This document shows, one piece after another, positions 1-30,819 of a stretch of 30,819 bases of DNA. Source of the stretch: a virus; the IMG/VR virus record IMGVR_UViG_3300042298_002526, positions 1 through 30,819 of that record; one strand, 5' to 3'. The stretch's first letter is position 1, and every line of letters starts with the position of its first letter. The translations under genes were made by a program, and so were the position numbers. Below the pieces are notes generated by a model, which was given only the letters and a program-made list of their open reading frames with translations, was not told the DNA's origin and did not search any database.

Positions 1-72
1 AACACCAACTTCTTCCAGAGCAGGTTCTTTCCCCCGAACCGGAAGACCATGTGCCTCGCATCGATTTGGTAG
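1..72 (+). CDS. possible C-terminal end of an unidentified plus-strand gene
   Basis: The frame that is open from the window edge to the TAG at 70-72 has purine-first, C/G-third codons like the reading frame that follows it, and ends with the residues KTMCLASIW. No family is recognised from this fragment. If real, it is the tail of a gene entering from the left and lies 3 bp before the next plus-strand ATG. The frame starting at position 3 is also open here, so the assignment is weak. An alternative is that positions 1-399 are a single gene broken by the TAG. Confidence 0.2.
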   Translation, partial: NTNFFQSRFFPPNRKTMCLASIW

Positions 73-75
73 CTC

Positions 76-399
76 ATGGCGGGGATGAAGATGTACGCAT
101 TTTTTGCGTATCGCAACATCTTTTTTCATTTCGTCGCAAGACGCTTTCTCGCAACGTATTGGCCCATGGAACCAGTCTCCTTCGACACCCTCGTTCAGCG
201 TTTCACCGGTGTGCATGGCATTCAGGCGGGTCTTCTTGTCCTTGCGCCCAAGGTGCATTCCGACTCAGGGCCGATTGCAACCATGGGCAGCGCACTGCCA
301 CCGGACACCATTATCCCCAAGGGCGCAGGGATTTACGACGAGAACGGTATGCTCCCGAAGATTGAAGGCAAGGGGCTGGAGTTTATCGCTTACGCCTAG
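76..399 (+). CDS. hypothetical protein, plus strand, convergent with endolysin
   Basis: This is a 107-residue ORF with a consistent coding codon pattern (purine in position 1, G/C in position 3), strongest from about 145 to 399. The N-terminus is aromatic and hydrophobic (FFAYRNIFFHF). The C-terminal part looks soluble and ends GKGLEFIAYA. Three candidate starts lie close together (ATG at 76, 88 and 94); the one at 94 has GGGG about 6 nt upstream and may be the true start, and an ATG at 166 is also possible. Its 3' end overlaps the end of the endolysin gene by 17 bp in convergent orientation. The antisense frame is also open from 261 to the edge, but it gives a protein unusually rich in Cys and His, so I favour the plus strand. 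The function is not recognised. Confidence 0.45.
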   Translation: MAGMKMYAFFAYRNIFFHFVARRFLATYWPMEPVSFDTLVQRFTGVHGIQAGLLVLAPKVHSDSGPIATMGSALPPDTIIPKGAGIYDENGMLPKIEGKGLEFIAYA

Positions 400-1009
400 G
401 CTCAAGAGCCTTCTCGAAGAGGGAAGCTTCAGCGTCTCTGCGGCGTTGTAAGCCTTTGGTATTCGGCCACAAACGCTTCATCGATCGGATGAGTTCCGGT
501 ACGTCGTAGAACCGGCGGTCACGCATCGCGTTCTGGATGCCCAGCATCTCCGAGCGTCTTTCGCCCGAGAGAGCCGTCCCACGGTTGAACACCAAGGAGA
601 TAAGGGCGTCTCGCGCCTCGTCTGGAAGGTCTTCGGCCTGCGGGTAAATGCGCAGCATCCGGAGGTAGAACATGGGCAGCGTGTTCTTCTGGAAGACATC
701 AACGGCCTTCTGCCAAAGCACCACGATAGAGCGCATTGCGGGCGAGGCGTGCAGGAGTTCGCGGGCTGCGTTTGCCTTGACTCCAAGGGCGGCGGTGAGC
801 GCAAGGTAGTCGGACTCGGGGAGCAGTTCCTCCCACGCTTCCGAGAACTGTTGCGGTGTGGTGTAGCCCAAGTCGTAGCCAATTCCAATCGTGACGCCGC
901 TTTGCTCCCCAGGCCACGTCGGGCTCTGAAGAAACTTGCGGTAGTACTCCTCACCGCCGCCAACCTCAAAGTCGATGATGAGCTTTAGACCCGCGTCTGA
1001 GATGTTCAT
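383..1009 (-). CDS. endolysin, pesticin-type lysozyme-like domain
   Basis: This 208-residue protein probably cleaves peptidoglycan glycan strands at the end of infection. Near the N-terminus it carries an IIDFE motif with Glu15 as the likely catalytic acid, then GVTIGIGYDLGY with Asp46 as the second likely catalytic residue. This arrangement is typical of the T4-lysozyme-like/pesticin-like fold. The rest is helical and includes an SLVFNRGTAL segment common in phage lysozymes. There is no signal peptide or transmembrane segment, so export should depend on a holin. The two genes transcribed just before it encode small membrane proteins. Its ATG overlaps the stop of the preceding gene as ATGA, which suggests translational coupling. 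The substrate class is inferred from motifs only. Confidence 0.85.
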   Translation of the reverse strand: MNISDAGLKLIIDFEVGGGEEYYRKFLQSPTWPGEQSGVTIGIGYDLGYTTPQQFSEAWEELLPESDYLALTAALGVKANAARELLHASPAMRSIVVLWQKAVDVFQKNTLPMFYLRMLRIYPQAEDLPDEARDALISLVFNRGTALSGERRSEMLGIQNAMRDRRFYDVPELIRSMKRLWPNTKGLQRRRDAEASLFEKALEPRRKR

Positions 1010-1191
1010 TTGTGCTCGGTGAAGAACCGCTCAGAGATTTCACTCACCTTCTTCCACAGCTCCTTCCGGTCGTCCTCGCACTCGCGGATCTTCTGTGAGA
1101 GATACCAGATAGCGATTGCCATCGCGCACGCCAGCGGTCCTTGAGCAACAAGTTGGTTCACCATGGGTTCAAACGAGATGTCGGCAATCAC
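1006..1191 (-). CDS. small membrane protein, probable holin or lysis accessory
   Basis: This 61-residue protein has one transmembrane segment (about residues 18-32, GPLACAMAIAIWYLS) followed by a highly charged, probably coiled-coil cytoplasmic tail (residues 34-61). A single membrane span plus charged helix upstream of an endolysin is typical of small phage holins and of XhlA-like lysis accessory proteins. The start is a GTG that overlaps the TGA of the preceding gene (GTGA), with an AGGAAAG ribosome-binding site about 8 nt upstream on the minus strand. Its own stop overlaps the endolysin start. No specific family is claimed. Confidence 0.75.
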   Translation of the reverse strand: MIADISFEPMVNQLVAQGPLACAMAIAIWYLSQKIRECEDDRKELWKKVSEISERFFTEHK

Positions 1192-1355
1192 GGTTTTTCT
1201 TTCCTGAAGATGTTGATGGCTGAGTAAACGCTCACGCCGGCGGTGAGGATAGCGTCCGCTTGGTCAGGCGCAATCTTAACTCCAAAGACCGTGAGAAGGC
1301 TGATGATGCCGCGCCATGTGGATGGCTCCATTAACCGAGCGAGGATGTATTTCAT
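1188..1355 (-). CDS. small two-helix membrane protein, probable holin
   Basis: This 55-residue protein has two short hydrophobic helices, about residues 15-29 (around RGIISLLTVFG) and 36-50 (around AILTAGVSVYSAINIF), separated by KIAPDQAD, and a basic C-terminus (RKEKP). The pattern matches small phage holins in which a conserved AP/P turn separates the two spans. I chose the ATG at 1355. A longer frame continues upstream, but its extra 46 residues are low-complexity and include a proline run encoded by a C-rich tract, so they are unlikely to be translated. It is the first gene of the lysis cassette and overlaps the next by 4 bp. Which of the two membrane proteins forms the hole cannot be decided from sequence. 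Confidence 0.68.
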   Translation of the reverse strand: MKYILARLMEPSTWRGIISLLTVFGVKIAPDQADAILTAGVSVYSAINIFRKEKP

Positions 1356-1413
1356 GGGGATGTTGCGTTGGGGTTTGCGAGAGCGATGAGCGGGAGGGGG
1401 AGGGGGTAAATGG

Positions 1414-1587
1414 CTACGATGATGCGTCCACCAATGAATACTCAAATGGTTTCTTTTCCGTTTGATCGTGAATTTGCGCGTTAATGCTGGCAATCAATGG
1501 TGCCGCTACGCGGTACGGTATTTCTCCGAGCGCAGCGTTAAGAATCTGAAGCTGCTCTTGAGTCAATGTAAGTGTGATTGTTTTCAT
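1414..1587 (-). CDS. small hypothetical protein
   Basis: This 57-residue protein starts [20 protein letters not shown] and then has an amphipathic helical region ([19 protein letters not shown]). It resembles small acidic phage proteins in which a helix begins with the pattern TLTxEQLxxLxxAL. I recognise no function. The ATG at 1587 lies 2 bp after the TAA of the fibre gene. A longer frame begins inside that gene but only duplicates its sequence out of frame. After its stop there is a 58-bp gap before the holin-like gene, containing a pyrimidine-rich tract (1392-1406) on the mRNA strand. Confidence 0.6.
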
Positions 1588-1589
1588 GC

Positions 1590-2444
1590 TTAGTTCGTCC
1601 ATGCTGGAACCCAGTATTGCGATCCATCGATAAGAACGCTTAGCCATGTGCCAGGAGCCCCTCCTGCTGTTCCAGGCTTATTTGTTCCAAGTGTTGGAGT
1701 TTGCGATCCAGATGTAAATGTGCCGGTTATTTTTGTTCTTGAAGTAAGAAAAATCCCTCCGTCATTTACAAGCTTTGCCTTAAATGCGCCTCCGCTTGAG
1801 TATACAATGCCGGTCCCATCGCTCGCAAGCTTGTCGGTTGCATTTCCATCGAATGCAATAGCTTGCCCTTGGGCCATCCTAAATGCCGACTGATAAATGG
1901 TTGCTGAACTTGTGTCAAATCCAACCGTGTATCCTGATCCAGCTTGATTTTGAAGTCTAATTCCAAATCCAGCCACACATCCACTTCCAGATGCATCATC
2001 TTTTCTGCAAGCAATATCTATCCCAATTCTGTTGTTGAAATTGTCTGCTCCATTTCCAGTAATATCAATCTCAACAGCAACTGCCGCAGTAGTTGGATTT
2101 GCTCCAGTCTTGTCGATAACTTCAATCACTGATCCCCATGTTGGTCCGGTAGATCGTTTAATGCCTTGAAAGTATCCGCCAACATTCTCGCCAGCGGTTG
2201 CAGAGTTATCTACAACACCTGTAATACCCCACTCAAAGTTAGTATTTCCAGCAGAAACAAAAGTTTTTGCAAGTATTGCAGAGTTTACAAATCCAGCAGT
2301 TCCACCTGTGTGATTTGCTCTTCTGTCTACATACAATGTGGAAAAATCATTTGGAGATGTCTGGCTTTGATTGAATGTCCACATCGCATTCTCGTAACTC
2401 AGGTTTACGAGCTTGTCTGCGTTCTGAAATGCTTTGCTGCTCAT
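1590..2444 (-). CDS. putative tail fibre / receptor-binding protein
   Basis: This 284-residue protein is rich in Gly, Thr, Asn and Ala and alternates short beta-type segments, as in trimeric phage fibres. A central part (around [17 protein letters not shown] and [14 protein letters not shown]) looks like a beta-structured decoration. The C-terminus ([14 protein letters not shown]...[11 protein letters not shown]) resembles the end of many phage fibre tips and carbohydrate-binding domains. There is no chaperone or protease motif. It lies two genes downstream of the tailspike and shares that gene's AT-rich composition, unlike the GC-richer head genes, which suggests the receptor-binding block is exchanged between phages. 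Its ATG overlaps the stop of a possible 43-residue ORF. The exact fold and ligand are unknown. Confidence 0.8.
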
Positions 2445-2572
2445 AGGGTATCTGTTTGTTGTGTTAGCTGCGTGGGTCGAACCAGAGGATGTCGATGTCG
2501 ATGGGAGGCGGGTCTTGGTGCGGGTGGCTTGTGCAGGACAAAAGCGATCAGCGGATAGTGCAGGGGGTTCAT
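2441..2572 (-). CDS. possible 43-residue proline/histidine-rich ORF
   Basis: This short frame fills the 130-bp gap between the tailspike and the next fibre gene. Its ATG lies 1 bp after the tailspike TAA, and its TGA overlaps the following ATG as ATGA, the same packing used by the neighbouring real genes. The product (starting MNPLHYPLIAFVLHKPPAPR) is short, basic and rich in Pro and His. No homologue is recognised and no Shine-Dalgarno is seen. It could be a real coupling peptide or a chance frame; the tight fit at both ends is the only support. Confidence 0.38.
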   Translation of the reverse strand: MNPLHYPLIAFVLHKPPAPRPASHRHRHPLVRPTQLTQQTDTL

Positions 2573-2573
2573 G

Positions 2574-4859
2574 TTAGCCAACCAGCTTCAGAGAGCGAAC
2601 AGTTGGAGCAGAACTGTATGTTATTACAGCAGATTGATTTGGTTGAAGTATGAAGAGCTGGTTTGTTTGAGTAAATAGCGGAACTCCTTGAACTGCAATC
2701 TGAGACACTGTTCCACCATTGACGGAAATTGCCTCTTGAGTTGCCCCTGCCGTGTATGTCCAAGGCGATGCGCCCACAGATGGGGTGGAAGGCGCAATGA
2801 CAGTAGACCCTGGACACTGACTGAAGTAAATGTCTCCAGCACTTGGCCCAGAATAGTTGTTCCGCAAATCAACTCCTGTCGCCCTTACGTTTGTTGCTCC
2901 AACATTGATGATTCCCCACTCTTGCTGTTCTGTATAGGAATCCCACGGCGGTTTTCCGCATCTTCCTCCAAATACGGCGATGTTGTCTCCGGAAAGGATT
3001 TCGATGGCAGAGAATCCACTTGGATGTCCTGCATATGTATTGTTCCTAAAAATAGCAGGGTCGCTGATTGAGGCGTCTATTGTTCCATCAACAACAATTC
3101 CACTTTTGTAACAAGATTCAATGTTGCACCCATTGATGTTGATTCTCGTTGTTTGATTTGAAAGTTTCACTCCACTTTCTGTCACTGCGGTCGCGACAAA
3201 TAGCCCAGTTTGAAACACGTTTGCAGCAATCAAAAGAACACCTTCTGCATATGTGTTTTCTGTTTCCAAGCAATTCCCATAAATGAAACTTGGAACAAAT
3301 CGTTGAGTTAGTGCAGGAGTGTTTAAGCAAACGAACCCTCTTAGGAGATTAAGGCACCTCAAGTTGCCAAAGCTCACGGTATGCACCCGACCATCCAAAA
3401 TTACTCCGGTTGTTGTGGGCGTGGCCCCGCCTGGTATGTAAGTGCCAGTGAATGTTGAATCGCTTTCAAACGAAATTGCATCACACTGGTCATTCTGTCC
3501 ATTCCTAGACACATTTGATCCAAAGGCTTTGAAGCAATAGTCTCCACGAGCCTTGTCGATTGTGATTGATTGGAACTTTGCGTTCCCAGACTGGCGGACA
3601 TAAACTCCATTCCAAGCATTTGCTAAAAGGAAGCTTCCGGTAAAGTCCTGTGTCCAATCCAAGGTGACTGCGATTCCGCCAGTCATGCCTTGGCAGTCGA
3701 TTGTTAAATCTTGGATGCCTCCTCCATACTGACGTGATCCTGCGCCAGTAAACTTGATGACATCAAAATTTCCTTGAGGAAAGAGAATCGAACCGCGAAA
3801 CGAGTCTCCAACAAGCACGGTAGGAGATGTGATTGGCGTTAGAGCTTTTGTGATCTTGTAGAACCCAGAAGGAAACTGCAAAGCCACAGGAATCGTCAAA
3901 GAGTTGCAGTATGCGATTGCAGAGTTAATGGCATCGCTATCATCTGCAACATTGTTCCCGACCGCGCCGAACTGCGTGACAGTTACAAATGCGCCGATAT
4001 TCACCAATGGCAGATACTTTGCGCCCGAGCTGGTCAGACTCCCCGCGCCGGTGAATGTCGCGCCGCTATCAACAAGCCAAGAAACGCTCGAAGATGCCAC
4101 TGGAGAAGAGTTGAGCAGGTAAGTCCCAACAGGAACGGAAACCTGAACCGGTGAGCTATACGCCGCCGCAGCGGTGAACGCAGCAGTGTCGTCAGTCGTC
4201 CCATCCCCGACCGCGCCGAAGTCCTTCACGTTGATAATCTGAGACAGCTTCTCCTCGACGTTCGTGAACACCGAGTCCATCGCAGGCAGCTTGTAGGTGA
4301 CGTCTTGAGCGTCGATGTTTGCGGCGGTGTCGTAGTTGTAGCCGATGTCGAACACGAACTCGTCCCCGTTGTCGGCGCCAGCCGTCAGCGTGACTTGGCT
4401 GTAGCCGGTCTCGTTGTAGTCTTGGCCGACGATGAGGCGCAGACCATTGCGGTAGATGAACAGGTTGTTGGTGCCAGGGATGTAGGTGCGGCTCAAGTTG
4501 AACACCGTCTGTCCTGCAATCGCCGTGATGACCTGCTGGTAGGTGCTGCCTGCGTTGGAGCTGGGGTCTTTGTAGTTGAGGTCGGAGAAGACTTGAACGC
4601 CCTTGTTGTTGGTGACGCGGAAGGAGTAGGTGATGAAGTTCGTGTAGATGCGCCCTGGGGAGCCGTTACGCGAGAGGTAGCCGTTGATGGTCCGGATGGG
4701 CTGCGCGGCCGGCTGGGTGAGGGCCGCGTCCCAGTAGACCGGTATCGGGTCCGTGACAGGGTTGAGGTTCGCGCTGCCGACGTAGACGTTGCCGTTGTTG
4801 AGCGGAGATCCGTCGGTGTCGTTGAACGACGGGAAAGGTGACTCGATGATGTATGACAT
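2574..4859 (-). CDS. tailspike with P22-like head-binding domain and beta-helix
   Basis: This 761-residue protein should be the host-recognition spike, probably a trimeric enzyme acting on surface polysaccharide. Residues 1-100 resemble the P22 tailspike head-binding domain (NVYVGSANLNPVTDPIPVYW; a later GSPGRIYTNF). Residues about 105-178 form a short domain common in phage fibres (YIPGTNNLFIYRNGLRL). Two pectate-lyase-3-type motifs follow: VKDFGAVGDGTTDD at 211-224 and VTQFGAVGNNVADDSDAI at 294-311. After them comes a long beta-helix-like region. Catalytic residues cannot be assigned. The DNA for residues 1 to about 300 is GC-rich, while the remainder is AT-rich, and a 15-nt identical stretch occurs in both FGAVG motifs. 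An AGGAGG lies about 13 nt upstream of the ATG, longer than ideal. Confidence 0.92.
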   Translation of the reverse strand: MSYIIESPFPSFNDTDGSPLNNGNVYVGSANLNPVTDPIPVYWDAALTQPAAQPIRTINGYLSRNGSPGRIYTNFITYSFRVTNNKGVQVFSDLNYKDPSSNAGSTYQQVITAIAGQTVFNLSRTYIPGTNNLFIYRNGLRLIVGQDYNETGYSQVTLTAGADNGDEFVFDIGYNYDTAANIDAQDVTYKLPAMDSVFTNVEEKLSQIINVKDFGAVGDGTTDDTAAFTAAAAYSSPVQVSVPVGTYLLNSSPVASSSVSWLVDSGATFTGAGSLTSSGAKYLPLVNIGAFVTVTQFGAVGNNVADDSDAINSAIAYCNSLTIPVALQFPSGFYKITKALTPITSPTVLVGDSFRGSILFPQGNFDVIKFTGAGSRQYGGGIQDLTIDCQGMTGGIAVTLDWTQDFTGSFLLANAWNGVYVRQSGNAKFQSITIDKARGDYCFKAFGSNVSRNGQNDQCDAISFESDSTFTGTYIPGGATPTTTGVILDGRVHTVSFGNLRCLNLLRGFVCLNTPALTQRFVPSFIYGNCLETENTYAEGVLLIAANVFQTGLFVATAVTESGVKLSNQTTRININGCNIESCYKSGIVVDGTIDASISDPAIFRNNTYAGHPSGFSAIEILSGDNIAVFGGRCGKPPWDSYTEQQEWGIINVGATNVRATGVDLRNNYSGPSAGDIYFSQCPGSTVIAPSTPSVGASPWTYTAGATQEAISVNGGTVSQIAVQGVPLFTQTNQLFILQPNQSAVITYSSAPTVRSLKLVG

Positions 4860-4865
4860 GGTGTG

Positions 4866-7800
4866 TTACTTTTCCTCCTTTTCGGATTGTTTCTGGCCGT
4901 AGAACTTAGCGTAGGGGCGTAGTTTCTTGATACTATCAGGTGTTTGGCCCCTGAGAAGCTCAGCGGCTAATTTCGGGTTGGTTTGCGCTTCAACAAGGAT
5001 GTTCAAGGCAACTTTAGACGGGTCTCCTTTTGAAGCGAATCGAAGCAGCGACGAAACAGCGGTGAAGAACCTTGCCCCAGCTCCAACTTTCTCATCAAGA
5101 CCGGCAGCGATGCGTTGCAGCGCCCCGAGTGAGTTGTTCTTGTTTATGTCGGAGAGATTGCTGCCAATCGAGGTTCTGAGAGCTGTCTGTGATTGGCCTT
5201 GGGTCGTTCTTGTCGGACGAGCGAGCAGTTCGTACTGCTTGCGAATGATGTCCAAGGCTTTCATCTCCTTGGAATCTTTGCCGTACACCTTCTCCAGCAC
5301 GGCCCGCTCTCTCAATCCCTCAGTAAGGAAGTCGTTCAGCTTTCCAAAAATAGCAGCAAACTCGTCTGGCTTTACCGGCTCCGCTTTGTTGAGCGTGGTC
5401 TCAACCCGTGACTTGCTCCGCAGTTTTTCATTGAGATAGCTGCTAAGCGCATTCTTGAACCCTTCTTCAGCCTGCTTGTTGCCACGCAGAGTCGCCATGA
5501 TTTCAGAGGTCATTCCAACAGGGTCGTCGGACTTGAAAATGTTGGTGAAAGCCATTTTAGCGTCCTTGCCGAGAATCTTGTTCACAGCCATGCCTTGGAT
5601 GCGCTCCTGCTCGTTCCTAAACGCTTCCTTGGCCTGTTGCCTCTTCTCTTTTTCAATAACCGTTTCGCGCTGTTTTGCGTCGACCTTTTTTTCAGTAAGT
5701 TCAGCTTTTGCCTCGGCGGCAAGTTCACGGGCAAGTGTTTTCTCTTGCTGCGCACGCTCAACGCCAGCTTCCGCTGTACGGATGTCCGATTGAGCTTTAT
5801 CGACAGCCGCCCTTGCAGATGGAAACACTCTGGAAAAATCTCTGGCAGCCCCTGTCATGGCCCAGTCTTCCATGCTCTTGACAGTCGGCGCAGAGCTAAC
5901 TTTTTGAGAGAACATATCGACAAACCAGTTGTCGATAGCCTGCTGCGCGTCGGGGTCTCCTTTGATCGACTCCTTAAGCTGTATTAAGGATTCAAGGTCG
6001 GACGTGTAGGCGTCGATTGTTTGGCTTGGCGGCGTCTTTTTGTTGCCTTGTCCATAAATAACGCCCCAAGCAGGACCATCGAAGTACTTGCGTGCGTATT
6101 CAAAATACAGCTTGTTGGCCTTTGCAAACAGCGGAGAAGCGTTACCGGCAGTTTCTAGGTCTGCCTTAAGCGAATTTTTCACCATCCCTAGCCAGCTTCG
6201 ATGGGCGATATTTTTGGTGTCTGAAAGTTCTCCGGAAATGCTCCGGTAATCAGAATCAATGTCCTCAACCCTGTTGACCTTATTTTTGTCTGGATTCTCA
6301 ATCAGACCTTCAATCATCTTTGAGATGTGCTCTGGAATACTTCCACGTTCTCCAGCCTTCTTCCTAACCTCCTTTAACGCTTTGATGGTGTTCGCGTAGT
6401 CAACGACAAGATCACCGGTCTCCTCGCGAGCTTTTGCATACGCCTCATCGTGCAGCGCCTTTTCCTCCTTAGCGTTCCTCAGCAGCACCTGTTCAACGGT
6501 TATGCTTTGGTCCGACCGAGACCGGCTTTTCTGCGCTTGAGCAAACTGCTGACCAGCCTGCTTTAGACGCGCCGCGCTGGCTTCAAGAGCAGCATCAGCG
6601 GCAATCGCTCCCTGCTTGGCTGCATTAAAGTTGTTTCTGGACTCGGCGAGAGCATCGTTTAAGGCGCTTACCGCTTCGCGGTTGCCTTTTTCAATGGCGC
6701 TGTCTCTGGCAGCTTCAGCAGCTCTGATAAGCTTGTCGTGTTGGGCTTGGATAACGCCTTGAGCAGCCTCAATACCGGCGCCTCCCTGCGGCTGGAGCGT
6801 TGCGCCCAAATCAGAAGCAACCGCTTCGCGTGTTTGCTGGCGGATGCTGCGCAGTCCAGCATTCGTTGTTGCCAAGGCTTCCTGCAACCCAAGCAGCCCT
6901 TCGTTGCCTGAAATCTCACCGGCGAAGAACGTCGCCCCTGGGGACGTTGGGATACCCTTCTCGATTGCAGTCGCGGCCAGTTCCGCTGGTTTTTCACCGC
7001 CAGCAAACTCCTGCATCGTTTGCTCGGCACTTCTTCTTCCAGCAAGCTCGGTGCGTTGTTTGCGCGGCATCATCATTGCCGTCCCAAACTTCGTTGGGCG
7101 CGTGATAGCACCCATGATAGCGCCTTCTGCTATCTCCTGCGGTGTCGGCATTCTGCCCTGAGTTGCGTATGTTGCTGCAAACGTCGCTCCAGCGTTGGCA
7201 GCGCCTTCTATCAACGCCTCTTTACGCGCCGCTGTAACAGCGGCTGGCGATCCACGTCCAGCAATCCCTGCAATGCGCGAAGGTGACGGGTAACCAGTGG
7301 CCAGTGACGGCACAAAACTCCCAATGGTTCTTCCTATACTGGCGCCGGTTACTGCCTCATCGAACCGGCGCTGAGCCAAATCCGCTTCGGTTGGCGGGAA
7401 GATTTCTTGCTGAAGTTCTGCGGCACCTACTGCACCAGCGATACTTCCAGGAATGCTGCCAGCAAGCCCCAAAGGCGAACCAACAAAAGCTCCAGCCATA
7501 CCACCGAGTGCAGGGATTACCTGCTCTTCGGCTCCACGCGCCATTGCTCCAAAAAAGGAAGGCTTCATCTCCTGCTTGTACTTCTCCCACGCGCCGGCAA
7601 GCGTTGGCGACTGCTCTGGATTGAAGGATGAGCCTAAATCAATCGCGCCCTGCGAAACGAGGTTGTTGAAGAAGTCCCTCGTAGACCGTGAACCGGCTGC
7701 CTTCTTGAAGGACTCCACTTCCGTTGCGGTTGGAGTCTCGCCGGTCTGCGCCTGACGAAGTTCTGCAATGAGTTCCCGCGATACGTTCTTGTTCAGATTC

Positions 7801-8021
7801 GCCTCTCGCCTTGCAGCTTCACCATAGTACGGTTGCGGCTGGAGTTCTTGCGGAGGTTGCTCGATGCCGGATGTTCCAGCTGGAAGAGCGGCTTCTTGAC
7901 GGGCGCGATCCTGAGCCTGTTTGAATTTTACCAATTCCTGCGCGAAGTAAGTCGCGTTTTCGGTATCTCCATTCTCTCTGGCAAGGTCAAACGCCTTCGC
8001 CAAATCTTCTACCGTTGCCAT
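4866..8021 (-). CDS. large ejection / internal virion protein
   Basis: This 1051-residue protein is probably packaged in the head and ejected with the DNA (the P22 gp16 role). The N-terminus (EDLAKAFDLARENGDTENA) matches a short repeat-like motif that I recall at the start of many large podovirus ejection proteins. Residues about 155-205 are rich in Gly and Ala with glycine-zipper spacing (ALGGMAGAFVGSPLGLAGS, then a GSIAGAVGAAE segment) and could insert into a membrane. Long Ala/Glu/Lys/Gln-rich coiled coils follow (about 430-500 and 740-830), and the C-terminus is basic. I see no transglycosylase or protease catalytic motif. A strong AAAGGAGGT precedes the ATG. It lies between two further ejection-type genes and the tailspike. 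The role is inferred from size, composition and position. Confidence 0.78.
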   Translation of the reverse strand: MATVEDLAKAFDLARENGDTENATYFAQELVKFKQAQDRARQEAALPAGTSGIEQPPQELQPQPYYGEAARREANLNKNVSRELIAELRQAQTGETPTATEVESFKKAAGSRSTRDFFNNLVSQGAIDLGSSFNPEQSPTLAGAWEKYKQEMKPSFFGAMARGAEEQVIPALGGMAGAFVGSPLGLAGSIPGSIAGAVGAAELQQEIFPPTEADLAQRRFDEAVTGASIGRTIGSFVPSLATGYPSPSRIAGIAGRGSPAAVTAARKEALIEGAANAGATFAATYATQGRMPTPQEIAEGAIMGAITRPTKFGTAMMMPRKQRTELAGRRSAEQTMQEFAGGEKPAELAATAIEKGIPTSPGATFFAGEISGNEGLLGLQEALATTNAGLRSIRQQTREAVASDLGATLQPQGGAGIEAAQGVIQAQHDKLIRAAEAARDSAIEKGNREAVSALNDALAESRNNFNAAKQGAIAADAALEASAARLKQAGQQFAQAQKSRSRSDQSITVEQVLLRNAKEEKALHDEAYAKAREETGDLVVDYANTIKALKEVRKKAGERGSIPEHISKMIEGLIENPDKNKVNRVEDIDSDYRSISGELSDTKNIAHRSWLGMVKNSLKADLETAGNASPLFAKANKLYFEYARKYFDGPAWGVIYGQGNKKTPPSQTIDAYTSDLESLIQLKESIKGDPDAQQAIDNWFVDMFSQKVSSAPTVKSMEDWAMTGAARDFSRVFPSARAAVDKAQSDIRTAEAGVERAQQEKTLARELAAEAKAELTEKKVDAKQRETVIEKEKRQQAKEAFRNEQERIQGMAVNKILGKDAKMAFTNIFKSDDPVGMTSEIMATLRGNKQAEEGFKNALSSYLNEKLRSKSRVETTLNKAEPVKPDEFAAIFGKLNDFLTEGLRERAVLEKVYGKDSKEMKALDIIRKQYELLARPTRTTQGQSQTALRTSIGSNLSDINKNNSLGALQRIAAGLDEKVGAGARFFTAVSSLLRFASKGDPSKVALNILVEAQTNPKLAAELLRGQTPDSIKKLRPYAKFYGQKQSEKEEK

Positions 8022-8024
8022 TTT

Positions 8025-9620
8025 CTACTTACCTCCTTTCCGAAGGTATTCTTCTGCTCTCAAAAAAGCATCCCCTCCAACATTTCTGAAATCAGGCGCT
8101 TGACCACCTTCTGGAGGCCGTTGACTAATAGCATCCATCTTACGCTTCTCAACTGCATTAGACTCTTCCCGCATCTGTTCGAAGAAGTCCGTTGAGCCTA
8201 GTTGTTTTACGATTCTTTTTTTGAAATCAGGAAAGGATTCTCCCTTCTTGATAGGGATTCCAGCAATACTGGTGTCCTCTTGAGCTTTTCGCGCCAACCC
8301 AATGTTTGTAGCCCACTCAACTTGTGCTTGTTCGTAATTTTCGGCTCTTGCAGTGGTGTTTACTACTGCCTTCAGATAATCTTTCAAGATAACGGGAGAT
8401 GCCGTTTTTGATGGCATTGCGCTTAATGCACGAGCCGTTTCAGTGTTCGACATTGTTCCAGAGCCAGGAGCTGCTTGTTTCCAGTTACGCAGAGCCTGAG
8501 CGTCAAGCATTCCGCCTATCTGCGTTCTGAATTGCGTCACATCATCCCCGCCAAAAAACCGAGTAATTGCTTCTTTTACTTGAGCGGGAGCACCACTGTC
8601 TAAATTCAATTCCTCTGCTTTCTTGTAAAGATCAAGAGCATTGTTTGCAGTTTCATTCATTTTGATTGATGAATCCGCATAACTCTCAACCACCTTCTCG
8701 TCTATTTTATCGAGAGGTCTTCCAACACCTGATTCTCCTTGAGCTTTTTTCCCAAAAGCTGTTTCCCTTTCTGTTTCAGCCTTGGTTTTCTTGAGCTTGA
8801 AATACGTTTCAGCAGTATCTCCAATCATCTTTCCAATGGAAGATTGGCCAAGCAAATTGGAAAGTTCTGTGCCACGAAGATACCATCCTGTTTGATCAAG
8901 AGTTCCTTCTTTGTTTTGCTTCTTAATGCTCTCCAGTTCTTTTGATACAATCTCTCCAAGATTTTTGTTTTGAGGATTTTCACTGTTCTTCAATCCATCC
9001 ACAAGGCTTTGAAGACGATTGATTGCAGTTGCATTGTCACCGCCAAGCCCCGCTGTCGTTACCATTGAAATCTGTTTTCCAAATTCGGATCGAACCGGGT
9101 CTGGAACTGCTGCAATCGCGCTGCGAAACATATTGCCCTCTTGCGGGTTAAGCATAAACGAGAGAACAAGCGCATCGCTTACCGTTTTCTTGTCTTCAGG
9201 ACGTATCTCCCCTCGCTCAAGCAATGGTCCAATCTTTGTCGCAGTAATGGCCTGAGCAAGTTGAGGGAACTTTGCAACAAACCCTGGGCTTGCATTCGGA
9301 AGCAGTGTGGCAATTTCTGCTGGGCTTTTGCCTTCAGAGATTGCAATCGCAAGATTCCTGTCTGCCTCCTGTTGTTTTGTGAACTCTCCAAACCTTGCCT
9401 CTTCTCGGGACGCCGCAGCCGCGCTCTGAGACATCTGCTGTTGAGTAGAAGCAAGGTTTGCCTGCGCCTGTTGAACTTGCAAAGGAGCAAGTTGCTGCAT
9501 CAAAGCCGACCTGTCTTGGGCCTCAACAATGTTCTGCAACGCTCCAATTTTCTGCATCATACCAGCACCAAACCCTGTTGGTTGCGGTATGTTTATCGAG
9601 TAATCAAATTTAGAGGCCAT
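8025..9620 (-). CDS. second ejection / internal virion protein
   Basis: This 531-residue protein is mostly helical. It has a Gln/Ala-rich segment near residues 40-75 (LAPLQVQQAQANLASTQQQM) followed by charged helices, with no transmembrane helix and no recognised enzyme motif. The composition and its position between the p32-like and largest ejection genes suggest an injected virion protein, comparable in place to P22 gp20. The DNA is visibly AT-richer than the genes on either side, which suggests a separate exchange history. The coding end contains the Shine-Dalgarno of the next gene. It stops 4 bp before the next ATG and follows the upstream gene by 6 bp. An exact family is not claimed. Confidence 0.72.
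   Translation of the reverse strand: MASKFDYSINIPQPTGFGAGMMQKIGALQNIVEAQDRSALMQQLAPLQVQQAQANLASTQQQMSQSAAAASREEARFGEFTKQQEADRNLAIAISEGKSPAEIATLLPNASPGFVAKFPQLAQAITATKIGPLLERGEIRPEDKKTVSDALVLSFMLNPQEGNMFRSAIAAVPDPVRSEFGKQISMVTTAGLGGDNATAINRLQSLVDGLKNSENPQNKNLGEIVSKELESIKKQNKEGTLDQTGWYLRGTELSNLLGQSSIGKMIGDTAETYFKLKKTKAETERETAFGKKAQGESGVGRPLDKIDEKVVESYADSSIKMNETANNALDLYKKAEELNLDSGAPAQVKEAITRFFGGDDVTQFRTQIGGMLDAQALRNWKQAAPGSGTMSNTETARALSAMPSKTASPVILKDYLKAVVNTTARAENYEQAQVEWATNIGLARKAQEDTSIAGIPIKKGESFPDFKKRIVKQLGSTDFFEQMREESNAVEKRKMDAISQRPPEGGQAPDFRNVGGDAFLRAEEYLRKGGK
8031..8039 (-). promoter_or_regulatory. strong Shine-Dalgarno for the 1051-residue ejection gene
   Basis: The minus-strand sequence AAAGGAGGT lies 9 nt before the ATG at 8021, inside the end of the preceding coding region. 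It is one of the best ribosome-binding sites in the window and fixes that start. Most plus-strand accessory genes have nothing comparable. Confidence 0.8.
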
Positions 9621-9626
9621 ACGCTT

Positions 9627-10718
9627 TTAGAAGAATCCGAACATCTTTTTCTGGGGCATACCTCTCATTTCACGAACGAAGTTTTGTGCCCCGAATGTCT
9701 GCGCGTAATCACCAAGAGCGCCAACAGCACCCATGAGACCTTGGTTTTGAGCGTTTGCTGCGCCAATGATTCCAGCCGCTCCAGCAGCGCCTCTATCCGA
9801 GTAGAGACCGGCGATTGCATTGCCTGCTGATGTTGCCGCAGCACCGGTTCCAGCGGCTGAAGCTTGACCGATGTTGAGCAGGCTTTGCGCTGCTGTTTGA
9901 CCGACGTTGGTCAATCCCCCAAGTCGCGCATACGTTTGATCGATGAGCGAGTTGAGAAGCTGCGGACGGAAACGCGCAATCGCGCTTTGCGTGTCATCAG
10001 CTCCCCTTCGACCGGTGGCAGATGCGGTTGCGAGCAAACCGGCCTCCCCTTGACGAGCGAGCTCTTGGAACAGTGGCCCCTGCTCAATCTGCTGGATGGC
10101 TTGGCGCTGTTGCTCCATGCCCATCTGCTCGTACTGCTTGTCCTCAAGGACTGGTTTAAGGAGAGCCTGCTGTTGATTATACCCCTGCGTTTCGATGTCT
10201 CGAATGCCCTTATCTGTGGCAAGCTGGAAGTTGGAAATAAGGTCTTCACGAGCTTGTTTGATTGCCGTTTTGCCCTTTTGCCCTTCTGCAAGAGTTGGTT
10301 TTTTGTACGCTGCTGACTTCTTAAAGAGCTCTAGTTCCTGCTTTCTATTGCGCTCGTACTCATCAATGTTTTGCTCAGTGATGTCAGATAACTGCCTGTA
10401 ATCTGTCCCCTGATATACATTGAAGAGTGCCTGTTGGCGTGCTTGTTCGCCGCCGAGACCAACAAGCCGTTGCATCTGCTGAATCGCCCCTGGGCCAGCC
10501 GCGATGTACGGCTGCGTCAAATCAGGCCGTCCAGCCGAGACGTATGGAGCAAGGATTTTTTGAACAAAATCAAACTGACGCCTTTGCTCTTCAATGCCTT
10601 GGTCAATGCCTTTTTGCTGCGCTTTTGCTGCTGCTTGAGCAGCTTTAGCAGAACGTCTTCCAGAATAAATTGATGCTCCTCCCGCTAATGCAAGTGTTCC
10701 TGTCACTGGCTCTGGCAT
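9627..10718 (-). CDS. DNA transfer (p32-like / P22 gp7-like) ejection protein
   Basis: This 363-residue protein matches from memory the podovirus family often called DNA transfer protein p32. It has an N-terminal Ala-rich helix, then GIEEQRRQFDFVQKILAPYV (37-60 region), later LFQELARQGEAGLL and ASATGRRGADDTQ (about 216-243), then FRPQLLNSLIDQTYARLGGL and a Gly/Ala-rich C-terminus. The family is ejected with phage DNA and helps it cross the envelope. Residues about 101-205 are charged coiled coil and sit between two segments that are usually close together in relatives, so this copy appears to carry an insertion of about 100 residues. AGGAG 5 nt before the ATG sets the start. The gene overlaps the end of the preceding one by 16 bp. 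Confidence 0.82.
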   Translation of the reverse strand: MPEPVTGTLALAGGASIYSGRRSAKAAQAAAKAQQKGIDQGIEEQRRQFDFVQKILAPYVSAGRPDLTQPYIAAGPGAIQQMQRLVGLGGEQARQQALFNVYQGTDYRQLSDITEQNIDEYERNRKQELELFKKSAAYKKPTLAEGQKGKTAIKQAREDLISNFQLATDKGIRDIETQGYNQQQALLKPVLEDKQYEQMGMEQQRQAIQQIEQGPLFQELARQGEAGLLATASATGRRGADDTQSAIARFRPQLLNSLIDQTYARLGGLTNVGQTAAQSLLNIGQASAAGTGAAATSAGNAIAGLYSDRGAAGAAGIIGAANAQNQGLMGAVGALGDYAQTFGAQNFVREMRGMPQKKMFGFF

Positions 10719-11161
10719 AAAAACTCCTTTCTGTAATCTTCAAATGTTTCGCCGTAAAACTTCATTACTTTCTCGGCGTTCTGGGTTGCGAACTCAACGC
10801 CATGGCAGACGTGAGTCACGAACAGAATAAGATCGTAGAACCCTGCTCTCCAAGCGTAGGACATCTCTGTTGCTCTTCCGGCTCGCTCGGCTTGGTCAGA
10901 TGCCTGCCATTTCAAGAACAGGTTTACCATTACCGGAATCAACAACGCTGAGTTCATGGAGTAGAACCGGTTTAGCGGCATTGCCACCATCGTGTTCCAG
11001 ATACACCGGTCGAGTTCTTTGCGCGGCACTTCATCTCCATCTGCAACGTCATCGAACACCTGCATCACTTGCCAAAACGACATCAACCAGTCCTGTGCGT
11101 CCTCGGGAAGAAGAAGCACCTCTGCAAACAGACACCGGAATGATTCTTCAGCGGAAGTCAT
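10703..11161 (-). CDS. conserved podovirus-type protein of unknown function with FDDVADGD motif
   Basis: This 152-residue, largely alpha-helical protein has an acidic motif FDDVADGD at residues 36-43, followed by MPLNRFYSMNSALLIPVM and a FLKWQ helix. Similar small proteins with a W/F-DD-x-x-DGD pattern occur, as I recall, near tail genes of other podoviruses; none has an assigned function. The acidic cluster is reminiscent of the metal-binding DDxxD motif of isoprenoid-synthase folds, but this is a visual analogy only. It follows the next upstream gene by 2 bp and overlaps the p32-like gene, so it is made with the virion proteins. Confidence 0.8.
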   Translation of the reverse strand: MTSAEESFRCLFAEVLLLPEDAQDWLMSFWQVMQVFDDVADGDEVPRKELDRCIWNTMVAMPLNRFYSMNSALLIPVMVNLFLKWQASDQAERAGRATEMSYAWRAGFYDLILFVTHVCHGVEFATQNAEKVMKFYGETFEDYRKEFLCQSQ

Positions 11162-11163
11162 CT

Positions 11164-11499
11164 CTACGTCACTTCCCTCCCAGAAGCCATGATGGTCAGC
11201 GAGGTCGCTGCGCTTGCGGTTGTGGAGATGATGCCACCGGACTCAAGAACCTGCCCGACGAGCTCTGGGCAGGTGTAGGTCTCATTGGGCACAACGACCT
11301 TCGAGGAAAGAATCTTGTTGCTGTTTACGGCTGTGCCCGAGGGCGCAATCAGGTTCACCGTGATGGACGCATTCGCCGCAGAGGTGTTGGTCACCGTGAA
11401 CTTGTCGATGATGCACTTGCAGTTCGATGCCTGATACTGGGCTGTCGCAGCAGCCTCGGCCTGCTTGGGCGGGATGATGTTTTTGACGGTTACAGCCAT
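11164..11499 (-). CDS. small beta-structured virion-region protein
   Basis: This 111-residue protein begins MAVTVKNIIPPKQAEAAATA and then alternates short hydrophobic strands with Ser/Thr/Asn turns (KFTVTNTSAANASITVNLI). It looks like a beta-sandwich similar to small phage head or tail decoration proteins, and to the proteins at 15605-15898 and 15900-16343 of this window. No catalytic or metal-binding pattern is seen. It ends with TAG 2 bp before the next ATG, which shows TAG is an ordinary stop in this phage. The function is unknown. Confidence 0.78.
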   Translation of the reverse strand: MAVTVKNIIPPKQAEAAATAQYQASNCKCIIDKFTVTNTSAANASITVNLIAPSGTAVNSNKILSSKVVVPNETYTCPELVGQVLESGGIISTTASAATSLTIMASGREVT

Positions 11500-11500
11500 G

Positions 11501-12247
11501 TCAGGAGATGTTGTTGGTGACGCTTAAAATGACCGACGGAATGTCAGGCACCGGTGGGGCTGCGGTAAAGGCTTTGATCTCGATGTCCACGGTGTCCACG
11601 GACCACATGAGCTCAAAGTAATCTCCCGCGTTCATTCTATACACGAAGTTCCATGCCGCAACACTTTCTGCGTTGTTGCCCTGAATGCGGATTTGGGTGG
11701 CCGAGTTGGCTTGGTCAACGCCGTTGATTCGCGCCCACAAGTAGAACAGACCAACGCCTCCAGCGGTCTTGTCTAGCTGCATGGAGAACTGGAAATTGTA
11801 GATGCCCTCAGAATCAACGTAAATGCGGCTTGCAGGCGTTCCAGTGCTCACGCCGAAGCTGAGGTCGGTTGAGTTGAACGTGACCGCGTACGCCGTGTTT
11901 ATGGCCGCTGCCGTCTGCGTTGTGGTGTCGTAGAAGGTGCCGTATCTGGGCGACTTCTTCTGCTCTACCGGTGGCGCCTGCGATAGCAGGGCTACCTGCT
12001 GGGCTAGCTCAGCAATCTGGTTAGCCTGCTGAGAAGGCGCTGTAGAAGCGAGCTCGATGACGCTGCGAAGGGCTTCAACCGTATCAAGCGCCTGCTGTGC
12101 AGACGTCTGAGAGTTATACGAGTCAATGGTGTTGGCGTCGATGCCGGCTGGGACGTACTCGAAGAGTTGCTCGAAGGCGCGGATGAGGCGCTGGTCGGGC
12201 AAGAACTTGGCAAGGTCATTCCGGTTGGGCTTGATGGAGTTGGCCAT
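11501..12247 (-). CDS. virion protein with C1q/TNF-like beta domain
   Basis: This 248-residue protein has two parts. Residues 1-95 are helical and Gln/Ala-rich (around NQIAELAQQVALLSQ), probably a trimeric coiled coil. Residues about 98-235 form a jelly-roll-type domain: RYGTFYDTTTQTAAAINTA, then DSEGIYNFQFSMQLDK, then YFELMWSVDTVDIEI. This pattern matches the C1q/TNF-like beta-sandwich modules that occur as trimeric knobs in phage fibres and decoration proteins. It directly abuts the gp10-like gene, so it may attach to the tail hub or head surface. The ATG at 12247 has no obvious Shine-Dalgarno and may depend on translation of the preceding gene. Confidence 0.8.
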   Translation of the reverse strand: MANSIKPNRNDLAKFLPDQRLIRAFEQLFEYVPAGIDANTIDSYNSQTSAQQALDTVEALRSVIELASTAPSQQANQIAELAQQVALLSQAPPVEQKKSPRYGTFYDTTTQTAAAINTAYAVTFNSTDLSFGVSTGTPASRIYVDSEGIYNFQFSMQLDKTAGGVGLFYLWARINGVDQANSATQIRIQGNNAESVAAWNFVYRMNAGDYFELMWSVDTVDIEIKAFTAAPPVPDIPSVILSVTNNIS

Positions 12248-13651
12248 TTACCACACAAGCGGCTCAAGCCGCGCCTCCAAGCGGGCCATTGACAAGTGCG
12301 CGTCGCTCGTCCCGCGAAAGCGATACGTTCTCCAGTCTCCCATGCGACCGTTGCGCATCCATGTCAGGCGCTTGTTGCGGTCTCCAGTCTTACCGGCGCT
12401 GATGCTTCGCTCTTGCGAGTAGGTGACGCCATCCGTTGAGTAGCTCGCGAAGATGGTCGGGTTTATGCCAATGGCCACGCGCCCAGGCAGGGCGACGAGC
12501 TCCAGTTCGTGGAAGATGGCGCCCTTGCCTTCGTTGTAGAAGATTTGTGTCTCGAACTGCCAGCCGATGCGCTCGCCCCAGAGCGAGGAGATGTCTTGAA
12601 CCGCGTAGCCGAGATTGGGTGCTGAGGTGTCCCCGCAAATCCACTTGTCGTAAGCGTACACAAAGTTGCGTGCGCGGTAGCTGCTGTTGCCGTAGAGACC
12701 GTCAGCCAGCGTAAACCAGATGGCTTGGCCGGCGACCTGCGAGATCGCGCCGTCGTAGACTAGCGTGTGGTCCGGAAGGTGGATGTAGAGGTGGTTAAGT
12801 CCGTTGTACAGACGTGTTTCACAGATAGTCGTAGCCAGAGCAGTTTCAGAGTAAGTTGCCAGAATCTGGTCAATCTCCCGTGTAGCGATTTTGACGGTGT
12901 TGGCTCCGGACGCCAGCCATACCGATGGCGCCTCGTTGCGTCCGCCTCCGACGAAAGCCACAGAATCCAGATATACGCAGCAGGAGTACGTTCCGATTCC
13001 ACCCCGTTGAATCTGGGCTCCTTCGATGCGAGCGAACGGGAAGGATAGGATGTCTCCACCGACGTTGTTGAAGAGCTCAATGGTATGTCGGTTAATCGCA
13101 TAGACCTCGTTCCGGAACTTCTGAATCGAGATGATGGGGTCTGGATCGGCTTCGGATGTCGCCTTGGCCTGAACGATGGTCGGGTTGACCAAGTTCGTCG
13201 TGGCGATGAAGAACCCGTCTGTCAGAAAGAAGTACCCATCCACCCAACAGAAGTCCGTGATTGGCCCCATGGCAGGGTCAGGCGTGAGGCTGGTGAGCGC
13301 AGAACCGTTCCAGTAGTACAGCGTTCCGCTGGAGAGAATCGCCAGCAGCGTCTCTGAGTAGTCAAAGGTCACTTGACCACTGCCGCCAACGTCCGCGAGC
13401 ACCACCACGTTCCCCAGCGAGCTCACCGAGACGAGCTTCGTGCCCATCACGCGGTAGAGCACGTTGTTCCACTCAATGCCGCCACGGTCGAGCCCAGGGC
13501 CTACCGCGAACTGCTTAATCCCGTCAGCCGGTCTCAGGTAGCCCTCGCTCAATCCAGATGGCTGAACGACGGGCACCAAGTTGCGCGGGTAGCTGCGGCG
13601 AAAGTCGCCGGCCCCGTCCGTGTAGATGCCGCTGAGCAGTGGTACTTGCAT
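12248..13651 (-). CDS. packaged DNA stabilisation protein, P22 gp10-like
   Basis: This 467-residue protein matches the P22 gp10 family (P22 gp10 is about 472 residues), a tail-hub protein that closes the portal after packaging and bridges to the needle and spikes. Diagnostic features are an N-terminal SYPRNLVPV, GYLRPADGI and EWNNVLYRVMGTKLVSV, and a central HLYIHLPDHTLVYD. The order and spacing follow P22 gp10. The C-terminus has the expected ASYSTDGVTYSQE and RFRGTSDAHLSMARL. Its ATG overlaps the stop of the preceding small gene (TAATG). It lies in the same operon as the gp4-like protein, which should bind between it and the portal. Confidence 0.92.
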   Translation of the reverse strand: MQVPLLSGIYTDGAGDFRRSYPRNLVPVVQPSGLSEGYLRPADGIKQFAVGPGLDRGGIEWNNVLYRVMGTKLVSVSSLGNVVVLADVGGSGQVTFDYSETLLAILSSGTLYYWNGSALTSLTPDPAMGPITDFCWVDGYFFLTDGFFIATTNLVNPTIVQAKATSEADPDPIISIQKFRNEVYAINRHTIELFNNVGGDILSFPFARIEGAQIQRGGIGTYSCCVYLDSVAFVGGGRNEAPSVWLASGANTVKIATREIDQILATYSETALATTICETRLYNGLNHLYIHLPDHTLVYDGAISQVAGQAIWFTLADGLYGNSSYRARNFVYAYDKWICGDTSAPNLGYAVQDISSLWGERIGWQFETQIFYNEGKGAIFHELELVALPGRVAIGINPTIFASYSTDGVTYSQERSISAGKTGDRNKRLTWMRNGRMGDWRTYRFRGTSDAHLSMARLEARLEPLVW

Positions 13652-13797
13652 TACTTCTTCTTGGCGGTCTTCGCAGATGCTTTGAACGCTGCCGCAGTCG
13701 GCGCTCCCTTGGAGCCTGGCTTGCGCATCTTCTCCTTGCTACCGGCTTCGATGCGTTCGCGTTTGGCGTGGATGTTGGCGTATAGTCCTTTTTTCAT
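13651..13797 (-). CDS. small basic phage protein
   Basis: This 48-residue protein starts MKKGLYANIHAKRERIEAGS and ends AKTAKKK. It is very basic and contains an EKMRKPGSKGAPTAAAF segment, a pattern I recall in short proteins beside podovirus tail genes. Its ATG overlaps the stop of the upstream gene (ATGA) and its TAA overlaps the gp10-like ATG (TAATG), which strongly supports translation. It may bind nucleic acid or serve as a small head component, but no role is established. Confidence 0.8.
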   Translation of the reverse strand: MKKGLYANIHAKRERIEAGSKEKMRKPGSKGAPTAAAFKASAKTAKKK

Positions 13798-14066
13798 TTG
13801 CAGTTCCAGCGTTTGAGTGAAGCAGCTTTGCGTGTTGGGCGCCCCTTCTCGTCCTTCATTGGCCCCGGCATCCCGCTCATGCGAGCGCAGAACGAGCGCC
13901 GACGCGCAGCGTCTTTTTCGGTCTTTGGGTTGGGTGCCGGTGCCTTAAGGTTGCTGCCCGTCTCGCGGTTGTACTTGGCGCGGCCCTTGGCAGTGAGTCC
14001 TGCTCCCTGAGATACAGGAAGCTTCTCACCGCGGCTGACCGAGAGGTTGACTTGCTTCTTAGGCAT
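13794..14066 (-). CDS. small basic phage protein, DUF6321-like
   Basis: This 90-residue protein starts MPKKQVNLSVSRGEKLPV and contains KGRAKYNRETGSNLKAP, then RRSFCARMSGMPGPMKDEKG and RPTRKAASLKRWNC. The SFCARMSGxPGPMKDEKGRPT core is characteristic of a widespread small phage family that I remember as DUF6321; the function is unknown. I chose the ATG at 14066. A longer frame starting at 14132 adds residues that only overlap the preceding gene. The gene overlaps its upstream neighbour by 8 bp and its downstream neighbour by 4 bp. Confidence 0.84.
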   Translation of the reverse strand: MPKKQVNLSVSRGEKLPVSQGAGLTAKGRAKYNRETGSNLKAPAPNPKTEKDAARRRSFCARMSGMPGPMKDEKGRPTRKAASLKRWNCK

Positions 14067-14241
14067 CTTCAGGAGGAGGGGCGAAGGTTCCGTCTGGCTG
14101 CTCAATCCAACCGATGTCGCACTGGATGCCATCCACGTTCACAAGTGTCGTGCCCTGCGGAGGAGTGTATGGCGTTACACCGTCCCACAGTATGACGCTT
14201 AGGACAACTTTTGTTGAGTCTTCAACGATTGCGTATCTCAT
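14059..14241 (-). CDS. small tail-associated phage protein
   Basis: This 60-residue protein begins MRYAIVEDSTKVVLSVILWDG and continues PYTPPQGTTLVNVDGI with a Pro-rich acidic end. It resembles the short proteins that accompany fibre genes in many phages and look like isolated Tfa/XkdW-type chaperone or fibre-tip domains. It immediately follows the glycine-rich fibre gene (3-bp gap), which fits a partner or assembly role, but this is inference. There are no catalytic residues. Confidence 0.75.
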   Translation of the reverse strand: MRYAIVEDSTKVVLSVILWDGVTPYTPPQGTTLVNVDGIQCDIGWIEQPDGTFAPPPEDA

Positions 14242-14244
14242 TGC

Positions 14245-15444
14245 TTAGAAGTAGGTTGTTACAATAACGATGCCTTGCGCTCCATCTCCGCCTTTGCCTG
14301 AGAATGCCGCCCCATCAAGAGCCGCTCCTCCGCCTCCTCCGCCACCTCCGTATAGTCCACCATTTCCCCCATCTCCGCCATTTGCCGTGAAGCTGGAACC
14401 GCCTCCGCCTCCGCCTCCAGAGCACAATGGGAAGTTAACCGTGACGTTTGGTGCAGAACTTCCGTTGCCTGAGATTGCGCCTCCGTTTCCAAGTCCGCCA
14501 GTGAACCAAGTGGATAGAGAGGTTCCGCCGTTCCCGCCAGCAAATCCAACGGTTGCTGATGCTGGAAGACCGCCTCCTGCTCCTGCTCCACCTGCGCCAA
14601 CAAGAGCGCTCGTTGTTGATGGGCCTGCACCTGTACCGCCGTTTGAGCCTGATGTTCCTTGGAACATTGCGCGAGCGGATGCCGCTGATCCTGCTGGCCC
14701 ACTTGCCGTGGTAACTGCTCCTGCTCCAAGCCCAGGAGACACTTGGACAAACGTTCCAAATGCTGACAGTCCGCCAGCTGTTCCTGCGTTTCCGTTGACA
14801 TTGGTTCCAGTGACTGCGACGCCTCCAATACCGGCAGCGCCAACAGTAACAGATTCAGTCGCTCCAAGAAGGGATGCTTGGAATCCTCTTGCCGAATACG
14901 AGCCGCCTGCTCCTCCGCCTCCTCCCGGCGCTGTTGCTGTCGTCCCGCCCTTTCGTCCTGACGCTCCACCTCCACCTCCGGAAATCACCACCACATCCAC
15001 ATAAATCGCCCCTGCTGGCTTTGTCCATGTCCCGCTGGAAGTGAACACCTGCACGTCCGTAGCAGCACCTCCACCGCCGGTAGCAGAAATGGTAACAGCA
15101 CCATCACCGTTCGTGATGGTCACGTTGCTTCCAGCTGTCAGCGTAGCCTTTGTAAGCCCACCTGCGGTGTTGCCGATGAGAAGCTGCCCATTGGAGTAGG
15201 TGGTTTCTCCTGTGCCGCCGTTGACTTCCAAGACCGTTCCGGTCACGTTCGATGCTGTACCGGTGGTGTTCTGGTTCAGCGTTGGAACGTCAGCAGCTTG
15301 GATCGCGCTCATCACCACGTCGGTGCCATTCCCGCGAAGGTACTGGCCGGAAGTCGTTGCGCCCGCGAGATTGTCCATCGCGGCCTGCCTTGAAGCAGAC
15401 TGCATGAAGGAGTCGATGTCAGAGGATACTGTAATGTCAGGCAT
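14245..15444 (-). CDS. glycine-rich tail fibre / adhesin
   Basis: This 399-residue protein probably binds a host surface receptor. Residues 1-70 resemble the fibre-shaft start seen in many phages (PDITVSSDIDSFMQSAS, then NLAGATTSGQYLRGNGTDVV). Residues about 75-125 are a beta-rich linker (VNGGTGETTYSNGQLLIGN). From about residue 128 (DVQVFTSSGTWTKPAGA) the protein becomes a polyglycine-rich domain with GGGGG clusters and ends GAQGIVIVTTYF, the usual terminus of phage Gly-rich adhesin domains. The glycine clusters should form polyglycine-II sandwiches with variable loops. The matching DNA is a C/T-rich imperfect repeat tract (about 14270-14960), prone to slippage, which could vary receptor binding. 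Confidence 0.88.
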   Translation of the reverse strand: MPDITVSSDIDSFMQSASRQAAMDNLAGATTSGQYLRGNGTDVVMSAIQAADVPTLNQNTTGTASNVTGTVLEVNGGTGETTYSNGQLLIGNTAGGLTKATLTAGSNVTITNGDGAVTISATGGGGAATDVQVFTSSGTWTKPAGAIYVDVVVISGGGGGASGRKGGTTATAPGGGGGAGGSYSARGFQASLLGATESVTVGAAGIGGVAVTGTNVNGNAGTAGGLSAFGTFVQVSPGLGAGAVTTASGPAGSAASARAMFQGTSGSNGGTGAGPSTTSALVGAGGAGAGGGLPASATVGFAGGNGGTSLSTWFTGGLGNGGAISGNGSSAPNVTVNFPLCSGGGGGGGSSFTANGGDGGNGGLYGGGGGGGGAALDGAAFSGKGGDGAQGIVIVTTYF

Positions 15445-15449
15445 ATGCT

Positions 15450-15608
15450 TTAGGGTCTGAGGTACCGGTCAACGCCGCCTGGCCGGCGATAGTAGTTCGT
15501 TCCGCCACCAGGGCGCAGGTAGAACGACGCGGCGGGAGGCGGCCCTGGAGGGGTCACCGTGGGCCCCGCAGGCGTCTTCGAGCGTCGTCTTGAGAGGTAA
15601 CGAATCAC
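15450..15608 (-). CDS. small proline/arginine/glycine-rich phage protein
   Basis: This 52-residue protein starts with GTG at 15608, which overlaps the TGA of the preceding gene (GTGA), and ends 5 bp before the fibre gene. The sequence starts MIRYLSRRRSKTPAG, continues with a PGPPP stretch and ends in repeated Tyr-Leu-Arg-Pro-Gly units (FYLRPGGG, then YYRRPGG, then RYLRP). The repeats and tight coupling support a real gene. I recognise no function. A longer out-of-frame ORF across this stretch is an artefact. It fills what would otherwise be a 160-bp gap. Confidence 0.72.
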   Translation of the reverse strand: MIRYLSRRRSKTPAGPTVTPPGPPPAASFYLRPGGGTNYYRRPGGVDRYLRP

Positions 15609-15898
15609 AGGCCAGCGCCGCAGATGAAGTTAACCGTCGTTCCAGAAGGCGAGATGATTGCAATGACGTTATCGTCCTCGAACTTGCCAAGGGACACTTG
15701 GCTGCTCGGCATGACGATGTAGTCAGCGGTCGTTGCGGTAATCGTGCCCTGCCCGATGCGGACAAACACCGGATTGGTTGCGCCGGTATTGGTCACGCAA
15801 ATGCTGCGGGTGCCAGAGCGGATGCTGTACTGGGCGGAGGTTCCAGTTGCTGACTGGGTTTGTCCGCTGCCGTAAGAGGGATTGAATGGGAGTGTCAT
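15605..15898 (-). CDS. small beta-structured virion-region protein
   Basis: This 97-residue protein starts MTLPFNPSYGSGQTQSATG and continues with alternating strands (RSICVTNTGATNPVFVRIG, then IVMPSSQVSLGKF), ending VNFICGAGL. It looks like a small beta-sandwich similar in style to the 111-residue protein at 11164-11499. Such proteins sit among head and tail genes and may decorate the virion. The function is not established. It starts 1 bp from the stop of the upstream gene. Confidence 0.76.
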   Translation of the reverse strand: MTLPFNPSYGSGQTQSATGTSAQYSIRSGTRSICVTNTGATNPVFVRIGQGTITATTADYIVMPSSQVSLGKFEDDNVIAIISPSGTTVNFICGAGL

Positions 15899-15899
15899 A

Positions 15900-16343
15900 T
15901 TAGCCTACGCGATACCATTTTTGGATGACCGGCTCGAACCGGAGTGTGAAGAAGCCGTTTGCCGCGAGAGTCGTCGGAACGCCGCCTCCGACCGCACCGT
16001 TCAGGTTCACCGTGAGCGAGGTGATTGTCTGGGTGGTGTTGACAAGAATCTCTTGGTTTGCCACGCAGCCCGAGACCTGCGGGAGTTGGATCGTCAGCGA
16101 GGCCACTGTGCTAATGGGCGTAAGCACCAGCCACACGCTGTTGTTCGTGCCGCTGATGGCGACCGTCGAGCCGCTAATCGGCGAGGCGTACTGGATGACC
16201 TTGCCGTCGTTGACCGTCACATTTTGCTCGATGAAATCAGCCACCACCGCTGCCGTGCAGTTGTAGTCGAGCCCGTTCTGGTTGACAGCGAACAACGTAG
16301 AGTTGTTGATACTGTCGACGTTATCGAGATTTTGAATAGCCAT
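15900..16343 (-). CDS. beta-structured phage virion protein
   Basis: This 147-residue protein starts MAIQNLDNVDSINNSTLFAV and continues NQNGLDYNCTAAVVADFIEQ. It then alternates beta strands with Thr/Ser/Asn-rich turns and ends FEPVIQKWYRVG. I chose the ATG at 16343, 1 bp after the stop of the gp4-like gene; the longer frame starting at 16565 adds a basic shadow of that gene. The N-terminal NLDxVDSxxxSxLFxVxQNG pattern recurs, as I recall, in podovirus proteins near the tail accessory gene. It may be a head-surface or fibre-adaptor protein. The role is unknown. Confidence 0.78.
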   Translation of the reverse strand: MAIQNLDNVDSINNSTLFAVNQNGLDYNCTAAVVADFIEQNVTVNDGKVIQYASPISGSTVAISGTNNSVWLVLTPISTVASLTIQLPQVSGCVANQEILVNTTQTITSLTVNLNGAVGGGVPTTLAANGFFTLRFEPVIQKWYRVG

Positions 16344-16344
16344 G

Positions 16345-16821
16345 TTAGCGGAACTGAAGTTGACCGTTTGGTTCCTGCTCGATGGGAGCGATGGATGGCA
16401 CCGGCAGGAACGGCCAATCCACGTCTTTGTTGCCAGCTCCCGCGGGCATCGTCGAAGGGTACTGTTGTTGCAGGACATTCGCGCTCTGCATAAGGAGCGT
16501 TTGGTAGCCTGAAATCGCCCCCAACTTGGTGTCCACAGACGGCGCTTTGCCGTACTGAGGGGCAATCCGCATCGCCAGATTCAGGATGATGGCCTCGTTG
16601 GCGGTGATAGGGACGTTCGTCTCGGTGTCCAGATCACTGTTCTCAGGCGAGTTCGTCAGCGGGTAGCCAATCTGGATGGCTTTCGCGTACCACTGGGCAA
16701 CCATAGCATCCAACCGGCGCACCGCGGACTGAAGTTCGTCGGGCGTCAAGTCGAACACATACGACGCCAGCCCCAACTCTTCGAAAGCGGCCTCAACGAA
16801 CTGGCGTTTTGTGTATCCCAT
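16345..16821 (-). CDS. tail accessory factor, P22 gp4-like
   Basis: This 158-residue protein matches P22 gp4 (166 residues), the head-completion protein that binds under the portal ring and extends the channel before gp10 and gp26 add. Diagnostic features are an N-terminal MGYTKRQFVEAAFEELGL, the segment ELQSAVRRLDAMVAQW, a central PITANEAIILNLAMRIAP and a conserved YGKAPS. The gp4 muramidase activity reported for P22 cannot be confirmed from sequence here. It lies downstream of the coat gene and upstream of the gp10-like gene, in P22-like relative order. Confidence 0.9.
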   Translation of the reverse strand: MGYTKRQFVEAAFEELGLASYVFDLTPDELQSAVRRLDAMVAQWYAKAIQIGYPLTNSPENSDLDTETNVPITANEAIILNLAMRIAPQYGKAPSVDTKLGAISGYQTLLMQSANVLQQQYPSTMPAGAGNKDVDWPFLPVPSIAPIEQEPNGQLQFR

Positions 16822-16824
16822 GCG

Positions 16825-17136
16825 TTATTTGCGCCGACGGCGCGGTTTCTCGTCTTCTTCTTCGTCCTCAGAAACAAGTTCAGGAGCCTCAGGAGCGGCT
16901 ACAGCCTCAACTTCCGGCTCAGTCACCACAATCTTGACCTTCGGCTCGTTCTTGAGCCTCTCAGCGGCCTCCAAAGCGGCGTTGCAAGCGTCCACTGCTG
17001 CTTCAACCGAGGTGTGCCAGCCGTATTGGATGGCTTCATCGAGTTCCTCTTGGGATTCGACGCCACAATAGTCGTACGTCCCACCTCTTGCCTGATTCCG
17101 CCCGGGTGAGCGGTACACCATGCTTGGAAATTCCAT
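16825..17136 (-). CDS. small acidic phage protein
   Basis: This 103-residue protein begins [19 protein letters not shown], then TYDYCGVESQEELDEAIQYG and W, followed by an Ala/Glu-rich region and a very acidic stretch before a basic RRRRK tail. The MxxPxMVYxxPG...GWH layout is common in small tail- or head-associated proteins of podoviruses, with unknown function. The start could be GTG at 17139 or ATG at 17136; both overlap the preceding stop. The acidic-then-basic end suggests a protein or DNA contact surface. Confidence 0.74.
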   Translation of the reverse strand: MEFPSMVYRSPGRNQARGGTYDYCGVESQEELDEAIQYGWHTSVEAAVDACNAALEAAERLKNEPKVKIVVTEPEVEAVAAPEAPELVSEDEEEDEKPRRRRK

Positions 17137-17297
17137 CACTTCTTGAGTTTGCCGACGGGTTTTCCAGCTGCTTGCTTGGCTTTGCGGGCAGTCGATAGCG
17201 CGATTGCCACCGCTTGCTTCTGCGGCTTACCGGACTTCATCTCCTTGCTGATGTTCGAGGAGATTGTCTTCTGTGAATAACCCTTCTTAAGCGGCAT
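17136..17297 (-). CDS. small basic phage protein, DUF6496-like
   Basis: This 53-residue protein starts [20 protein letters not shown] and continues [20 protein letters not shown]. This pattern is characteristic of a widespread short phage family I remember as DUF6496. It is strongly basic, so nucleic acid contact is possible. AAGGA lies 4 nt upstream of its ATG. Its TGA overlaps the next ATG. It is the first gene after the coat gene and its downstream hairpin. The function is unknown. Confidence 0.83.
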
Positions 17298-17322
17298 AAG
17301 TCCTTGGTTTCAATTAAGTTAA

Positions 17323-17348
17323 GGGGATGGCCCCGAAGGGCCACCCCC
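17323..17348 (-). terminator. UUCG-capped hairpin downstream of coat gene
   Basis: After the coat stop on the minus strand, GGGGTGGCCC pairs with GGGCCATCCCC around a TTCG loop, giving 10 base pairs with one mismatch. It is followed by TTAACTTAATTG rather than a clean T run. It may act as a partial terminator or as a 3'-end stabiliser of the coat mRNA, letting coat protein be made in excess over the downstream tail genes. Whether it terminates is uncertain. Confidence 0.55.
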
Positions 17349-17360
17349 CGTTTGCGGGAA

Positions 17361-18674
17361 CTATACCTGATTGAACAGGATGATTCCACTCATTTCGGGC
17401 TGCTTGTTGACAACCCCGTAGAACGTGTCCACACGATACTTGGTCGTGAGGGTGTTCTGGTCGAAACGCTTGGTCATAACGAGCTCCAACCCTTGGTCGG
17501 TTGAACCGCGCATCACCGCAACGCCAGCGTTGTCGGGGAGCGAGTAGCGGCCAGGGAGGATTTCAATCGCGTCCTTGTGCCAGAAGCAGTTCACAGGAGC
17601 TGCCGCCGTGTTGAGGAGCGTGATTGCCGCGTTGGATGCCTTCGTGTTCGCCACGCAGTTTTGGTTCTGCGCAGAAGCCGCGTTGGCAACCTGGTTCGAG
17701 ATGATCGGAGGGCTGATGACGATCGCTTGGCTACCAGCAGCAGGCGCACTCGCCGAGATAACACGGAAGGTCTTAGGCTGACCGGTGTCACCTTTGGTGA
17801 TGTGATGCACTGCGTTGATGCCAGCGATGGTGAACGCGTCCCCTGCCGCCAAGGCGCCAGCAGAAACTGCCACCGTCAGAGACTGGAAGCGGTTATCCAC
17901 GTTGAGCCGCTCAGCCGTCGTTGGCGAGGTCGAGATGGCTTTCGGGATGTAGTAGTTCGCTGCCGCGTCGGTCGTGTTGATGGTCGCCGTAGCAGAACCA
18001 GCCGCCAACCGCACCGCGTAGTCGAGCTTGTAGATGTCGAAGGACGCTACCATCCCAACGTATGCACGCTCATACGCCTTGTCGGACTTCTGGTTCCCGA
18101 AGGAGCGCGAAGCCTTGGCAAGGTCGTTAGCAAGACCGTTGTAGTCCCGCGTGTTGAGCGCGAGGTAGCGGTCACCGTCCATGATGCCTTGCTCGTTGAA
18201 GATGGCCTCGCACTGGGCGACGTCATCGAAACCGCTCGAAGCGCCAGCCGCCGTCGTGCGCTTAACCACCAGCGTGCCCTGATTGGCCGCGATGTTCAGC
18301 ACCGACACGTTGATGTCAGAAGCGAGTTTCTGCTTGGCCGAGTTGCCAAGGCGTTGCTCTTGCAGAGCGTCACGAAGCTCTTGAGCGTTGAGCTCGAAAG
18401 CGACCGTGCGCGTCTGGTTGATGCTGGCGGGAACCGCGAGCTGGGTGTAGGAGGCGTAGCCACCAACGCTGGTGATGTCCGTACCCACACCGGCGTTCGA
18501 GAGCGAAGTCGCGATGTAGGGCTGCGGGCGCCAGATGACGTTGTTGGTGCGCTCCATCATCGTCTGATCCGTGTTGTAGATCGAGACGTTACGGGAGAGA
18601 ACAAGCGCGTCGTTGAACCCCTCAAGGAGGTTTTCAAACGCTACGCGCTCTTCTTTATTGAACGAGTTAGCCAT
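17361..18674 (-). CDS. major capsid protein, P22 coat family
   Basis: This 437-residue protein (P22 gp5 is 430) forms the icosahedral shell. Family signs are an N-terminal helical region (FNKEERVAFENLLEGFNDAL), TNNVIWRPQPYIA, the long-arm helix ELNAQELRDALQEQRLGNSA, the insertion-domain boundary ERLNVDNRFQSLTVAVS, and CFWHKDAIEILPG near the end, which corresponds to NVFWADDAIRI in P22. The domain order therefore follows HK97-fold P22 coat with its inserted beta domain (about residues 245-340). It follows the scaffold gene by 3 bp. No Shine-Dalgarno is evident, so coupling to scaffold translation is likely. A UUCG hairpin follows. Confidence 0.93.
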   Translation of the reverse strand: MANSFNKEERVAFENLLEGFNDALVLSRNVSIYNTDQTMMERTNNVIWRPQPYIATSLSNAGVGTDITSVGGYASYTQLAVPASINQTRTVAFELNAQELRDALQEQRLGNSAKQKLASDINVSVLNIAANQGTLVVKRTTAAGASSGFDDVAQCEAIFNEQGIMDGDRYLALNTRDYNGLANDLAKASRSFGNQKSDKAYERAYVGMVASFDIYKLDYAVRLAAGSATATINTTDAAANYYIPKAISTSPTTAERLNVDNRFQSLTVAVSAGALAAGDAFTIAGINAVHHITKGDTGQPKTFRVISASAPAAGSQAIVISPPIISNQVANAASAQNQNCVANTKASNAAITLLNTAAAPVNCFWHKDAIEILPGRYSLPDNAGVAVMRGSTDQGLELVMTKRFDQNTLTTKYRVDTFYGVVNKQPEMSGIILFNQV

Positions 18675-18677
18675 AGG

Positions 18678-19550
18678 TTACTTTTTTGACTGCAATTGAC
18701 GTTTGTAGGCGATTACTTGCGTGTAGTCACCGGTGCGCTCAGCCTTTGCGCGTAGGTTGTCCAACACTTCGTCGGAACCACCGGTTGACCTAGCCCCGCC
18801 GGACGGTGGGGTCTTCTCTGGAGGAGGAGCAGTTTTCTTTGTCACCTTGAGTTGTGTTTCGAGTTTTGCCACCGCGAACGCGAATCTCACTGGGTCTTTT
18901 ATCTCAGAGAGTTCTTTCGCTTTCTTGGGGTTTTTACCCAGCGCGTACACCAGCAATGCCGAGTTGTCTGAACCCTGCAACAGGATCCCTTGTTGAGTCG
19001 TGTTCAACACCTCTTGCACCGCAGATTCGGCATCTTCGTAGTCTCGAACCTTAAGCTCAGTCTTGGACTTCGCGTAGTTCTCAAGCTTCTTGTGCCACTC
19101 TGCTTGTTGGGCTTGCTGCTCTTCCTCGGCCTTGGCTTGGAGTTCAGTAGCTTTCCGTTTCCGGTCAAACCACTCTGCCAGCTTGGCCTCGTACTTCTCC
19201 GTGTCGTAATCAGCGCCTTCAAGTGTCGGCTTCGGCCCAGGGTCAACCGGATTGTTCTCAGTTGCCGATATTGCCTTCAGCTTCTCTTCTAACTCCCGAT
19301 TCTTACGGTGCAGTTCCCGATTGGTTTTACGCACTTCACGCACCCATTCCGGTGCTTTCTCTGCGTCCTCTTTCTGGGTTGGCGAATCCCCGATGCTGAC
19401 GTCGATCTCTTCTGAAGCGGTCGCTTCCCCGTCTTTGGCTGGCTCCGAGGCCACCGGCGCACCGGTCTCCTCAGCCACAGCCTCCGCTACGGGAGCTTCC
19501 TCATCTTCCAAGACAACTTCAGCATCTACTGCCGTGTTGTTGTTCTCCAT
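18678..19550 (-). CDS. scaffolding protein, P22 gp8-like
   Basis: This 290-residue protein (P22 gp8 is 303) should guide coat assembly and leave the procapsid afterwards. The N-terminal 65 residues are very acidic and low in complexity (VVLEDEEAPVAEAVAEETG). The centre is charged helix and probable coiled coil (VREVRKTNRELHRKNRELEE; AELQAK-type repeats about 130-160). The C-terminus is a short basic helical hairpin (LRAKAERTGDYTQVIAYKRQ), the expected coat-binding element. Its position between portal and coat agrees with the role. There is no protease motif, so it is probably recycled intact. A perfect inverted repeat precedes it. Confidence 0.88.
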   Translation of the reverse strand: MENNNTAVDAEVVLEDEEAPVAEAVAEETGAPVASEPAKDGEATASEEIDVSIGDSPTQKEDAEKAPEWVREVRKTNRELHRKNRELEEKLKAISATENNPVDPGPKPTLEGADYDTEKYEAKLAEWFDRKRKATELQAKAEEEQQAQQAEWHKKLENYAKSKTELKVRDYEDAESAVQEVLNTTQQGILLQGSDNSALLVYALGKNPKKAKELSEIKDPVRFAFAVAKLETQLKVTKKTAPPPEKTPPSGGARSTGGSDEVLDNLRAKAERTGDYTQVIAYKRQLQSKK

Positions 19551-19560
19551 TTTTTCTCAA

Positions 19561-19580
19561 TTAGTGGGTCTGTCCACTAA
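19561..19580 (-). promoter_or_regulatory. inverted repeat overlapping the portal stop codon
   Basis: TTAGTGG and CCACTAA form a perfect 7-bp inverted repeat with a 6-nt loop, spanning the portal TAG and lying 10 bp before the scaffold ATG. It may be an mRNA processing or translation-control hairpin between portal and scaffold. There is no T tract, so a terminator is less likely. Confidence 0.4.
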
Positions 19581-21625
19581 AATGTTTGCACCGGCGCTAC
19601 CAGCTTCTGCACATCGTCCTCGATGCGGTCCGCCAGCTTCATCGCCTTGTCCTGATCAATCTGACCAGCCTTTGCAATCGTTTCCTCAGTCTTCGCTCGC
19701 GTCTCCTCGGCCCTTGCCAGCGTAAGCACCGTGTCGGCCTGTGCCTTTGTAGCGAGCGCATTTGCCCTTTGCGCCTCTGCTGCGAAGTACTGCGTCTGTG
19801 CGTCCGGTTGGGCGTTCTGGGCCTCGGCAAGGAGCTCCTGCGCCTCTTGCTCGGTGGGTTTAACCGCCCCCATCTTCAGCAGCTTCTTGCGGAAGTAGCT
19901 CCGCACGTCCCCAAGCCCTTCGCCTTCCATGTTCATCATCGCCATCGACGAGAGCACGTTCATTGTCTCAGGGTCTTGCGTTACCGCCATCATCGAGAGC
20001 AGCGCCTGCACCGTCGCTTGCCGCTTCGTTGTTGAAGAGGGTCCCACGTCCACCGCCACGTCAAACTCGGCTTCAGACAGGTCGTTGTCGTACTCAAGCT
20101 CGCCGGTCTCTGGGTTAATCACCGGTGTCATGAGCTCAATCTCGTCCTGCTCGCCGTTGGACGTCACAACCTTCATCTTGCGCTTATCTTCCACGAACAC
20201 GTCTTTGGCCATGGACAGCCAAATCTCGCCCACGCGCTTAATGGCTTTCGCCATGTTGGAGACGTAGATGTAGCTCTGCATATCGAGCCGCTGCATCACC
20301 AAGTCCACAGCTTTGCTCGTAACGTGGGACACCATCTTGTCCCCGTTGCCTTGGCTCCCAAGGAGCTGCTGCATATCGACGTCTGTTACCTGCAAAAGCG
20401 CCCCCATCGCCGGCGGGATCTGAGGGGATTTTGTGTACGCCAACGGCGGCGCCGGTTGCACCGCGCCTTGCGCGTCCGTAATGCCGTTCACCAGCAGGTA
20501 CGGGTAGTTCTTGAGGTTATCTTCCGCCCACATCACCTGATGCCCCGCTACCTGTTCAGGCATGAAAATGGGCTTCTCCATGGACGAGAGCGCCGAAATC
20601 TCTGCGAGCTTAGAGAGCTGCATGTTCTTTAGACGCTGCATGTCTTTGGCGAGCCGCACATGCCCCATGCACCGCTCCACGTTGTCCACAAACCAGCGCT
20701 TGCCGTACACCGGCACAATCGGGATGCACCGCCCAGCAATGTACCCGCAGTCCTCAAGGATCTTGCCCCCAGACATAATCCACTTGTGAACCTTCTTCTG
20801 CTTAATCTTCTTGCGCTTAACTTCCTTGTACCCAAGCGCCTCCATCTCCTCCATCTTGCCTTCCTTGAGCACCGACAAAAGCTCCTTCTCCTCGTCCCCC
20901 GTAAGCCCCTCAAACGTCACCATGTAGTCGGTCGTCTCCTCCACACGGTAGTACTCCGCCACATACACCACGTCCGGCGTCTGCCAGTCGAACTGGGTGC
21001 GCGTAATCTCTTTCGGCCACGTCGTTGGATCATCCCCCCACTCCGCTTCGTAGTCCTCACGGGTTAACGCCGTAATCACAAAGCACCGTTTCGCGTCTGC
21101 TTTGTCTTGGCGCTTCGCGTTCAAGTCAAAGTACACCGAGGAGTCCGCATCATAAATCGGCTCAATGCAGATGCGCTGCTCGTCGCTCTCACCGCTGTAC
21201 TCGTCCTCGTACTCGTTGCGCAAGCGCAACGCCCCAAACCCACCGGTCACCGCCTCTTCAAAGGCGTTGTCATACGCCTCTTCCGCGCTTGAGTCCACTT
21301 CCGTTGCCCGAAATAGACCGTTGCACGTCTCCGCCAGTGACTCGTACTCTTTCTCCTTGGGGACGTACTCCACCGTGATGCGGTTCGACCGGTAGTCGTT
21401 GATGATGCGCATCACCGCAAGCTGCGTCTTGTTCACCTCGAACCGAGGCCGGTTCTCGTACTGCTCAGAAAGCGGCCCCTCCCACTGAGCCCCTGGGATC
21501 GAACAAAACCGGCGGTCTTGCAGGCACTGCAAACGCTCGTTCCTGAGCACCTCTTGTATGCGGTCAAACTCCGCAAGCGCGTCCGCGTGGACCTTAACCG
21601 GATCGTTCTTCATGCTCATCATCAT
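19577..21625 (-). CDS. portal protein, P22 gp1-like
   Basis: This 682-residue protein (P22 portal is 725) forms the dodecameric ring through which DNA enters and leaves. Features consistent with the family are an N-terminal helical region (ALAEFDRIQEVLRNERLQCL), the core EQYENRPRFEVNKTQLAVMR, and INDYRSNRITVEYVPKEKEY. Later come SSMEKPIFMPEQVAGHQVMW and a long Ala/Gln/Glu-rich C-terminal helix (about 595-660), which would form the barrel. Several in-frame ATGs begin the gene (MMMSMK); the most upstream is used here. It lies between terL and scaffold, as expected. The TAG stop sits in an inverted repeat. Confidence 0.92.
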   Translation of the reverse strand: MMMSMKNDPVKVHADALAEFDRIQEVLRNERLQCLQDRRFCSIPGAQWEGPLSEQYENRPRFEVNKTQLAVMRIINDYRSNRITVEYVPKEKEYESLAETCNGLFRATEVDSSAEEAYDNAFEEAVTGGFGALRLRNEYEDEYSGESDEQRICIEPIYDADSSVYFDLNAKRQDKADAKRCFVITALTREDYEAEWGDDPTTWPKEITRTQFDWQTPDVVYVAEYYRVEETTDYMVTFEGLTGDEEKELLSVLKEGKMEEMEALGYKEVKRKKIKQKKVHKWIMSGGKILEDCGYIAGRCIPIVPVYGKRWFVDNVERCMGHVRLAKDMQRLKNMQLSKLAEISALSSMEKPIFMPEQVAGHQVMWAEDNLKNYPYLLVNGITDAQGAVQPAPPLAYTKSPQIPPAMGALLQVTDVDMQQLLGSQGNGDKMVSHVTSKAVDLVMQRLDMQSYIYVSNMAKAIKRVGEIWLSMAKDVFVEDKRKMKVVTSNGEQDEIELMTPVINPETGELEYDNDLSEAEFDVAVDVGPSSTTKRQATVQALLSMMAVTQDPETMNVLSSMAMMNMEGEGLGDVRSYFRKKLLKMGAVKPTEQEAQELLAEAQNAQPDAQTQYFAAEAQRANALATKAQADTVLTLARAEETRAKTEETIAKAGQIDQDKAMKLADRIEDDVQKLVAPVQTF

Positions 21626-21709
21626 GCGGGTTTAAGGGCTTGTGTCAATGGGGCTGGGGCAGGGGCTTGGGGGTTGCAGGGGCTCGGGGGCTTGTGGGCA
21701 TGGGTACGT
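21626..21709 (-). other. C-rich spacer between terminase and portal genes
   Basis: This 84-bp gap is unusually C-rich on the mRNA strand and repeats units such as AAGCCCC and GAGCCCC about every 12-16 nt. It stays open in frame after the terminase TAG and would add a short Pro-rich tail if the stop were read through. I see no clear promoter or terminator in it. Confidence 0.5.
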
Positions 21710-23155
21710 CTACTTCCTCGAGAAGAAGTTCATCACCGGCACCACGTCAATGAGCTTCTGCATCCGCTTCTTCAGACTCAAAGCCGCTCGGTTAAGCCCG
21801 CTCACCACCAAATACCGCGTCGCATCCATCAAGTGGTCGTTCTCCTTCACAACCCGACCCTTGTCGTCCCGCCGATACAACCGGAACTCCGCCACCCAGT
21901 TCGTCATGCTCTTAAACACCTTCATCCGCCCCGTCGACATCCGCTGCCACACATCATATATCCCCGTCTCCACCGCGTTGTTCGCCACCGTCAAGTCCAA
22001 CCCCATCTGCCGGTACCTCACAAACAACTGCTGCCCGTCCACCTGCGTTCTCCCACGCGACGCCGGATCAATCACCCCGGGTATCCCACGCCCCCTCGCG
22101 TTTATCGCCTCCGCATGAATCGCCGGCTCCGCCTGCCCTCTGTAATGCTCCGAGTACAGGTACAACGTATCACTCTGCTGGTCTAACGCGCCAAACACCG
22201 CCGCTGTCTTGTTCCAGCCCACGTCCATCCCAAACACCCGAGGCCAATGCACCGGTACCTCAAAGTCAGGCACCACGATCTCGCTCTCGGGCACCGGATA
22301 AATCGCCCCTGCCCCCAACTGCGGCACGCCCTTCGACCGTGCATCCCTCTGGAAGGGCGGTATACTCGACCACAGGTCTTCCTTCTGCTTTTGGCTCAGG
22401 TGCGGTACGTCGTCCCACGTCGCCATCCCAACGAACTTCGTCCCCTCCGCCCGCTCACACACCTCCCCGTCCCTCAAGAACGCCATCACCGTCTCGCTCA
22501 TCCCCAAGAGCGGCGTGAACGTCAGCATCACCATACCGTCGTTCGTCATCGTTCTCAGCAACGACTCCGTGTAGATGTCCAGCGGCGGCTCCTCGTCCAG
22601 CCAGATGATGTCCTGCTCCGTCCCCTGGAAGCTCTCGCGACGCTGGTCGTAGCTCTTGAGCGTTAACCGCGACTCTCCCCCTGATGCGTGCCGCACCACG
22701 ATGATCTCCACCGCGTCTGCGATACCGGCCTTGGCCGACACCCGCAGGATGTCTTCCTTCGGGATGAGGCCCGTGCCGTGGCTCCCCGCCGGTCCCAGAA
22801 GCTTCGTCTGCAAGATGTCCCGTGAGGTCTTACCGGTGTCCCCCGCCGCCCACGCCGAGATAGGACGGTCGAACCGGCGGCCCTTCCACCATGAGGGGTA
22901 CCGGCCCGTGAGGTGTACCGCCATCTCGAAGCCGCCGATGCCTTCGGTCTTCCCGACGCGGTTGGCTGCCATCATCAGACGCTCCTTGTACTTCGCCCCC
23001 GCCTCGAAGAAGGCTAGGTGCTTTTTGTAGAGCTCCCGCCTGAGGGGTCCGGTGTCTGGGTAGTAACCGAGTAAACGGCGCTCGCGCTTGCGCCTCTGGA
23101 GTTCCTCGAGGCACATGACCAGTTCTGCTTTCTCTTCTGGACTGAGTTCTTTCAC
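21710..23155 (-). CDS. terminase large subunit
   Basis: This 481-residue packaging motor has an N-terminal ATPase and a C-terminal RNase-H-like nuclease. The Walker A-like motif is AANRVGKT (63-70). The Walker B is IIWLDEE (183-189), with the catalytic Glu following the Asp. A coupling-type segment LTFTPLLG lies about 211-218. Nuclease acidic residues are D311 (FGMDVGW), D363 (VIDPAS) and D440/D444 (NDHLMDA). The start is GTG at 23155; upstream frames only overlap the gap. It follows the small terminase after a 146-bp gap containing two hairpins. P22 gp2 is 499 residues, so the length agrees. Headful packaging is likely but not proven from sequence. Confidence 0.94.
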   Translation of the reverse strand: MKELSPEEKAELVMCLEELQRRKRERRLLGYYPDTGPLRRELYKKHLAFFEAGAKYKERLMMAANRVGKTEGIGGFEMAVHLTGRYPSWWKGRRFDRPISAWAAGDTGKTSRDILQTKLLGPAGSHGTGLIPKEDILRVSAKAGIADAVEIIVVRHASGGESRLTLKSYDQRRESFQGTEQDIIWLDEEPPLDIYTESLLRTMTNDGMVMLTFTPLLGMSETVMAFLRDGEVCERAEGTKFVGMATWDDVPHLSQKQKEDLWSSIPPFQRDARSKGVPQLGAGAIYPVPESEIVVPDFEVPVHWPRVFGMDVGWNKTAAVFGALDQQSDTLYLYSEHYRGQAEPAIHAEAINARGRGIPGVIDPASRGRTQVDGQQLFVRYRQMGLDLTVANNAVETGIYDVWQRMSTGRMKVFKSMTNWVAEFRLYRRDDKGRVVKENDHLMDATRYLVVSGLNRAALSLKKRMQKLIDVVPVMNFFSRK

Positions 23156-23174
23156 GGTCTAATAGCGACATTCA

Positions 23175-23194
23175 CGGAGACGCCGCCGTCTCCG
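23175..23194. repeat. perfect inverted repeat upstream of terL
   Basis: CGGAGAC and GTCTCCG form a perfect 7-bp inverted repeat around GCCGCC, 20 bp before the terminase large subunit start. It could fold in the mRNA or bind a protein, for example the small terminase. No function is established. Confidence 0.5.
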
Positions 23195-23207
23195 CCGTAA
23201 GTTCCGG

Positions 23208-23226
23208 CCCCCCTTCGGGGGGTTTT
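23208..23226 (+). terminator. plus-oriented UUCG hairpin with T run
   Basis: CCCCCC and GGGGGG flank a TTC/TTCG loop and are followed on the plus strand by TTTT, then TTTTACTTT. This is a good intrinsic terminator for plus-strand transcription, yet the genes on both sides are on the minus strand. It may block antisense transcription, or act only as an RNA hairpin in the terS-terL mRNA. Confidence 0.55.
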
Positions 23227-23301
23227 AGCTTTTACTTTGTCCAGCATTGGAATCAATAAGCTTTCCCTATTACGCAATACAATAACGGACATGAATACCT
23301 C

Positions 23302-23664
23302 TCAAGACGCATCTGGTTTTACCGTAACCTCCACAGCGTCAACTACTTCCCCTGTTTCGATGCCTGCTGGCGACAACCCTTCACGCAGCATTCCCGCTAC
23401 GCGTTGGCGTATTTCCGCGTCGGATAGCGTTGCGACGTTACCAGGCGCGTTGTCCGCGGCAGCCGGGTTGCGTGGCAGAACCTTGCCTAGGAGCGCACAA
23501 TAGGTGCGCGGATCCCTACGTGCTACCTCCTCGAGGTACGCGGCGCCGCCTAGCCTCTCAAAGGACAGCATCAGCGCGTCTTTGAGCGCCGTTGTCGTCT
23601 TGTTCTGTGTTCCCTTTGGTCTACCCGTGTGAATCAGGTTAGCCAACTGTGCAGGCGATGCCAT
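23302..23664 (-). CDS. probable terminase small subunit
   Basis: This 120-residue protein starts MASPAQLANLIHTGRPKGTQ. The GRPKGTQNKTT segment followed by a helix (LKDALMLSFERLGG) and AYLEEVARRDPRTYCALLGK is typical of small phage DNA-binding packaging proteins. The C-terminal half is acidic and probably mediates oligomer or large-subunit contact. I chose the ATG at 23664 because the longer frame starting at 23949 adds basic sequence read through a palindrome-rich regulatory region. It is immediately upstream of terL in the operon. P22 gp3 is longer (162 residues) and not obviously related. The small-terminase call rests on position and the GRPKG/helix pattern. Confidence 0.72.
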   Translation of the reverse strand: MASPAQLANLIHTGRPKGTQNKTTTALKDALMLSFERLGGAAYLEEVARRDPRTYCALLGKVLPRNPAAADNAPGNVATLSDAEIRQRVAGMLREGLSPAGIETGEVVDAVEVTVKPDAS

Positions 23665-23694
23665 ATCGGATATGGCTCTACTCTCTATAGAGCC
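23660..23694. promoter_or_regulatory. two overlapping dyads at the terS start
   Basis: GCCATATC-G-GATATGGC (23660-23676) is a perfect dyad with 8-bp arms that includes the small terminase start codon. GGCTCTA and TAGAGCC (23674-23694) form a second dyad with 7-bp arms overlapping the first. Together they could be a tandem operator or an mRNA structure that hides the start codon. They head the late minus-strand operon. Confidence 0.6.
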
Positions 23695-23821
23695 TGATTC
23701 AAGATTCCCTTTCCTTCTGATACGCAAATTTTGCGCATTTCCCACTTGCCAACCCTCACGCATTGCGCCAACCTTGCACCAAGCTTGCAAGACGCAAGCA
23801 AGACGAAAACCCCGCAAACCC

Positions 23822-23977
23822 ATGAAACACAACCTCTTATCCCTCGGATTCCTCACCCTCACCGCTGTCGACACCCTCGGCCTCTCCCAGCTCACGCTGA
23901 CGCTCCCTGAAGCGCTCTGCGTTATGCTCCTTTTTCTTTGGAGCACCATCTTGCTTTGGCGTTCACTCCTTTCCTAA
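23822..23977 (+). CDS. small two-helix membrane protein
   Basis: This 51-residue protein starts MKHNLLSLGFLTLTAVDTLG and has two hydrophobic stretches (about residues 4-20 and 29-49, the second around LCVMLLFLWSTILLW). It is the first gene of the plus-strand accessory operon, divergent from the terminase operon and 44 bp before ardA. The longer frame starting at 23672 runs through the regulatory dyads and is not credible. There is no Shine-Dalgarno, but the leader is A/C-rich like the genes that follow. It is unrecognised; an envelope-directed exclusion or anti-defence role is only a guess from its neighbours. Confidence 0.55.
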   Translation: MKHNLLSLGFLTLTAVDTLGLSQLTLTLPEALCVMLLFLWSTILLWRSLLS

Positions 23978-24021
23978 ACCTCTTTCCCTGAGTCAGTAAA
24001 ACCAAACCAAACCAAAACAAA

Positions 24022-24552
24022 ATGAACACGAACACAACCGAAACAACAGAAACCGTTCCCGCCGTGTACGTTGGCACCTACGCCAAATATAACTCCGGAT
24101 CCATAAAAGGAGCGTGGATTAAGCTGGAAGGACACACGCCCGAAACCTTTCACGCTGCCTGCCTAGAGCTCCATTCGGACGAGTCAGACCCCGAACTTAT
24201 GTTCCAAGACTTCGAAGGCTTCCCCCGTGCCTTTTATGGCGAAAGCTATTTGTCTCCAGCCCTTTGGGACTGGATTGAATGCACTGAAGAAGAGAAAGAG
24301 ATTTGGGCCGCGTACGTTGAGGTTTTTGGTTACTCGTTTGACGAATCCTCGCTCGGCCATGCACAAGAAGCTTTCGCTGGTCAGTTTAACTCAACAGCAG
24401 ATTTCGCCGAAGAGACAAGCGCAGAATGCTATGACCTAGACTCAATCCCCTCTCACCTAATGGCTTGTATCGATTGGCAGCACGTCTGGAACTCCTATTT
24501 TCGCTTCGACTTCGTCGAACAGGATGGCTTTTTCTTCAATAGAAATCACTAA
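24022..24552 (+). CDS. ardA: ArdA-family anti-restriction protein
   Basis: This 176-residue acidic protein matches the ArdA family: N-terminal PAVYVGTYAKYNSGSIKGAW, then ACLELHSDESDPELMFQDFE, a mid-region AYVEVFGYSFDESS, and a C-terminal IDWQHVWNSYFRFDFVEQDG. ArdA folds as an elongated dimer mimicking bent B-form DNA and inhibits type I restriction (and often modification) enzymes. The length is normal for the family and the net charge is clearly acidic, as expected for DNA mimicry. Three tandem AAACC pentamers lie just before the ATG and there is no Shine-Dalgarno. It is followed by a GP88-family gene in a probable operon. Early expression would protect incoming DNA. Confidence 0.9.
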   Translation: MNTNTTETTETVPAVYVGTYAKYNSGSIKGAWIKLEGHTPETFHAACLELHSDESDPELMFQDFEGFPRAFYGESYLSPALWDWIECTEEEKEIWAAYVEVFGYSFDESSLGHAQEAFAGQFNSTADFAEETSAECYDLDSIPSHLMACIDWQHVWNSYFRFDFVEQDGFFFNRNH

Positions 24553-24581
24553 GCGCTAACCCTTTACACTACCCAAAAAAA

Positions 24582-25310
24582 ATGAATCTACTCGGTATTT
24601 CCTCAGCAAAAACCGAAAAAGGTGAAGCTTTAAATTTCCTTACTGGAATCCTCTATCTCGCCCCCCACACCCTATCAGGTTCTGGCAACGTATGCCCATG
24701 GGCCGCTTCATGCAAAAAAGGTTGTCTAAACTCCGCAGGCAAAGGTGCTTTCTCCAACGTCCAAAAGGCGCGCATTGCCAAGACCCGCCTATTTTTCTCA
24801 GACCGTGACGCATTCATGGAGACCTTGTACCTTGATTGCAAGGCCTTGATATCCAAAGCGAAGCGCGCTGGAATGCTCCCTTGCATTAGGCTCAACGGAA
24901 CAAGCGATTTGGCGTTCCACCGCCTGCTGGTACCATCTAAAGGCGAGACGCTTATGCAGTGTTTCCCTTCTGTTCCCTTCTACGACTATTCCAAGTCCGT
25001 CAAAAAGGCATTGGACAACGCAAAAGGACTTCACCCTCAAAACTATACCGTTGTCTTTTCGCGTGATTCCGCCGCAAACGAAAACGAATGCCAACAAGTT
25101 CTTTCCGCTGGTGGCAACGTCGCCGTCGTTTTTCGCGATTCTCTCCCGCCTGTTTTCTGGCATCGCCCCGTTCTCAACGGCGATGCTACGGACCTTCGGT
25201 TTCTCGACCGCCGCGCGCGAGCTGGTCGATCTGGTTACGTTGTCGGACTCAAAGCCAAAGGACAAGCCAAGCGGGACCGGAGCGGCTTTGTTGTCGACTC
25301 AGCAAACTAA
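24582..25310 (+). CDS. GP88-family phage protein
   Basis: This 242-residue protein matches, from memory, the family named after phage gene product 88. Diagnostic segments are KTEKGEALNFLTGILYLAPH, NVCPWAASCKKGCLNSAGKG, NVQKARIAKTRLFFSDRDAF, an IRLNGTSDLAFH motif, FPSVPFYDYSK and the C-terminal GDATDLRFLDRRA...SGYVVGLKAKGQA. The cysteines (C-x5-C-x3-C) could bind a metal or Fe-S cluster, but this is unproven. The family is widespread in phages and its function is unknown to me. Its position directly after ardA suggests an early, host-interaction role. The leader (ACACTACCCAAAAAAA) is A-rich without a Shine-Dalgarno. The length is complete. Confidence 0.85.
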   Translation: MNLLGISSAKTEKGEALNFLTGILYLAPHTLSGSGNVCPWAASCKKGCLNSAGKGAFSNVQKARIAKTRLFFSDRDAFMETLYLDCKALISKAKRAGMLPCIRLNGTSDLAFHRLLVPSKGETLMQCFPSVPFYDYSKSVKKALDNAKGLHPQNYTVVFSRDSAANENECQQVLSAGGNVAVVFRDSLPPVFWHRPVLNGDATDLRFLDRRARAGRSGYVVGLKAKGQAKRDRSGFVVDSAN

Positions 25311-25322
25311 CCAACCGCACCC

Positions 25323-25514
25323 ATGCAAACCTTTCACGTTTACGTCGATTCCCCCACCGGCGCTTATCTCGGAACCATCACTGCCGATTCTCTCGAGTCT
25401 GCGCAGACTGCAGTCAACCGTGCACTGATTATGCCTTGCAAAGTCCGAACCTGTCCACCCCCACCCACTGACGCTTGGCGGGTTGGCTCTGACGGCCGCC
25501 TGTACCGGCACTGA
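25323..25514 (+). CDS. small hypothetical protein
   Basis: This 63-residue protein starts MQTFHVYVDSPTGAYLGTIT, continues with a helix (ADSLESAQTAVNRAL) and ends DAWRVGSDGRLYRH. The beta-beta-alpha start and aromatic end resemble very small phage regulatory or inhibitor proteins, but no family is recognised. It begins 12 bp after the GP88 gene and is followed by a strong terminator, so it is the last gene of this operon. Two cysteines (CKVRTC) lie in the middle. Confidence 0.6.
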   Translation: MQTFHVYVDSPTGAYLGTITADSLESAQTAVNRALIMPCKVRTCPPPPTDAWRVGSDGRLYRH

Positions 25515-25536
25515 CCCACTCCTCTACCCATCCTCC

Positions 25537-25567
25537 GGCCGCGTCTCTCACGAGATGCGGCCTTTTT
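25537..25567 (+). terminator. strong intrinsic terminator
   Basis: GGCCGCGTCTC pairs with GAGATGCGGCC (one G-T pair) around a TCAC loop and is followed by TTTTT. It lies 22 bp after the last gene of the plus-strand accessory operon and should end its transcript. Confidence 0.9.
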
Positions 25568-25809
25568 CGTGTCCTCTCCCGTCCCGCTCCCCTCTCGCCC
25601 CTTCCCGCTCTTCTCACCCCATTTCCGCTGCACCTACCCTCCCCGCTTCCTTCCTCTCGCTCTCACCCCGTTTCTGTTCGTTCTAGGCCTATGTTTCTCC
25701 CCGCTCCTCTGTACACGTTCACCTTTTCACCCTTAAATCCAACCTAATCAAACTCAACTTAGTGCGCCTTTCCGCACCCAAACCCCTCTGAAACCCTGAT
25801 TTTCCGCCT

Positions 25810-25909
25810 GAAACCGTTTTTCGGTTTTCTCCCTCTCCAAAAACTTTTCACGAAATCGAAAATCCCGCCAACCGTTTTGGATTTGGATCGTTAATCCGGT
25901 TTTCTGGCT
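25810..25909 (+). repeat. direct repeat copy A (about 100 bp)
   Basis: This copy matches the one at 26035-26134 at roughly three quarters of positions by eye. The best-conserved blocks are AAAACTTTTCACGAA, GAAAATCCCG and CGTTAATCCGGTTTT. No ORF explains the match. Confidence 0.8.
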
Positions 25910-26034
25910 GGCGTTCGGGTTGGATTGCGAGCTGGCGCTTGCCAGCTCCACGTGTCCGCTTCGCGTGTCCGCTGCGCGGGAGCTGCCTGGGCTGCGCAAA
26001 CCGGACATACGGATTTACGTCCTGTTTTGTGGGT

Positions 26035-26134
26035 GAAACGGTTTTCCGATTTTCTGGGATTGGGAAAACTTTTCACGAATCTGAAAATCCCGTCAGCCTT
26101 TTTGAAACTGGAACGTTAATCCGGTTTTTGGTTG
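26035..26134 (+). repeat. direct repeat copy B (about 100 bp)
   Basis: This is the second copy, offset by 225 bp from copy A. It also contains GATTTTC and GAAAATC as a perfect inverted pair and the self-complementary GAAAA-C-TTTTC, so its transcript could fold. It ends where the GGCCG/CGGCC hairpin begins. Confidence 0.8.
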
Positions 26135-26219
26135 GCCGTCTCTCCGGCCTGTCACACCACTCTTATGCGTCGCCATCGGCATTACCCGTGACCGCGAGCG
26201 GCAGGTGTCGCAAGATTTA

Positions 26220-26462
26220 TTACTCCACGATGTACCTACCCTGAACTATTCGGTACGCCCTCTCAAACACGTCTTTGGGACTCCAAGAGATGTAGCCCTT
26301 GAAGTCGGGGTGGTTTGCTTCGCCGCCGTCCGTGTACTCGACGAGATAGCCTTCTCTTACCGGATTCTCGTTTGGTGGCATTGTCCAGCCGCGCAGGTCG
26401 TTGTACTCGCCAAGCGTCATTGGCTTGGCGTTGATGATTTTGGTTCCGATGTAGGTATTCAT
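26220..26462 (-). CDS. small conserved phage protein
   Basis: This 80-residue protein starts MNTYIGTKIINAKPMTLGEY, continues NDLRGWTMPPNENP, then EGYLVEYTDGG and GYISWSPKDVFERAYR. This layout (MNTYxGTKxxxAxPMTxGxYNxxRGW ... GYLVEYxDG ... YISWSPKxVFExAY) is well known to me from many phages and prophages, where the protein is unassigned. It is the last gene of the minus-strand early operon. The leader is A-rich (ACAACAAAAAAAAAC) with no close Shine-Dalgarno. A 117-bp gap without a gene lies upstream. Confidence 0.88.
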   Translation of the reverse strand: MNTYIGTKIINAKPMTLGEYNDLRGWTMPPNENPVREGYLVEYTDGGEANHPDFKGYISWSPKDVFERAYRIVQGRYIVE

Positions 26463-26579
26463 GTTTTTTTTTGTTGTCTCTGTCTCTCCAGAGTGTCACG
26501 CCGTTTCTGGCTCAACCGTGATCGAGCCACGCAGTGCGTTCGCGGAAGAAGAAGCGACCCACCGGTTTGAGGAACGCCT

Positions 26580-26921
26580 TTATCGCGTCGAGCCTTGGTG
26601 GGTTCTGTCGGGCAACAAGGTGCTACAGAGTTCGTCCCTTCGCAATGGCAATAAGGTTCTCCTGAGCCTGCTGATGGCACTGCTGATGGCAGCGGCTTGC
26701 GCCGCTGTGCTCCCTGCTTTTCTTGCCTGCAGCAGTCTGATGAGTGCGTCGACTTGGGCGACGCCTGCACTCAGCGAATGCTCTGCGTGCGCTGGCGCGT
26801 GCGCGTGCGTCCTGCGGTTGTTTGACTGCTGTATTACCCCCTCGTCCTCAAACGCACCCAACAGAGTAAACTCGGTGCTTTTGGGATGTTTTTGGGCTGT
26901 GTTTTGGGGATGCGCGGTCAT
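26580..26921 (-). CDS. hypothetical protein
   Basis: This 113-residue protein starts MTAHPQNTAQKHPKSTEFTL and has a His-rich stretch (RTHAHAPAHAEHS) followed by an amphipathic helix (VAQVDALIRLLQARKAGSTA and on to ISSAISRLRRTLL). No family is recognised. I chose the ATG at 26921, which overlaps the stop of the preceding gene as ATGA; the longer frame adds Gly-rich shadow sequence. The His cluster could bind metal. Confidence 0.6.
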   Translation of the reverse strand: MTAHPQNTAQKHPKSTEFTLLGAFEDEGVIQQSNNRRTHAHAPAHAEHSLSAGVAQVDALIRLLQARKAGSTAAQAAAISSAISRLRRTLLPLRRDELCSTLLPDRTHQGSTR

Positions 26922-27286
26922 AACCCGAACTCCTCGGCCATGGTCACACGCACCACCGTGGGCACACACGCCTGCATCCACCGGTCCGCGTCCAGCAAAA
27001 GCCCCTTGTCCCCGCCCCTCCACTCCAGATCCGCCACAACCCGCGACAGCAGCCGCTCCTTGAGCTCGCTGACCACGTGCGTGCCATCCGCCACCAGCTT
27101 CTCCGCCTCCATCAGCTTCTCGCGCAGGTCGCTTGCAGCGGCTATCTCGCGGTCGAGCCGCTTCTCCATCTTCTCCAGCGCCCGCATCAAGTTTCGGATG
27201 ATGTCCTCGGGCTCCATGACCGGCAGACCCGTGTCGTGGATGCCGGGGGTGTACTCGTTCTGCTCGTCGTTATTTGGTGTGACCAT
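26918..27286 (-). CDS. coiled-coil hypothetical protein
   Basis: This 122-residue protein has an acidic N-terminus (MVTPNNDEQNEYTPG) and a long predicted coiled coil at about residues 28-80 (LMRALEKMEKRLDREIAAAS, then LREKLMEAEKLVADG). The C-terminus contains DADRWMQACVPTVVRV. No function is recognised. It lies in the early minus-strand operon between a zinc-binding protein and a coupled small gene, so a replication-accessory or regulatory role is possible but not shown. Confidence 0.7.
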   Translation of the reverse strand: MVTPNNDEQNEYTPGIHDTGLPVMEPEDIIRNLMRALEKMEKRLDREIAAASDLREKLMEAEKLVADGTHVVSELKERLLSRVVADLEWRGGDKGLLLDADRWMQACVPTVVRVTMAEEFGL

Positions 27287-27311
27287 GGTGTGTTGTTGTT
27301 GGTTGGTTGGT

Positions 27312-27713
27312 TTACTTCATTGCCTTTCTGATTTTCTTACCGACCTTGCTGCACTCTTTCCCGCAGAACCGGTGACCTGCGTTGATCTTTCTGAACACCG
27401 TGCCGCAGTTGTCACACGCATAATCCGCCAGCGGTTTTCCCCGCAGCCCCCGCGCAACAAACCACACCCGCACGCTCTCGATGTTGGCCTTGCGCGAACA
27501 CTCCTTGCTGCACCGCAGGTGCACCGAGCAGTTCTTCATGAATCTCTTGCCGCACTGGTCACACGCGATGACCCGCAGCTTGTTCTGCTCACCGGTGCGT
27601 CCGCTGTACTTGCCGCGCTTGGGCTTCTCGGGCGGGACAACCGCTCTGCCCTGCGCCACCAACTTGCCCACAATGGAGCGTATCTCATCTGGGTTTATCT
27701 TCATCAGGTTCAT
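27312..27713 (-). CDS. double zinc-binding (CX2C-X13-CX3C twice) protein
   Basis: This 133-residue basic protein contains two copies of one zinc-binding module with identical spacing: C51, C54, C68, C72 and C100, C103, C117, C121. The first reads CDQCGKRFMKN...CSKEC, the second CDNCGTVFRKI...CGKEC. The FCGKECS-type end is common in treble-clef zinc ribbons. The N-terminal region is basic and could bind DNA. It lies directly downstream of the RusA gene in the same operon, which suggests DNA processing or transcription control. No catalytic HNH residues are seen. A second start at MKINPDE, 3 codons in, is possible. Confidence 0.82.
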   Translation of the reverse strand: MNLMKINPDEIRSIVGKLVAQGRAVVPPEKPKRGKYSGRTGEQNKLRVIACDQCGKRFMKNCSVHLRCSKECSRKANIESVRVWFVARGLRGKPLADYACDNCGTVFRKINAGHRFCGKECSKVGKKIRKAMK

Positions 27714-27766
27714 AAGCTCTTCTTTCGGCCACTTCCTCTCCGCCCTTTAGCAAAATCTTTCACCAA

Positions 27767-28216
27767 TCACAAAAGCCACTCCGGTGCCTTCTCCTCCGCC
27801 GGCGCGTCAACGTAGAGACTCACCGCGACTCCCTCGCTGCCGGCCTCGCACCAACGCTTGCGAACAGTCAAATCCGCTACGCGGCTGTCATCCCCCACCC
27901 ACATACCGCCATCAACCAGCGCGTCCATCACCAGCTTCGCCAGGTTGTCCGCATCCGGTTTGTGCGTGTGCGGCTGACCGTGACGCGCCTCCTCCTTGGT
28001 CGCAAAGTGGAAGGTCAGCTCCATCGAAATCGCCTCATTCAGCCCAAGCGCCTCAGCCGTCTTGCCGGCCTTGCTTAAAACAACCCCCGCAGACGAGCGC
28101 AACAGCCCCTTCCACGCACTCGAGCCCGCATCCAAGGTGGACACCGCTCTCCCACGCACAAAACGCGGTCTTGGCTGTGGGCGAGGGGTGCCGGAAACGA
28201 AGAAAGTGAACGTCAT
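27767..28216 (-). CDS. rusA: RusA-family Holliday junction resolvase
   Basis: This 149-residue protein matches RusA nucleases, which cut Holliday junctions and branched DNA during phage recombination and before packaging. The N-terminal GTPRPQPRPRF matches the family's basic start. The active site HKPDADNLAKLVMDAL gives D88, D90 and K94, and D109 follows in MWVGDDSRV; spacing +2, +6 and +21 equals that of E. coli RusA D70, D72, K76 and D91. It is the first gene of the minus-strand early operon and starts 16 bp from a perfect palindrome that may be its operator. The length is slightly above RusA (120). Confidence 0.93.
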   Translation of the reverse strand: MTFTFFVSGTPRPQPRPRFVRGRAVSTLDAGSSAWKGLLRSSAGVVLSKAGKTAEALGLNEAISMELTFHFATKEEARHGQPHTHKPDADNLAKLVMDALVDGGMWVGDDSRVADLTVRKRWCEAGSEGVAVSLYVDAPAEEKAPEWLL

Positions 28217-28231
28217 AAAAGTCTATCGGGA

Positions 28232-28243
28232 TTGTATACAATG
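28232..28243. promoter_or_regulatory. 12-bp palindrome upstream of rusA
   Basis: ATTGTATACAAT is a perfect palindrome located 15 bp before the rusA ATG. It contains TACAAT, a fair -10 match on the minus strand, but I see no good -35. Upstream, AACGGTCA occurs twice (28265-28272 and 28304-28311). This could be an operator or part of the early promoter. Confidence 0.5.
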
Positions 28244-28338
28244 CGAGCGGCGCGGCGGGATAAAACGGTCAGCAAACACAACGAGAAAAAAACAAGGTCA
28301 TCAACGGTCAATATAGAGGAAGGCAGCCTGCGAAGCAG

Positions 28339-28395
28339 TATCCCCTCTCCTCTCAGGCAAGCAACGCGTTAGACTGAGAGAAGAGAGAGGGGATA
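28339..28395. repeat. long imperfect hairpin
   Basis: TATCCCCTCTCCTCTCAG (28339-28356) is nearly the reverse complement of the 22-nt arm at 28374-28395, which begins CTGAGAG and ends GAGAGGGGATA. The arms pair over 18 bp with one 4-nt bulge, leaving a 17-nt loop. There is no T run. It may be a structured RNA, an origin hairpin or a recombination site. Confidence 0.65.
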
Positions 28396-28539
28396 GTAGG
28401 AAGAGCGTAAGCGATGAGTACGCTACTCTCTATATAAGGGCTCATGTCCTCAAACATCGGTTTTCTTTCGCAAATCATACGGTTTTCAAGCACTTACGTA
28501 GCGTCCTTTTTCACTGTTTTTTCCAACGCGAAAAAATTT

Positions 28540-28830
28540 TTGTTGCGCAATCGCGCAAAGTGTCGTGCGAAAGTGGCGCAAAATCTCTGTAAAATGGCAT
28601 GGCACAATGCTTGCGAACTTTGCGAACTTTCTTGCACTAGTGTTGTGCAAGTTGTTCCCCATTGAACATGAACGACTTACAAGTGCCGTTTTTGGGCTGT
28701 TTTTTAGGCCGTTTTTTGAGCTTTTGATTTTCTCGCGCAACAGTGCGCACCTCTCGCGCAAAATACTCTGTAGAAAACGCTTCACAAAACTTGCGAACTT
28801 TGTAAACATGAATCTGCGCGTTTTGCGCAA
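28540..28830. repeat. iterated GCGCAA / GCGAACTTT repeats, candidate origin or control region
   Basis: GCGCAA occurs at 28545, 28553, 28576, 28735, 28756 and 28825. CTTGCGAACTTTG occurs at 28610-28622 and 28790-28802, and GCGAACTTT is tandem at 28613-28630. Blocks beginning GCGCAAAAT(A)CTCTGTA (28576 and 28756) and ending in CTTGCGAACTTTG form an approximate 50-bp direct repeat 180 bp apart. CTTGCAC/GTGCAAG (28631-28651) is a perfect inverted repeat. Three T-rich units (28685, 28696, 28708) alternate GCYGTTTTTT. Iterons plus an AT-rich tract next to a RepA-like helicase suggest an origin. A 19-codon frame (28808-28867) overlaps the next ATG. Confidence 0.7.
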
Positions 28831-28863
28831 CAGTAACAACCAACTAAAAAACAGCAACTTACA

Positions 28864-29190
28864 ATGAGAGCAGAATACTACCGTGAATGGCGTGCAAAGA
28901 AGCGTGCAAAAGCCGCTGAAGTCAGCACCGAGGCCGACCACATTAAGGCAGATTTGAAGGCTGCGCTCGAGGCGAACACAGCCGTTCAAAAGACGCTTGC
29001 AAGCCGCGATGAGACTATTCGTCATCTTGAGAAGATGGTCGAGCGGCTCTCGGGAGACCTATGCGCTCGCCTTGAGCGAATCGAGACCGCATTGCAGGCA
29101 GGTGCACCGGTGGCTCCTCAGGCAGCACCGGCGATTCATCCTGTGGATGCGGCTGATCAAAAGCCTGCGCCCCCGTGGATGAGAAGGTAG
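28864..29190 (+). CDS. coiled-coil hypothetical protein
   Basis: This 108-residue protein starts MRAEYYREWRAKKRAKAAEV, a basic helix reminiscent of small phage and plasmid proteins that begin with a YxREWRAKKR pattern. A coiled coil covers about residues 20-78 (around TRDETIRHLEKMVERL-type heptads) and the tail is Pro/Ala-rich, ending PPWMRR. No family function is known to me. It reads away from the repeat-rich region and its leader is A-rich without a Shine-Dalgarno. Its last 176 bp overlap, tail to tail, the end of the helicase gene. The codon pattern supports the plus strand up to the stop. Confidence 0.72.
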   Translation: MRAEYYREWRAKKRAKAAEVSTEADHIKADLKAALEANTAVQKTLASRDETIRHLEKMVERLSGDLCARLERIETALQAGAPVAPQAAPAIHPVDAADQKPAPPWMRR

Positions 29191-30819
29191 CCCCCCATGC
29201 GGCTCGGCCGGCCTTGCCTACGCAGGTGCCGGTCTCCGCGTCGAAGACGTACTCGTTCCAGTCCGGAAGGGACGAGTACGCTCCAGCTTGGATGGTGGCA
29301 CCGGTTTCATCCCCTGCCAGCACCCCGCCTGGGACATCGAGGTAGCTCTTCGACTTTGAGCCCTTGACCGCGCAGGAGACGATAAGCTCCTTCTGGAGGC
29401 CCTCCTCGATGAGGTGCCCGAACTCGCTCGCACCAACTGCCCGCAGTACCGGTGGAAGTTCAGACCGGCGCTTGTAGAGCCCGTTGGCTGCGTTCTTGTT
29501 CCCCAGCGTGTACGGGTGCAGGTTCCCTGCTGCTTCTCGCACAGCCAGCACCAGCCACGCAAGACGCTCGGTCACGTTGATGGCGCTGTAGACGTCCACC
29601 TTGGTGACGTCCTGAAGCAGTCCGTTGGCGTCCCGAAGCAGTGTGCGCTCGCCGCGCATGAGGCCCGAGATATTCGCCTTAAGCACCCCGAACCGGTAAC
29701 AGGAGTCTACACGCGGCGCGAGGCCCATGCCCTTCATGCGGCGCTCGTAATCGGTGGCGTGCCAGAACCCCAAGTTGATGCGGAAGTACGACGGTATGGC
29801 GCTGCTCCCACGGATCGAGTTCTTCATGTCCTTGAGCGTGCGGATGGGCTCGGCCCCAGGCTTTCGGATGTGGTGCGTTATCATAAGCGCCGCCCGAAGT
29901 TCCCCGCACACGCGCCCTGCCTCGCGCATCATTTCCGCAACAGCCAGCGCGTTGTTCTCATCCCCGTGGGAGACCGCGTTGAAGGTGTCCACGCACACAA
30001 GGCAGAGGTCAGGCACTCGCTTGAGCTCAGTGATGACAGCCTCCCACTTTGAAGACGCCACCGGTGCCCCGCTCTTGGGGTCGCGCTCAACAAGCGGGAA
30101 CGCCCCACCAACCGCTGAGAGCGGTATGACGACAAGGCGCCGACCGGCCTTTGCGATGAGCCCGCCTTGGTCAATCTCCAAGATACGCCGGTGCATCTCG
30201 GTCTGGCTATCCTCGCACAAGAGCAGAACAGCGGTACCACCGTTGGTGATTCGCTGCCCACACCAGTCCAAATCCCCGCCGAACTCGGGATAAGCGGCCA
30301 CTTTCAACGCTAAATCGGCGATTAGGCCAGTTTTCCCCGCTCCTCCCTCGGCGATGAACAGATGCGGCTCGCCTTTGACGACAAGCGCCTCAACAAGGTA
30401 GGTGTGCTCGGGCTTGGGGTACTTGATCCACCGGTGCGCTTCCCATGCGGAGAACCACGACTCCGTTGGCGAACTCTGCGGGAGCTGGCGCACGGGGGAC
30501 GGAGCCGACGCCGGTGCATCTGGCTTTCCGTTGCGGCGGATGTCCGCGTTGACGAGTCCCTGCCACTCCGAAGCAAATCGTGCATCTGTCCACGCGGGGT
30601 GCATCCGTTGCAGCATCCAGCCCCGTGTTTGCTCGCGTGCCTCGTCCATCGTGATGACGCCGCGCCGAACCATCCCTAGATTCGCGCCGGCAACCGAGTT
30701 GAACGCATCCCACCGAGTCTCCCCGCCGGCGCCCCCCTCGAACACGTCCCGCTGGAACGCCGGCTCCTGACGGAGCACGTTCCCGCTGCCGACTCCAAAC
30801 AGCCCCGCCTCCGGAACCA
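29015..30819 (-). CDS. RepA-like RecA-fold replicative helicase / primase-helicase, 5' end outside window
   Basis: The frame stays open to the right edge of the window, so this is the C-terminal part (over 600 residues) of a larger protein. Counting from the GTG at 30778, residues 20-85 resemble the helical domain that follows a primase module (RWDAFNSVAGANLGMVRRGV). The RecA-like domain has Walker A AEGGAGKT (143-150), Walker B LCLVCVDT (258-265) and ALMITHHIRKPG, as in hexameric RepA-like helicases. The protein should unwind the fork. The last 58 residues overlap the convergent coiled-coil gene and are Pro/Arg-rich, so they may be a dispensable tail. A primase domain upstream of the window is expected but unseen. 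Confidence 0.88.
   Translation of the reverse strand, partial: VPEAGLFGVGSGNVLRQEPAFQRDVFEGGAGGETRWDAFNSVAGANLGMVRRGVITMDEAREQTRGWMLQRMHPAWTDARFASEWQGLVNADIRRNGKPDAPASAPSPVRQLPQSSPTESWFSAWEAHRWIKYPKPEHTYLVEALVVKGEPHLFIAEGGAGKTGLIADLALKVAAYPEFGGDLDWCGQRITNGGTAVLLLCEDSQTEMHRRILEIDQGGLIAKAGRRLVVIPLSAVGGAFPLVERDPKSGAPVASSKWEAVITELKRVPDLCLVCVDTFNAVSHGDENNALAVAEMMREAGRVCGELRAALMITHHIRKPGAEPIRTLKDMKNSIRGSSAIPSYFRINLGFWHATDYERRMKGMGLAPRVDSCYRFGVLKANISGLMRGERTLLRDANGLLQDVTKVDVYSAINVTERLAWLVLAVREAAGNLHPYTLGNKNAANGLYKRRSELPPVLRAVGASEFGHLIEEGLQKELIVSCAVKGSKSKSYLDVPGGVLAGDETGATIQAGAYSSLPDWNEYVFDAETGTCVGKAGRAAWGATFSSTGAQAFDQPHPQDESPVLPEEPPVHLPAMRSRFAQGERIGLPRAARPSSQDDE

Follow-up and report, generated by a model that had tools for sequence, protein, structure and literature searches.

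A putative moron-like accessory locus with exchangeable genes, among them ArdA and a GP88-family protein, in a phage with a P22-type portal

Lambdoid morons are accessory loci of tailed phages, and a block of four genes in a phage genome from an environmental group is best filed as a moron-like accessory locus of its own. ArdA is the known gene in the block and is joined by fixed ends, common leaders, and a constant peptide tail. The genes vary among close relatives, are opposed to the flanking operons, and have their own terminator. The reading that we find fairly probable is that the block represents one variant of a locus whose genes are exchangeable, in which ArdA would act as a DNA mimic and GP88 as a radical-SAM-like iron-sulfur enzyme.

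The gene block and its borders

The window, by which we mean the whole stretch of 30,819 nucleotides that was analyzed, is a contig of 30.8 kb from IMG/VR, and the phage that it belongs to has a P22-type portal. The minus strand carries the portal, coat, tail, tailspike, endolysin-like, terminase, RusA, and primase/helicase genes, and the nearest relatives of the portal are 65% identical (an uncultured phage) and 48% identical (Pseudomonas phage PfAn1). The four-gene block (23822-25514) lies on the plus strand between the small terminase and the recombination genes, and runs opposite to the packaging genes on one side and to the replication/recombination genes on the other. The left border is the small terminase (23302-23664, minus strand), whose reading frame continues to 23949, with the likely start an ATG at 23664. 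The resulting 215-aa minus-strand frame, which overlaps the first gene of the block, is an over-extended small terminase: tblastn in the sister phages splits near 23664, and past that point there is no conservation at the protein level. Across the variable stretch from the small terminase lies an 80-aa phage-family protein (26220-26462, minus strand; phrog_872).

The block opens with a 51-aa membrane protein with two helices (23822-23977), followed by ArdA (24022-24552), the GP88-family protein (24582-25310), and a 63-aa protein (25323-25514), all on the plus strand. Neither the 51-aa nor the 63-aa frame matches a Pfam or PHROGs family, PADLOC gives no match for the four proteins, and no tRNA genes were found. 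All four frames are nonetheless genes under purifying selection, not chance reading frames: the median pairwise dN/dS in the sister phages is low (GP88 0.11, ArdA 0.12, the 51-aa protein 0.18, and the 63-aa protein 0.12). An intrinsic terminator of 11 pairs and a T run follows at 25537-25562 on the plus strand. Over 11 relatives, 97.5% of the cells in its stem are paired, with 12 double changes, and the pairing drops to 31-58% when the partner is slid as a control. The terminator can be taken as real because the stem covaries in the relatives. The initial annotation had described a plus-strand unit of four genes closed by a terminator, and the positions of the frames, the Pfam matches, the dN/dS values, and the covarying stem bear this out. 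That the unit is also an operon is probable from the gene order, the short gaps, and the terminator. The divergent intergenic stretch (23665-23821) should hold the cassette promoter, given its position between two divergent genes, and the block would be expressed from this promoter of its own. No promoter stands out there, as a consensus scan finds 2 promoter-like sites where 1.5 are expected, none of them above chance.

The ArdA gene codes for a genuine member of the anti-restriction family. The protein scores 78.4 bits against PF07275 (cut-off 27), the match spans 136 of the 155 positions of the family, and it also falls in phrog_2059. It is strongly acidic, with a net charge of -25 over 176 aa and a pI of 4.2, as expected of a predicted DNA mimic. 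The charge and the score both uphold the family assignment proposed earlier, and the family gives good support to a role as an inhibitor of type I restriction. Most likely, the protein would mimic DNA and thereby block type I restriction enzymes. It is 55-84% identical to its nearest viral relatives, compared to 25-36% for the ArdA-like proteins of isolated phages.

Cassette variation and exchange among sister phages

The relatives of this phage were found via GP88 and ArdA and, to counter the bias of such a search, via the large terminase, with four loci from the GP88/ArdA search added. In phages whose terminases are mostly 95-100% identical (one is at 78%), there are 25 distinct cassettes at this site, each running from the small terminase to the tailed last gene. 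The layout is common to them, with a membrane mini-protein near the start, the tailed protein last, and middle genes that alternate. Among the middle genes, ArdA occurs in 12 of the 25 cassettes, GP88 in 16, and a clamp-like protein of 183 aa, homologous to a processivity factor of DNA polymerase (phrog_947, E 4.5e-8), in 4. The others are small (61 to 116 aa), a number of these proteins are strongly acidic (net -10 to -18), and two of the acidic proteins belong to phrog_9974. GP88 and the clamp-like protein never occur together in the 25 cassettes (p = 0.01), and ArdA and GP88 share a cassette in 5 of 25, fewer than chance (Fisher p = 0.04 towards avoidance), both p values being optimistic since the related phages are not fully independent.

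The clamp-like protein takes the slot of GP88 and is also seen in phages with a 70-78% identical terminase (L250, L252, L280, L284, and L301 for the two together). In or beside cassette positions of L270, L275, L284, and L301 are proteins of 113-116 aa from phrog_9974, with net charges of -15 to -18, which are possible DNA mimics. A second phage group, whose terminase is 26% identical, has a similar plus-strand cassette in a comparable position, with members of the same gene pool in it: ArdA, a 201-aa relative of GP88 that occupies the corresponding place, and two further small families.

The ends of the cassette are held by particular genes. A homologue or analogue of the 51-aa protein opens nearly all cassettes, sometimes preceded by one or two small genes, and these membrane mini-proteins are of several sequence types. 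In seven diverged copies of the 51-aa protein, there is an invariant Asp in the first hydrophobic stretch and an invariant Glu ahead of the second. The last gene ends in the constant C-terminal tail RVG-x-DG-x-LYRH, which sits on at least three unrelated bodies: one of 63-69 aa that contains a proline linker and, unrelated to it, one of 69 aa (L053, 3264-3473) and one of 116 aa (L256, reverse complement, 6079-6429). In the window, the tail reads RVGSDGRLYRH (codons 25479-25511, plus strand). Across 23 distinct tails, the third codon positions vary at 11 of 11 and the second positions at only 2, so selection keeps the tail peptide and not the DNA; a DNA-level anchor as the cause of the constant tail is rejected for the same reason. 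A scan of all of IMG/VR finds the tail in 33 contigs, nearly all of them already known members of this phage group. The 25 cassettes were chosen by their tail, so its presence there proves nothing alone, and the more telling count is that every one of the 20 contigs reaching across the site, from the small terminase to orf122 beyond it, has the tail. The simplest reading of a constant tail on differing bodies is that they share a binding partner, and the tail is an easily tested sign of such a partner.

The genes of the cassette also share the sequences that precede them. An A/C-only leader lies before ArdA (24002-24021, plus strand), and similar leaders precede other cassette genes (24562-24581 and 25303-25322). 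Over 100 cassette starts, G makes up 0-9% at each position from -20 to -1, and there is one Shine-Dalgarno-like site. The A/C type, in which AAACC repeats are frequent, precedes nearly every cassette gene. In the second phage group, the leader AACACACTACAAAC precedes both ArdA and the GP88 relative (L168-L209). The leaders of other genes in the window have 20% G versus 5% in the cassette, some with Shine-Dalgarno sites. Two small minus-strand genes near the block have A/C-type leaders as well.

The synonymous divergence of the cassette tells of its history. For the same phage pairs, GP88 has a median dS of 1.49, the last gene 1.42, ArdA 1.17, and the membrane protein 0.62, compared to 0.26-0.41 for the terminase, 0.48 for the portal, and 0.25 for RusA, which lies just outside the block. 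For GP88, ArdA, and the last gene, dS exceeds that of the terminase in 96-98% of the pairs. Because the cassette values are so far above those of the terminase in the same pairs, the modules are exchanged and do not just drift fast, and therefore the cassette genes are older lineages that recombination has carried from phage to phage. As a hotspot for the swapping of small genes, the site behaves as expected of an arms-race locus. Exchange would use homologous recombination in the conserved flanks, and the A/C-rich leaders common to the cassette genes may perhaps also serve recombination. The swapped genes would counter varying host defenses or take over host functions. As a defined and repeatedly swapped source of small phage genes, the site lends itself to defense assays.

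The GP88 family and its predicted fold

GP88 matches PF17338, the family of gene 88 of mycobacteriophage L5, with 130.9 bits (cut-off 24.4) over positions 15-229 of 230. The match is near full-length, the 242-aa protein is 46% identical to marine phage copies, and it shows no difference in kind from the family. The family is found in 153 phage records, mostly of mycobacteriophages and also of Pelagibacter and rhizobial phages, and on one plasmid. A search of 397 genomes of one bacterial order returned one strong match, the centre itself, so GP88 is mainly phage-borne, and the idea that it is a widespread bacterial gene is rejected. In the phages inspected, it has an early-end position in the genome: it is gene 1 of HMO-2011, autographivirids carry it near the start (third gene of HTVC120P, second of Lo5R7ANS), and in the cluster A mycobacteriophage Nyxis it is the second gene counted from the right end. 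Searches of the literature with phrases naming the family gave nothing, and the top ranks for "gp88" were taken mostly by progranulin or by genes that carry this number in other phages. In a mycobacteriophage toxicity screen, "gp88" is a plain gene number. In one sister locus (L273, reverse complement, 5089-5702), GP88 is split over two frames, by possible decay or assembly error.

In an alignment of 41 sequences, three cysteines (C38, C44, and C48) are invariant with the spacing CX5-7CX3C, and the motifs R-x-N-x-x-SD, YDY-x-K, GD-x-x-D, and LKAKG-x-AK are also conserved. In the AlphaFold2 model (pLDDT 86.8), the first main strand is followed by the loop that holds the cysteines. A sequence search found no solved structure for the protein, and Foldseek with the model gave no PDB match at E <= 0.001. 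When the Foldseek candidates are re-aligned, radical-SAM enzymes come out on top (NifB with a Z of 6.2, QueE 5.9, TYW1 5.7, and viperin 5.6). TigE and DesII are likewise among the top eight rows, and unrelated TIM barrels start at Z 4.7. All of these scores are below 8, where a match can mean a common fold only. A chain of profile matches also runs from GP88 through its 201-aa relative to DUF5131 (P 2e-4 and 3e-4) and then, by way of the cysteine motif of DUF5131, to radical SAM (P 6e-3). The direct homology of GP88 and DUF5131 is rejected, as its P of 0.087 is not significant alone. GP88 resembles radical-SAM enzymes and DUF5131 (PF07505) in its partial TIM barrel, as predicted by the model, in three cysteines after strand 1, and in the way its motifs follow one another (TSD ahead of YTK or LTK). 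GP88 differs from them in its cysteine spacing and in having no significant direct profile match; because the canonical CX3CX2C motif is absent from the 41 sequences, it is not filed as a radical-SAM member.

The model and the profiles make it reasonably probable that GP88 works like a radical-SAM enzyme. It is most likely a partial TIM barrel, whose three cysteines would bind an iron-sulfur cluster, and early in infection it would modify a molecule of the host or of the phage. A rather unlikely alternative is that GP88 is a zinc- or nucleic acid-binding TIM barrel of unrelated function with structural cysteines. The noncanonical spacing would fit this, as would the basic character of the protein (pI 9.7), the weak direct match to PF04055 (P 0.06), and the first Foldseek rows, which are nonsignificant matches to a sugar epimerase and to an AP endonuclease. 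It sits less well with the fact that the best structural alignments are all to radical-SAM enzymes, and that the 201-aa relative (L061, L062, L065, and L168-L209) has a CX2C-Tyr motif like that of DUF5131 and a second, C-terminal cysteine cluster. The structure search with this relative gives a weaker picture, with radical-SAM matches mixed with other barrels. For a family in more than 150 sequenced phage records, the enzyme-like reading provides a testable hypothesis.

Anti-defense, host takeover, and known accessory loci

Whether the company of ArdA tells us anything about the other genes was addressed through the neighbors of GP88. In 27 unrelated contigs, 122 neighbors fall into 78 PHROGs and 18 Pfam families, and no anti-restriction family is present among the 18 Pfam families or the 25 of the 78 PHROGs listed. 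Among the families listed, the recognizable neighbors comprise homing endonucleases, a small number of genes for replication, lysis, or tails, and rIIA/rIIB, the RIIA/RIIB-like genes being seen close to GP88 in a few unrelated contigs. Replication and structural genes do not dominate these neighborhoods, as most neighbors are unknown. ArdA is absent from all 39 other GP88-bearing viral contigs, many of which are fragments, and together with the co-occurrence below chance in the cassettes, this leads us to reject a functional pair of ArdA and GP88. An enrichment of known anti-defense genes around GP88, for which the initial annotation proposed a survey, is not seen in the 122 neighbors, for the families listed. 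Its suggestion that the unknown genes are anti-defense candidates survives in part: the compact accessory unit and the hotspot for swapping small genes speak for it, while the company of ArdA fails as a marker for GP88. Guilt by association is a weak argument for GP88 as an anti-defense gene, and exchange at the site a suggestive one for the locus as a whole. The 51-aa protein, GP88, and the 63-aa protein are unproven candidates for such roles, and ArdA alone is recognized.

Two broader explanations of the block compete with the favored one. The block could be a true anti-defense island, in which every gene, including GP88 and both small proteins, inhibits a defense or excludes other phages. 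The presence of ArdA, the documented clustering of anti-defense genes (PMC7648647), the rapid exchange of modules, and the very acidic, DNA mimic-like alternates would all suit an island. It is somewhat doubtful, since the neighbors of GP88 in unrelated phages, for the families listed, include no anti-restriction family, ArdA and GP88 tend towards mutual avoidance, and one alternate in the slot of GP88 resembles a DNA polymerase clamp. This clamp-like protein argues instead for a host-takeover or metabolic cassette, in which ArdA is one item and GP88, the clamp-like protein, and the small genes tune replication, RNA modification, or the nucleotide pools, their variation following the host strain and not its defenses. 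The nearest folds of GP88, which include the tRNA- or nucleotide-modifying radical-SAM enzymes TYW1, QueE, and viperin, and its early-gene position in other phages point the same way. With ArdA present and a turnover typical of arms-race loci, we regard such a cassette as a tentative possibility, less probable than the moron-like reading. A bolder and quite improbable proposal is that of a locus into which genes are plugged one by one. Here, interchangeable reading frames, each with an A/C-only leader serving both Shine-Dalgarno-free translation and recombination, would be held between the membrane hairpin and a tailed end protein that uses its constant C-terminal peptide to dock differing bodies on a single target, and GP88 would be a radical-SAM enzyme for counter-defense or host takeover.

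Anti-defense genes cluster on mobile elements (PMC7648647), and this locus resembles such islands in having ArdA amid small unknowns and shuffled clusters with fixed partners. It differs from them in that no second recognized anti-defense gene is among the scanned cassette genes and in that ArdA is in only 12 of the 25 cassettes. The closer likeness is to the morons of tailed phages and the hotspots of P2 and P4 (PMC9122126), where small genes also oppose the flanking operons, are closed by a terminator, and vary between close relatives. Unlike in those loci, specific genes hold the ends, the inner genes share an A/C-only type of leader, and the body of the last gene's product changes while its peptide tail stays constant. 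The place of the locus is also its own, in a little-known group of environmental phages, with the small terminase on one side and the genes for recombination on the other.
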